Below are positions 1 to 50,234 of a stretch of 50,234 nt of DNA, one piece after another. Every line of letters begins with the position of its first letter. The stretch's first letter is position 1. Source of the stretch: Woeseiaceae bacterium. Lineage in GTDB: Bacteria > Pseudomonadota > Gammaproteobacteria > Steroidobacterales > Woeseiaceae. The notes beneath the pieces were generated by a model, which worked only from the letters and a program-made list of their open reading frames with translations, was not told the DNA's origin and did not search any database. The translations under genes and the position numbers were made by a program. The stretch is from assembly GCA_030066625.1 (NCBI GenBank), contig JASJBG010000010.1, forward strand, positions 1-50,234, given 5' to 3'.

Positions 1-85
1 GCGTAAGGGGGGCCGTCCCCTCAATCTCATCAGATATGAAAGATGTCGGCGGATATCGAAACCAACCGGCGTTTTTCAGAATCGA

Positions 86-1144
86 TCAGGATTGTCGAAG
101 CTGGGTGACGACATCGGCAGGTTTGAGCTGCTCGCGACGATAGTCGCTCGGCGTCATAGCGGCCGCTTCGCGAAACGCGCGGTTGAACGGCGGCAGCGAC
201 GCAAAGCCGGCGTCGAGCGCGATCGTCAGGATCTGTACGCGGGCCTCTTTCGGGTCTGCAAGCCGGCGCCGCGCCTCGTCGATCCGGTAGCCGTTCAGGA
301 ACGCGCTGAAATTCTTGAAGCCGAGACGCTGATTGATGAGTGCTCGCAGCTGGTGCTCGGGCCAGCCGAGTTCCTCGGCCAGCTGACGGATCGTGAGACC
401 CGTACGTGCATAGGCACGGTTCTCCATGGCCTCGAGGAGTGCCTTGTGCATCTCCTGTTCCGCGAGATCGAGCCCCGGGTCGTTCGCCGCCTCGGGCGGT
501 GAGCGCTCGTCCGGGAGGAGATCTGCGGGACGGGTTACGAGCGGTACCGATATCGCCAGGTAGACGATCGCGATTAACAAGGTGTTGGTCATCGGCACCC
601 AGCTCGGGGTGGTGTCCTGACCGACGAAGACGAGCTCCATTGCCAGGATATATGCGGCGGCGAGCGCAATGCACGAGACGAAACAGAGGCGAAACAGGCG
701 TCGCCGCTCAGACAGGTCGTCGAGGCTGCCGCGAACGATCGAGTAGATGGCGTGCAGCACGACAAACAGCGAGAAACCGATGGATGCGGTTCGAACCAGT
801 ACGGGTGCGCTGCCGAGTACGATCTCGAAAGCGCACATCGCGACGGTCGCAACGGGGAACAGGATCATGACCCATATTGGCGGTCGTTCGAACTCGAACA
901 GGATGTTCGCGCAGGCCCAGACAAGGTAGGGCGCCGCCATCGCAAGCAAGAGGACCGGTGCTTCCACCGCGGGCAAGGCGGCCGTCAGGGTTACCGAGGA
1001 TTTGACCAGGTAGGCAGCAACGCTCGCCTGCAGCAGCACAAGCGGTATTGATACCGCGCGCGGGCCGCGCGCGGCGAGCACCAGCGAGATCATGAGGATC
1101 TGGCCGATGACCATTAGTCGAATTGCCGTATCGAGTGAGTCCAT
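86..1144 (-). CDS. Membrane-anchored AraC-family transcriptional regulator
   Basis: The 352-residue protein has about seven hydrophobic segments in its first ~220 residues and a C-terminal AraC/XylS-type double helix-turn-helix over the last ~100. The second HTH region ends in PSDYRRE, the usual close of the AraC signature. This membrane-sensor plus AraC-output layout is a known family that probably senses a signal at the inner membrane and binds DNA from there; the signal is not evident. I start at the ATG at 1144 (MDSLDTAIRL) because it leads directly into the first membrane segment; the frame stays open to 1240 but the extra residues are polar and repeat-encoded. A 20-bp tandem repeat lies upstream, between this gene and the divergent small gene at 1270, and is a plausible binding site. 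Confidence 0.85.
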   Translation of the reverse strand: MDSLDTAIRLMVIGQILMISLVLAARGPRAVSIPLVLLQASVAAYLVKSSVTLTAALPAVEAPVLLLAMAAPYLVWACANILFEFERPPIWVMILFPVATVAMCAFEIVLGSAPVLVRTASIGFSLFVVLHAIYSIVRGSLDDLSERRRLFRLCFVSCIALAAAYILAMELVFVGQDTTPSWVPMTNTLLIAIVYLAISVPLVTRPADLLPDERSPPEAANDPGLDLAEQEMHKALLEAMENRAYARTGLTIRQLAEELGWPEHQLRALINQRLGFKNFSAFLNGYRIDEARRRLADPKEARVQILTIALDAGFASLPPFNRAFREAAAMTPSDYRREQLKPADVVTQLRQS

Positions 1145-1184
1145 GTCTATTGCAATCAGTGTGACAGATCGGCGGCTTTGTGTG

Positions 1185-1224
1185 CTGGTCGGATCTGAAA
1201 ATCGCTGGTCAGATCCGAAAATGC
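1185..1224. repeat. Tandem 20-bp direct repeat, candidate AraC-type operator
   Basis: Two adjacent copies, CTGGTCGGATCTGAAAATCG (1185-1204) and CTGGTCAGATCCGAAAATGC (1205-1224), match at 16 of 20 positions. The 20-bp period is close to two helical turns, so both copies face the same side of the DNA. AraC-family proteins commonly bind direct repeats of about this spacing. The site lies about 40 bp from the regulator start and about 45 bp from the divergent start at 1270, so it could control either gene. Binding is inferred. Confidence 0.5.
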
Positions 1225-1269
1225 CTGCTCGATTCCTCAATTAACCGCGCATGCGTCTATCATGGGCCG

Positions 1270-1539
1270 ATGGACGACACCGCCACAAACACCGACGCTG
1301 CCATCGAGGACCTGATGGCGATGATCAGGACCATGGTCGAGGACGACGACCTGAGCATCGTCGAATTCGCGCAGCTGGATCGCTGGCTGGCTGACCATCC
1401 GCAGGTCGCGGAGCATTGGCCGGCGAATCTCATCGGCGAAGGCGTGCGCGCTATCTGCGCCGACAACGTCGTCGACCAGCAGGAACTCGACGCCCTCTGC
1501 GGTGCGCTGAAGCGTATCGCCAACGACGAAGCGGAGTGA
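1270..1539 (+). CDS. Small acidic helical protein, unknown function
   Basis: An 89-residue acidic protein with no signal peptide or membrane segment. I begin at the ATG at 1270 (MDDTATNTDA); an upstream in-frame ATG at 1180 would run through the direct repeats and is unlikely. The body is helical with two short acidic loops (DDDLS and DNVVDQQEL) spaced like EF-hand-like or TerB-like helical repeats, but I cannot assign a family. It ends 2 bases before the hydrolase gene at 1542, so the two are probably co-transcribed. It is divergent from the AraC-type gene. Confidence 0.65.
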   Translation: MDDTATNTDAAIEDLMAMIRTMVEDDDLSIVEFAQLDRWLADHPQVAEHWPANLIGEGVRAICADNVVDQQELDALCGALKRIANDEAE

Positions 1540-1541
1540 CC

Positions 1542-2303
1542 ATGCAGGGACACTGGCGGTGCTGGTCATTGGTCGCTCTCGTATTCTCTGCGGCGACCGC
1601 GCAGGAAGCCGAGCCACCCGGTGCCGGCCCGCACCCGGTCGGGACGACCAACCTGCGGGTGGCCGTCGAACACGATCTCGGCGATGAACGCATGCACGCG
1701 ATCCTGCTCGGCCAAGGGGGATCCCTGAACGACATTCTCGAGCATCCCGAGGCCGCATTCATCGTCAATGTGCAGGTCCCCGGTGATTCCGCCCTCTACG
1801 GTCCTGCAAGCGGCCAGGCGCTGCCCGTCGTGAATTTCATCGCCTACCCATCGGCAGGTAGGGACGAGCCGAATCGCTATCGGTTTCCATACGAGGACGG
1901 CCAATACGGCGACTTCGAGGACATGCTCGAGCCCGGCGAGGCGCCCGACTTCGCCGATCCCGCTGCGCGCTATCCGCTCGTGCTGCTGGCGCATGGTGCC
2001 TCTGCGCACGGGCTCTACGACGTGCGACATGCACAGGCAATCGCAAGCCACGGCTACATCGTCGCGGTCCTGAACTATGCCGACGATCGCACGGCGCTAT
2101 CGGGCGAGGCCAACGACCATGTGTCGTTCCTGCGGCCGCTGCTGACGAAGGCCGTCGTCGACGCGCTGCTGGAGAGCGATACCTTCGGCCCTCACATCGA
2201 CGCCGACAATATCGGTATCACGGGCCACAGCTTCGGCGGCTTCACATCGCTCGCCGTCAGCGGCGGTCGCTTCAAGGGCAACCCGGCGAGCGTTACCGAC
2301 TAG
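1542..2303 (+). CDS. Secreted alpha/beta hydrolase, N-terminal part ended by in-frame amber codon
   Basis: The first 253 codons of an alpha/beta hydrolase resembling the predicted dienelactone hydrolase / PAF-acetylhydrolase-like group. There is a signal peptide (about residues 1-20), the family's HPVGT start of the mature region, an oxyanion-side LLAHG motif, and the nucleophile elbow GHSFGG with Ser230. A TAG codon at 2301-2303 ends translation, but the same frame continues without a gap to 2690 and carries the rest of the fold, including the catalytic Asp and His. The 253-residue product should therefore be inactive. Either the gene decayed recently by a point mutation, or the TAG is a sequence error. 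It follows the small gene at 1270 closely. Confidence 0.8.
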   Translation: MQGHWRCWSLVALVFSAATAQEAEPPGAGPHPVGTTNLRVAVEHDLGDERMHAILLGQGGSLNDILEHPEAAFIVNVQVPGDSALYGPASGQALPVVNFIAYPSAGRDEPNRYRFPYEDGQYGDFEDMLEPGEAPDFADPAARYPLVLLAHGASAHGLYDVRHAQAIASHGYIVAVLNYADDRTALSGEANDHVSFLRPLLTKAVVDALLESDTFGPHIDADNIGITGHSFGGFTSLAVSGGRFKGNPASVTD

Positions 2304-2690
2304 CGCATCAAGGCCGCGGTGCTAGCGGCGCCCTGGGTCGGCGGCGAATACGACAGCAACGAGGTCTTTGCATTCGGCGACCAGAACCGTGATCTGGCGA
2401 ACGTGACCGTGCCCGTCCTCTGCGCCTACGGGTCCCGGGACGAGGTCACACTGGCGTCCTATATCCTGCCGGCAATGAAGCAGCTGGGCGGCCCGACCTA
2501 CGTCATCGAGCTGGTCGACCAGCCGCATGTCTTCGAGGGCGGCTCCTGGCAGGACCGGGACGCGTGGGAGCTGTTGTTTTTCAATGCATACTTGAAGGGC
2601 GACAGGCTTGCGCTGGAAACGCTGAAGACCGCCCGCTCGATGCAAGGCGGCAACGCGGATATCCAGCTGTTCGACTACCAGCAGCGGTAG
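2304..2690 (+). pseudogene. C-terminal part of the same alpha/beta hydrolase, after the amber codon
   Basis: Directly after the TAG, in the same frame, this stretch encodes the C-terminal third of the hydrolase. RIKAAVLAAPW continues the strand after the nucleophile elbow, YGSRDEVT supplies the likely catalytic Asp (codon 300 from the ATG at 1542), and QPHVFEGG the likely catalytic His (codon 329). Restored as one frame, the protein would be 382 residues with a complete Ser-Asp-His triad, a normal family length. A GTG at 2319 could in principle start it, but such a fragment would lack the nucleophile. I see no frameshift or second lesion, so decay, if real, is recent. Confidence 0.75.
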
Positions 2691-2709
2691 ATCCGGAGAT
2701 ACGTTAGCA

Positions 2710-3291
2710 ATGATTCGCAACATCGCATGCATGCTGGTAGGCCTCGTCGCCGCGCTTTCGTCCATCGATATGGCTGCGCTCGAGATCGACAACTTTCGGG
2801 CCGGCCTGGTCTGCGACCTCGAGCTCGAACTGCGCGATGGACGCACAATGCCGGTCGGCTGGATTTGCGTCGAGACCGAGACGATCCAGGTGACGGGTCA
2901 GGGTCGGTGTATCTGGGCCGGCGAGGAAAAACACTGCACCTGGTACGGCTTCGAGTTCGACTACACCGGTGCCACCGAAGAGGACGAGATTGTCTGCAAA
3001 CGAACCTCGACCAAGCCGATGACCGAGGGCAACCCTGACGGCATCAACAAGCAAGGCGTTACCGAATCGGAGTACACGATCAGCGTTCCACCCGGCGACG
3101 GGCACTTCTTCAACCCTCAGTACTCGCTGCTCAGTTATTTCGGCCCGTCCGGAAGAGAGGCCTCGTCGGAGACAGCCTGCTTCTTCGAGGACGAGGAGGT
3201 CTTCCGGTTCCGTTTCAATACGATATTCCCTGGAGTGACCGAGAAGACGATCATGGACTCCGTGCGCCGCACAACCGGCGAGCCGGAGTAA
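2710..3291 (+). CDS. Hypothetical secreted cysteine-containing protein
   Basis: A 193-residue protein not recognised as a named family. The N-terminus (MIRNIACMLVGLVAALSS) is a signal peptide, so the mature protein is probably periplasmic or released. The mature part is acidic and beta-rich, with about six cysteines (in VCDLE, WICVE, GRCIW, KHCTW, IVCKR and TACFF) that could form disulfides. It starts 19 bases after the hydrolase remnant and ends 6 bases before the Nudix gene, which suggests one transcript from 1270 to at least 3759. No catalytic motif is visible. Confidence 0.7.
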   Translation: MIRNIACMLVGLVAALSSIDMAALEIDNFRAGLVCDLELELRDGRTMPVGWICVETETIQVTGQGRCIWAGEEKHCTWYGFEFDYTGATEEDEIVCKRTSTKPMTEGNPDGINKQGVTESEYTISVPPGDGHFFNPQYSLLSYFGPSGREASSETACFFEDEEVFRFRFNTIFPGVTEKTIMDSVRRTTGEPE

Positions 3292-3297
3292 ACGCGC

Positions 3298-3759
3298 ATG
3301 GCCGAGACCATTCTCTGCACGGGCGCCGTCGTCAGGCACTCTGACAGCATCCTGCTCGTCCGCCAAAGCCCGGGGCATTCACTGGAAGGCCAGTGGACCA
3401 TGCCCTGGGGCCAGGTCGAAGGCGGCGAGTCGCCGACCGCCGCGGCGCTCCGCGAGATACGGGAAGAGGCGGGAATCATCGCGAAGATGGAGGGCCTGCT
3501 CGGCCTGCAGGAGCTACCGGATCCATGGCCGGGTATGGTCGGACTCCTGTTTCTCTGCGCACACGTGGACGGCACGCCGACGCCCGACCGGCGCGAAACA
3601 GACGCGGCGCAGTACTTCCGTTCCGACCAGCTCGATGCCATCGCCGACGCCATCGAACCACTGACCGCCTGGATGATTCAGCGCGTCTTCGCGAATGACT
3701 TCACCCTGCTGCCAGCGAACGAAGCAGGTCCGTTCGTGCCGAGCCCGACCTACCTGTAA
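3298..3759 (+). CDS. Nudix hydrolase
   Basis: This 153-residue protein contains a perfect Nudix box at residues 38-60: G-x5-E-x7 followed by REIREEAGI. The glutamates of REIREE are the Mg2+ ligands. Nudix enzymes hydrolyse nucleoside diphosphates linked to another group, for damage clean-up or signalling. Substrate cannot be read from the sequence, and I see no added specificity domain. It is cytosolic. It is sandwiched between an unknown secreted protein and a small cytosolic protein, so context does not narrow its role. Confidence 0.9.
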   Translation: MAETILCTGAVVRHSDSILLVRQSPGHSLEGQWTMPWGQVEGGESPTAAALREIREEAGIIAKMEGLLGLQELPDPWPGMVGLLFLCAHVDGTPTPDRRETDAAQYFRSDQLDAIADAIEPLTAWMIQRVFANDFTLLPANEAGPFVPSPTYL

Positions 3760-3773
3760 CGGCGGCCGACGCA

Positions 3774-4247
3774 TTGGGCATCTTTGACAACATCGCACGG
3801 CTCATTCGCGAGCGTCTGTTCAAACCGGACATGGTGCACCCGGTGTTCGGCGAGCTAATGAGCGACGTGGCCGGTGATGATCACGATATGTGGCAAGCCG
3901 ACAGCATCGTCTTTGCGCCGCTCGATCTCGAGATTGGACTGACGATCTACGCCGGAGAGAATGGGCCCAATGAGGCGCACGTCGAGTTCTACCGGGAGTT
4001 CGAACGTCGCTACGAAGACGAGTTTGCGCGAGTAGCGCCGGCACTCCTCCAGACCTTCGAGGAGTGGTTCGGAGAACAGCCCGAATTCGGCGAGGCCTTC
4101 AGATTCGCGGCACTCATCATCCCGAGGAACGGCGACCGGCAGAACGAGTGGGGCTTGTCCTTCGAGTGCATCGCGGACCCGGACCAGCACCTTTATACGG
4201 CGACGCTCAAGGGCGAATCGGCAATTCACGTAAGTGTCGACGGGTAA
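3774..4247 (+). CDS. Hypothetical cytosolic protein
   Basis: A 157-residue acidic protein with no signal peptide or membrane segment. I use the TTG at 3774 because the encoded N-terminus (MGIFDNIARLIRERLF) looks like a natural start leading into the VHPVFGEL element seen in small conserved proteins of unknown function; the first ATG is at 3831 and would remove that helix. No catalytic motif is visible. It lies 14 bases after the Nudix gene and is likely in the same transcript. Function unknown. Confidence 0.6.
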   Translation: MGIFDNIARLIRERLFKPDMVHPVFGELMSDVAGDDHDMWQADSIVFAPLDLEIGLTIYAGENGPNEAHVEFYREFERRYEDEFARVAPALLQTFEEWFGEQPEFGEAFRFAALIIPRNGDRQNEWGLSFECIADPDQHLYTATLKGESAIHVSVDG

Positions 4248-4305
4248 GTAGACGCGAATCGCCGTAGTTGCTATTCAATGCGCATCCTCCCCGGAGAGCA
4301 ACGCA

Positions 4306-5253
4306 ATGGCAAAGCGCATCACGGCTCTGGTCTCTTTCTTCCTGCTCGCCTTCGGCTGCGCGTGGGCATCGCCGGTCGAAGTGCGCATCGTGGCGCCGGA
4401 CAATTACATTCGCGGCGGCGTGTTCGAGCTGTTCGCAGTTTCGGAAAACGGGGAACGACGACGCGTTGACGACCGCGTACTCGAATCCGCCGACAGCTTC
4501 GTCGTCGAGGTCCCCGGGAGGGCCAGCCCGCTCCGCGCGGAGCTGCGGCATCCCAAGTACCGGCCGACTCACGCGGAGATTGCGGCCGGGGCACCGGTCG
4601 TGACCTTACGGCCGGCCCGCTGGACGGCACCGGACAAGGAACTCTGGATCGATCCTGCGTATGAAACCTCGCTGGCCGGCCAGGAGCATATTCGCTGGAT
4701 TCGCGAGGTTTACCTGGAGCGCCCCGAAGAGCTGATCATCACCGAGACCTTTCAAAAGCACTCCCAGCTGGTCTCTCGGCTGGCCTACATGGGGGCCGGC
4801 AAGCCTGGCGACTGGGGGAAGCTCCGACAGGCAAACATCGCTGAATGGAAAGCGATCGGCGCAATCGTGGAGGAGCGAACCTATGAGCCCTGCCCTGAAG
4901 GCTACGTTCATCAATCGCCGATACGGCCCTGCGGCGCGATAAGGATTACCTATATCGAGCGCGATCCCGCTGCCGAGGCGGAGCGAGCCGCCGAAAAGGA
5001 CCTGGAGCTCCGCCAGATGGTGTACGCGCGCGAAGATCTTGCGAAGCGTTTACGGGTGGACGTGTCAGAAGTACGTTTCGGCGGACGTGAGAACTGGCTC
5101 TATCAGCCAGCTCGCGTCGGCTGTACCGAGGACATGCCGGCAGCGAGCGAGGAGACACCCGGCTACACGCTGGTCTACTCCGCCGGACGCCGCGGCAGCT
5201 TCTACTATCACGGCAAGTCGAACGAGATGCCGCACTACTGCAAGCAAAGATAA
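4306..5253 (+). CDS. Hypothetical secreted protein
   Basis: A 315-residue protein with a signal peptide (MAKRITALVSFFLLAFGCAWA). No lipobox fits well: the Cys in AFGCAWA lacks a proper following context, so periplasmic or secreted is more likely than lipoprotein. The N-terminal ~90 residues look like a beta-sandwich domain; the rest is helical with cysteine pairs (CPEG...RPCG; GCTED...HYCK). I do not recognise a family. It ends 3 bases from the convergent gene at 5257. An earlier in-frame start is not supported. Confidence 0.65.
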   Translation: MAKRITALVSFFLLAFGCAWASPVEVRIVAPDNYIRGGVFELFAVSENGERRRVDDRVLESADSFVVEVPGRASPLRAELRHPKYRPTHAEIAAGAPVVTLRPARWTAPDKELWIDPAYETSLAGQEHIRWIREVYLERPEELIITETFQKHSQLVSRLAYMGAGKPGDWGKLRQANIAEWKAIGAIVEERTYEPCPEGYVHQSPIRPCGAIRITYIERDPAAEAERAAEKDLELRQMVYAREDLAKRLRVDVSEVRFGGRENWLYQPARVGCTEDMPAASEETPGYTLVYSAGRRGSFYYHGKSNEMPHYCKQR

Positions 5254-5256
5254 ACC

Positions 5257-5817
5257 CTAGCGCCGCTGCCAGTTCAACGCAGGAACGGCGATCCGCTTCG
5301 CAAATGTCCCGTCCCAGTCCACGGCGAAGCCGACCCGCTGCAGTTCTTCCTTGATGATGTTGCCGACCTCGGGTCCCTTCGTTTCCTCATCCTCGGGATC
5401 GACAGGCCCGAACGCCAGGTACAAACCGCCACCGCCGACAGCTCGTTCGAGGTCCTGGCCGTGGTAGAAACAGTAGCCCAGCACCGACGACCGATTGGCG
5501 TGGTTCGCGTACGCTTCGCCCACGTCCTCGTAGCCGTCGCTCTGCGTATAACCGGCATTCTGTAGCGCGATGATGCCGCGCTTGTTCAGCGCCGCGAAAG
5601 CGGTGTCGAGACGGTCGCAGTCCGTCACCTCCGGCCAGTCCTGCTTCTCTTGCTCCCACGCGGCGAATGCCGCCTCGACGGCCGTATTGACCTCGTCGGG
5701 ATCGAGTTCGCCGGGCTCGTATCGACCCTCGCGGAACAGGTATGCCACCTCGAATCGATCGTGGAAACCGCCGCGAACGACGGCGGCTATCTCTTCAACG
5801 ACGTAAGCGGGCAGCAT
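5257..5817 (-). CDS. Conserved hypothetical protein (possibly DUF6891-like)
   Basis: A 186-residue cytosolic acidic protein. Recognisable elements are a helical N-terminus, TDCDRLDTAFAAL, then GIIALQNAGYTQSDGY, GYCFYHGQDLERA and LYLAFGP. This pattern recalls small conserved bacterial proteins classed as DUF6891; I recall rather than verify that assignment. No catalytic residues are known to me. The gene converges with the secreted protein at 4306-5253 and lies 41 bases downstream of the HNH gene on the same strand, so those two may share a transcript. Confidence 0.65.
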   Translation of the reverse strand: MLPAYVVEEIAAVVRGGFHDRFEVAYLFREGRYEPGELDPDEVNTAVEAAFAAWEQEKQDWPEVTDCDRLDTAFAALNKRGIIALQNAGYTQSDGYEDVGEAYANHANRSSVLGYCFYHGQDLERAVGGGGLYLAFGPVDPEDEETKGPEVGNIIKEELQRVGFAVDWDGTFAKRIAVPALNWQRR

Positions 5818-5858
5818 GAGAAGATCGCAGCGGAATGGTTCTTCCGACGCTTGTGCGG

Positions 5859-6518
5859 CTAATCGTGAAAGTGCGTATCGATGACGTGTTCACCCGAGAA
5901 CAGGTGACCCGTCAGTCGCGCGTGCAGCGGGCTCGAGCGCGGAATATGCGCCAGCAGGTACTGCATCTGGTCGGCGAGGACACGACGGCCCTTCAGGTAA
6001 ATGTACTCCGCATAGCTCGGTGTAAACGGCACGGCGATGAGCTGCATCGACGCCTGCTCGGGCGTACGGCCACCCTTGTAATTGTTGCAGCGCCGGCAGG
6101 CTGTCGCGACGTTCGACCAGACGTCCCTGCCGCCCTGGGACACCGGCGTGATGTGATCGCGCGTCAGGTCCCGGGTCGGGAATCGCATTCCGCAATACAG
6201 GCACAGGTTGGCGTCGCGTTTGAACAGCGTTCGATTGTTGAGCGGTGGGACATACTTGTCGCGATTTCTGGACAGGCTCTGGCTCGTGCCGTGAGTCGCG
6301 ATGATCGAGTTGACCTCGATAAGGGAGCGGTCGCCGCTTAAGGAACTGTAGCCGCCGAAGACGGTGTAGAGGCGGGTTCCGCAGTCGTAGGCGACCTGTT
6401 CAGAGTGATAGAGGCGGACCGCTTCGCGGTAGTCGATCCACTCCAGTGGCATCCCGGCTACATCGGTTCGCAGTACTTGCTGCGATATATCGGAAGCCAT
6501 TCCAGCGAGCATTGCCAC
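5859..6518 (-). CDS. HNH endonuclease family protein
   Basis: The 219-residue protein has a typical HNH nuclease core near its centre: CLYCG, then LTRDHITPVSQGG, an Asn in WSNVATAC, and CRRCNNYKGG. The two CxxC pairs bind the structural zinc, and the His of RDHI is the catalytic base. The N-terminal ~90 residues are family-specific and precede the nuclease core. This is a widespread chromosomal single-domain type, not a phage or restriction nuclease by sequence, and its cellular role is not established to my knowledge. The Met at 6500 is an alternative start. Confidence 0.85.
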   Translation of the reverse strand: MAMLAGMASDISQQVLRTDVAGMPLEWIDYREAVRLYHSEQVAYDCGTRLYTVFGGYSSLSGDRSLIEVNSIIATHGTSQSLSRNRDKYVPPLNNRTLFKRDANLCLYCGMRFPTRDLTRDHITPVSQGGRDVWSNVATACRRCNNYKGGRTPEQASMQLIAVPFTPSYAEYIYLKGRRVLADQMQYLLAHIPRSSPLHARLTGHLFSGEHVIDTHFHD

Positions 6519-6540
6519 ACCTCGATTTCCGTTCGCGCGT

Positions 6541-6566
6541 AGCCTGCACCAGTTATGTTGCAGGCT
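6541..6566. other. Inverted repeat between pntB and the HNH gene
   Basis: An 8-bp perfect stem, AGCCTGCA (6541-6548) with TGCAGGCT (6559-6566), encloses a 10-base loop. It lies after pntB and just before the HNH gene, both on the minus strand. There is no T-run after it in either direction, so it is at most a weak or factor-assisted terminator, or an operator of the HNH gene. The rest of 6567-6632 shows nothing else. Confidence 0.4.
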
Positions 6567-6632
6567 CGTGAATCAGAGTGTGCCAACCCTCCCGGAAAAA
6601 GCAACAAAGCTCGTCACTTAACCGAACAAGTT

Positions 6633-8027
6633 CTAAAGCGCCTTGAGCACCTCGTCGAGACTGTCCTTGGCATCGCCGAACAGCATTCGGGTGTTCTCCT
6701 TGAAGAACAGCGGGTTCTGCACGCCCGCATAGCCGGTGGCCATGCTGCGCTTGAGCACAATCGTCGTCTTGCCCTTCCAGCACTCGAGCACCGGCATGCC
6801 GGCTATCGGGCTATCGGGAACTTCCTGCGCCGACGGGTTGACGATGTCGTTTGCACCGATGACCACCGACACGTCGACGTCGGGAAAATCGTCGTTGATC
6901 TCGTCCATCTCGAAAACGATGTCATAAGGCACCTTGGCCTCGGCCAGCAGCACGTTCATGTGGCCCGGCATGCGGCCCGCGACCGGGTGGATACCGAAGC
7001 GCACGTTGACGCCCTTCTCGCGCAGCGTCTTGGTGATCTCGAAGACCGTGTGCTGTGCCTGGGCGACGGCCATGCCGTAGCCCGGGATGATCATGACCTC
7101 TTTCGCGTTGACCAGCATCTCTGCCGTTTCCGACGCATCGACCGCGACGATCTCACCATCCTCGTCGCCGCCGGCCGCGGCCGTACCGCCGCCGGTACCG
7201 AAGCCGCCCGCGATGACGTTCAGGAACTTGCGGTTCATCGCCCGGCACATGATGTAGGACAGGATCGCGCCGCTCGAGCCGACGAGCGCGCCGGTAACGA
7301 TAAGCAGGTCGTTGGACAGCATGAAGCCCGTCGCCGACGCCGCCCATCCCGAGTAGCTGTTGAGCATCGAGACGACGACCGGCATATCCGCACCGCCAAT
7401 AGCCATGACCATGTGTATACCGAACAGTAGCGCAACGACGGTCATGATGATGAGCGGCGTCATGCCATCGCCTGCCGCGGACTGGACAACGAACTCACGG
7501 CCGAACCAGATTGCCGCGATCAACAGGCCGAGGTTCAGCCAGTGGCGAGCGGGCAGGAGCAGCGGCTTGCCGCCGATTCGGCCGGACAGCTTGCCGAACG
7601 CGATGACCGACCCGGAGAAGGTCACGGCGCCGATCAGGATACCGAGATAGGTCTCGATGTCATGGATCGTCAGCTCAACGCCTTCGAAGTGCACGGACGG
7701 ATCCATGAAGTTCGCGAAGCCGACCGCAACCGCGGCCAGGCCCACGAGGCTGTGCAGGATAGCGACGAGCTCGGGCATCTGCGTCATCTGCACGCGTCGT
7801 GCGAGCACGAGGCCAATGCTGCCGCCGATCACCAACGCGATGAGCAGGATCTCGTAGTGGCGCTCGACGACGCCGAGTATCGTAGCTACCAGCGCGATGC
7901 CCATGCCGACGATCCCGTACCAGTTGCCGCGGCGGGCGGTCTCCTGGTTGGACAAGCCGCCGAGGGCGAGAATGAACAGGATCGTTGCCGCGATGTAGGC
8001 GGCGGTGACTATGCCTTCCGTATTCAT
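6633..8027 (-). CDS. pntB: NAD(P) transhydrogenase subunit beta
   Basis: The 464-residue protein is the beta subunit of proton-translocating nicotinamide nucleotide transhydrogenase, an inner-membrane complex that uses the proton gradient to drive hydride transfer from NADH to NADP+. The N-terminal half is a set of transmembrane helices; the C-terminal ~180 residues form the cytosolic NADP(H)-binding domain III, with the hallmark [10 protein letters not shown] and [21 protein letters not shown] start at the ATG at 8027 ([13 protein letters not shown]), 7 bases after the pntA stop; the frame extends upstream but that would overlap pntA. Length matches the family. Confidence 0.97.
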
Positions 8028-8034
8028 CGCGACC

Positions 8035-9570
8035 TCACTTCCGGAACATGTCGAGCATGCGACGCGTGACGGCAAAGCCGCCAGCGATATTGATACTGGT
8101 AATCAGTATCGTGAACGCTGCAATCCACATGATCAGCTTGTCGGTCGAACTGATCTGCAACAGCGCGCCGATCACGATGATGCTCGAGATGGCGTTGGTG
8201 ACGCTCATCAGCGGCGTATGCAGCGCCGGGGTCACGTTCCAGATGACCATGTAGCCGACGAAGCAGGCGAGCACGAACACCGTGAAGTGCGCCATGAACG
8301 ACGGCGGTGCGACGGCGCCGAGGCCGAACAGCGCGAGTCCGCCGATGGCCATCGCAGCGATCGGCCCGAACACGCTCGGCTTCTCCTCCTCGACGACCGG
8401 AGGCGGTGCAGGTTCCGCCTTCGGCGGCGCCGCCGACAGTTTCGGAGCCGGCGGCGGCCAGGTAGTCTCGCCGTCCTTGCAGACCGTCGCGCCGCGGATG
8501 ACCTCGTCCTCCATGTCGACGACGATGTTGCCGTCTTTCTCCGGCGTCAGGTCCGTGAGCAGGTGCCGCAGGTTGGTCGCGTACAGCTGGCTCGACTGTG
8601 CCGCGAGCCGGCTCGGCAGATCCGTGTAGCCGATGATCGAAACGCCGTTCTTCACGACGACCTGGTTCGGCTCGGTCAGCTCGCAGTTGCCGCCCTGTTC
8701 GGCGGCAAGATCAACGATGACGCTGCCGTCGCGCATCGACTCGACCATCTCGGCCGTGATCAAACGCGGCGCCGGCTTGCCCGGGATCAGCGCCGTCGTG
8801 ATGATGATGTCCACCTCTTTGGCCTGCTCCGCGAACAGCGCCATCTCCGCCTTGATGAACTCCTCGCTCATGACCTTGGCGTAGCCACCCTCGCCCGAGC
8901 CGTCCTCGTCTTCCTCGAAGTCGAGCATCAGGAACTCGGCGTCCATGCTCTCGACCTGCTCCTTCACCTCGGGCCGGGTGTCGAAGGCGCGAACGATCGC
9001 GCCCATGCTCTTGGCGGCGCCGATGGCGGCGAGCCCGGCAACGCCGGCACCGATGACGAGCACCTTCGCCGGCGGTACCTTGCCGGCCGCCGTGATCTGG
9101 CCCGTGAAGAAGCGCCCGAAGTGCTGGGCGGCTTCGACAACGGCGCGGTAGCCGCCGATGTTGGCCATCGACGAGAGGGCATCCATCTTCTGTGCGCGCG
9201 AGATTCGCGGCACGCTGTCCATCGCCATGACGGTGGCGCCGGTCTTCGTCAGCGTCTCGAGCAGCTCCGTATTCTGGCCGGGCCACAGGAAGCTGATCAG
9301 TGTCTGGTCGGCACGCAGGCCGTCTGCCTCACCGGACTCCGGGCCGCGAACCTTCAGGATGATGTCCGCGCCGCTCCATACATCGCCGGCCGATGCCGCA
9401 ATGTTGCAGCCGGCGTCCGTAAAGGCCTTGTCCGAGTAGCTCGAGGCGTCCCCGGCACCGGATTCGACCATGACCGAAAAGCCTAGCTTGATGAGTTTTT
9501 GGGCGACCTCGGGGGTGGTCGCGACGCGTCGCTCGCCAGCGTGAATCTCTTTGGGAACCCCGATTTTCAT
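8035..9570 (-). CDS. pntA: NAD(P) transhydrogenase subunit alpha (fused form)
   Basis: The 511-residue alpha subunit starts with the typical MKIGVPKEI and contains the NAD(H)-binding domain I (alanine dehydrogenase-like, with [19 protein letters not shown]), a proline/alanine-rich linker around residues 385-400, and about four C-terminal membrane helices (domain II part). The fused length equals the enterobacterial form; some bacteria split it into PntAa and PntAb, which is not the case here. A good Shine-Dalgarno (GGAGG, complement at 9578-9582) is 7 bases from the ATG. It forms an operon with pntB. Confidence 0.97.
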
Positions 9571-9638
9571 AGGTACGCCTCCGTCTGGACCGGCGTACTC
9601 TATCAGCTATACAGCGTGACTCACATAGGCCGACAGCC

Positions 9639-10172
9639 CTAGCGGCGGCGCGCTCCGTCGCGGCGTTGCTGCTGCCGCTGGCGGTCGCGCATCCGGTCGC
9701 GCATTTCGCGACGCTGTTCCGGCGTCATGTTGCGGACGCGGTCGCGGAGTTCGCGGCGCTGCTCCGGCGTCAGCCGGCCGAAACGATCACGAAGTTCCTG
9801 GCGCTGCTCCGGTGACAGGTTGCGGAAGCGCTGGAAGCTCTCGCGGATACGTTGCTGCTCATCGGGCGGTAGGCTCCGATAGTACTGCCACTGTTCGCGA
9901 ATGCGCTCGCGACGCTCGGGCGCCAGGTCCCGCCAGCGCGCGAAGCGCGTCTGCGCCTGCTGGCGCTGCTCCGGGCTCATGCCCAGCCAGCGATCGGCAC
10001 CCGTCGCCAGCCGCTGCTGACGCTCGCCATCAAGACTGTCCCAGTTGTCGGCGAAGCGACCCAGGACCTCCTGCTGCTCGGCGCTCAGGCTCGACCAGGT
10101 CACGCCCTCGTCGGCGTGGACCGTCGCGAACGCAAACAGCGCCGCCGCTATCAATGTCCATCTAGCCTTCAT
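9639..10172 (-). CDS. DUF3106 protein, periplasmic, PEQR-repeat rich
   Basis: A 177-residue exported protein. After a signal peptide (MKARWTLIAAALFAFATVHA) come several short repeats built on LSPEQRQELRDRF, LTPEQRRELRDRV and MTPEQRREMRDRM, then an arginine/glutamine-rich tail. This is the DUF3106 pattern. Function is unknown; such proteins are regularly encoded after an ECF sigma gene and a DUF3619 membrane gene, as here. I choose the ATG at 10172, which begins the signal peptide and overlaps the end of the 76-residue gene by 11 bases, indicating translational coupling. Confidence 0.85.
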   Translation of the reverse strand: MKARWTLIAAALFAFATVHADEGVTWSSLSAEQQEVLGRFADNWDSLDGERQQRLATGADRWLGMSPEQRQQAQTRFARWRDLAPERRERIREQWQYYRSLPPDEQQRIRESFQRFRNLSPEQRQELRDRFGRLTPEQRRELRDRVRNMTPEQRREMRDRMRDRQRQQQRRDGARRR

Positions 10173-10392
10173 CTTTGCTCTCCGTCGATTCTTCACCTTC
10201 CGGTACGGGATCGATCCGCTCGTCGGCATCCATGGCGACCTGCTCATCCTCGAAGATCAGCCATTCGTCGTCCGACTCCTCCCACATCCCCAGGTACTCG
10301 AGGAAATCCATCTCCGGGCTGTCGCCATCAGCGGCGAGTACGAGACCGCTGATGGCCAGCAGTGTTGCCGGCAGTACTTTGCTAGCCGACAT
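10162..10392 (-). CDS. Short acidic exported protein in ECF sigma operon
   Basis: A 76-residue protein with an N-terminal hydrophobic signal (MSASKVLPATLLAISGLVLA) followed by a strongly acidic mature part containing FLEYLGMWEESDDEW. The FLEYLG-W-DDEW element recurs, from memory, in small proteins encoded between anti-sigma-like and DUF3106 genes. It overlaps the membrane protein gene upstream by 11 bases and the DUF3106 gene downstream by 11 bases, so all are one translation-coupled operon. Function unknown; it could bind the basic DUF3106 partner, since one is very acidic and the other very basic (inference). Confidence 0.75.
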   Translation of the reverse strand: MSASKVLPATLLAISGLVLAADGDSPEMDFLEYLGMWEESDDEWLIFEDEQVAMDADERIDPVPEGEESTESKDEG

Positions 10393-10759
10393 TGTCCAGC
10401 ACTTCGGCGTCGGCCACGTCGAGCCAGCTGTAGAACTCGAGCTCCTCGATCATCTCGAGGCTGTCCTCGCCAATCAGGATTTCGAAGTCGGTCGCCGCCG
10501 CCGCTCCGTTGATCGTCGGCGTATCGACAGGCGCCGGGCCACGCAGCATCACGACCGCGACGAGGGCGGCCGCGGCCAGTCCGGTCGCAGGTGCCCAGCG
10601 GACCCATTCGGCGCGGCTGCGCGACGTCGACAGTTCGGCGAGCGCCGCCTGCCGGCCCTGATTGAGCTTGGACAGCGTGGCGGCATCGAGCCGGTCGACG
10701 CTGTCGTCGAACAGGGCCTTCGCCTGTTGCTCGAAGCGTTCGTCGTTTGCCTCTGTCAT
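10382..10759 (-). CDS. DUF3619-like membrane protein, probable anti-sigma factor
   Basis: A 125-residue single-pass inner-membrane protein: a cytosolic N-terminal ~50 residues (helical, FEQQAKALFDDSVDRLDA), one membrane helix around residues 55-73 (WAPATGLAAAALVAVVML), and a periplasmic acidic tail ending in EFYSWLDVADAEVLDNVG. The start overlaps the sigma factor stop by 4 bases. Topology and position directly after an ECF sigma gene fit an anti-sigma factor, but there is no zinc-binding HxxxCxxC motif, so the role is inferred from context. Confidence 0.75.
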   Translation of the reverse strand: MTEANDERFEQQAKALFDDSVDRLDAATLSKLNQGRQAALAELSTSRSRAEWVRWAPATGLAAAALVAVVMLRGPAPVDTPTINGAAAATDFEILIGEDSLEMIEELEFYSWLDVADAEVLDNVG

Positions 10760-11364
10760 TGCCAGTGTTCTCCCAGTTTTTCCCGCAGGCTGTGTACCGC
10801 GCGGGAGTAATGTGTTTTGACGCTGCCCTGGCTGACGCCCATGGCGGTCGCCGTGCCGGCAACGTCCAGGCCTTCGAAGGTACGCAGCATGAACGCTTCT
10901 CGCTGCCGCGTCGGCAGCTCGGCAACCGCCAGCTCCAGCTTGTCCATCGCCTGCTCGTTGGCCAGCTCCTCGTCGGGCGTCCGGCCGATCGGGTCGGGCG
11001 CGGCAGCAACGGGATCATAGCCGCCGTCATCTGCCGACGTGCGACCGAACCACACCATCACGCGGTTGCGGACGTTCTGCCGGCGATGCCAGTCGCGAAC
11101 GCCGTTTTGCAGTATCCGGTAGAAGAGCGGCGGCCATTCGTCCGCCGGGCGATCCGCGTAGCGGCGAGCCAGCTTGATCATCGCATCCTGCACGAGATCG
11201 AGCGCTTCGTCGCGGTCGCGCACGCCAATCTCCGCGATGCGCAGTGCGCGCCGCTCGACCTCGGCAAAGAACCGGTTCAGCTCCCCTTCGCGTTGCAGCG
11301 CTTCCGCCCCCGTCCGTTTCTCGCGGGATGACGATACCGCAAATACACCCACACAAGCGCTCAT
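10756..11364 (-). CDS. ECF-type RNA polymerase sigma factor
   Basis: The 202-residue protein has region 2 (DEALDLVQDAMIKLARRYAD, then WPPLFYRILQNGVRDWHRRQ) and region 4 with an HTH (LPTRQREAFMLRTFEGLDVA, then MGVSQGSVKTHYSRAVHSL). A ~40-residue linker separates them. It is the first gene of a four-gene operon with a DUF3619-like membrane protein, a short acidic exported protein and a DUF3106 protein. On the minus strand upstream, TTGATG and TAGATA spaced 16 bases apart make a modest sigma-70-like promoter. The first ~20 residues are variable, so a slightly later start is possible. Confidence 0.9.
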   Translation of the reverse strand: MSACVGVFAVSSSREKRTGAEALQREGELNRFFAEVERRALRIAEIGVRDRDEALDLVQDAMIKLARRYADRPADEWPPLFYRILQNGVRDWHRRQNVRNRVMVWFGRTSADDGGYDPVAAAPDPIGRTPDEELANEQAMDKLELAVAELPTRQREAFMLRTFEGLDVAGTATAMGVSQGSVKTHYSRAVHSLREKLGEHWQ

Positions 11365-11539
11365 TGATAGGCCTTCCTTGTCATGGTCCCCTTGACTCCC
11401 TGCCGGGGATATCTAACGTGTCTCAGTAACTCATCAACGCCCCGGAACGCCTGCGGTTGACAGTCAGCCGCGCATTTTTTGCTGCTGCTTATGTCAAACA
11501 AGGGTACCGACTCCGAGGCAAGCTATTGTTTTTATTGAT

Positions 11540-13738
11540 TTGAGCGAGTCTCCGATCCTGAATGTCGCGATCAACGTGCCGTTGTCGCGACGCTTTGACT
11601 ACCGTGCGCCGCCGGGCCCTGTGCCGGCCTTGGGATCGCGCGTGCTCGTGCCGTTCGGCCGCCGGACGCTGACCGGGCTCGTCGTCGGCACGAGCGCCGA
11701 GTCGTCCTTCGACGAGGGGCGGCTCAAAACCGCGCTCGAAAGCCTCGACGAGGCGCCGCTCCTGGCAGAGGACGACCTGTGGCTGATCCGCTTCACCAGT
11801 GACTACTACCACCACCCCATCGGCGAGGTCGCCGCGGCCGCGCTGCCGGCCCTGTTGCGCCAGGGCAAGGGGCTGTACCCGACGCTCGAGTTCATCACGA
11901 TCACCGATGCCGGCGAGGGCGCCGACGTCGAGGCACTCGCGAAGCGGGCACCGCGCCAGGCCGAGTTGCTCGAGACGCTCATCGACGCGGGCGGTGATGG
12001 TCTGGATGCCGACACGCTGACCGCGACGTTGCCGAACTGGCGTCGCGCGGCGAAGCCGCTGTTCGAAAAGGGGCTCGCGAGCCGCAGTGAACGAACGACA
12101 GGCCCGCGCGACGAAGCGGACGCGGCGCCGGCTACGCCCGGACCTGAACTCAATGCGGCACAGAGAGAGGCCGTTGCCACCGTGCGAGATGCCGACGGAT
12201 TTGCCGCGTTCCTGCTTGACGGCGTGACGGGGAGCGGCAAGACCGAGGTCTACCTGCATCTCATCCGCGATGTGCTCGATGCCGGCCGCCAGGCTCTCGT
12301 GCTCGTCCCGGAGATCGGCCTCACGCCGCAGCTCATTGACCGGCTGCAGAAGCGGCTCGGTATCCGTCCCGCGCTGCTGCATTCGGGACTCACCGATCTC
12401 GAGCGACTCGACGCCTGGCGGCGTGCGCGTTCGGGTGACGCAAAACTCGTGGTCGGCACACGCTCGGCAGTCTTCACGCCGCTGCCGAACGCCGGGCTCA
12501 TCATCGTCGACGAGGAACACGATCACTCTTTCAAACAGCAGGAAGGCCTGCGCTACTCGGCGCGTGACCTCGCAATTGCCCGGGCGAACCGCGCCGGCGT
12601 TCCGATCGTGCTCGGTTCGGCCACTCCGACCCTCGAGCTCATGAAGCACTGCGAGGACTCCAACTACACGCGACTGCCGCTGCCGGAACGCGCCGGCGGC
12701 GCCGAGCCGCCCAGCATCCGGCTGGTCGACCTGAATCGCTCGCCGGCCGAGGAGGGGCTGAGCGAGGTTCTCGCATCGTCGGTTTCGGACCATCTCGCCG
12801 CGGGCGGCCAGGCGCTCCTGTTCCTGAACCGCCGAGGCTTCGCGCCAACCCTGGTCTGCCCGTCCTGCGGCCACATTGCGGAATGCACGCGCTGCGACTC
12901 GCGGATGACGGTGCATGCGCGCGACCAGCGACTCAAGTGCCACCACTGCGGCTCGTCGCGGTCACTCGATGCAGCGTGCAGCGAATGCGGCGCGGAGGTG
13001 CGGCCGGTCGGCGCGGGCACGGAGCGGCTCGAGGATGCGCTGCGCAAACGATTCCCGGGAAGGACGATTACCCGCATCGACAGCGATACCACGCAGCACA
13101 AGGGCGCGATGGATGCCGCACTCGCCGCCGCTCGCGTCGGCGACGCCGACATCCTCGTCGGCACGCAGATGCTGTCGAAGGGTCATCACTTCCCGAAACT
13201 CACGCTCGTCGGCGTCATCAACGCGGACCAGGGCCTGTTCGGCACCGACTTTCGTTCCGACGAGCGCATGGCGCAGTCGATCGTGCAGGTGGCGGGCCGC
13301 GCCGGCCGCGAGAATGCAGCCGGCGAAGTCCTGATCCAGACGGCGTTTCCCGAGCACCCCTTCTGGCGCCGGCTGATCGATGCCGGCTATGCCGGTGTGT
13401 CCACCGATGCGCTCGAGGAGCGTGCGGCAACGCACTGGCCGCCGTTCTCCCGGCTCGCCCTGATCCGTTCCGCCGCGCACAAGAAGACCGATGCGCATGC
13501 ATTCCTGGATGCGGCCAGGCGTCGCATTGGCCAGACGGAGGGCGTTCGTGTGCTCGGCCCCGTCGACGCCGTGATGGCGCGGAAGGCCGGTCGCTATCGC
13601 GCGCAGCTGCTGCTGCAGGCCTCGGACCGGCGCGCATTGCATGCATTGCTCGGCCGGCTTCGTCCCGAACTCGAGGACGACCCGACCGCGCGGCGCGTCC
13701 GCTGGTCCATCGACGTCGACCCGATAGAGCTGTTCTAG
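11540..13738 (+). CDS. priA: Primosomal protein N' (replication restart helicase PriA)
   Basis: The 732-residue 3'-to-5' helicase recognises stalled forks and loads the replisome at non-origin sites. Visible parts are the N-terminal 3'-end binding domain, a winged helix, helicase Walker A GVTGSGKT (Lys234), the DEEH Walker B, the aromatic-rich loop KQQEGLRYSARD, and a zinc module of eight cysteines (CPSCGHIAECTRC, CHHCG, CSECG) inside the helicase C lobe. The start is a TTG at 11540; no ATG is available in frame upstream and the protein aligns with the family from MSESPILNVAINVPL. The 175-bp region before it is shared with the divergent ECF operon. Confidence 0.97.
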   Translation: MSESPILNVAINVPLSRRFDYRAPPGPVPALGSRVLVPFGRRTLTGLVVGTSAESSFDEGRLKTALESLDEAPLLAEDDLWLIRFTSDYYHHPIGEVAAAALPALLRQGKGLYPTLEFITITDAGEGADVEALAKRAPRQAELLETLIDAGGDGLDADTLTATLPNWRRAAKPLFEKGLASRSERTTGPRDEADAAPATPGPELNAAQREAVATVRDADGFAAFLLDGVTGSGKTEVYLHLIRDVLDAGRQALVLVPEIGLTPQLIDRLQKRLGIRPALLHSGLTDLERLDAWRRARSGDAKLVVGTRSAVFTPLPNAGLIIVDEEHDHSFKQQEGLRYSARDLAIARANRAGVPIVLGSATPTLELMKHCEDSNYTRLPLPERAGGAEPPSIRLVDLNRSPAEEGLSEVLASSVSDHLAAGGQALLFLNRRGFAPTLVCPSCGHIAECTRCDSRMTVHARDQRLKCHHCGSSRSLDAACSECGAEVRPVGAGTERLEDALRKRFPGRTITRIDSDTTQHKGAMDAALAAARVGDADILVGTQMLSKGHHFPKLTLVGVINADQGLFGTDFRSDERMAQSIVQVAGRAGRENAAGEVLIQTAFPEHPFWRRLIDAGYAGVSTDALEERAATHWPPFSRLALIRSAAHKKTDAHAFLDAARRRIGQTEGVRVLGPVDAVMARKAGRYRAQLLLQASDRRALHALLGRLRPELEDDPTARRVRWSIDVDPIELF

Positions 13739-13832
13739 CCGACTCTTCGGCTGACTCGACACCCGCGAAGTGGCCGACAGACGCCGGCAATCGCTGTAGA
13801 ATCCCGGTCCTTCGTTCCGGGCCCCACGACAC

Positions 13833-15626
13833 ATGAAGCTCACGGTTGCACAACTCGTTTCGGACGCGCTCGCCGCGCTGCCGGACCTCGCCGAGGCCGC
13901 CGCCGGCATCAAGGCCGTCGACACGCTCGAGCGCACCCGCGATCCCTCGCACGGCGACTTTGCATCGAACATCGCGATGCGCCTCGCCAAGCCCGCGAGG
14001 AAAAACCCGCGCGAGCTCGCGGCGATTATCGTCGCCGCCCTGCCGGAAACGGACGCGATCGCGAAGACCGACGTCGCCGGACCCGGCTTCATCAATTTCA
14101 CGCTGAGCCCGACCGCGTTCCACGCGGAGATCGAGACGATCCTCGACCGCGGCCACGAGTACGGGCGGCGCCCGCACCGCAACTCGCCGAAGATCCTGCT
14201 CGAGTTCGTGTCGGCAAACCCGACGGGGCCGCTGCATGTCGGTCACGGCCGCCACGCCGCCTACGGCGCGACGGTCGGCAACCTGCTCGAGGCCATGGGC
14301 TACCCGGTATCGCGCGAGTACTACGTCAACGACGCGGGCCGGCAGATGGACATCCTGGGCGTCAGCGTCTGGCTGCGCTGGCTGGAGGCACAAGGCACCG
14401 CCGTACCGTTTCCGGGTGCAGGTTATCGCGGCGACTACATTCGTGACATCGCGGCGAACATTGACGCGACGGGCATAGCCGTCAGCGAGGCCGACGCCGT
14501 GCTCGACGGCGTGGCAGCCGACGGCGGTAAGGATAAGCCCGACGACACCGCGGAGGTACGCGCCGCGAACAAGGCCGCCCGTGAAACCTACGTCGGTGTG
14601 CTGGTCGATCGTGCGAAGGCGCTGCTCGGCGACGATGGCTTCGATCGAGTCCGCCAGCAGTCGCTCGAGGCGATTCGCGCCGACATCGAAGACGACCTCG
14701 CCGAGTTCGGCGTGGTCTTCGATACCTGGTACTCGGAGCAAAGCCTGACGAAGACCGGCCGCATCGACGACGCGCTTGCCGTTCTTCGCGATCGCCACAT
14801 GCTCTACGAGCGCGACGGTGCAGAGTGGTTCCCGGCAACGAACTTCGGTGACGAAAAAGATCGCGTCGTCGTCCGCGACAACGGCGTGAAGACCTACTTT
14901 GCCTCCGACATCGCGTACCACTTCGACAAGCGCGAACGCGGCTTCGATCACCTGATTGATATCCTCGGCGCCGACCATCACGGCTACGTCGCCCGCGTAC
15001 GCGGCGGCCTCAAGGCCATGGGCTACGACGGCGACGACCTCGAGGTCGAACTCGTGCAGTTCGTGACCCTGTACCGGGGCGGCGAGAAGATGCAGATGTC
15101 CACGCGCAGCGGCGAGTTCGACACGCTCCGCCAGCTGCGCGCCGAGGTCGGCAACGACGCCGCGCGCTTCTACTACGTCATGCGCTCGAACGACCAGCAC
15201 CTGGACTTCGATCTCGACGTCGCCAAGTCGCAAACCAAGGACAACCCGGTGTACTACCTGCAATACGCGCATGCCCGTATACAGTCGATGCTGAGGAAGG
15301 CCGAGGAGGACGGCATTTCCGTAAGCCTCGACAACGGCCTTACGCAGCTCGGCTTGCTCGAGCTGGCCAAGGAACAGGCGCTCATGCGCGAGCTGAGCCG
15401 GTACCCGGAGATTATCGAGCTCGCGGCGAACAACCGTGCGCCGCAGACGCTGGTGCACTACCTGCGCGATCTCGCCAGCGAATTCCACAGTTGGTATAAC
15501 GACCATCGCTTTCTCAAGGATCCCGACGACCTGCGCGATGCGCGTCTCGTGCTCAGCGTCGCGGTACGTAACGTGATTGCGAACGGCCTCGGTATCCTCG
15601 GCGTCTCGGCGCCGGAGTCGATGTAA
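13833..15626 (+). CDS. argS: Arginyl-tRNA synthetase
   Basis: The 597-residue class I synthetase charges tRNA-Arg. The N-terminal additional domain (tRNA D-loop contact) is followed by the HIGH-equivalent HVGH at residues 135-138 within ANPTGPLHVGHGR, the KMSKS-equivalent KMQMS starting at Lys419, and a helical anticodon-binding C-terminus. The family's normal length is about 560-590 residues. The start ATG at 13833 fits the family. Its stop overlaps the ATG of the SPOR gene (ATGTAATGG), a pairing of argS with a SPOR protein common in gammaproteobacteria. Confidence 0.97.
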   Translation: MKLTVAQLVSDALAALPDLAEAAAGIKAVDTLERTRDPSHGDFASNIAMRLAKPARKNPRELAAIIVAALPETDAIAKTDVAGPGFINFTLSPTAFHAEIETILDRGHEYGRRPHRNSPKILLEFVSANPTGPLHVGHGRHAAYGATVGNLLEAMGYPVSREYYVNDAGRQMDILGVSVWLRWLEAQGTAVPFPGAGYRGDYIRDIAANIDATGIAVSEADAVLDGVAADGGKDKPDDTAEVRAANKAARETYVGVLVDRAKALLGDDGFDRVRQQSLEAIRADIEDDLAEFGVVFDTWYSEQSLTKTGRIDDALAVLRDRHMLYERDGAEWFPATNFGDEKDRVVVRDNGVKTYFASDIAYHFDKRERGFDHLIDILGADHHGYVARVRGGLKAMGYDGDDLEVELVQFVTLYRGGEKMQMSTRSGEFDTLRQLRAEVGNDAARFYYVMRSNDQHLDFDLDVAKSQTKDNPVYYLQYAHARIQSMLRKAEEDGISVSLDNGLTQLGLLELAKEQALMRELSRYPEIIELAANNRAPQTLVHYLRDLASEFHSWYNDHRFLKDPDDLRDARLVLSVAVRNVIANGLGILGVSAPESM

Positions 15627-16198
15627 TGGCCAAACGTCGCAAGCGCAAAACGAGCCGCAAGAAACAGCCGGAGTACCCGGGCTGGGCCTGGGGCGTCTTC
15701 GGCCTCGCCGTCGGTCTCTCCGTTGCCGCGGCCGTATGGGTCAGCGACCGACGGCCGTCGAGCGTCGCAGCGCAGGAGCCGGCCAGTCTCGATAACGCAC
15801 TCGACGACAACGGCGAAACCACGACCGTGGCGACCGCCGAGCCCGAGCCTCGCCCGGAGAGCCGTTTCGATTTCTACGAAATGCTGCCGAGCGCCGAGCT
15901 GATCGTCTCGGACGTCGATCCGGAGATCGCGGCCGACGTCGAACCGCAGGCCGTGGTCGAACCCGGCCGCTACGTGCTGCAGGCCGGTTCGTTCACCGAG
16001 TTCGCTGATGCCGAGCGTCGCCGCGCGGAGCTCGCGCTGCAGGGCATCGAGGCCAAGATCCAGCGCGTTACGATCGACGACAGGACCTTTCACCGCGTCC
16101 GTATCGGCCCGACCTCCGATCTGGACGAGCTGAACATGCTGCGCAGCCGGCTGCGGGCTGCGAAGATCGACGTCCTGAGAATTCGCTTTGTCGAATAG
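15626..16198 (+). CDS. SPOR-domain protein, FtsN-like
   Basis: A 190-residue bitopic membrane protein. A basic cytosolic N-terminus (MAKRRKRKTSRKKQ) precedes one membrane helix (about residues 22-42) and a periplasmic linker; the last ~80 residues form a SPOR domain (GRYVLQAGSFTEFADAERRR, then VRIGPTSDLDELNMLRSRL). SPOR domains bind denuded glycan strands at the division septum. The layout matches FtsN, an activator of septal wall synthesis, but the short linker makes a generic SPOR protein equally possible. It overlaps argS by 1 base and the CapA-like gene by 11 bases. Confidence 0.88.
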   Translation: MAKRRKRKTSRKKQPEYPGWAWGVFGLAVGLSVAAAVWVSDRRPSSVAAQEPASLDNALDDNGETTTVATAEPEPRPESRFDFYEMLPSAELIVSDVDPEIAADVEPQAVVEPGRYVLQAGSFTEFADAERRRAELALQGIEAKIQRVTIDDRTFHRVRIGPTSDLDELNMLRSRLRAAKIDVLRIRFVE

Positions 16199-17582
16199 CT
16201 GGCGCTGGCTCGTTACGGCCCCCGCGATGTTGCTCGCGGCCTGCGCGACGACGCCCGAACCCGAACCGCCCCCGCCCGAGCCGCCCGTCGAGGTAATCGT
16301 CGAACCGCCACCCGAGCCTGCGCCGCCGCCGGAACCCGACAAGCGCGACCTGCGGATCACGATCGCCTCGGTCGGCGACATGATGCTCGGTACGGACTAC
16401 CCCGATAATCGCCTGCCGGATGACGACGGTGTCGGCTTTCTCGCGGACGTTACGCCCTACCTCGCCGCCGCAGACCTCGCGTTCGGCAACCTCGAGGGTG
16501 TGCTCGTCGACGGTGGCGAACCCGGCAAGCGCTGCTCGAATCCGGCGGCCTGTTATCGCTTCCGGTCGCCGACTCGCTATGTCGACCATTTCGTCAACGC
16601 GGGCTTCGACGTCCTGAGCCTCGCGAACAACCACGCGCGGGACTTCGGTGAGTCGGGCCGCTCGATGACCATGCGGGTTCTTGCCGACGCGGGCATCGAA
16701 CACTCCGGTCGCGTCGGCGATTTCGCGAGTCTCGAGGTGGGTGACCTCAAGGTCGCCGTGCTCGCCTACGCCGTGACGCGCAATTCGAACATGGTGCTCG
16801 ACTACGCGTACGCGAAGGAGACCGTCGCGCGCTTCGATGCCAGCCACGATATCGTCATCGTATCCTTCCACGGCGGCGCCGAGGGCCGCGATGTCACGCG
16901 CGTACCGTTCGCCGAGGAGGAGTACTACGGTGAGCGTCGCGGCGACGTCGTCCGCTTCGCGCGCGGCGTCGTGGACGCGGGCGCCGACCTCGTCATCGGC
17001 CACGGTCCGCATGTCGTTCGCGCCATGGAGCGCTACAACGACCGCCTGATCGCCTACAGTCTCGGCAACTTCGCGACCTACTACGGCATCAGCGTTGCGG
17101 GCATCAAGGGTGTCGCCCCGATTCTCACGACGACGCTGGACGGCGAAGGCCGCTTCGTCGACGGCAGCGTCGTATCGACCGTGCAGATACGACCGGCCGG
17201 TCCGTCGATCGACCCGACGCAGCGGGCGTTTCGGCTGCTGCGCGACCTGTCCGGCGAGGATTTCGGTACGCCAGGCATCGAGTTTGTTACCGGTGGGCAG
17301 CTGCTGCCCGCCGAGCGACCGCCTCTAGAGCCCATCGTCTACGACCCCGAACTCGAAGGCGACGGCGGCCCCGTCTCCTGCACGGAGCCCTGGTTCTGGG
17401 AGCTCGAAACACGCTTCGGCACCGGCGATGGCATGGGGCACGGCCCGGACATGGGTTCGGACGAGTGGAAGTCCGTGATCGAGTTCAAACTCGGCATTCG
17501 CGACGACCCTGCCGTCCCCGACGTTACTTCGGCACGCTGGTGCAGCTGGGTCGATCGCTATGTGGACACGCTGCCGCGCTGA
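16188..17582 (+). CDS. CapA-family (poly-gamma-glutamate synthesis-type) lipoprotein
   Basis: A 464-residue protein with a lipobox (LLAAC, Cys19), then a proline/glutamate-rich linker (residues ~22-50) and a calcineurin-like phosphoesterase fold of the CapA type: SVGDMMLGTDY, FGNLEGVL, SLANNHARDFGE, SFHGGAEG, and GHGPHVVRAME. The metal-ligand Asp, Asn and His residues are retained. CapA takes part in capsule poly-gamma-glutamate synthesis in Bacillus, but many proteobacterial relatives have no capB/capC and an unknown role; neither is here. The TTG start at 16188 overlaps the SPOR gene by 11 bases, suggesting one transcript with argS. Confidence 0.88.
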   Translation: MSNSWRWLVTAPAMLLAACATTPEPEPPPPEPPVEVIVEPPPEPAPPPEPDKRDLRITIASVGDMMLGTDYPDNRLPDDDGVGFLADVTPYLAAADLAFGNLEGVLVDGGEPGKRCSNPAACYRFRSPTRYVDHFVNAGFDVLSLANNHARDFGESGRSMTMRVLADAGIEHSGRVGDFASLEVGDLKVAVLAYAVTRNSNMVLDYAYAKETVARFDASHDIVIVSFHGGAEGRDVTRVPFAEEEYYGERRGDVVRFARGVVDAGADLVIGHGPHVVRAMERYNDRLIAYSLGNFATYYGISVAGIKGVAPILTTTLDGEGRFVDGSVVSTVQIRPAGPSIDPTQRAFRLLRDLSGEDFGTPGIEFVTGGQLLPAERPPLEPIVYDPELEGDGGPVSCTEPWFWELETRFGTGDGMGHGPDMGSDEWKSVIEFKLGIRDDPAVPDVTSARWCSWVDRYVDTLPR

Positions 17583-17591
17583 GCATACCGC

Positions 17592-19448
17592 CTAGACGTC
17601 GTCGATCTCCGCAAGGACGCAGTCATCGGGGGCAGACTTGCAGACCTCGATCTCGGCGTTGATTTCCCGCTGCATGCGTTCGATGTCCTCGTCAACGAAC
17701 CTGCGAATCTCCTGGTACCGCGGATCGTCGCCGAGCAGGCGATCGTGAACCCAGAAGATCGAGAAGCCGTAGACATTTCTCGAACCGCCTTCGAACGCCG
17801 ACCGAATTGCCTCGATGGCTTCGTCGATCTGTCCGCGCGTCGCGTGGTAAACAGCCTCATGCTCATAAAGCCAGGACTGGTTGTGCCCCTGGTCTCGAAG
17901 CTCTTGGAGGATCTCAAACGCCCTGTCCGTCGTTCTCTCCACGGCGTCGCCGAGGCCCAGTTCGTGCTCCGCCAGTGCCGTCTGGTTCAACACGAACAGG
18001 TAGCGGGCCGGGCCGACCTGCTCGAGAGCGACGCCCCTGAGAACCTCTAGCGCGGCCTCCGGGTTGCCGAGGCGAATCTCGGCCGCCGCGATACTCATGT
18101 CGATGAACGGCCGGATCTGTGGAATGACTTGCGAGCGCCGCTGCTGCAGGTAGTCGATCGCCGCGGCCATTTCATTGCGTGATTCCATCAGTGTGAAGCG
18201 GAGCCATGTCTGCTCCGGATGATCGGGAGCCGCTTCGACGAAACGCTCGATCCATCTTTCAGCCCTGTCGAGATTGCCGACGTCCATCTCAGCGTAGGTC
18301 ATCGACTGGATCGCAAGCGGCGATGACGGATCGAGTGCGTACGATCTTCGCGAATATCGGTAGGCCTCGTCGAACCGGCCACGATTGAACTCCATCACCG
18401 AGCGGGTGAACAGAATGACAACAACATCAGGGTTATCGGCAATCGCCTGATCGAAGTGTTCGGCTGCCTCGTCGTAACGGCCGAGCACCGACAGCATGTT
18501 GCCGATGTTCTCCGCGATCAGCGGGTGCAGCGGATCGACCCGCTCAGCGTCGCGAAACAGTTCCAGCGCCTCGAGCGGACGGTTCCACAAGGTCGTACCG
18601 AGCCACATGAGCGCCATCGAATAGTCCGGATTAATCTCGATGGCGCGGCGGTAGTGCTCCCGCGCCTCGGGAACGAGCTGCTGTGTCGCCAGGCTGAGGC
18701 CGAGAGATGCGTGGGCTTCGGCAAGGTCCGGAGCAAGCTCGATCGCCTTGCGTGCGTTCTTTTCTGCCCTTTCGAAAGCAACTAGCGGATCGAAATCGCC
18801 GTACTGAAATATCAGGCTGTAGGTATCCGCCAGACCCGAGTACGCGAGTGCGTACTCCGGGTCCTTTTCGATGGCTTCCTCGAACAGGCCGATCGCGCGA
18901 CTCAGGGACTCGGGCGTTCGTTTATGAAATTCGAAGCGGCCCAGCAGGTAGAGATCGTGTGCCTCGATATCCTCAGTACGGCGGCCGGCTCCCTCGCCGA
19001 GTAGCGTCAACTCCAGCGCGTCCGCTATCGACTGTGCGATCTCGTCCTGTATCGCGAAGATGTCGCTGAGCTCACGCGTATACGACTCCGACCACAGCTG
19101 GCGGTCGGAGCTCACATCTACCAGCTGCGCCGTTATGCGTACCTGCGACCCTGCACGGCGGACGCTGCCGTCAACGATATGATCGACGTTCAGGCGTGAC
19201 GCAATCGTCGGAATGTCGACATCCTGGTTCTTGAATGAAAACGCAGACGTCCGCGACGCTACCTGCAGACCGTCGATGCGCACCAGGGTATTCAGGAGTT
19301 CCTCGGAGATACCGTCGGAGAAGTACTCGTTGTCCTCGTCGGCGCTCATGTTGACGAACGGCAAGACGGCGATGGTCTCGCCATCGGATGCCGAGTCGCC
19401 GGCGGCGACCGGGGCTCGATAGTGCTCGGGCTGCCGAACTGCTGCCAC
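17592..19448 (-). CDS. TolB-like/TPR protein, 3' part of a frameshifted gene
   Basis: A 618-codon frame that begins inside a domain boundary. It encodes a TolB/FlgO-like domain (IAVLPFVNMSADEDNEYFSD, ISEELLNTLVRIDGLQVASR), then a long array of tetratricopeptide repeats through residue ~520, and a C-terminal domain with FWVHDRLLGDDPRYQEI. Relatives carry an N-terminal membrane domain before the TolB-like part; that domain is present just upstream in another frame (19346-19771). A 1-bp loss between about 19385 and 19450 would explain this. The GTG at 19448 could start the shorter protein, but with no visible Shine-Dalgarno. Such proteins often accompany signalling modules; the role here is unknown. 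Confidence 0.8.
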   Translation of the reverse strand: MAAVRQPEHYRAPVAAGDSASDGETIAVLPFVNMSADEDNEYFSDGISEELLNTLVRIDGLQVASRTSAFSFKNQDVDIPTIASRLNVDHIVDGSVRRAGSQVRITAQLVDVSSDRQLWSESYTRELSDIFAIQDEIAQSIADALELTLLGEGAGRRTEDIEAHDLYLLGRFEFHKRTPESLSRAIGLFEEAIEKDPEYALAYSGLADTYSLIFQYGDFDPLVAFERAEKNARKAIELAPDLAEAHASLGLSLATQQLVPEAREHYRRAIEINPDYSMALMWLGTTLWNRPLEALELFRDAERVDPLHPLIAENIGNMLSVLGRYDEAAEHFDQAIADNPDVVVILFTRSVMEFNRGRFDEAYRYSRRSYALDPSSPLAIQSMTYAEMDVGNLDRAERWIERFVEAAPDHPEQTWLRFTLMESRNEMAAAIDYLQQRRSQVIPQIRPFIDMSIAAAEIRLGNPEAALEVLRGVALEQVGPARYLFVLNQTALAEHELGLGDAVERTTDRAFEILQELRDQGHNQSWLYEHEAVYHATRGQIDEAIEAIRSAFEGGSRNVYGFSIFWVHDRLLGDDPRYQEIRRFVDEDIERMQREINAEIEVCKSAPDDCVLAEIDDV

Positions 19449-19771
19449 AGGAACATCCCGGCCACGCAGACGGCGGCAGCGATCGTCAGGTAGTCGAGGC
19501 GACGAGCAGTGACGTGCTTGATCGAGTCGTCACCTTCGATCTCGCTCTCGCGCTTCAGCCCTTCGGGCGTCAGCTCGTACGCCCACGAGAACACCAGCGC
19601 GAACACGAAGCCTATGCTCAAGACCAGGAAGAGCGTCCGGATGACCCAGGGCGGCGCCCCGACATTGCCGAGAATGAGATCCGCTATCTGGACGATGAGC
19701 CACGCGATGACGACGTAGGCGGCCGCTACGCGAAACACATTCCGGCGCTTTAGCTCCTCGAACGTTCCCAC
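19346..19771 (-). pseudogene. N-terminal membrane part of the frameshifted TolB-like/TPR gene
   Basis: A 141-codon frame starting MGTFEELKRRNVFRVAAAYV, the characteristic opening of a large proteobacterial group of TPR/adenylate-cyclase-like proteins. There are membrane helices at about residues 14-33, 43-65 and 93-110 (LTIAAAVCVAGMFLWQQFG). After FGSPS it runs out of family sequence into arginine/proline/serine-rich noise and stops at 19346, while the expected continuation (RAPVAAGD, then ETIAVLPF) is in the -1 frame. One missing base near the CCCC run around 19405-19420 is a likely cause. I see no slippery heptamer for programmed frameshifting. Confidence 0.75.
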
Positions 19772-19902
19772 CCGCGGGTCTCCAGCTGGCTCGACAACTG
19801 CGCCATTCTAAGCCAAATACCGGCCGAAACCGACGCAGAAGCCCCGGAACTTGAGCGCCCGGAAACGTATGTAGGCACCAATACGAATATCGGCGTCAGA
19901 CG

Positions 19903-19946
19903 GCTATCTCTACGATAGCTCCTATCTGCCGCGCGTGCGTTCGCAC
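19903..19946. promoter_or_regulatory. Two inverted repeats upstream of the Asp-tail gene
   Basis: GCTATC-TCTAC-GATAGC (19903-19919) and GTGCG-TT-CGCAC (19935-19946) lie in the 207-bp gap between the divergent TolB-like gene and the gene at 19979. Both are perfect in their arms. They could be operator sites or short mRNA hairpins; no matching pair is seen elsewhere in the window by eye. GGAGAA at about 19968-19973 is the ribosome-binding site of the gene at 19979. Confidence 0.35.
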
Positions 19947-19978
19947 GATAACCGCGGCACACACATTGGAGAAATTAC

Positions 19979-20578
19979 ATGGCTAAACTGTCCAGCCTGG
20001 TTGTCGTTTGCGTCTTTCTCGCGTTGAGTTCAGCGAGCGCGCTTGCCGACTGCCAGAACGTAAAAGGTCGCGTGATTTCGACCGCGGTAACGACGTACTC
20101 GGATGGGACTCCCTGTCCCAGCCTGCTCTGCACAGAGGGCCGGTTCACCGGATCGCTGAAGGGCAAGATCCGCTACTTCGCAACGGGGTCGGTTCCTTAC
20201 AACAACGCGGTAATGCCGCCGGCAGAGTTGCCGGCGCCCCCGAACGTCGATGCGTCAACGGGCGTCATCACTTTGACGCCGAAGCGTTTCTGCGAAGGTG
20301 CGCTTATTCTGGCGGATACGTCGGCGTTCTCGTTCGACGGTCCTCGCCCCACGATGCCCGGCGCCTCGGTCGAAGGGCTCGTGAGTGCCATCGAGACGGT
20401 CGTCGCCGGATCCGGATCCTGTGAGGGAATTACGGGTCGGCTGACACTGCAGGGTGTCTTCGAAAACGGCTGTGTCGACTGCTCGTATCGCGGACAGCTT
20501 TGCGGCATCCCGGCCGATGACGACGATGACGATGATGACGACGACGATGATGACTACGATGACGAGGGCGACGACTGA
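19979..20578 (+). CDS. Secreted protein with poly-aspartate C-terminal tail
   Basis: A 199-residue exported protein with a clean signal peptide (MAKLSSLVVVCVFLALSS, cut after ALA) and a Shine-Dalgarno GGAGAA about 6 bases before the ATG. The mature part is a ~150-residue beta-rich domain with cysteines in ADCQN, PCPSLLC, FCEGA, SCEGI, GCVDC and QLCGI. The last ~20 residues are almost all Asp. Poly-Asp tails can bind calcium or mineral surfaces; that is inference. The tail is encoded by GAT/GAC repeats that could expand or contract by slippage. Family not recognised. Confidence 0.75.
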   Translation: MAKLSSLVVVCVFLALSSASALADCQNVKGRVISTAVTTYSDGTPCPSLLCTEGRFTGSLKGKIRYFATGSVPYNNAVMPPAELPAPPNVDASTGVITLTPKRFCEGALILADTSAFSFDGPRPTMPGASVEGLVSAIETVVAGSGSCEGITGRLTLQGVFENGCVDCSYRGQLCGIPADDDDDDDDDDDDDYDDEGDD

Positions 20579-20609
20579 CCCTCTCACCGTGAGGTAAGCA
20601 ACTGACACC

Positions 20610-20635
20610 ATTGCCGGTCGGATACGGCCGGCAAT
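20610..20635 (+). terminator. Stem-loop after the Asp-tail gene
   Basis: ATTGCCGG (20610-20617) pairs with CCGGCAAT (20628-20635) across a 10-base loop, 32 bases after the stop of the gene at 19979. A smaller hairpin, CTCAC/GTGAG, is just before it. There is no T-run, so it is an imperfect intrinsic terminator at best. It separates this gene from the transporter at 20699. Confidence 0.4.
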
Positions 20636-20698
20636 GATCCAGGTGTTTGGCGTCCGATTCTGGCTGGTCCGAGCTCGTAAGTCGGCTAAAGTGCTCGC

Positions 20699-21595
20699 AT
20701 GAAGATGTCGACCGCCGACTGGGTCATGCTCGCTGCCCTGTCGTTTCTCTGGGGCCTGTCCTATTTCCTGATCGAGATCGCGCTCGAGGGTCTGCCCGTG
20801 CTCGTCATCGTCAGCCTGCGGATCGCGCTGGCTGCGGTTGTGCTGTGGGCTTTCGTGCTGTTCACGCGGGCGGAAGTGCCGCGGCAAGCGAGCGTCTGGA
20901 CTGCCTTTCTCGTCATGGGCCTCCTGAACAACATTGCCCCGTTCACGCTGATCGTCTGGGGGCAAACCGAGATTACCTCCAGCCTCGCATCGATCCTGAA
21001 CGCGACGACGCCGATCTTCGCCGTCATCGTCGCGGCCGTGTTCCTCAGTGACGAACCGCCGACGCGCAACAAGATTGTCGGCGTGCTGATCGGCTTCGCC
21101 GGCGTCGTGGTCATGATTGGCCCCGAAGCCTTTGGCCAGGTTGGAGACGCCGTGCTACCGCAACTCGCGGTCGTCGGTGCAGCATTGTCGTACGCCTTCG
21201 CCGGCGTCTTCGGCCGCCGTTTCCACAGGCTTGGCATCAAACCGGTCGTCAGTGCAGCGGGGCAGGTCACGATGTCAGCGCTCGTCATGGGTGTGTTCAT
21301 GCTCGCGACGAGCGGCTTCGGTGCGGTCGCCGATGCAGGGACCAGCGCATTGCTCGCCGTCGTCATCCTCGCGGTGTTCTGCACCGCGGTCGCCTACATT
21401 CTCTACTTTCGTATCCTCGCAGCCGCCGGCGCAACCAACCTGATGCTGGTAACGTTCCTGATACCGGTGACGGCCGTGCTGCTCGGCGTGTTGATTCTCG
21501 ATGAGCGGCTGCAGCCTGGCGAACTCATCGGCATGGCGCTCATCGCCGCTTCGCTCGTCGCGATCGATGGGCGCTTGCTGAAGCTACGTCGCTAG
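20699..21595 (+). CDS. EamA-family (DMT superfamily) transporter
   Basis: A 298-residue inner-membrane protein with ten predicted membrane helices in two homologous halves, the 5+5 EamA arrangement. Typical elements are WVMLAALSFLWGLSYFLIE at the N-terminus and the LASILNATTPIFAVIVAAVF stretch. These carriers export metabolites or amino acids; the substrate cannot be told. The gene is flanked by a stem-loop upstream and converges with the zinc-ribbon gene, 7 bases away. It has no obvious functional link with its neighbours. Confidence 0.92.
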   Translation: MKMSTADWVMLAALSFLWGLSYFLIEIALEGLPVLVIVSLRIALAAVVLWAFVLFTRAEVPRQASVWTAFLVMGLLNNIAPFTLIVWGQTEITSSLASILNATTPIFAVIVAAVFLSDEPPTRNKIVGVLIGFAGVVVMIGPEAFGQVGDAVLPQLAVVGAALSYAFAGVFGRRFHRLGIKPVVSAAGQVTMSALVMGVFMLATSGFGAVADAGTSALLAVVILAVFCTAVAYILYFRILAAAGATNLMLVTFLIPVTAVLLGVLILDERLQPGELIGMALIAASLVAIDGRLLKLRR

Positions 21596-21602
21596 GATTC
21601 GT

Positions 21603-21899
21603 TCAGTCGCAGACGACCAGCGGCACGAGATAGTGCTGGTACAAACCCATGGAACCGAGTGAGAGCACCGTTACGATGCCGAGACCGGGGAAGCCTGCCT
21701 CCGCCAACGCGAGTATTGCGAGCACCGGATAGGCAAACCCCATCATGAGGGCCGGCACCGCGTGAAGCTTGCTCAGCGACACACGTGCACCGCAATGCTC
21801 GCAGAGCATGGTGCGACCCGGGCCGATGAGCTGTTTGCGCCATGCGCTGAAGCTCGGCTTGTTGCAGTTGGGACACGTCAGTTTCATCGTGCGTGCCAT
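21603..21899 (-). CDS. Small zinc-ribbon membrane protein
   Basis: A 98-residue protein with an N-terminal zinc ribbon (CPNCN, then CEHCG, about 25 residues apart) and two C-terminal membrane helices (residues ~48-67 and ~72-95). The ribbon should face the cytoplasm. Similar small proteins are widespread with no assigned function. The second Met (MKLTCPNC, 21887) is an equally good start. It converges with the EamA gene. Confidence 0.75.
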   Translation of the reverse strand: MARTMKLTCPNCNKPSFSAWRKQLIGPGRTMLCEHCGARVSLSKLHAVPALMMGFAYPVLAILALAEAGFPGLGIVTVLSLGSMGLYQHYLVPLVVCD

Positions 21900-22062
21900 T
21901 CTACCCGAGCAAAAGTGTCGCCATAGAACGACAGTTTTGCGTTACGTCAAGCAACTGGTTCCTGAAATTCCGCTCGCGAATTCATTTTTGTGACGCGTGT
22001 ACCGTTTTGCCTCGGAGTCTTGCCGCACTCTCGACGCACACGAACAAATAAGAGTGCCCGTC

Positions 22063-22236
22063 ATGCGGAAATGGCACCACGGATGGTTCCTGATTTTTTT
22101 GTTTCTGTCGGCCTGCGGGGGCGGCGGAGGCGAAGCGACTTCTGCACCCATCGATGACGACACTCCCCCTCCCGTCGCGGCTGATGTCGATCTCGATTGG
22201 GACGAGGGCAACTGGGACGAGGAAGAATGGCAATGA
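22063..22236 (+). CDS. Very small acidic lipoprotein, coupled to the collagen-like gene
   Basis: A 57-residue protein starting MRKWHHGWFLIFLFLSACGG. The FLSAC lipobox predicts lipidation at the Cys, followed by a glycine run and an acidic tail (DLDWDEGNWDEEEW). It would be a membrane-tethered acidic peptide of only about 38 residues. Its TGA stop overlaps the ATG of the collagen-like gene (ATGA), so translation is coupled. The start ATG at 22063 is preferred over 21997 because it opens the signal. Function unknown. Confidence 0.7.
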   Translation: MRKWHHGWFLIFLFLSACGGGGGEATSAPIDDDTPPPVAADVDLDWDEGNWDEEEWQ

Positions 22237-23495
22237 CACGAATCGCATGGATAGCGGTGTGGGGCCTCCTGTCAGCATCGATCGCCGATGCGCAGGTAAT
22301 TAGTGTTCCGAACACCTTTGAGGCAGGACAGCCGGCTCGTGCCGCCGACGTCAACGCTAACTTCACGACGCTCGAAACCGGCGTCAATGACAACGCGACG
22401 GCGATCAGCGAGAACGCTGCGGCCGTCGGCGAGAACACGACGGCAATCGAAGACAACGCACGCCGCATCGACGGCCTGAGCCAGATCTCCGGCGTTACCT
22501 GGCGCGGCGAATGGCAAGCCGACATCGACTACCAGCGTCTCGACCTCGTCGAGTACCAGGGATCGACCTACGTCGCACTCGAGAATACCGACGACGACGA
22601 TCCGCCCTCCGGCGATGACGGCTGGGCACTGTTTGCCGCCGGCGGCGGTACCGGGCCCGTCGGACCGCAGGGACCCGCCGGACCTGCCGGACCTGCCGGA
22701 CCCCAAGGAAACCAGGGCGTGCAAGGAACCGTTGGACCGGTCGGACCGCAGGGGCCGATGGGGCCGGTCGGACCAATGGGAGTTGCCGGCCCAGAGGGTC
22801 CCGCCGGACCCCAAGGCGCGCAAGGGTCGGTCGGACCGGCAGGTCCGGAAGGACCGATGGGACCCGTGGGTGCAGAGGGCCCCCAGGGCGCTGCCGGGCC
22901 AGCAGGACCTTCAGGTCCCGCGGGACCGCAGGGTCCGATGGGTGTTCCGGGAACCAGCGTATACGTTCATGCCAATGGCGCCACGGTCGGTATCTTCCTG
23001 TCAGCCGCGGTCCTGGGCAGCGCCAGCGAAACGAATGCGCCGCTGATCTTCAATACCAACTGGTGGTATGTCCTGAGCGACACGGGCTACGTGTTCGCGA
23101 TAACGCCCGCCGACCGGTCGAGTTTCTTCAACGGTCGCGACGTGCCGGGCGAACAGTCGGCATTCGATGAACTCTGGTTCGACGGTCCGGACTGCTCGGG
23201 CCAGGCGTATGTGTTCGTCGATGACGGCCCGAGACAGGCGATGGCTTACCAGGGCTGGGTTGCAACGTCGCTCGATGTGAACGACCCGATTCCGCTCTAC
23301 TACGTTGCCAAGGGCAGCACACCGGTTACCGGTATCGTCGCACCGTCACGGCGCGAGGCAGGTGGCTGCGAGCCCGTGCCGCTCGACTCGACGCTGTACC
23401 CGGTAGTACCGGCCTACCCGAACGACCAACTGATCACGGGCGTCCCGGACGGGCGCGTACTCGCCGCACCGGTTTCGCTGAGCCCATACCAATAG
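22233..23495 (+). CDS. Secreted collagen-like triple-helix repeat protein
   Basis: A 420-residue exported protein. After the signal peptide ([20 protein letters not shown]) there is a short coiled region ([20 protein letters not shown]) that could trimerise the chains, then a carbohydrate-binding-like module with [19 protein letters not shown]. From codon 141, 33 uninterrupted G-X-Y triplets (22653-22949) are rich in GPQ, GPA, GPM and GPV, followed by a ~180-residue globular C-terminal domain with few cysteines. Without prolyl hydroxylation, bacterial collagens can still form triple helices. The ATG at 22227 is an alternative. The ATGA overlap with the lipoprotein gene suggests the two act together. 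Confidence 0.85.
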
Positions 23496-23501
23496 GCGAA
23501 G

Positions 23502-23987
23502 CTACTCTCGAATCTCGATGGGCGTGGGGACCGACACGAGGTCCCAGATCTCGTCCATCTCGCGGTTCGTTACCGCGATGCAGCCGTCCGTCCAGTCGAA
23601 ACGCTGGGCAATCAGGGAAAGCCAGCCAAAACCGTTTCGCTGTCCATGGATCATGATCGCGCCGCCGGGGTCGACTCCGCGTTCCGCCGCCGCAGCCCTG
23701 TCAGCTTCGTTCGGATAGGAGATGTGGATCGCCTTGTAGTAGGAACTATCGGCGAGCTTGTAGTCGAGAACGTACTCGCCCTCGGGTGTTCGCTCGTCCC
23801 CCTGTTCCTGCTTGTGTCCGTCGGGGCTGGCGCCGAGCGCGACTGAGTACTCCGCAATCACCTCGCCATCGCTGAGAAGGTAGAGTTTCTCGTCGGACTT
23901 GTCGACGAGAACGCTGTCGACGGAGTCGGCCACTACGGCCGCCGGCAGGAGCCACAGCAGGGCAACAAGCCTCCGCGTCCAGCTCAT
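23502..23987 (-). CDS. L,D-transpeptidase (YkuD) family protein
   Basis: A 161-residue protein with an N-terminal signal (MSWTRRLVALLWLLPAAVVA) and a YkuD catalytic domain covering almost the whole mature part. His114 in MIHGQRN and Cys136 in DWTDGCIAVTNREMDEIW are the catalytic pair, and the glycine and following residues fit the family. YkuD enzymes form or transfer cross-links in peptidoglycan. The protein is short, with no LysM or other binding module. It follows the haem-binding lipoprotein gene by 4 bases and likely belongs to the 24.0-26.2 kb minus-strand operon. Confidence 0.88.
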   Translation of the reverse strand: MSWTRRLVALLWLLPAAVVADSVDSVLVDKSDEKLYLLSDGEVIAEYSVALGASPDGHKQEQGDERTPEGEYVLDYKLADSSYYKAIHISYPNEADRAAAAERGVDPGGAIMIHGQRNGFGWLSLIAQRFDWTDGCIAVTNREMDEIWDLVSVPTPIEIRE

Positions 23988-23991
23988 CGCC

Positions 23992-24543
23992 TCACTCGTA
24001 CTCCACCCAGAACACGCCGCGCAGGTCGCCCTCGGCGAAGCCCGTGGCCTGGTCTTCGGGGTACAGCGCCGCAATGCGCTCGGCAATGTCGGGCGCGAGG
24101 ACCTCACCGTGGCAGGTCAGGCACATTGGCTGTGCGATGATCGGTTCGACGTAGCCGCTGCGGCCGTCGTCCAGCGTTACGGTTACCGGCGAGCGATTAC
24201 TTGTATCCGCGAGGTACGCGTCGAGTAGCGGCGTCACCCAGTCCGGTCCGCCGTTCGCCGGGTTTCTGAGCTTGTGGCTCGATCGACCCACCCGCACACC
24301 GTTGACCGATAGCTCTGCGGCGATACCGGGCGCTTCGACATTGCAGGCACTGATAGCGGCGGCGGGTCCCTCGGCCAAGCCGGCGACGAGCGCCGCTTTC
24401 AGGTCCTGCTTGAAGGGTACGAGGATCTCCGCCCCACGTTCGGGCGGCCGTTCTGCCTCGACAGCAGCCGGCGGGCTCCCCTGGCTGCAGCCAGCAAGTA
24501 CGCCGGCGAGCAGCGCGAGTATCAATAGGTTCTTCATAGTCAC
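23992..24543 (-). CDS. Periplasmic c-type haem lipoprotein (DUF3365/Tll0287-like)
   Basis: A 183-residue protein with a lipobox (VLAGC, Cys19) and a DUF3365-like haem domain. The single CxxCH motif, CLTCH in AQPMCLTCHGEVL, would bind one c-type haem; the family is known for a PAS-like sensory or electron-transfer fold. The GTG at 24543 overlaps the stop of the M48 gene (GTGA); the ATG at 24537 is an alternative start, and both open the same signal. Partner and redox role are unknown. Confidence 0.85.
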   Translation of the reverse strand: MTMKNLLILALLAGVLAGCSQGSPPAAVEAERPPERGAEILVPFKQDLKAALVAGLAEGPAAAISACNVEAPGIAAELSVNGVRVGRSSHKLRNPANGGPDWVTPLLDAYLADTSNRSPVTVTLDDGRSGYVEPIIAQPMCLTCHGEVLAPDIAERIAALYPEDQATGFAEGDLRGVFWVEYE

Positions 24544-26198
24544 AGCTTCAGCTTGGGTGCGAACAGGGAAACGAAGCTCTCACTCGTTTCCAGGTGGTCC
24601 GGGTTGACGTGGATGCCGCAGGACCGATACCACTGCAATGACGCGTGCGCGGCAAGTCTCTCGGGCTCGCGCAGCAGCGCGAGCGCCGGATCGCGGTTCT
24701 GGAACATCGGCGGCAGCGCGAGCTTGCGCGCCGCTGCAATGCGTTCGCGGTCAGGCGGGTGCGTGTCCCACGGCGACGTATTCACCTGTTCGATGCCGGC
24801 GATGATCTGTTTACGGGTTTCCTCGTCGAGGCTTCTTGCTACGGCGCGGGTGATCTTCGGAAGGTTGTCGGGAAGCCGGCCGGCCTTCAGCCCGGCATTG
24901 GCAGTGTCGAAGGCGCCCTGCTGTGCCGCACCGAGGATACGCAGCATTTTGGCAACCGTTTCGTAGGATCGGCTGCCGCACAGCGTGATCATGTAGCGAT
25001 CGGCATCGAACTCCGCCTGCCTCGAATAGCTCATGTTCGCGCGCGTACCGAGCTGCGCGAGACCCCTGAAGATCAGGCGTGCGAGACGCGAGCCGATTCC
25101 GGCGACGATTGCGCCGAGGCTCACAATCGCCTGGTCCGATTGCGACCACTCCTCGATCTTGTCGTCCCAGCTGTCTTCCTCGTAGGCCTTGTTGTACAGC
25201 CAGCGATTGACGTAGTTGATCATCACGTAGATGCGCATACCGCCGCGTTGCGCGAAGTGCCCGAGTTCGTGCGCGATGACCGCCGCCAGCTGCTCGATGC
25301 GAAGTCCATACATCAACGGCACGCCGATGATGAGCCTGAGTTCCTTCGAGAAGATGCCGTGCCTGAGCGATGCGGATGCGCTGACGTCGGCGTCGACCTC
25401 TATCGTTGCGGGCGTCGGCGCGTTCAGGCACTCCGCGATCATCGCGACGAAATGATGCACGGCGGCCTCACGGTCCGGATCCACGGTGACGGGTTGCATC
25501 TTGTGATGCGACTCCTTCGCGACCAGCGGCTTGAACATGAACGCGGTCAACAGGATGCCGCCGAACAGCAGCGCAGCCCAGACGATGAACAGGTAACGGA
25601 TGCGGTACTCGGTAAACCAGCTGATGTTCTCGGTCGCGTGCCACCATGTCGCGTAAGCGACGACGGCCACGATCGCGACGTAACAGAGCGGCAGCAGGAT
25701 CATCAGCATACCGACGCCGACGAGGTTCGCGGAGTAACCGGTGGACACACCCGAGACGCTCAGTTCTTCCGTTGTGAAGCTGTCGTCGATCTTGGCCAGC
25801 GAGTACGGCGGCTTCGGCTTCAGTTCCTCCGCGCTGCGCTTTTGCCGCTGCCTTGGGTCACGTACCTCGTCGTCAGCCGCAGGCTTGCCCGCGGCGGCCG
25901 TCGGGCGCTTGATCGGCGCGGACTTGTGCTCCTCGGCGAGGCTCAAATCGCCTTCGGGTGCCTTGGTCATGTTGAGCCGGGTCACGAGACCGAGGCCGTA
26001 GAGCTGTTTTTGCGCCTTCTCGGCCTCCTCGCGGCCGGCATCTTTCTTCAGCACGAGCCGGTCGGCCGCAAGGATCTGCTTCGCAACCTCGGCGCCATAG
26101 TGCTCGGCCAGCGCGGCGCTGACGTCGTACTTGCTTTTCCCCGTTACGAGGCTGCCCTCGAAGACAACCTCGAACAATCCTTGCTTGGCGTCGCTCAT
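24540..26198 (-). CDS. M48-family membrane zinc metallopeptidase with extra N-terminal domain
   Basis: A 552-residue protein. The N-terminal ~75 residues (VVFEGSLVTGKSKYDVSAAL, AEKAQKQLYGLGLVTRLNM) form a small cytosolic domain that I do not recognise, followed by a charged linker to residue ~145. Two membrane helices lie near 165-190 and 205-230. The catalytic HELGH is at residues 310-314, and the third zinc ligand is the Glu of AEFDADRYM. M48 enzymes cleave membrane or misfolded proteins. It heads a minus-strand cluster with the haem lipoprotein and the L,D-transpeptidase. Confidence 0.88.
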   Translation of the reverse strand: MSDAKQGLFEVVFEGSLVTGKSKYDVSAALAEHYGAEVAKQILAADRLVLKKDAGREEAEKAQKQLYGLGLVTRLNMTKAPEGDLSLAEEHKSAPIKRPTAAAGKPAADDEVRDPRQRQKRSAEELKPKPPYSLAKIDDSFTTEELSVSGVSTGYSANLVGVGMLMILLPLCYVAIVAVVAYATWWHATENISWFTEYRIRYLFIVWAALLFGGILLTAFMFKPLVAKESHHKMQPVTVDPDREAAVHHFVAMIAECLNAPTPATIEVDADVSASASLRHGIFSKELRLIIGVPLMYGLRIEQLAAVIAHELGHFAQRGGMRIYVMINYVNRWLYNKAYEEDSWDDKIEEWSQSDQAIVSLGAIVAGIGSRLARLIFRGLAQLGTRANMSYSRQAEFDADRYMITLCGSRSYETVAKMLRILGAAQQGAFDTANAGLKAGRLPDNLPKITRAVARSLDEETRKQIIAGIEQVNTSPWDTHPPDRERIAAARKLALPPMFQNRDPALALLREPERLAAHASLQWYRSCGIHVNPDHLETSESFVSLFAPKLKL

Positions 26199-26218
26199 CG
26201 TGCGTCGATCGGTAATAC

Positions 26219-27586
26219 CTATTCGTCAGACGTCACGGACTTGAAGTCCACTCCCAGTGATCGCAGCTTGCGGTAAAGGTGCGTTCGCTCCATCCCCACG
26301 CGTTTGGCGAGCTGGCCTACCTTGCCGTGGCAAAGCACCAGCTGCTGCTGCAGGTACGCGCGTTCGAACTGTTCCCGGGCTTCCCTGAGCGGCAGCGCCA
26401 GCAGGTCCTGCTTGACGAGCGGCTCGTCCGCCGGCGCCGTGCCCGCGATCTCGGCTTCGACTTCCTCGAGCGAGATGTCGTCACTCGAGCCGGTCAGCAG
26501 CAGCCGTCGTACCAGGTTCTTGAGCTCGCGGACGTTGTCCGGCCACGGGTAATTGCGCAGCCGGTTCTGCGCGGCCACGCTGAAGCGGCGGAACGTCAAC
26601 CCTTCCGAGTCGACGAGTTTGTCGACGTAGTAGGTCAGGAGTTCCGGCACGTCCTCGGCGTATTCCCTGAGCGGCGGTACGCGCAGGCTGAGTATCTGCA
26701 GGTGCGCAAGCAGGTCGCGGCGCAGTTCGCCCGCTTCGACGCGCTGTTCGTAGTCGGCGGCAACAGTGGCGACGACGCGCGACTCGATCCGGACGGGCTC
26801 GCTGCCGCCGACACGCGTGAATCGACCGTCCTCCAGCGCGCCGAGCAGGATCTTCTGGCCCGCAGCGTTGAGATCCGCAAGCTCATCGATCACGAGCGTA
26901 CCGCGACCGGCTCGCTCGAATGCGCCCGCGCGTATCTCGCCATCCCTCTCGGCGCCGAGCAGCTGCTCCTCGACGTTTGACTCGGTCAGCGACGCGGCCG
27001 TCACGCTGACGAGCGGTTCGTCGGCGCGCCGGCTTAGCGCATGCATGTAGCGCGCGAACGCACTGCGCCCGGTGCCCGGCTCGCCGGAGAGCAGCACGCT
27101 GGCGTCGTGGCGCGCGTATTGCTGTACCTTCTCGCGCAGCGACTGCATAAGCTCGGAGCGCCCCACCGGCGCCAGCAGCGACGGCAGCATGCTGCGCGCC
27201 TTCGTCGCCTGCGTACCCGCGGATTCCAACGCACCCTCGACGGTCCTTAACAGCTTCGCGAGCGACAGCGGCTTCTCGACGAAGTCATAGGCACCGAGCC
27301 GTGTCGCCTCAACCGCCGTGTCGACCGTGCCGTGCCCGGACATGACGACGACCGGGCAATTCAGGTCGCCCGCCTCCGACCACTCCCGAAGCAGTGTGAT
27401 GCCGTCCGTGTCGGGCATCCAGATATCCAGCAATATCAGGTCGAAACGCGACGCTCCCCGTTCGCTGCGCGCTTCCTCGGCGTTAGCTGCTACCGTTACG
27501 CCGTAACCTTCGTCGCTCAAGATCTCCGAGATCAGTGCCCGAATATCAGCCTCGTCATCGACGACGAGGACCTGTGATCCTGTCAC
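26219..27586 (-). CDS. ntrX: NtrX-type response regulator lacking the sigma-54 contact loop
   Basis: A 455-residue regulator: receiver domain (Asp10/Asp11, phosphoacceptor Asp54 in LLDIWMPDTDG, Lys105), AAA+ domain, and a Fis-type HTH (VGMERTHLYRKLRSLGVD). It pairs with the upstream ntrY, overlapping it by 4 bases. Two hallmarks of sigma-54 activators are missing. The Walker A is GEPGTGRS, with Arg174 in place of the invariant Lys. The GAFTGA loop that contacts sigma-54 is deleted: where GHEKGAFTGAITRR is expected, there is GAERDGEIRAGAFERAGRGT before Walker B LVIDE. It therefore probably works without sigma-54, possibly as a phosphorylation-dependent DNA binder. Confidence 0.85.
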   Translation of the reverse strand: MTGSQVLVVDDEADIRALISEILSDEGYGVTVAANAEEARSERGASRFDLILLDIWMPDTDGITLLREWSEAGDLNCPVVVMSGHGTVDTAVEATRLGAYDFVEKPLSLAKLLRTVEGALESAGTQATKARSMLPSLLAPVGRSELMQSLREKVQQYARHDASVLLSGEPGTGRSAFARYMHALSRRADEPLVSVTAASLTESNVEEQLLGAERDGEIRAGAFERAGRGTLVIDELADLNAAGQKILLGALEDGRFTRVGGSEPVRIESRVVATVAADYEQRVEAGELRRDLLAHLQILSLRVPPLREYAEDVPELLTYYVDKLVDSEGLTFRRFSVAAQNRLRNYPWPDNVRELKNLVRRLLLTGSSDDISLEEVEAEIAGTAPADEPLVKQDLLALPLREAREQFERAYLQQQLVLCHGKVGQLAKRVGMERTHLYRKLRSLGVDFKSVTSDE

Positions 27587-29823
27587 GCTCTTTCCCTCCT
27601 TTGTTCGGCGCGTCGCGTCCCCCTCGCGATCATGTCCTCACGCGCCGCCTCATTGATGGGCAGGCGAATGCTGATACGCGCGCCGCCCTCCGCCCTGTTG
27701 TCGGCACGGATCGTGCCCATGTGTTCCTCGACCAGCTTCTTGACGATGGCCAGTCCAAGCCCCGTACCCTTCGGCTTGGTCGTTACGTACGGATCGAAGA
27801 CCTGGCTGACCGAGCCCGTATCGAAGCCCGGGCCGTTGTCCTCGACCACGATCTGCGCGATGTCGATGCCATCGAGTTCCGCGGCGCAGATCTGCACGTC
27901 GATCCTGCCGTCCTTCGTGCCCTCGAGGGCCTCGGTCGCGTTGCGAATCAGGTTGTGCAGGATCTGCCGGATGCGACCGATATCCGCCTCGATGCGCGGC
28001 AGGGTCGGATCGGAATGCACGACGATCTTCACCTCCCGCTCCTGCGCGCGATACAGGTCGACCACCTCGTGCACGAGCTTGTCGAGGTCGAAGCGGTCGA
28101 TGTCCATGTCCGGCGCGCGCGCGTAGTCGCTGAATGCGTTGACCATTTCTTTCATCGCCTCGACCTGCTGCACGATCGTGTGCGTTGCGCGATCGAGCAC
28201 TTGCGCGTCGTCGGGCTGCATCTGGTCGAGGTACTTGCGGCGCATTCGTTCAGCCGACAGCTGGATTGGCGTCAGTGGGTTCTTGATCTCGTGAGCGAGA
28301 CGTCGAGCGACCTCGCCCCATGCCGCGTCGCGCTGCGCCTGCAACAGCGCCGTGATGTCGTCGAAGACGACAACGTAGCCCGGCGGATTGTCCTCGTCCG
28401 ACGGCAGCGTCGTGCACGCGCAGGTGAGCACGCGCCGGCCGACTTCGCCGCGCAGCACGATCTGCTCGCGCCACTCGGTCTCGCCGGCGTCGAGGTGAAC
28501 GCGCGCGACATCGACGAACTGCGACAGGAGCGGCTCGTTGACCGCAACGTCGGGCAGGTACTCGCCGACGCGATTCTCCAGATCGACATTGAGGATCGCA
28601 CCGGATGCCTGGTTCGCCGTGCGTACCTTGAGATCGGCATCGAGTGCGACGACGCCGGTCGACAGACGCGCGAGGATGATCTCGAGGTTCGCGCGCTCGG
28701 CCTCGACCAGGGCCTGGCTGAGGCTTGCCTCGCGGCGCGCCGTTGCCAGCCGCTGGGTCATGTCGTTGAACGAGTTGATCAGGAAGCCGATCTCGTCACG
28801 CGACGGCGTCGGCAGCCGGGTATCGAAGTCACCTTTCGCGACCGCTCGTGTACCCGCGACGAGGTCCTGGATCGGCGCAACAAGTCGCCGCGACAGCACG
28901 AAGGCGCCGTAGATGGCCGCGAGCAGGCTGATCATGAGCACGACCGTCAGGGTCAGGGTCAGCGTGCTCTTCAACGGCTCGCGCAGCAGGACCAGCGACT
29001 GGTATTCCCGGAGCGAGGTCTCGACGCTGTTGGTCATGCGACCCAGGCGCTCCGTTACCGGGAAGTAGGCCTGTATGACGCCGACGGGCTCCGCGCGGCC
29101 GCGGATCGTGAACAGCACGGCCGTGCGAATCTCGTAGTTGCCGCTTTCGAGCGGGTCGAGGCTCACGAACGGCCGGTTCTGCTGCATCTGCAGGATGACC
29201 TCTTCGGTCAGCGGTTTCGGCAGTCTTGCGGCGGAGCTGTCGGAGCTCGTCGCCACGATGCGGCCGTTCTCGCCGAAGAGCGTCATCTCACTGGCGCCGG
29301 TCTCGCGGCGCAGCGTCGACAGCTCGAAGATGAGCTGGCGCTCGCTGACCGTACTGAGTCGCTGCGCGACCTGCTGCGTCGCATAGAGATGCTCGCGTTT
29401 CTGGATCTCGAGCACCGCGCGGCTCAGCTTCAGCGCATTGTCGAGGCCTGCTTCGACCTCGACGTTGAACCAGGTGTCGATGCCGCGATTGATGAACTGG
29501 TAGGAGAAGTAGAACACGACCAGCAGCGGCAGCACGGCGAGGCCGACGAACATGCCGACGATTCGCGCCTTGAGCTTCGCTCCCGGAACGTTAGTCCGGT
29601 ATTCGCGTAGCAGCCGTGCCAGGTTGCCGACCAGCAGCATGAACAGCAGCAGCACGCCCATGATGTTGATCGACAGGATGACGATGTGCAGACGGTCGAA
29701 CTCGTCGGAGTTTTGTGCCGTGCGGCTGAGCAGGAACAGGGCAATCAATGCGAGCCCGACGCCGATCAGCGCCAGCGTAGAGACGAACGCACGTTTTACC
29801 GTTCTAGCGTCCATTCCAACCAT
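27583..29823 (-). CDS. ntrY: NtrY-type membrane sensor histidine kinase
   Basis: A 746-residue kinase. It has several N-terminal membrane helices (three within the first ~110 residues, one near 295-315), a periplasmic sensor region between them, a HAMP linker, a PAS domain, the dimerisation/phosphoacceptor domain RRLAHEIKNPLTPIQLSAE with His511, and the ATPase domain with DNGPGFD and GTGLGLAIVKK. These are the NtrY features. NtrY phosphorylates NtrX in response to nitrogen or redox cues in other bacteria. The start at 29823 lies inside the end of the DUF4390 gene; the Met at 29814 is equally possible. Confidence 0.93.
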   Translation of the reverse strand: MVGMDARTVKRAFVSTLALIGVGLALIALFLLSRTAQNSDEFDRLHIVILSINIMGVLLLFMLLVGNLARLLREYRTNVPGAKLKARIVGMFVGLAVLPLLVVFYFSYQFINRGIDTWFNVEVEAGLDNALKLSRAVLEIQKREHLYATQQVAQRLSTVSERQLIFELSTLRRETGASEMTLFGENGRIVATSSDSSAARLPKPLTEEVILQMQQNRPFVSLDPLESGNYEIRTAVLFTIRGRAEPVGVIQAYFPVTERLGRMTNSVETSLREYQSLVLLREPLKSTLTLTLTVVLMISLLAAIYGAFVLSRRLVAPIQDLVAGTRAVAKGDFDTRLPTPSRDEIGFLINSFNDMTQRLATARREASLSQALVEAERANLEIILARLSTGVVALDADLKVRTANQASGAILNVDLENRVGEYLPDVAVNEPLLSQFVDVARVHLDAGETEWREQIVLRGEVGRRVLTCACTTLPSDEDNPPGYVVVFDDITALLQAQRDAAWGEVARRLAHEIKNPLTPIQLSAERMRRKYLDQMQPDDAQVLDRATHTIVQQVEAMKEMVNAFSDYARAPDMDIDRFDLDKLVHEVVDLYRAQEREVKIVVHSDPTLPRIEADIGRIRQILHNLIRNATEALEGTKDGRIDVQICAAELDGIDIAQIVVEDNGPGFDTGSVSQVFDPYVTTKPKGTGLGLAIVKKLVEEHMGTIRADNRAEGGARISIRLPINEAAREDMIARGTRRAEQRRERA

Positions 29824-30380
29824 TCACTCTGCAGTTGCCACTGGCTGCGCCAGAAGAAGACCAGTCGTAGCGGTGCGGGATACTGCTGCGTCTGCAGCAT
29901 GGCGCGGACGCGCACCCGGTAGTCCTTGCCGGGCGAGAGCAGCGCGTCATCGATGAGCGGCAGCCCTGTAATCCGACCGAGGTTGTTGAGCGCCGAGTAC
30001 AGCGTGGCGAAGGAATCCTGGTCGCCGCTGTTCAGGTTCCTGACGATGTAGCGCTGCGACAGCGGCCGGTACTCGAGCTCGAAGCGCACCGCCAGTTCCG
30101 CGTCGAGCGCGTCCATGTAGAAGCGCCGCTTGCGGATCATCTGGACCTGCACCTCGATGGTCAGCGGTACGCCGGCATTGAGCGCTTCCAGCGCTTCGCT
30201 GGACAGCACGAGCTGCAGCCGCGCGTCGAGCAGGTGGACGCCCTCATCCAGGCTCGTGGACGCGGACCGCACTTCAAAATAGCCTTCGCGCTCGATGTCA
30301 TCCTGCGCGACGGCGCCTGCCGGGACGAGCAGCAACGCGGCGAGCGCGGCGAGCGTTTGAATGCGGATGGATGTCAGCAT
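29796..30380 (-). CDS. DUF4390 periplasmic protein
   Basis: A 194-residue exported protein with a signal peptide (MLTSIRIQTLAALAALLL, cut near AVA) and a beta-rich DUF4390 domain. Conserved-looking elements are FYMDALDAELAVRFELEYRP, RYIVRNLNSGDQDSFATL and the tryptophans near the C-terminus. Function is unknown, but from memory DUF4390 genes stand between rsmB and ntrY in many gamma- and betaproteobacteria, as here. The ATG at 30380 is 2 bases after the rsmB stop. The end overlaps the start of ntrY. Confidence 0.85.
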   Translation of the reverse strand: MLTSIRIQTLAALAALLLVPAGAVAQDDIEREGYFEVRSASTSLDEGVHLLDARLQLVLSSEALEALNAGVPLTIEVQVQMIRKRRFYMDALDAELAVRFELEYRPLSQRYIVRNLNSGDQDSFATLYSALNNLGRITGLPLIDDALLSPGKDYRVRVRAMLQTQQYPAPLRLVFFWRSQWQLQSEWLEWTLER

Positions 30381-30382
30381 CG

Positions 30383-31705
30383 TCAAGCGGAGACCTTTTC
30401 GAGGCACGCGAAATAGAAACCGTCCACACCGGCCGTGCCGGGCAGAACCTGGTATCCGCAGGCCTTGCGACGCATTACATCGCGGATGTTGTTATTTGGC
30501 AACATGTCGTTCTCCCGGGCATCGGGGGTCCGGTCGACGAACGCGCTCGTGACCGCGTCATTCTCGGCGCTCTGCACCGAGCAGGTCACGTACAGCAGGC
30601 GACCGCCCGGAGTGAGCAGCGGCCAAAGGGCATCGAGAATCTGCCCCTGCAGTTCCTTGAGCCGCCCGATGTCCGAGGCACGCCGATTGAGCTTGATATC
30701 GGGATGCCGGCGGATCACGCCGCTGGCCGAGCACGGCGCATCGAGCAGGATGCCGGCGAACGGCGCGCCGTCCCACCAGCTCTCCGGTTTCGATGCGTCG
30801 CCGGCCAGAACGGTTGCAGACAATTTCAGCCGGGCAAGGTTCGCATCGACCGCGGACAGCCGTTCGGGATCGATGTCGACCGCCACGAGCTCGCTCCCTG
30901 GTTCCGCCAGCTCGAGCAGATGCGCGGTCTTGCCGCCCGGTGCCGCACAGGCGTCGAGCAGACGGCCCGGCTCCGCCCCTTCGAGCAGCCAGGGCGCGGC
31001 AAGCTGTGCAGCGGCATCCTGAACGGAGACGTCACCGGCGTCGAAGCCCGGCAGGTCGCCAACGCTGACAGGGGTCTTCAGCCTGAGCGCACCTGTAACG
31101 CCCTGCTCGCTCTCCAATCCGGCCGCCTCGAGCGCGTCGCGGTAAGCATCGACGCCCATGCGCCGCGCGTTGACGCGCAGCCACATGGGAGCGCGCTCAT
31201 TGTTTGCATCGAGGATCGCCTGCCAGTCGTCCGGCCAGTCCTCGCGCAGCGAATCGATGAGCCAGTCGGGATGGTTGTAGCGTGCCGCCTCGCTCCCCGG
31301 CGGCAGCTCCGCCAGCGACTCGCGCATGAATCGGCGCAGCAAGGCATTGAGCAGGCCCGCGTGCCGCGGTCGACGCAGCTGGCGGGCGGCCTCGACGGTA
31401 CCCGAGACGGCTGCGTGGTCAGGGATGCGGGTCTCGGTGAGCTGGTACAGGCCGACGGCAAGCAGCGCGGCGACCACCGAATCCTTGCGCTTCAGGGGGC
31501 GGTCGAGCAGCTTCCGCGACCATTCGTCGAGCTGGAAATAGTGACGGATCGTGCCGAAGCACAGCATCCTGAGCAGCGCGACATCGTTCGCCGGCACCTC
31601 GGCTTCGTGCTGCTCGAGGGCGGCGTCGAGGGAACGACCGCCCGTGACCGTTGCGTCGACAACCTGTGCCGCCACGGCCCGGACGCGTGCCCCCGTCTTC
31701 GACAC
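30383..31705 (-). CDS. rsmB: 16S rRNA (cytosine-967-C5)-methyltransferase RsmB
   Basis: The 440-residue enzyme methylates C967 of 16S rRNA. An N-terminal NusB-like RNA-binding domain (residues ~1-140) precedes a Rossmann methyltransferase domain with the SAM motif DACAAPGGKT, the acidic DIDPERL, and the two NSUN cysteines in DAPCSASG and YVTCSVQSAEND, the second of which is the catalytic nucleophile. I start at the GTG at 31705 (VSKTGARVRAVAAQVV), 1 base after the fmt stop; the frame runs further upstream only through fmt. Confidence 0.95.
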   Translation of the reverse strand: MSKTGARVRAVAAQVVDATVTGGRSLDAALEQHEAEVPANDVALLRMLCFGTIRHYFQLDEWSRKLLDRPLKRKDSVVAALLAVGLYQLTETRIPDHAAVSGTVEAARQLRRPRHAGLLNALLRRFMRESLAELPPGSEAARYNHPDWLIDSLREDWPDDWQAILDANNERAPMWLRVNARRMGVDAYRDALEAAGLESEQGVTGALRLKTPVSVGDLPGFDAGDVSVQDAAAQLAAPWLLEGAEPGRLLDACAAPGGKTAHLLELAEPGSELVAVDIDPERLSAVDANLARLKLSATVLAGDASKPESWWDGAPFAGILLDAPCSASGVIRRHPDIKLNRRASDIGRLKELQGQILDALWPLLTPGGRLLYVTCSVQSAENDAVTSAFVDRTPDARENDMLPNNNIRDVMRRKACGYQVLPGTAGVDGFYFACLEKVSA

Positions 31706-31706
31706 G

Positions 31707-32633
31707 TCAGCCCAGCCGTTTGCCGTCGAGGTCCAGCTGCGTGCTGAACTCGCGCGCCGAAACCGGTTTCTTGCCGGGTCGCTGCACTTCGTCGAGCGAC
31801 AGGGCGCAGTCGCCGCAGGCAACGACCACACCATCGTCGACGCTCAGTGTTCCGGGGGGCTGCCCGGTCGCTGGCCGGATCGCCGCACGCCAGCACTTGA
31901 TACGCTCGTCGCCGAGCATGAACCAGGCGCCCGGGGCCGGGTTGTAGGCACGCACGCGCCGATGCAGTTCCATGGCAGGCAGCTGCCAGTCGAGCTCCGC
32001 GTCGGCGGTAGCGATCTTGCCCGCGTAGCTCGCCTCGTCGTCGTCCTGCTCACTGGCCGCGATGCTGCCGTCGAGAATGCCGGGCAGGTGGCGAACGAGC
32101 ATGTCGCCGCCGAGCGCGGCGAGCCGGTCGTGCAGTTCACCCGCCGTTTCGTCAGCGCCGATGTCGAACGCCTCGCTAACGTAGACCGGACCGCAGTCGA
32201 GCCCCGCGGTCATGGCCATCAGGCTGATGCCGGTTTGCTCGTCGCCCGCGAGGATCGCCGCCTGGATCGGCGCCGCGCCGCGCCACGCCGGCAGCACCGA
32301 GCCGTGCACGTTGAGGCAGCCCTTCGCGGGTATGTCGAGCACGGACTGCGGCAGTATCAGCCCGTAGGCCGCTACGATCATCAGGTCGGGCTTCAGCGCC
32401 TCGAGCTCGGCGCCAATCGCCGGGTCCCTCAGCGTCGTTGGCTGCAGGACCGGTATCGATTGCTCGAGTGCGTAGGTCTTTACCGGGCTTGGGGTGAGCT
32501 TCTTGCCGCGGCCGGCGGGACGATCAGGCTGGGTCAGAACTGCGACGGGACGATAGCCACCGTCGACGAGCGCCTCCAGGGAAGCGAGCGCGAACGCCGG
32601 CGTGCCGGCAAAAAGCACACGTGGGTCGTTCAT
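31707..32633 (-). CDS. fmt: Methionyl-tRNA formyltransferase
   Basis: The 308-residue enzyme formylates initiator Met-tRNA. The N-terminal formyltransferase domain begins VLFAGTPAFA and includes the active-site segment LNVHGSVLPAWRGAAP (the usual text is N-IHASLLPRWRGAAP; here His-Gly-Ser), with the catalytic Asp in TAGLDCGPV. The C-terminal ~100 residues are the OB-fold tRNA-binding domain. It is the middle gene of the conserved def-fmt-rsmB group, 30 bases after def. Confidence 0.96.
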   Translation of the reverse strand: MNDPRVLFAGTPAFALASLEALVDGGYRPVAVLTQPDRPAGRGKKLTPSPVKTYALEQSIPVLQPTTLRDPAIGAELEALKPDLMIVAAYGLILPQSVLDIPAKGCLNVHGSVLPAWRGAAPIQAAILAGDEQTGISLMAMTAGLDCGPVYVSEAFDIGADETAGELHDRLAALGGDMLVRHLPGILDGSIAASEQDDDEASYAGKIATADAELDWQLPAMELHRRVRAYNPAPGAWFMLGDERIKCWRAAIRPATGQPPGTLSVDDGVVVACGDCALSLDEVQRPGKKPVSAREFSTQLDLDGKRLG

Positions 32634-32663
32634 CGGTTTGTCTCGGACGGAGTGCCCGACAAG

Positions 32664-33179
32664 TCAGGCGACGTTGGCAGCCTGGTGGCGACGATCGCGC
32701 TCCAGCCGCTTGCGGATCCGGCTGCGCTTGGCCTCGGACAGGTAGTCGACAAACAGCTTGCCTTCGAGATGATCCATCTCGTGCTGGATGCATACGGCGA
32801 GCAAACCTTCCGCCTCCATCTCGACCTCGTCGCCATTGCGATCGAGGAAACGTACGCGGATATGATCGGCGCGTTCGACCTCTTCGTAGTAACCCGGTAC
32901 CGACAGGCAACCTTCCTCGGTGACCGCAATGCCGTCCTTTTCGATGATGACCGGGTTGATGAGCACGTGCGGGTCGCTCTTGTCCGACGAAACGTCGGTG
33001 ACGAGAAAACGCTTGTGGACGTCCACCTGCGTTGCGGCGAGGCCGATGCCGGGCGCTGCGTACATCGTTTCGAACATGTCGTCGATCAGCGTGCGCAATT
33101 GGTCGTCGACAGCCTCGACAGGTGCCGCCTTGGTCCGCAGCCGCGGATCGGGAAACTCCAGAATCGTCAGTTTTGCCAT
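32664..33179 (-). CDS. def: Peptide deformylase
   Basis: The 171-residue metalloenzyme removes the N-formyl group from nascent proteins. All three signature motifs are present: GIGLAATQ (residues 44-51), EGCLSVP with metal ligand Cys91, and QHEMDHL with ligands His133 and His137 and catalytic Glu134. The start ATG at 33179 gives the normal [15 protein letters not shown]. It opens the minus-strand operon def-fmt-rsmB-DUF4390-ntrY-ntrX, within which spacings are short or overlapping. It is divergent from the LysM gene. Confidence 0.97.
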
Positions 33180-33470
33180 AATATCCGTATCGATCGTTTC
33201 GGCCGGTTTCCGTCAAGATAGGGCCGATGCCACATAATTAAACCGTCGAGCGGGCCGCCGTTTCTCGCGCACTTTGCCACAAAAACGAGCTAAATGTTTG
33301 ACTTTATTGAATAAGATGTCAGACAATGCCGCCACGATTTCGCGCCTGAGGGGCGTCTCGGGGCCTCGAAATGTGACGTACTTAGCAGCCTCGAGGGGCC
33401 ACGGCCGACATATTATAGCAACGCCGAATTCGCTCGGTTTGAATCTAGTAAAGGGAGCGTCCCGGACATC
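33180..33470. other. Divergent intergenic region between def and the LysM gene
   Basis: This 291-bp region is more AT-rich than its surroundings and should hold the promoters of both the def operon and the LysM gene. On the plus strand, TATTAT at 33411-33416 is a fair -10 element with no good -35. On the minus strand, TTGACG near 33211-33216 is a fair -35 with a weak -10. AAAGGGAG at about 33451-33458 is the ribosome-binding site of the LysM gene. I see no RNA gene. Confidence 0.4.
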
Positions 33471-34634
33471 ATGTTTGCGCACAGATCTGGCCTGAATACC
33501 TGCCTGCGGCTTGGTGCCGTCGTGCTGACCATCACCCTTAGTGGATGCTCGGCGTTTGGTGGCAAAGACGACGAAGCCGTCGTAGCGCCCGTCCCGGCGA
33601 GCCCGCCGCCGGCGCAGAGCGCCGCGCGCTCGGAACCGCAGACGCAGGGACCGACGCTGGTCCGCGTCGCCGAGCCGACGCCGATCTCGCCGTCCGCGCC
33701 GAACGAGTACGTCGTCCAGGTCGGCGACACGCTCTGGGACATCGCGGACGCGTTCCTGAACGATCCGTGGTTCTGGCCGGAGATCTGGTTCGTCAATCCG
33801 GAGATCGAAAATCCGCACCTTATTTACCCCGGTGACGTCCTCGGCCTGGTGGTCATCGACGGCCGCGAGCGCATCACCAACATTCGCGCGTCCACCTACC
33901 GGCTCTCGCCGCAGGCACGTGTTACGCCGCTGACCGAAGCGGTAACCAGCATTCCTTACGAAGCGATTGCATCATTCCTGACGACGGGCGTCGTGCTCGA
34001 GAAAGGGCAGGCGGAGTCGCTGCCGTATCTCGTTGCATCGCGGGGTGACCACCTCGTTGCCGCTGCCGGCAATGATGTCTACGTCCGCGGCGTCGACGGC
34101 GCTGCACCTGCGGGAACCCGCTTCAGCGTCGTCAAGATCGGCGACCAGCTTGTCGACCCTGACGACAACAAGGTCGTCGGCTACCAGGGCATCTGGGTCG
34201 GCGAAGGTACGATGCGTCGTGCGGGCGATCCGGCGACGGTATCGCTGACTTCGACGGCGCGGGAAGCGAGCCAGGGCGATCGCCTGATCCCCGAGTCGGT
34301 CGACGTACCGCTCAACTTCTTCCCGAAAGCGCCGAACGGCTCCATCGACGGCCGCATCATCTCGGTCGTGGGCGGCGTGACGCAGATCGGCCAGTACCAG
34401 GTCGTCGTCATCAACCGCGGCGCCAACGACGGTCTCATGGTCGGCGACGTACTGACGGTGTACCAGACCGGTCGCACGGTTCGCGATCGCATCGGCGGCG
34501 GCAACGTTCGCCTGCCCGACGAGGAAGCCGGCACGGTCATGGTCTTCAAGGTCTATGACGGCATCGGCTACGGCCTCGTCATGGAAGCCACGCAGGCACT
34601 GCACACACTCGACATCGTGCGCAACCCGAGCTGA
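33471..34634 (+). CDS. LysM-domain lipoprotein
   Basis: A 387-residue protein with a lipobox (LSGC, Cys26), a low-complexity Pro/Ala linker and one LysM domain at residues ~80-128 (YVVQVGDTLWDIADAFLNDP, then PHLIYPGDVLGL). The LysM has a WFWPEIW insert typical of the group of LysM proteins encoded ahead of dprA. The remaining ~250 residues are beta-rich with a repeated GTRFSVVKIG / GDVLTVYQTGR element, as in peptidoglycan-binding surface proteins. It is likely anchored in a membrane and binds the wall. A strong terminator follows. Confidence 0.9.
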   Translation: MFAHRSGLNTCLRLGAVVLTITLSGCSAFGGKDDEAVVAPVPASPPPAQSAARSEPQTQGPTLVRVAEPTPISPSAPNEYVVQVGDTLWDIADAFLNDPWFWPEIWFVNPEIENPHLIYPGDVLGLVVIDGRERITNIRASTYRLSPQARVTPLTEAVTSIPYEAIASFLTTGVVLEKGQAESLPYLVASRGDHLVAAAGNDVYVRGVDGAAPAGTRFSVVKIGDQLVDPDDNKVVGYQGIWVGEGTMRRAGDPATVSLTSTAREASQGDRLIPESVDVPLNFFPKAPNGSIDGRIISVVGGVTQIGQYQVVVINRGANDGLMVGDVLTVYQTGRTVRDRIGGGNVRLPDEEAGTVMVFKVYDGIGYGLVMEATQALHTLDIVRNPS

Positions 34635-34657
34635 GCCTTTAACAGAATCCGATCAAG

Positions 34658-34679
34658 CGGCGCCTTCGGGCGCCGTTTT
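34658..34679 (+). terminator. Intrinsic terminator after the LysM gene
   Basis: CGGCGCC (34658-34664), tetraloop TTCG, GGCGCCG (34669-34675), then TTTT. A 7-bp GC-only stem with a stable UUCG-type loop and a T-run is a textbook Rho-independent terminator. It separates the LysM gene from dprA and lies 24 bases after the stop. Confidence 0.85.
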
Positions 34680-34732
34680 CGTTTGGATCGACGAACTTTG
34701 CGATCGGCACGCCGGCCCGCGCAGCCGGTATC

Positions 34733-35701
34733 ATGGGTGGCGTGTCCGAATCGTCCGACCCGAATATTCCCGACGAGTGGCTCGCCGCGCCCGACCAGTC
34801 CGTGGTCAAACTCGAGTCTGGCGGCTATCCGGAACTGCTCAGCCAGATCGATAGCGCGCCACACCTCTTATATGTGAAAGGCGACGCACAGGTACTCGAT
34901 ATGCCGGCGATCGCGATCGTCGGTAGCCGCAACCCGACAAGCACTGGTCGCAGGAATGCCTTCGAGTTCGCCCGCTACCTGGCGTCCAGCGGCTTCCTGA
35001 TCGTAAGCGGCCTCGCCGAGGGCATCGACGCTGCCGCCCACCGCGGCGCACTCGAGGCCGGCATGCCGACCGTCGCCGTGCTCGGGACAGGCGTCGACGT
35101 GGTGTATCCCGCGAAGAATCACGAACTTGCCCATGCCATCGCCGCCAACGGCGCACTGCTCAGCGAATACGCGCTCGGCACCGGCCCGCGCCGCTGGCAT
35201 TTCCCGGAACGCAACCGGGTCATTTCCGGGCTCGCGCTCGGTACGCTCGTTGTCGAAGCCGCCCGCCAGAGCGGTTCACTCATCACGGCGCGGCTTGCGG
35301 CGGAACAGGGCCGCGAGGTCTTCGCGCTGCCGGGCTCTATCCATAACCCGCTCGCCCGTGGCTGCCACCGCCTGATTCGTGACGGCGCCAAGCTCGTCGA
35401 GTCGGCCGACGACATCTTCGCAGAGCTCGCACCGCTCGCCGGCCATGTCCTCGAAACGTCGGCGGGAGCGGCCGGGGAGCCGGCCGCGAGTGGGGTCATC
35501 GGCCCGGATACAGGCGATGACGAGGAGTATGTAAAACTCCGCGAGCACCTGGGCTTCGATCCGGTTAGCATCGACATCCTCGCCGATCGATCCGGATTGA
35601 CGATCGACCAGGTTTCCTCCATGCTTCTGATCCTGGAGCTAGACGGAATCGTCGAAAAACTGTCCGGTGGTCGCTTCGCGCTTTTAAAACCATCGGATTG
35701 A
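34733..35701 (+). CDS. dprA: DNA-processing protein DprA, without the N-terminal SAM domain
   Basis: The 322-residue protein loads RecA onto incoming single-stranded DNA in natural transformation. The Rossmann-like core is clear: AIVGSRNPTSTGRRNAFEFA, VSGLAEGIDAAAHRGAL, TVAVLGTGVDVVYP, FPERNRVISGL and GSLITARLAAEQGREVFALP. A C-terminal winged helix (residues ~258-320, PVSIDILADRSGLTIDQVSS) is present. The family is usually near 360-380 residues with a SAM-like domain in front; here the frame is closed by a stop at 34640 and the usual SAM sequence is not found, so the domain is missing. Whether the cell is competent cannot be told from this window. Confidence 0.92.
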   Translation: MGGVSESSDPNIPDEWLAAPDQSVVKLESGGYPELLSQIDSAPHLLYVKGDAQVLDMPAIAIVGSRNPTSTGRRNAFEFARYLASSGFLIVSGLAEGIDAAAHRGALEAGMPTVAVLGTGVDVVYPAKNHELAHAIAANGALLSEYALGTGPRRWHFPERNRVISGLALGTLVVEAARQSGSLITARLAAEQGREVFALPGSIHNPLARGCHRLIRDGAKLVESADDIFAELAPLAGHVLETSAGAAGEPAASGVIGPDTGDDEEYVKLREHLGFDPVSIDILADRSGLTIDQVSSMLLILELDGIVEKLSGGRFALLKPSD

Positions 35702-35763
35702 ACCGGCCACGCTGCTCAAGGGTCTTAGGGCAAAGGCCACACGGAAAGGGAGCCGCTCCAGGC

Positions 35764-36240
35764 ATGAAAGAAAACGTACTCGACGTACTCATGTATCTCT
35801 TCGAGACCTACGTCGACGCTGAGGAAGACCCCGAACCCGACCAGAACGAACTGCGACTCGAGCTCTCGAAAGCCGGCTTCGGCGACGTCGAGATCGACCG
35901 CGCGCTCGACTGGCTGGATGGTCTGACCGATCACCAGGACAGCCTCACCTTCAACACGCAGACGGCGCACGGCACGCGCATCTACAACGACGTCGAGACC
36001 GAGCGTCTGGATGTCGCCTGCCGCGGCTACATCGCCTACCTGGAGCAGATCGGCATCCTGTCGCCGCCGCAGCGCGAGATCCTCGTAGACCGCCTGTTGG
36101 CACTCGAGACGCACGACATCGATGTCGAGCAGATCAAGTGGGTCGTGCTCATGGTTTTGTTCAGCCAGCCGGGACAGGAATCGGCGTACGCCCGCATGGA
36201 AGATCTCGTGTTCGAGGAGAACACCGGCCTCGTTCATTAG
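35764..36240 (+). CDS. smg: Smg protein (DUF494)
   Basis: The 158-residue protein matches Smg/DUF494, a conserved acidic helical protein of unknown function found between dprA and topA in many gammaproteobacteria. It starts MKENVLDVLMYLFETYVDAE, and the internal helices include RALDWLDGL and AYLEQIGIL. I use the ATG at 35764; the frame extends upstream but that part is not family-like. The gene lies 62 bases after dprA and may share its transcript. Confidence 0.93.
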   Translation: MKENVLDVLMYLFETYVDAEEDPEPDQNELRLELSKAGFGDVEIDRALDWLDGLTDHQDSLTFNTQTAHGTRIYNDVETERLDVACRGYIAYLEQIGILSPPQREILVDRLLALETHDIDVEQIKWVVLMVLFSQPGQESAYARMEDLVFEENTGLVH

Positions 36241-36272
36241 GCGGGTTTAAGGATTTTTCGATTGCTCGATTC

Positions 36273-36299
36273 TTGACAGGACGAGAGCGAGCATGTAAT
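36273..36299 (+). promoter_or_regulatory. Candidate sigma-70 promoter for topA
   Basis: TTGACA (36273-36278) is a perfect -35. A possible -10, TGTAAT (36294-36299), is 15 bases downstream, shorter than the optimum of 17. Transcription would begin near 36306, inside the adjacent terminator-like stem, so the two elements overlap. The location just before topA supports it; the short spacing is against it. Confidence 0.4.
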
Positions 36300-36301
36300 T
36301 G

Positions 36302-36333
36302 AACCGCGGCACCGTCCGCGGTTTTCATTTTTT
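36302..36333 (+). terminator. Intrinsic terminator between smg and topA
   Basis: AACCGCGG (36302-36309) pairs with CCGCGGTT (36316-36323) across CACCGT, followed by TTCATTTTTT. An 8-bp stem plus T-run is a good Rho-independent terminator for the dprA-smg transcript. It ends 7 bases before the topA ATG, so it must also sit in or at the start of any topA leader. Confidence 0.75.
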
Positions 36334-36340
36334 AAGGCAT

Positions 36341-38863
36341 ATGTCACAGAACCTGGTCATCGTCGAATCGCCCGCAAAGGCGAAAACCATCAGCAAGTAC
36401 CTCGGCAAGGATTTCGAGGTCATGGCCTCCTATGGCCATGTCCGCGATCTCGTGCCGAAGGAAGGCGCCGTCGATCCGGCCAACGGCTTCGCAATGAAGT
36501 ACCAGGTCATCGAGCGCAACGAGAAGCACGTCAACGCGATCATTCGCGCGCTGAAGAAAGCGAATGCGCTCTATCTCGCGACTGACCCGGACCGCGAGGG
36601 TGAGGCCATTTCCTGGCACCTGATCGAGCTCCTGCGGGAAAAAGAGGCGCTCAACGACAAGCCGGTGCATCGCGTCGTGTTCCACGAGATCACGAAGAAC
36701 GCGGTCAAGGAAGCCATCGAACATCCGCGCGAACTCTCTGGCGATCTCGTCGGCGCGCAGCAGGCGCGGCGCGCACTGGATTACCTCGTCGGCTTCAACC
36801 TCTCGCCGCTGCTGTGGAAAAAAGTGCAGCGCGGACTGTCGGCGGGACGCGTGCAGAGTCCGGCGCTCAGGATGATCGTCGAGCGGGAGCTCGAGATCGA
36901 GGCGTTCAAGGCGCGCGAATACTGGTCCATCGAGGCCGACGTCAGCAAGGAGGAGCAGCCGTTCCTCGCACGGCTGGTCGCGTACAAGGGCGACAAGGTC
37001 GAGCAGTTCAGTTTCGAGACCGAGGCGGCGGCAAAGGATGCGCACGGCCTGGTTATTGGTGCGGCGGGTGGCCGCGTCACGGACGTCGAACCTGCAGATG
37101 CGGAAGCCGACGTACCGGCGCGCGGCCAGCTGCTCGGCGACGGCGGCGAACTCAAGGTTCTGACGGTCACCAAGCGGCAGCGCCGCCGCAACCCGGCCGC
37201 TCCGTTTACGACCTCGACCCTGCAGCAGGAAGCCTCGCGCAAGCTCGGCTTCAGTGCGCAGAAAACGATGAGCCTTGCGCAACGGCTGTACGAGGGCATC
37301 GAGTTGCCTGGCGAAGGTAACGTCGGCCTCATCACGTACATGCGTACGGACTCGGTAACGCTGGCGCAGGTGGCCGTCGACGAGATTCGCGAGTTCATCG
37401 CGGAGCGCTACGGCAAGGAAAACGTTCCCGACGAGGTCCGGGAGTTCAAGAACAAATCGAAGAATGCGCAGGAAGCGCACGAGGCTGTGCGACCAACATC
37501 GGTCAAGTACACGCCCGAGTCGATCAAGGGTGCGCTCGACGCCGACCAGCACAAGCTGTACGGCCTTATCTGGAAGCGCACGATGGCTTGCCAGATGGTA
37601 CCCGCCGTCTTCGACACGGTTGCCATCGAACTCGCGGCAGGTCCCACGGACGACGGCCACCGCTTCCGGGCGAACGGCTCCGTGCTGGTCGAGCCGGGCT
37701 TCATGGCCGTCTACCAGGAAGGCCGGGATGACAAGGCCGATGACGACGGCGATCGCCTGCTGCCGGAAATCTCGGAAGGCGACGTCATTAATATCGAGCA
37801 GCTGCGCGCCGAGCAGCACTTCACCGACCCGCCGCCTCGCTTTACTGAGGCCAGCCTCGTCAAAACCCTCGAGGAGTACGGCATCGGCCGGCCTTCGACC
37901 TACGCGAGCATCATCAAGACGCTCAAGGACCGTGAGTACGTCGAGATGGATGCCAAGCGCTTTATCCCGACCGACATCGGTCGCATCGTCAACGGCTTCT
38001 TGACCGACCATTTCACGCAGTACGTCGATTACGACTTCACGGCGCGCCTCGAAGACGACCTCGACGCCGTCTCGCTCGGCGAGAAGGACTGGGTGCCGCT
38101 GCTCGACCAGTTCTGGCAGCCCTTCCACGAGCTCTGCGAGGAGAAGGAAACGTCGGTCACCCGCGAGCAGGTCGCGCAGGCACGTGAACTCGGCACCGAT
38201 CCCAAGAGCGGCAAACCCGTCACCGTCCGCATGGGGCGCTACGGGCCCTTCGTGCAAATCGGCACCAAGGATGACGAGGAGAAGCCGAAGTTCGCGGGCC
38301 TAAGGCCGGGTCAGAAGATGAACGACATCGACCTCGAAACCGCGATGGAACTCTTCAAGCTGCCGCGCAAGCTCGGCGAGACGCCGGACGGCCTGCCGGT
38401 GTCGGCGAGTATCGGCCGCTTCGGCCCCTACGTGCGCTACGGCGACAAATACGTGTCCATCCGCGGCGACGACGATCCGTATACGATCGAGCTGCCGCGC
38501 GCGCTCGAACTCATCGAGCAGAAGAAGATCGAGGATGCGAATCGCATCATCCTCGACTTCGAAGACGAGGGCATCCAGGTTCTCAACGGACGTTACGGTC
38601 CCTACATCACCAACAAGGCGAAAAACGCCAAGGTGCCGAAAGACCGTGAGCCGAAGTCGTTGACGCTCGAAGAATGTCAGGCGCTGCTCGAGGCGGCACC
38701 CGAGCGCGGTCGGCGCGGCAAGAAAAAGGCCGCCAAGAAGAAAACCGCGGCCAAGAAAAAGGTCACAAAGAAAAAGACCAAGAAGAAAGCCGCCAAGAAA
38801 AAAACCAAAAAGAAAACCAAGAAAAAGACGGCCGCCAGGAAGAAGGCCGGCCCGGCCGAATAA
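36341..38863 (+). CDS. topA: DNA topoisomerase I with lysine-rich tail in place of zinc fingers
   Basis: The 840-residue type IA enzyme relaxes negative supercoils. The TOPRIM domain starts NLVIVESPAKAKTI; the active-site tyrosine is Tyr333 in GLITYMRTDS. After the catalytic core there are topoisomerase C-terminal repeats (MGRYGPFVQIG, SIGRFGPYVRYG and LNGRYGPYI), but no cysteine zinc fingers as in Escherichia coli TopA. The last ~50 residues are a Lys/Ala/Thr tail (KKKAAKKKTAAKKK and similar), like a histone H1 tail, which would bind DNA non-specifically. The start ATG at 36341 begins the family sequence. tsaC follows after 3 bases. Confidence 0.96.
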   Translation: MSQNLVIVESPAKAKTISKYLGKDFEVMASYGHVRDLVPKEGAVDPANGFAMKYQVIERNEKHVNAIIRALKKANALYLATDPDREGEAISWHLIELLREKEALNDKPVHRVVFHEITKNAVKEAIEHPRELSGDLVGAQQARRALDYLVGFNLSPLLWKKVQRGLSAGRVQSPALRMIVERELEIEAFKAREYWSIEADVSKEEQPFLARLVAYKGDKVEQFSFETEAAAKDAHGLVIGAAGGRVTDVEPADAEADVPARGQLLGDGGELKVLTVTKRQRRRNPAAPFTTSTLQQEASRKLGFSAQKTMSLAQRLYEGIELPGEGNVGLITYMRTDSVTLAQVAVDEIREFIAERYGKENVPDEVREFKNKSKNAQEAHEAVRPTSVKYTPESIKGALDADQHKLYGLIWKRTMACQMVPAVFDTVAIELAAGPTDDGHRFRANGSVLVEPGFMAVYQEGRDDKADDDGDRLLPEISEGDVINIEQLRAEQHFTDPPPRFTEASLVKTLEEYGIGRPSTYASIIKTLKDREYVEMDAKRFIPTDIGRIVNGFLTDHFTQYVDYDFTARLEDDLDAVSLGEKDWVPLLDQFWQPFHELCEEKETSVTREQVAQARELGTDPKSGKPVTVRMGRYGPFVQIGTKDDEEKPKFAGLRPGQKMNDIDLETAMELFKLPRKLGETPDGLPVSASIGRFGPYVRYGDKYVSIRGDDDPYTIELPRALELIEQKKIEDANRIILDFEDEGIQVLNGRYGPYITNKAKNAKVPKDREPKSLTLEECQALLEAAPERGRRGKKKAAKKKTAAKKKVTKKKTKKKAAKKKTKKKTKKKTAARKKAGPAE

Positions 38864-38866
38864 CGC

Positions 38867-40757
<1,891 letters not shown>

Positions 40758-40780
40758 CGCGCGGGTTCGGGGGTTAGATC

Positions 40781-41341
40781 ATGGCGTGGATCGAGCAAAT
40801 CGACACAGACGACGCCGAGGGCAAGCTGGCCGAGATGTATGCGCAGCTCGTCCGTCAGCGCGGCAAGGTCTCCAACATCCTCAAGGTACACAGCCTCAAC
40901 CCTGAGGCGATGGGGAATCACCTCGACCTTTACATGACGATCATGTTCGGCCGCTCGGGCCTGAGTCGCGGTGAGCGTGAAGCTATCGCGGTTGTCGTTT
41001 CCGCGAACAACGACTGCGCGTACTGCGTCAATCATCACGCAGAGGCACTCCGGCGATACATCAAGGACGAGGAGACGCTGTCGATGCTGTCGACGGCCGA
41101 CGGCCTCGAGACCCTGGAGCCGCGGCTCAGCAACATCGTGCGGCACGCCGAGAAGCTCACCAACGCGCCGGAAGCCATGACGGAGAGCGACCTCGGCGAA
41201 CTTCGCGCCGTCGGTCTGTCGGATCGTGACATCCTCGACCTCACGCTCATTACGGCCTACTTCAACTTCGTCAATCGCATTGCCCTGGGGCTCGGCGTCG
41301 AGTTTTCGGACGAAGAAATGAGCGGCTATAAGGACGATTGA
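40781..41341 (+). CDS. AhpD-like / peroxidase-related carboxymuconolactone decarboxylase-family protein
   Basis: The 186-residue protein has the CMD fold used by AhpD-type peroxidases. The redox pair Cys79 and Cys82 sits in CAYCVNHHAEAL with the supporting histidines and the preceding Glu-rich GEREAIAVVVS helix. It belongs to the uncharacterised peroxidase-related group of this family. A role in removing peroxides is likely but not shown. It follows the VOC gene by 23 bases, so it may end the topA-tsaC-hemF transcript. Confidence 0.88.
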   Translation: MAWIEQIDTDDAEGKLAEMYAQLVRQRGKVSNILKVHSLNPEAMGNHLDLYMTIMFGRSGLSRGEREAIAVVVSANNDCAYCVNHHAEALRRYIKDEETLSMLSTADGLETLEPRLSNIVRHAEKLTNAPEAMTESDLGELRAVGLSDRDILDLTLITAYFNFVNRIALGLGVEFSDEEMSGYKDD

Positions 41342-41417
41342 TATGCCCTGGGCCGGCTTTTCGCCGTAAAGACCTGTGTGGTAACTTGACGCAAAAACCA
41401 CGCTACGTGGTGGAGCG

Positions 41418-44400
41418 TTGAACCTCATCCGAACATTGCTTGCGACCGTCGCCCTTTTCGCGACAGGCCTCGCCGTCGGCGACGAGACGTCCGTGCTTCG
41501 TGACGCCGGTCCGGGCGTCGGCATCCGCCTAGCCGGCGGCGACGATCCGGCTGCGCGCAAGACCTACATCGTACGCCTGCGCGAACCCGCGGCGGCGGCG
41601 GCATTCTCGAGACTCGCAGTCGCGGCGCCGAAGCCGGCCGGAGAACGCGCAACCCGCTTCGACAAATCGAGCGCCTTCGCGCAGGGCTATACCGAGAAGC
41701 TCCGCGAGGAGCAGGAGCGCGTGCTCGCCATCGCCGGGCCCGACGCCGAAAAGATCTACAGCTATACCTACGGTCTCAACGGGTTCGCGGCGCGGATGAC
41801 GCCGGCGGAGGCCCACAAGCTCGAGGCACGTGACGAGGTCCTTGGCATCTGGGAAGACGAGATCCGACCGCTGACAACGAATTTCTCGGCCGAGTTTCTC
41901 GACCTGTTCGACAACACCAACGGCATCCGCGGTGACTACACGGGCGAGGACGTGATCATTGCGTTCATCGACTCGGGAATCTATCCCGAGCATCCGGCGC
42001 TGACCGACACGCAGGAGGCCGACCGGCCGCGCACCTGCCGCAGCAGCTGGGGCAGGAGCTCACTGCTCGGCCGCTGGCTGTGTCGTCGTTACAACCGTGC
42101 CGAGGACAAGCTCGTCTACGAGCCGCCCGAGGAGTGGAACGGCATCTGCGAGGCCGGCGAACAGTTCGAGGAGACGGCCTGCAACAACAAGCTTGTCGGC
42201 GCACGCTGGTTCATCGCTGGTGCCGAGGCCGGCGGCGCGATCGACGCCGGCGAGTTCCGTTCGGCGCGTGACGTCGATGGTCATGGCACGCATACGGCAA
42301 CCACGGCAGCCGGCAATCGCGTCGATGCGTCGATCTTCGGAACGCGCATCGGCACCGTCGAAGGCATCGCGCCGCGCGCCCGGGTGGCCGCTTACAAGGC
42401 CTGCTGGCTGCGTCCCGGCGAACAGCGTGCGTCGTGCAATACGTCTGATCTTGCAGCGGCCGTCGATGCGGCGGTCGCCGACGGTGTCGACATCATCAAC
42501 TATTCCGTCGGCAGCAGCCTGACGACGGTCACGGCGCCGGACGATATCGCGCTGCTTGCGGCGACCAAGGCGGGCGTGCTGTCGATCGTGTCCGCCGGCA
42601 ACGACGGCCCGAACCTGACCACGATCGGCTCGCCGGCCGGCGGGCCATGGTCGATGACGGTCGGCGCATCGTCACGCGACGGCGAGACCTCTCTGGAGGC
42701 CATGCAGATCAACTCGCCGCCCGACATTGCCGGCAAGTACGCGAGCCGCGAAGCCAGCTTCACGCCGGCGCTTGCCGACCGCGACCCGATCGAAGCGTCC
42801 CTGGTACTCGCGGACGACGACGACACGTCGTTGACCGACGGCGGTGACGGCACGACGTCGGACGCCTGCCAGGCGCTTGTGAATACGACCGAGATGGACG
42901 GCAACATCGCGCTCATCCAGCGCGGTGGCTGCGACTTCGATATCAAGGTCGCCAACGCGGAGGACGCAGGGGCAGTTGCAGCGGTTGTCTACAACATCGC
43001 GGGCGAGCCCTTCGTCATGAACGGTGCCACGGACCTGTCGGACATTCCCGCGATCATGGTGGGCGGCGCCGACGGCGAGCTGTTCATCGAGGAGCTCGAT
43101 GCCGGCAATGACGTCGAGGCCGTGCTCGACAAGGGTTTCTTCCTGAACGAGCCCGAGGACGGCAACCTGATGGCGACGTTTTCGTCCCGCGGACCGGGCC
43201 CCGTCCGCTCGATCCTGAAGCCGGATGTCACCGCACCGGGCGTCAGGATTCTCGCCGGCATCACGCCGGACGCCGTCAACTCCACGCCGGGCGAACAATT
43301 CGGCTACCTGAGCGGCACGTCGATGTCGGCGCCACACGTAGCAGGCTCCGCGGCGCTGCTGCGCCAGGCGCATCCCGGCTGGAGCCCCGCGGCGATCAAG
43401 TCGGCGCTCATGACCACGGCACGCCAGTCGATCACCAGGGACGACGGTGAGACGGATGCGAACCCGTTCGACTTCGGCGCCGGACACATCGTGCCGAACG
43501 CGGCCGTATCGCCGGGGCTGGTCTACGATGCCAGCGACGACGACTACGACGCATTCGCCTGCGGTGCCGGTATCGATTCGATCGTCTCTGCCGAGCGCTG
43601 TGACGAGCTCGAGACGGGCGGCGCGTCCTTCCTGGCGCGCGATCTCAACCAGCCATCGATCGCCGTTGCGCGACTGTCGAGCAGCGAGACCGTTTCGCGC
43701 CGCGTCACGAACGTGAGCGACGACGCGGCAAACTACTCCGTGGGCATCGAGCCGCCGATCGGTATTGCCGTCGCCGTCAACCCGCCCGCGCTTTCGCTCG
43801 GCCCCGGCGAGTCCGCGAGCTACGACGTGACGTTTACGTACCAGTCGGGGCAGCTGGACACGTGGCGGTTCGGCGCGGTGACCTGGTCGGATGACGAGAC
43901 GGATGTCCGCAGCCCGCTGGCGATCAAGCCCGTGACGCTAACGGCGCCGCTCGAGATCACGAGCTTTGGCGGGACCGGCAGCGTCGACTTTTCGGTCGAG
44001 TTCGGCTACTCGGGTACCTACGCCGCGCGCGTCCACGGATTGAGACTGCCGTCGATCATCGACGGCTTCGTCGACAACGATCCCACCAAGACCTTTTCCT
44101 TCCGCGCCGTGGATGGCGTGACTTCACACTTGGTCGACGTGCCGGCTGACCAGCTTTACCTTCGCTTCGCTACCTTCGACGCGCTGACCGACGGCGACGA
44201 CGACCTCGACATGTACGTCTACTTCTGCGCCGACAACGTCAACTGCACGCTGGTGGACCAGAGCGGCGGCCCGACCGCGCAGGAAAGAGTCGACCTGTTC
44301 CGGCCGGCCGCGGGACGTTATGCCGTACTGATTCACGGTTTCGAGACGGACGAGGTCGCCGGCGGGCCGGGGTCGAACTACCAGCTTCTGGCGTGGTCTT

Positions 44401-44585
44401 TCGGCGAGCTCGACGATCAGGGCAACATGAGCGTGTCCGGTCCGGCATTCGTCAATCCCGGCACGACGGAAACGGTCACGGTGAACTGGACCGACCTGTT
44501 ATCGAACGCGATCTACTTCGGCGGCATATCCCACAACACGCCGTTCGGCCTTTCCGCACTGACGCTCATCACGATCGGCAACTAG
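41418..44585 (+). CDS. Large secreted subtilisin-like serine protease (S8), PA-domain type
   Basis: The 1055-residue exported protease starts with a signal peptide (MNLIRTLLATVALFATGLAV) and an I9-like propeptide. The S8 domain has the triad Asp185 (AFIDSGIYPEHP), His289 (DVDGHGTHTA) and Ser635 (SGTSMSAPH), and a protease-associated domain is inserted between His and Ser at about residues 455-570, an arrangement also seen in plant-type subtilases. The last ~340 residues are beta-rich, with a fibronectin-III-like domain and a pre-peptidase-like domain (DDLDMYVYFC). The TTG at 41418 is the only start in frame near the signal, and GGAG lies only 2 bases before it. Confidence 0.92.
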   Translation: MNLIRTLLATVALFATGLAVGDETSVLRDAGPGVGIRLAGGDDPAARKTYIVRLREPAAAAAFSRLAVAAPKPAGERATRFDKSSAFAQGYTEKLREEQERVLAIAGPDAEKIYSYTYGLNGFAARMTPAEAHKLEARDEVLGIWEDEIRPLTTNFSAEFLDLFDNTNGIRGDYTGEDVIIAFIDSGIYPEHPALTDTQEADRPRTCRSSWGRSSLLGRWLCRRYNRAEDKLVYEPPEEWNGICEAGEQFEETACNNKLVGARWFIAGAEAGGAIDAGEFRSARDVDGHGTHTATTAAGNRVDASIFGTRIGTVEGIAPRARVAAYKACWLRPGEQRASCNTSDLAAAVDAAVADGVDIINYSVGSSLTTVTAPDDIALLAATKAGVLSIVSAGNDGPNLTTIGSPAGGPWSMTVGASSRDGETSLEAMQINSPPDIAGKYASREASFTPALADRDPIEASLVLADDDDTSLTDGGDGTTSDACQALVNTTEMDGNIALIQRGGCDFDIKVANAEDAGAVAAVVYNIAGEPFVMNGATDLSDIPAIMVGGADGELFIEELDAGNDVEAVLDKGFFLNEPEDGNLMATFSSRGPGPVRSILKPDVTAPGVRILAGITPDAVNSTPGEQFGYLSGTSMSAPHVAGSAALLRQAHPGWSPAAIKSALMTTARQSITRDDGETDANPFDFGAGHIVPNAAVSPGLVYDASDDDYDAFACGAGIDSIVSAERCDELETGGASFLARDLNQPSIAVARLSSSETVSRRVTNVSDDAANYSVGIEPPIGIAVAVNPPALSLGPGESASYDVTFTYQSGQLDTWRFGAVTWSDDETDVRSPLAIKPVTLTAPLEITSFGGTGSVDFSVEFGYSGTYAARVHGLRLPSIIDGFVDNDPTKTFSFRAVDGVTSHLVDVPADQLYLRFATFDALTDGDDDLDMYVYFCADNVNCTLVDQSGGPTAQERVDLFRPAAGRYAVLIHGFETDEVAGGPGSNYQLLAWSFGELDDQGNMSVSGPAFVNPGTTETVTVNWTDLLSNAIYFGGISHNTPFGLSALTLITIGN

Positions 44586-44594
44586 GGTTGTCGC

Positions 44595-45041
44595 TCAGGT
44601 CAGCTCGCCCTTTTTGTCCAGGTTCTTCGTGTACAGGAACAGCGCGACCTGGATCAGGAAGACAGCGCCCTGCAGTACCGCCGGGAAGGCACCGAACAGT
44701 GCGACGGCGTTGTTCAGCACGAAAGCGTGTACGTCCATGACGACGAGACCGGCAATCGATACCAGGAACGCCGTGGCGGCGAGCGCTCGCTTCGCCAGCA
44801 GCAGTCCGCAGGCGAGGACGCCGGCCGTTACGGCGAGCGCATTCGCGGCGGTCGCCCAGACCGGAATGCTGAGAACATAGTCGACCTTTGCATCGTCGCC
44901 GCCGTAGGCGGTCAGCAGCGCTTCCGGCGTCGCGCTGACGGTCATTGCATAGAGCGCGAGGCCGATCAGGTTCCACAGGAGGCCGCCGCCGGCGATGAGC
45001 CAGTGCATGATGGGCAGGTTCCTGGCAGTCGAGTCGTTCAT
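44595..45041 (-). CDS. Small four-helix membrane protein
   Basis: A 148-residue protein with four predicted membrane helices (roughly residues 12-32, 54-75, 80-100 and 110-140). It starts MNDSTARNLPIMHWLIAGGG. I do not recognise a family, although the WLIAGGGLLWNLIGL opening is common in small membrane proteins with no function assigned. The frame stays open to 45116 but that extension is polar and divergent from any signal. It converges with the S8 gene, 9 bases apart, and is divergent from the gene at 45179. Confidence 0.7.
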   Translation of the reverse strand: MNDSTARNLPIMHWLIAGGGLLWNLIGLALYAMTVSATPEALLTAYGGDDAKVDYVLSIPVWATAANALAVTAGVLACGLLLAKRALAATAFLVSIAGLVVMDVHAFVLNNAVALFGAFPAVLQGAVFLIQVALFLYTKNLDKKGELT

Positions 45042-45178
45042 TGCCGCCTCACTCTTGTTGTTGTGTCGTGTCGTCGACGGGACACCGATCATCCGCCCGG
45101 CCATGCGCGAATGCAAGTTGAGGCGTCCCGCGAGGAGCGGTACATTGCGACCTTAAGCTGCTGAAAAGAAAACAAAAT

Positions 45179-45757
45179 ATGGGCGTATTCGAATACATCG
45201 GGGTGCTGGTGTCGGTCATCATGGGCTTAGGGATAACCCATCTCGCGGTGGGTGCGAGCAAGCTCATCCAGAACCGCGCAACGACCAAGGCCTGTGTGCC
45301 GCATGCGCTCTGGACCTTCAACATACTGCTCTACATCCTCGTGATCTGGTGGAGCATGTTCTGGTGGAGCGGGCTCGAGGACTGGACGGCGTTTCACTAT
45401 CTCGGCATTACCTTGTATGCCATCGTGTTGTTCCTGCTGTCGGCGATGCTGTACCCCTACGACATGCCGAGCGATATCGATATCGAAGCGTATTTCTTCC
45501 GCAATCGGCGCTGGTTCTTCTCGCTGATGATTGCCGCGTGGCTGCTGGATATACCGGAAACGCTCGGCAAGGAGATCGAAGGCTTACGGCCAGTGCCGCC
45601 TCAGTATTACGTGTTCGTGAGCTCGATGATCGTTCTGGCCATCGTAGGCATGCTGACCTCCAACCGCAGGGTGCACACGGCGCTGCCCCTCGCCTGGCTG
45701 ATGCTGCTCGGAAGTTTCCTGAGCATGTCGGTCGTCAGCGTTATCGACTCGCCCTGA
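45179..45757 (+). CDS. Five- or six-helix membrane protein of unknown function
   Basis: A 192-residue membrane protein with about six hydrophobic segments. It begins MGVFEYIGVLVSVIMGLGIT, and the tryptophan-rich WWSMFWWSGLEDW and a RNRRWFF element stand out. No catalytic or transport motif is visible. It is divergent from the small membrane protein gene and converges with tag (21 bases). I see no functional link with its neighbours. Confidence 0.75.
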   Translation: MGVFEYIGVLVSVIMGLGITHLAVGASKLIQNRATTKACVPHALWTFNILLYILVIWWSMFWWSGLEDWTAFHYLGITLYAIVLFLLSAMLYPYDMPSDIDIEAYFFRNRRWFFSLMIAAWLLDIPETLGKEIEGLRPVPPQYYVFVSSMIVLAIVGMLTSNRRVHTALPLAWLMLLGSFLSMSVVSVIDSP

Positions 45758-45778
45758 TCCGACAAGATTCGGGACCGA

Positions 45779-46366
45779 CTACTTCCCGAGCGCGGCGCAG
45801 GGCTTGTAGCGAAAGCAGCTCGTCACGTGATCGTTGACGAGACCCGTTGCCTGCATGTGCGCGTACATGATCGTCGAGCCGACGAAGCGGAAGCCGCGCT
45901 TCTTCAGGTCTTTCGACAGCGCATCGGACTCGGCTGAGGTGGCCGGCACCTCGCTATCTTTCTTGAAACGATTCTGGATCGGCTTGCCGTCGACGAAACC
46001 CCAGATGTAATCGCTGAAGGTACCGAACTCCTTCTGGACCGCGAGGAATGCCTTCGCGTTGCTGACGGTCGATTCCACCTTGAGGCGGTTGCGCACGATC
46101 GACGGATCAGTCAGCAGTTTTTCGACACGCTTCTTCGTGAATCGCGCCACCTTCTCCGGATCGAATTCGGCAAACGCCTTTCGGTAGCCTTCGCGCTTGT
46201 TCAGGATCGTCGACCAGCTCAAGCCCGCCTGGGCGCCTTCGAGAATCAGGAACTCGAACTGCACCCGGTCGTCATGCACGGGCACGCCCCATTCCTTGTC
46301 GTGGTATTCGATGTAGTCGAGGCTGACGCCCTCGGCCCATTTGCAACGGGTGACCGCTTTCGGCAT
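45779..46366 (-). CDS. tag: DNA-3-methyladenine glycosylase I
   Basis: The 195-residue base-excision enzyme removes 3-methyladenine from alkylated DNA. It starts with the family opening RCKWAEG (Cys8), then EYHDKEWG (His22), and ends with NDHVTSCF (His180, Cys184); these are the four zinc ligands. The helix-hairpin-helix region lies in between. Family length is about 185-195 residues. It is separated from the upstream HvfA-like gene by a strong terminator. Confidence 0.95.
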   Translation of the reverse strand: MPKAVTRCKWAEGVSLDYIEYHDKEWGVPVHDDRVQFEFLILEGAQAGLSWSTILNKREGYRKAFAEFDPEKVARFTKKRVEKLLTDPSIVRNRLKVESTVSNAKAFLAVQKEFGTFSDYIWGFVDGKPIQNRFKKDSEVPATSAESDALSKDLKKRGFRFVGSTIMYAHMQATGLVNDHVTSCFRYKPCAALGK

Positions 46367-46450
46367 GTCTCAAGTACCGTTCGATTCCGGGAGCGAAATC
46401 CTAGCAGCGGAGGGCATGTGCAGACAGCCCCGTTTCCGGTGTCCGCATAC

Positions 46451-46478
46451 AAAAAGGCCCGCGCAGTTTGCGCGGGCC
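46451..46478 (-). terminator. Intrinsic terminator after the HvfA-like gene
   Basis: On the minus strand, GGCCCGCGC and GCGCGGGCC (46470-46478 and 46456-46464 on the plus strand) form a 9-bp GC-rich stem with a 5-base loop and are followed by TTTTT (46451-46455). It closes the sigma / anti-sigma / HvfA-like transcript 45 bases after the last stop and insulates tag. Confidence 0.85.
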
Positions 46479-46522
46479 CTTTGTTCGAAGGCTGTGAAGC
46501 CTGCGTCAGTTTGCTCTGCTAA

Positions 46523-46894
46523 TTAAGCTGCACCGCCGCAAGAACCTTCACCGCACTTGCCTTCGGCGTCTTTGTCACCGCCGCAAGAGCCTTCACCTTC
46601 CTTCTTGTCACCGCCGCAGGAACCTTCACCGCAAGCGCCTTCGCCGCCCTTGCCTTCGGTGTCACCGCCACAGGAACCTTCGCCACAAGAGCCTTCGCCG
46701 CCCTTGCCTTTGCCTTCCTTGTCGCCGCCACAAGAGCCTTCGCCGTGACCGCCCAGCATGTAGCCGGCCGACAGAGCGGACATCTCGAACGGGTTATCAG
46801 CGCCTTCAGCGCTTGCAACACTGCCGATCGCAAACGAGCTAGCGAGTGCAGCACCAACAGCCAGAGCAACAGGCTTTACAACTTTCTTTGACAT
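46523..46894 (-). CDS. HvfA-like exported precursor with eight EGxCG motifs
   Basis: A 123-residue protein. The first ~30 residues are a signal peptide (MSKKVVKPVALAVGAALASS), followed by NPFEMSALSAGYML, an element also found in HvfA-type precursors. The rest (from residue ~49) is low-complexity: eight Glu-Gly-Ser/Ala/Lys-Cys-Gly motifs with Cys at 55, 70, 75, 88, 93, 104, 114 and 119, and no other cysteines. In Haemophilus HvfA, EGKCG cysteines are reported to be modified to oxazolone/thioamide copper ligands by an MNIO (DUF692) enzyme with a partner. No such enzyme is in this window. Shine-Dalgarno TAGGAGAG lies 7-8 bases before the ATG. Confidence 0.8.
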   Translation of the reverse strand: MSKKVVKPVALAVGAALASSFAIGSVASAEGADNPFEMSALSAGYMLGGHGEGSCGGDKEGKGKGGEGSCGEGSCGGDTEGKGGEGACGEGSCGGDKKEGEGSCGGDKDAEGKCGEGSCGGAA

Positions 46895-46956
46895 CGTTTT
46901 CTCTCCTACAGGTTTTTCCCCGTTAACCAGGGATCAATTGATCAGTGCGCTTGTAA

Positions 46957-47679
46957 TTAGGTACTCCACGCGACTGAATCTACTACTTTCTCTTCAATCC
47001 TTTGCAGGTTTTCCCCTTCCTCGCCGATGATGGCGATGCTGCCGTCCCCGACCGGCAGGAGAATACCGTTGATCGAGTCGCCGCTAATCGACTGCGGCCC
47101 CTCGATGGGCTGTTCCGGCATTAGCAAGATCGTAACCGGACCGCGCTCCCCCTGTATGACAAGATGCGGGACTTCCGTGCCGTTTATCACACAGGTCTGA
47201 GCATAAGTGATGAGACCCGCGCTGTGGTCAAGGGTTGCAATTGACGCGGGCATTACGCGCGCCAGGCGGCGATCGGGGACCGGCTTGTCAGTCACGCGCA
47301 GCGCGTAAGGCTCATGATCGAGGTGAGCAATGATCTGCTCCGCAAGCGGCGCATCCGAAACCTCGCTCGACAGCATGTTGAATCCGATGACCGCTGCAAA
47401 CGTCGCTGCGGCAGCCATGGCCAGCCAGCCAGGCACACCGAGCCGTCGACTCGCGAGCGTCGTTACATTGCTGGAATCGATCTCGGGCAGCTCAGGCATG
47501 TTCAGCTCGGGCACGCTCAGACTCATGGCCGAGGCGATCTGGCGATCGAATGCCTGCATCTCGGCGCGGTAGGCCTGGCACTCGCTGCAGGTCGCAAGCA
47601 GCTCGCCGCCGCCTTCGTAGGACGGGTCTGCCGTTATTGCCTTTTTGTATTCGTCACGCGTCATCATGTTCTTTGTCAC
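46957..47679 (-). CDS. Membrane anti-sigma factor (DUF3379)
   Basis: A 240-residue protein whose N-terminal cytosolic part carries CSECQAYRAEM, a CxxC like the zinc anti-sigma motif, followed by one membrane helix near residues 84-104 (WLAMAAAATFAAVIGFNM) and a beta-rich periplasmic domain containing LITYAQTCVINGTEVPHLV. This is the DUF3379 layout. It starts with a GTG at 47679, 5 bases after the sigma gene stop; an ATG at 47667 is an alternative. It lies 62 bases upstream of the HvfA-like gene, so it may sense stress that the peptide counters (inference). Confidence 0.88.
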   Translation of the reverse strand: MTKNMMTRDEYKKAITADPSYEGGGELLATCSECQAYRAEMQAFDRQIASAMSLSVPELNMPELPEIDSSNVTTLASRRLGVPGWLAMAAAATFAAVIGFNMLSSEVSDAPLAEQIIAHLDHEPYALRVTDKPVPDRRLARVMPASIATLDHSAGLITYAQTCVINGTEVPHLVIQGERGPVTILLMPEQPIEGPQSISGDSINGILLPVGDGSIAIIGEEGENLQRIEEKVVDSVAWST

Positions 47680-47684
47680 CGTCG

Positions 47685-48200
47685 CTACCCGGCCTCCTCG
47701 GCCTGGACCGACTCCTTGAGCTTCAACCGGGCCCGGTGCAGGCGCGTCAGCACCGCACCCTGCTTGAGCCCCATCAGCTCGGCAATCTCGTTCGTGCTGT
47801 AGCCCATCAGGACCTGGAGCACGAGCGGTTCTCTGTAATCGTCATCGAGCTCGTAGATCGACTCCCGCAAGGCTTCGAGCTGCTCGTCCGGAGCCTCGGC
47901 CAACAACGCCTCCTGCGAAGGAGTGAGGTTGTCGACGTCGACGGTCTCCAGTCGGCGGCGCTCGAAATACCGAGCGTTTTCGCGTCTGACGATCGTCAGC
48001 AGCCATTGCTTGGCGGCTGCATCCTCGCGTAACGCATCGAGCGATTTCCATGCCCGGAGCAGCGCCTCCTGAACGACGTCCTCGGCGATCGCCTTGTCGC
48101 GACTCAGCCACGCTGCGTAGCGATACATATCCTGGTGATACACGCCTACCAGCTGGTCGAATCGTCGCCGCCGGTCAGAGCCGACACTGCTGCTGTTCAT
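47685..48200 (-). CDS. ECF-type RNA polymerase sigma factor
   Basis: The 171-residue sigma factor has region 2 (YHQDMYRYAAWLSRDKAIAE, then VVQEALLRAWKSL) and region 4 (LQVLMGYSTNEIAELMGLKQ, GAVLTRLHRARLKLKE). It is followed by the DUF3379 anti-sigma gene, as in many gammaproteobacteria. On the minus strand upstream, GAAACCTGAC resembles an ECF -35 element (complement near 48241-48250), which could allow autoregulation; the -10 is not clear. It likely controls the operon with the HvfA-like gene. Confidence 0.92.
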   Translation of the reverse strand: MNSSSVGSDRRRRFDQLVGVYHQDMYRYAAWLSRDKAIAEDVVQEALLRAWKSLDALREDAAAKQWLLTIVRRENARYFERRRLETVDVDNLTPSQEALLAEAPDEQLEALRESIYELDDDYREPLVLQVLMGYSTNEIAELMGLKQGAVLTRLHRARLKLKESVQAEEAG

Positions 48201-48258
48201 TCGAGATGACCCGCCCCATGTGATTTTTATTACCCCGATTGTCAGGTTTCGGCGCTAA

Positions 48259-49335
<1,077 letters not shown>

Positions 49336-49464
49336 TCATAAGGACGCAGTGGGTATACTGCGGCGAATGGCGGTACAGCCGCCATCGAACAACAAGCATT
49401 GCCGGCTTGAACCGCCGCAGCACAGGCAAGGCCCGGGTATCCGCAGCAAGGGGCACCAAGCAGC

Positions 49465-50234
49465 ATGGCCACTAATCCCAACGCCATCGATCGCTACGGC
49501 GTGATCGGCTACCCCATCTCCCACAGCCGCTCGCCCGTGATCCACAAGCTGTTTGCCTACCAGACCGGGCAGAACATGCGCTACGAAATGCTCCAGGTCG
49601 CGCCCAAGAAGCTCGAGACCATGGTCCGACAGTTCCAGCGCACCGGCGGCAAGGGACTCAATGTCACGGCACCGCACAAAGTCGAGGTCGCGAAGCTCAC
49701 CGACGCGATGAGCGAACGCGCCCGGGAGGCCGGCGCTGTCAACACGCTCGTGTTCCGGGACAAGGAAATCTATGGTGACAACACCGACGGCATCGGCCTC
49801 GTTCGCGACCTGGTCACCAACCTGGGCCTGTCACTCAAGGGCGCGGCGATCCTGATCCTGGGCGCCGGTGGCGCCACGCGCGGGATCGTCGGCCCGCTAC
49901 TCGACCTCGAGCCGAAGCGTCTCGTCGTGGCGAACCGCACGGAGAGCAAGGCGGAGATCATCGCCGATCACTTCGCCCGGCACGGGCCGGTCGAGAGCTG
50001 TGGCTTCGACGCCATCGACGAAGAAGAAGAGTGGCAGCTAGTGATTAACTCCACGTCGGCTGGCTACAAGGGCGAGGCAGTGCCGTTCCCGCCCTCGATC
50101 GTCTCGAAGGACTCGTTTTGCTACGACCTTGCCTACGGTCTCAAGCTCACGCCGTTTTGTGCCTGGGCGCGTGAGCAGGGCGCGGGTCGCGTTGCGATGG
50201 GCTGGGGCATGCTCGTCGAACAGGCTGCCGAATC
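49465..50234 (+). CDS. aroE: Shikimate dehydrogenase, partial (runs off the window)
   Basis: The first 256 codons of AroE, which reduces 3-dehydroshikimate with NADPH in aromatic amino-acid synthesis. It starts MATNPNAIDRYGVIGYPISH with the substrate-binding SRS (residues 21-23), the catalytic Lys72 in NVTAPHKVEV, Asn93, and Asp108 in GDNTDGIGL; the NADP-binding glycine loop is GAGGAT (residues 133-138). The frame is open to the last base, and the family length (~270-290 residues) implies only a short piece is missing. It is 129 bases after hemB. Confidence 0.96.
   Translation, partial: MATNPNAIDRYGVIGYPISHSRSPVIHKLFAYQTGQNMRYEMLQVAPKKLETMVRQFQRTGGKGLNVTAPHKVEVAKLTDAMSERAREAGAVNTLVFRDKEIYGDNTDGIGLVRDLVTNLGLSLKGAAILILGAGGATRGIVGPLLDLEPKRLVVANRTESKAEIIADHFARHGPVESCGFDAIDEEEEWQLVINSTSAGYKGEAVPFPPSIVSKDSFCYDLAYGLKLTPFCAWAREQGAGRVAMGWGMLVEQAAE

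Follow-up and report, generated by a model that had tools for sequence, protein, structure and literature searches.

The window, i.e., the whole stretch of 50,234 nucleotides that was analyzed, is contig C18 of a 3.88-Mb, 236-contig metagenome-assembled genome (MAG) of a Woeseiaceae bacterium with a completeness of 89.5%. On its minus strand, an ECF sigma factor gene is followed by a gene for a DUF3379 protein, a gene for a small Cys-rich precursor, a terminator-like stem and a methyladenine glycosylase gene, and hemB and aroE (named by eye) flank the locus on the other side. The sigma factor (171 aa; 47685–48200) contains the Sigma70_r2 and r4_2 regions and matches NF009170/PRK12517 at 208.1 bits (cut-off, 197). 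The putative membrane anti-sigma protein (240 aa; 46957–47679) matches PF11859 (DUF3379) at 109.7 bits (cut-off, 33.2). The HvfA-family precursor (EGxCG, captophorin-type; 123 aa; 46523–46894) matches NF050137 at 28.8 bits (cut-off, 19.5) and reaches 32.4 bits with the strict HvfA equivalog NF050188, under the cut-off of 95; by these profile scores it is a member of the HvfA family and not an HvfA equivalog.

The precursor begins with a probable Sec signal peptide or leader (residues ~1–30; 46805–46894, minus strand), which was recognized by eye from a Lys-rich start, a hydrophobic run and an ASA-E site and is followed by the conserved NPFEMSALSAGYML. A motif census placed all eight Cys residues within motifs (six EGSCG, one EGACG and one EGKCG), and 20,000 shuffles of residues 31–123 yielded at most three EGxCG motifs versus the eight of the precursor. 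Upstream of the sigma gene lies the predicted ECF promoter GTAATAAAAATCACATGGGGCGGGTC (GTAATA-N16-GGTC; 48208–48233, minus strand). Seven nucleotides separate GGTC from the sigma ATG, so the sigma mRNA may be leaderless. In the gap between the precursor and glycosylase genes, a 10-pair stem resembling an intrinsic terminator (46456–46478) is followed on the minus strand by TTTTTGTA; the scan listed the plus strand only and this T run was read from the sequence, and the scan found three such stems versus 2.2 expected in shuffles. Searches of the window with Rfam (gathering threshold) and for tRNAs found nothing, and a sigma-70 promoter scan of positions 45700–48500 gave no site. No MNIO, HvfC or DoxX gene adjoins the precursor at this locus. 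The earlier note on this DNA had described an ECF sigma/DUF3379 unit beside an HvfA-type precursor with a signal peptide and eight EGxCG motifs holding all of its cysteines, with no MNIO, HvfC or DoxX neighbors. The profile matches and the motif census agree with this description, the signal peptide being assigned by eye and the HvfA type at the level of NF050137, though below that of NF050188.

Modification enzymes

The window's genome contains exactly one match to PF05114 (MNIO) and one to DUF2063 (HvfC), which adjoin each other on contig C108 with a DoxX gene alongside. All three products exceed the cut-offs of NCBIfam equivalogs, namely NF003818 for HvfB (424.4 bits; cut-off, 360), NF050145 for HvfC (293.1 bits; cut-off, 142) and NF050144 for HvfX (127.2 bits; cut-off, 80). 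The hvfB-hvfC-hvfX genes sit downstream of nth and a DUF1841 gene and have no precursor alongside, and a search of the genome with NF050137 up to E = 10 gave no match besides the window precursor. The precursor and its candidate enzymes are thus on different contigs and do not form an hvfABCX cluster, in which the precursor adjoins the MNIO and DUF2063 genes; the window precursor is an orphan in position only. The MAG is incomplete and may thus lack further MNIO or precursor genes, a point against the proposal made below. The genome search for DUF692 (MNIO) and HvfC genes had been proposed in the earlier note, and the supposition there that the modification enzymes are encoded elsewhere is borne out.

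MNIO loci were also read in related genomes, in a set of 63 drawn from DUF3379-bearing genomes that has the f10 genomes and G035 outside it and includes some second, bufferin-type MNIO loci. The order nth-DUF1841-hvfB-hvfC-doxX is complete at 39 of these 63 loci; at the remaining 24, one or more calls of that order are missing or a contig end cuts the locus. A precursor ORF with at least three motifs was found at none of the 63.

Conservation of the gene order

An order-wide profile search of 196 genomes gave matches to NF050137 in 70, to DUF3379 in 75 and to MNIO in 143. The 76 DUF3379 loci that were read represent these 75 genomes, G167 having been read twice. At 75 of the 76 loci an intact ECF sigma frame lies upstream of DUF3379 on the same strand, the sigma frame of L053 being split; at L140 the DUF3379 gene runs off the contig. 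At 54 loci (54/75 DUF3379 genomes), DUF3379 is directly followed on the same strand by a gene with three or more EGxCG-like motifs, the gap being 38–102 bp at 50 of them and 331–338 bp at the other four. By family, the precursor stands beside DUF3379 in 34/36 cases in f1 and in 20/21 in seven further families. The two f1 exceptions are G189, which is cut by a contig end, and G084, which also has no MNIO or NF050137 match. No EGxCG gene was found beside the sigma pair in f6 (0/6) or f10 (0/12; 0/18 together), which counts against the pathway split between two loci that we propose below; in five of the 12 f10 genomes (G091, G161, G167, G190 and G193) the sigma pair adjoins MNIO genes. Of the 54 genomes in which the precursor adjoins DUF3379, 53 have an MNIO match. 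The exception, G157, keeps the precursor, has no MNIO match and no motif before its redoxin gene, and also counts against our proposal.

A search with a Woeseiaceae-centered alignment query found 69 named loci, a set that overlaps the order set, and the precursor lies downstream at 67 of the 67 informative ones; the DUF3379 protein alone as query retrieved no relatives. The named relatives of the window DUF3379 protein are encoded in MAGs with the titles Woeseiaceae, Woeseia sp., Gammaproteobacteria, Proteobacteria or Chromatiales. A survey of this order in related genomes had been suggested together with the prospect that EGxCG genes might never co-occur with the sigma pair. The order is conserved in 54 of the 75 genomes and at all informative named loci, contrary to that prospect.

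Predicted promoter and putative regulon

The same element was found upstream of sigma genes and of MNIO genes. GTAATA-N16-GGTC lies within 130 bp of the sigma start at 59 of the 76 loci (75 genomes; 0.02 expected from a first-order Markov model) and within 130 bp of the MNIO start at 43 of the 63 loci (0 expected from a first-order Markov model). In the named set, 64 of 65 informative loci have the strict motif within 900 bp upstream of DUF3379. A relaxed motif, G[TA]AA[TC]A, was defined after some of the sites that it counts had been seen, which counts against a split pathway. Where the hvfBCX order is full, the motif is present at 35 (strict) and 37 (relaxed) of 39 loci; the values of 8/24 (strict) and 12/24 (relaxed) at MNIO loci outside the full order speak against the proposal. 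In 21 genomes of this order that lack DUF3379, 22 MNIO-bearing loci (81,622 bases) contain no copy of the motif.

We considered and rejected a motif promoter serving the precursor alone, as neither the strict nor the relaxed motif occurs between DUF3379 and the precursor at any of the 54 loci, including the whole gap at the four long-gap loci. The precursor is therefore most simply read from the sigma promoter, and the sigma, DUF3379 and precursor genes probably form one operon. The motif before the sigma gene is a predicted autoregulatory promoter, which the window sigma factor would itself recognize.

With spacers of 15–17, the window's genome has ten sites, and a reversed-pattern control has six. 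With a spacer of 16 there are only three exact copies, located before the sigma gene, hvfB and the gene of an exported redoxin, and two for the control. Because the reversed control gives sites, one chance site would not be surprising, and the redoxin site was therefore tested across the genus. The redoxin set comprises 30 loci in 28 genomes, some of which may be paralogues. Among the 28 loci with enough upstream sequence, the strict motif is present at 16 and the relaxed motif at 25, and the reversed control at one.

In G000, the relaxed motif has 25 sites versus 14 for the reversed pattern, a background that counts against the split pathway. Besides those of the sigma, hvfB and redoxin genes, four of its sites lie before dsbC, dsbD, TlpA-like (AhpC-TSA) and DUF1223 genes (Pfam); the remaining ones are followed by other genes, by doubtful ORFs or by nothing readable as an ORF. 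Forty further strict sites were taken from the matches listed for relatives, the choice falling on sites with A or T as the seventh base that had not yet been assigned to sigma, MNIO or redoxin genes. Downstream of them are four tlpA-like, three dsbD, one dsbC and one redoxin gene, as well as one MNIO gene, one DoxX gene and 26 other or unclear genes; three have no readable ORF. The motif also lies 49 bp before a bufferin gene in G055 (f6), 56 bp before a bufferin gene in G090 (f1) and 92 bp before the MNIO gene of a bufferin-type operon in G161 (f10), and G074 has the relaxed motif 228 bp before a bufferin-type operon. Its absence before at least nine other MNIO or bufferin loci (e.g., L078, L184, L197, L208 and L215) counts against the proposal.

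A class-wide profile search of 229 genomes (G000, G006 and G010 included) matched DUF3379 in 41 and NF050137 in 67. Outside the order, 28 DUF3379 loci were read; the sigma factor was called at 25 of them, with the relaxed motif before it at eight, and six adjoin an MNIO gene or a precursor. The precursor lies downstream of the sigma pair in G391, the sigma pair is divergent from precursor-MNIO-HvfC-DoxX genes in G349, and it is near an MNIO gene in G256, G331, G394 and G396. A gene order conserved throughout the class was rejected because only these six loci have a precursor or MNIO gene nearby. The relaxed motif precedes the precursor at 3/20 loci of DUF3379-bearing genomes outside the order versus 0/20 of DUF3379-less ones, numbers too small to weigh much. 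Both the rare co-location and the count of 3/20 were entered against the split pathway.

The DUF3379 protein

In the window protein, the cytoplasmic zinc-type motif is incomplete, with R8, L27, C31 and C34 versus the ZAS set of C8, H27, C31 and C34. Fifteen of the 75 order proteins, among them that of the window and the truncated one of L140, lack part of this cytoplasmic Cys/His set. A hydrophobic stretch was located by eye at residues ~83–103, and H119, E123, C163 and H172 are presumed to be periplasmic. Among the 75 aligned order proteins, H119, C163 and H172 are present in all 74 that reach these positions, and in the class set (29 rows including the window) they are present in 23, 26 and 24, respectively. 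The AlphaFold2 model has a mean pLDDT of 72.8 and a pTM of 0.53; residues 70–107 are below pLDDT 50, and the block means of the C-terminal domain are ~72–90. A profile search of solved structures with DUF3379 gave one weak match only (cochlin, E 0.72), and the C-terminal fold is thus without a named relative among the structures searched. By analogy with the conserved periplasmic cysteines described for NrsF (PMC3511200), we infer a periplasmic sensing role for DUF3379. No paper using the term DUF3379 was found in a literature search that had subscription papers outside its scope.

Motifs of the precursor

The pattern PF-x(5-9)-[GA]Y[ML] occurs in 53 of the 54 precursors adjoining DUF3379, and Gly follows 472 of their 475 cysteines. 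In f1 (34 precursors), 259 of 305 cysteines are preceded by Ser, whereas in the other families (20 precursors) Lys precedes 153 of 170. This appears to be a lineage difference, which may be read as a Lys-to-Ser change; no discussion of it was found in the available text of the literature cited here. FonBC is described as tolerating Ala, Arg or Thr before Cys and, in double variants, as accepting only Gly or Ala after Cys (PMC12668002). Seven of the eight window motifs have Ser or Ala versus Lys in characterized substrates, and the available part of the FonBC study contains no mention of Ser (PMC12668002), which counts against the split pathway. EGKCG cysteines had been taken in the earlier note to become oxazolone/thioamide groups; this is outdated, as they are now assigned as 5-thiooxazoles (PMC12668002, PMC13419390).

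Interpretation

We consider it probable that a captophorin (HvfA-type, 5-thiooxazole RiPP) pathway is divided between two loci, that the window holds its regulatory half and that a DUF3379-type ECF switch controls both the pathway and the repair of periplasmic thiols. As a regulon prediction from sequence the system is well supported, and from it we infer promoter recognition, a copper response and modification. The conserved order and spacing and the shared motif suggest that the sigma, DUF3379 and precursor genes would be co-transcribed as one autoregulated operon. The conserved motif before hvfB-hvfC-hvfX points to their control in trans by the same sigma factor, which may also drive the redoxin gene and, in relatives, tlpA-like, dsbC and dsbD genes that carry the motif. 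DUF3379 would tether the sigma factor at the membrane and release it upon periplasmic copper or thiol damage, plausibly via His119/Cys163/His172. As in characterized relatives, HvfBC would convert the EGxCG cysteines to 5-thiooxazoles before export, the exported product would buffer periplasmic copper, and the Dsb/redoxin proteins would repair thiols.

The redoxin, DsbC, DsbD and TlpA-like proteins of the putative regulon would also fit a periplasmic oxidative or disulfide-stress response in which the peptide is a thiol or oxidant sink and not a copper buffer. Such a response is further suggested by the DoxX/DUF2063/UPF0276 cluster of H. influenzae, read here as hvf from its gene families, which is RpoE2-dependent after HOCl (PMC7907618). 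However, characterized EGKCG products bind Cu (PMC12668002, PMC13419390), the Caulobacter SigF regulon with its bufferin-type genes is Cu-induced and loss of SigF causes Cu sensitivity (PMC8224329), and E. coli needs dsbC under aerobic copper stress (PMC9040851). We regard a thiol or oxidant sink as rather unlikely. Copper and thiol/oxidant signals are hard to separate.

The other alternatives are far less probable. Export of an unmodified peptide as a Cys-rich metal sponge, the second option of the earlier note, is the least probable of all. The lack of enzymes at the locus, the departure of seven of the eight motifs from EGKCG and the precursor without an MNIO match in G157 would agree with it, but HvfB, HvfC and HvfX are all encoded in the genome, and 53/54 genomes with the precursor beside DUF3379 have an MNIO match. 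Of the two options that had been offered, enzymes encoded elsewhere (C108) therefore stands, and the sponge is not favored because the shared predicted promoter motif ties the precursor operon to hvfBCX. Scarcely more credible is a precursor that is merely a genomic neighbor without regulatory meaning, with the GTAATA-N16-GGTC sites belonging to another sigma factor. Sigma-promoter specificity is predicted here, and several f6 loci have the sigma pair flanked by tag and aroE and contain no EGxCG gene. Nevertheless, the order is kept in f1 (34/36), in the seven other families (20/21) and at the named loci (67/67), a motif before the sigma gene itself is the usual sign of autoregulation, and the motif is absent from 22/22 MNIO-bearing loci of genomes without DUF3379.

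The split captophorin pathway may be one instance of a wider system, an extension that we offer tentatively and with slightly less than even confidence. DUF3379 proteins would be periplasmic copper/thiol sensors with a His-Cys-His site, and ECF/DUF3379 pairs across Gammaproteobacteria would be dedicated switches for thiooxazole metallophores (EGxCG or DUF2282 bufferin) and Dsb/redoxin repair. In Woeseiaceae, where the precursor gene is part of the sensor operon itself, the peptide product might act back on its own sensor.

What is new here is the class of regulator, the conservation of the split locus, the link to Dsb proteins and the change from Lys to Ser in the motif; a literature search, with subscription papers outside its scope, found no description of the system as a whole in the text available. 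The proposal gives DUF3379-type ECF switches a testable role and would account for a RiPP precursor that looks like an orphan. It also brings together, under a single predicted promoter, a copper-binding class of RiPPs and the repair of periplasmic disulfides. Such split systems are missed by searches centered on MNIO genes alone. The genus Woeseia of the Woeseiaceae is reported to be one of the dominant groups on a marine copper surface (PMC6917582).

Comparison with known systems

The hvfABCX (oxazolin) system of H. influenzae likewise comprises an EGxCG precursor, HvfB, HvfC and a DoxX-type HvfX (PMC13419390). The ECF factor RpoE2 of H. influenzae likewise controls both the DoxX/DUF2063/UPF0276 cluster and the periplasmic repair enzymes MsrAB and MtsZ (PMC7907618), whereas the repair genes here are of the Dsb/TlpA/redoxin type. 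H. influenzae encodes the precursor together with its enzymes, and its anti-sigma factor HrsE is a cytoplasmic protein of 67 aa with a zinc motif. Here, hvfA belongs to the predicted sigma operon, and a putative membrane protein of the DUF3379 family takes the place of HrsE.

For fontiphorin (FonABC) and bulbicupramide (MmrABC), too, an MNIO acts with a DUF2063 partner on an EGKCG precursor (PMC12668002, PMC12538549), giving a 5-thiooxazole in the case of fontiphorin (PMC12668002). Their genes are clustered and Lys precedes each motif Cys, in contrast to the separate loci and mostly Ser found here. An MNIO landscape survey, which collected five genes on either side of MNIO genes, also notes precursors unlinked to MNIO genes (PMC12452194). 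In its available text, sigma genes are reported for Buf1 and none is named for EGKCG clusters, and DUF3379 is absent from its list of relevant domains (PMC12452194).

Caulobacter SigF/NrsF resembles the present system in combining an ECF factor and a membrane anti-sigma factor with MNIO RiPP operons and periplasmic repair (PMC3511200, PMC8224329); its regulon includes DUF2282/DUF692 genes and a methionine sulfoxide reductase system (PMC8224329). NrsF has conserved periplasmic cysteines, and the SigF promoter GTAACC-N16-CGAA has the same N16 spacer as the motif described here (PMC3511200, PMC8224329). However, NrsF has six predicted TM segments versus one hydrophobic stretch recognized by eye in the window DUF3379 protein, and the Caulobacter precursor is a DUF2282 bufferin beside its MNIO gene, not an EGxCG precursor. 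With PF11859 as the anti-sigma factor and GGTC as the −10 element, the locus falls outside the SigF/NrsF type. By analogy, the predicted placement of a metallophore RiPP and periplasmic repair under one ECF factor matches the logic of Haemophilus RpoE2 and Caulobacter SigF, and the anti-sigma factor differs.

Motif sites at precursor genes without a called sigma pair

Precursor genes for HvfA-family EGxCG peptides were also found at loci L143, L144, L150 and L142, where no sigma pair (the ECF sigma and DUF3379 putative anti-sigma genes) was called within the stretch read. At these loci, the strict motif (GTAATA-N16-GGTC, a predicted ECF promoter) lies 82 bp upstream of the precursor of genome G019, and its relaxed form (G[TA]AA[TC]A) lies 133 and 77 bp upstream of the second precursor copies of G030 and G004, respectively. 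The motif was not found upstream of the G078 precursor (L142).

Other genes behind strict motif sites

A conserved gene (MKASDLLVECLEEEGIEYIFGVPGEENADFMMSL), whose product was judged by eye to be a putative thiamine-pyrophosphate enzyme, follows the strict motif in three genomes (L461, L462 and L468; G203, G211 and G205). Three further recurring proteins, each in 2 or 3 genomes and putatively exported or membrane-bound by eye, are encoded behind the sites at L475/L487, L480/L490 and L459/L467/L469. The 1.5-Mb genome G200, which belongs to the genus of the window's genome, carries the strict motif upstream of a DoxX (HvfX-like) ORF (L493), at a distance of 137 bp from the ORF's first start. No MNIO (HvfB-type modification enzyme) match was called behind this site.

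The sigma gene, the DUF3379 gene and the precursor are all kept in G157, while the genome search returned no MNIO match in this assembly of 470 contigs and the exported redoxin gene is without the motif upstream. G157 could be a case of natural loss or, given the 470 contigs, of an assembly gap.

Flanks of the unit and variation of the precursor

In the window, the sigma/DUF3379/precursor unit is flanked by tag (methyladenine glycosylase, 45779-46366) on one side and by hemB/aroE (48262-50232) on the other. A TTTTCCCTGTATTTAGGTAGGGTTTCCA-like block (minus-strand reading) at 48262-48292, in the interval between the sigma gene and hemB, appeared by eye to be strongly conserved among the upstream regions of family f1. 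A large ORF at 41418-44585 encodes an exported protein of 1055 aa, named by eye only as an S8-type serine protease. Some f6 loci have long ORFs resembling it in the vicinity of their sigma pair.

Because f6 loci such as L134 keep tag, DUF3379, sigma and aroE (names by eye) in the order of the window without the precursor, the position between tag and the sigma pair is a fixed site of precursor gain or loss. Among the 54 precursors directly downstream of DUF3379 in the taxonomic order, the number of cysteines varies from 5 to 15 (e.g. L054, L061 and L112) and the repeat units are near-identical, which suggests rapid repeat expansion.
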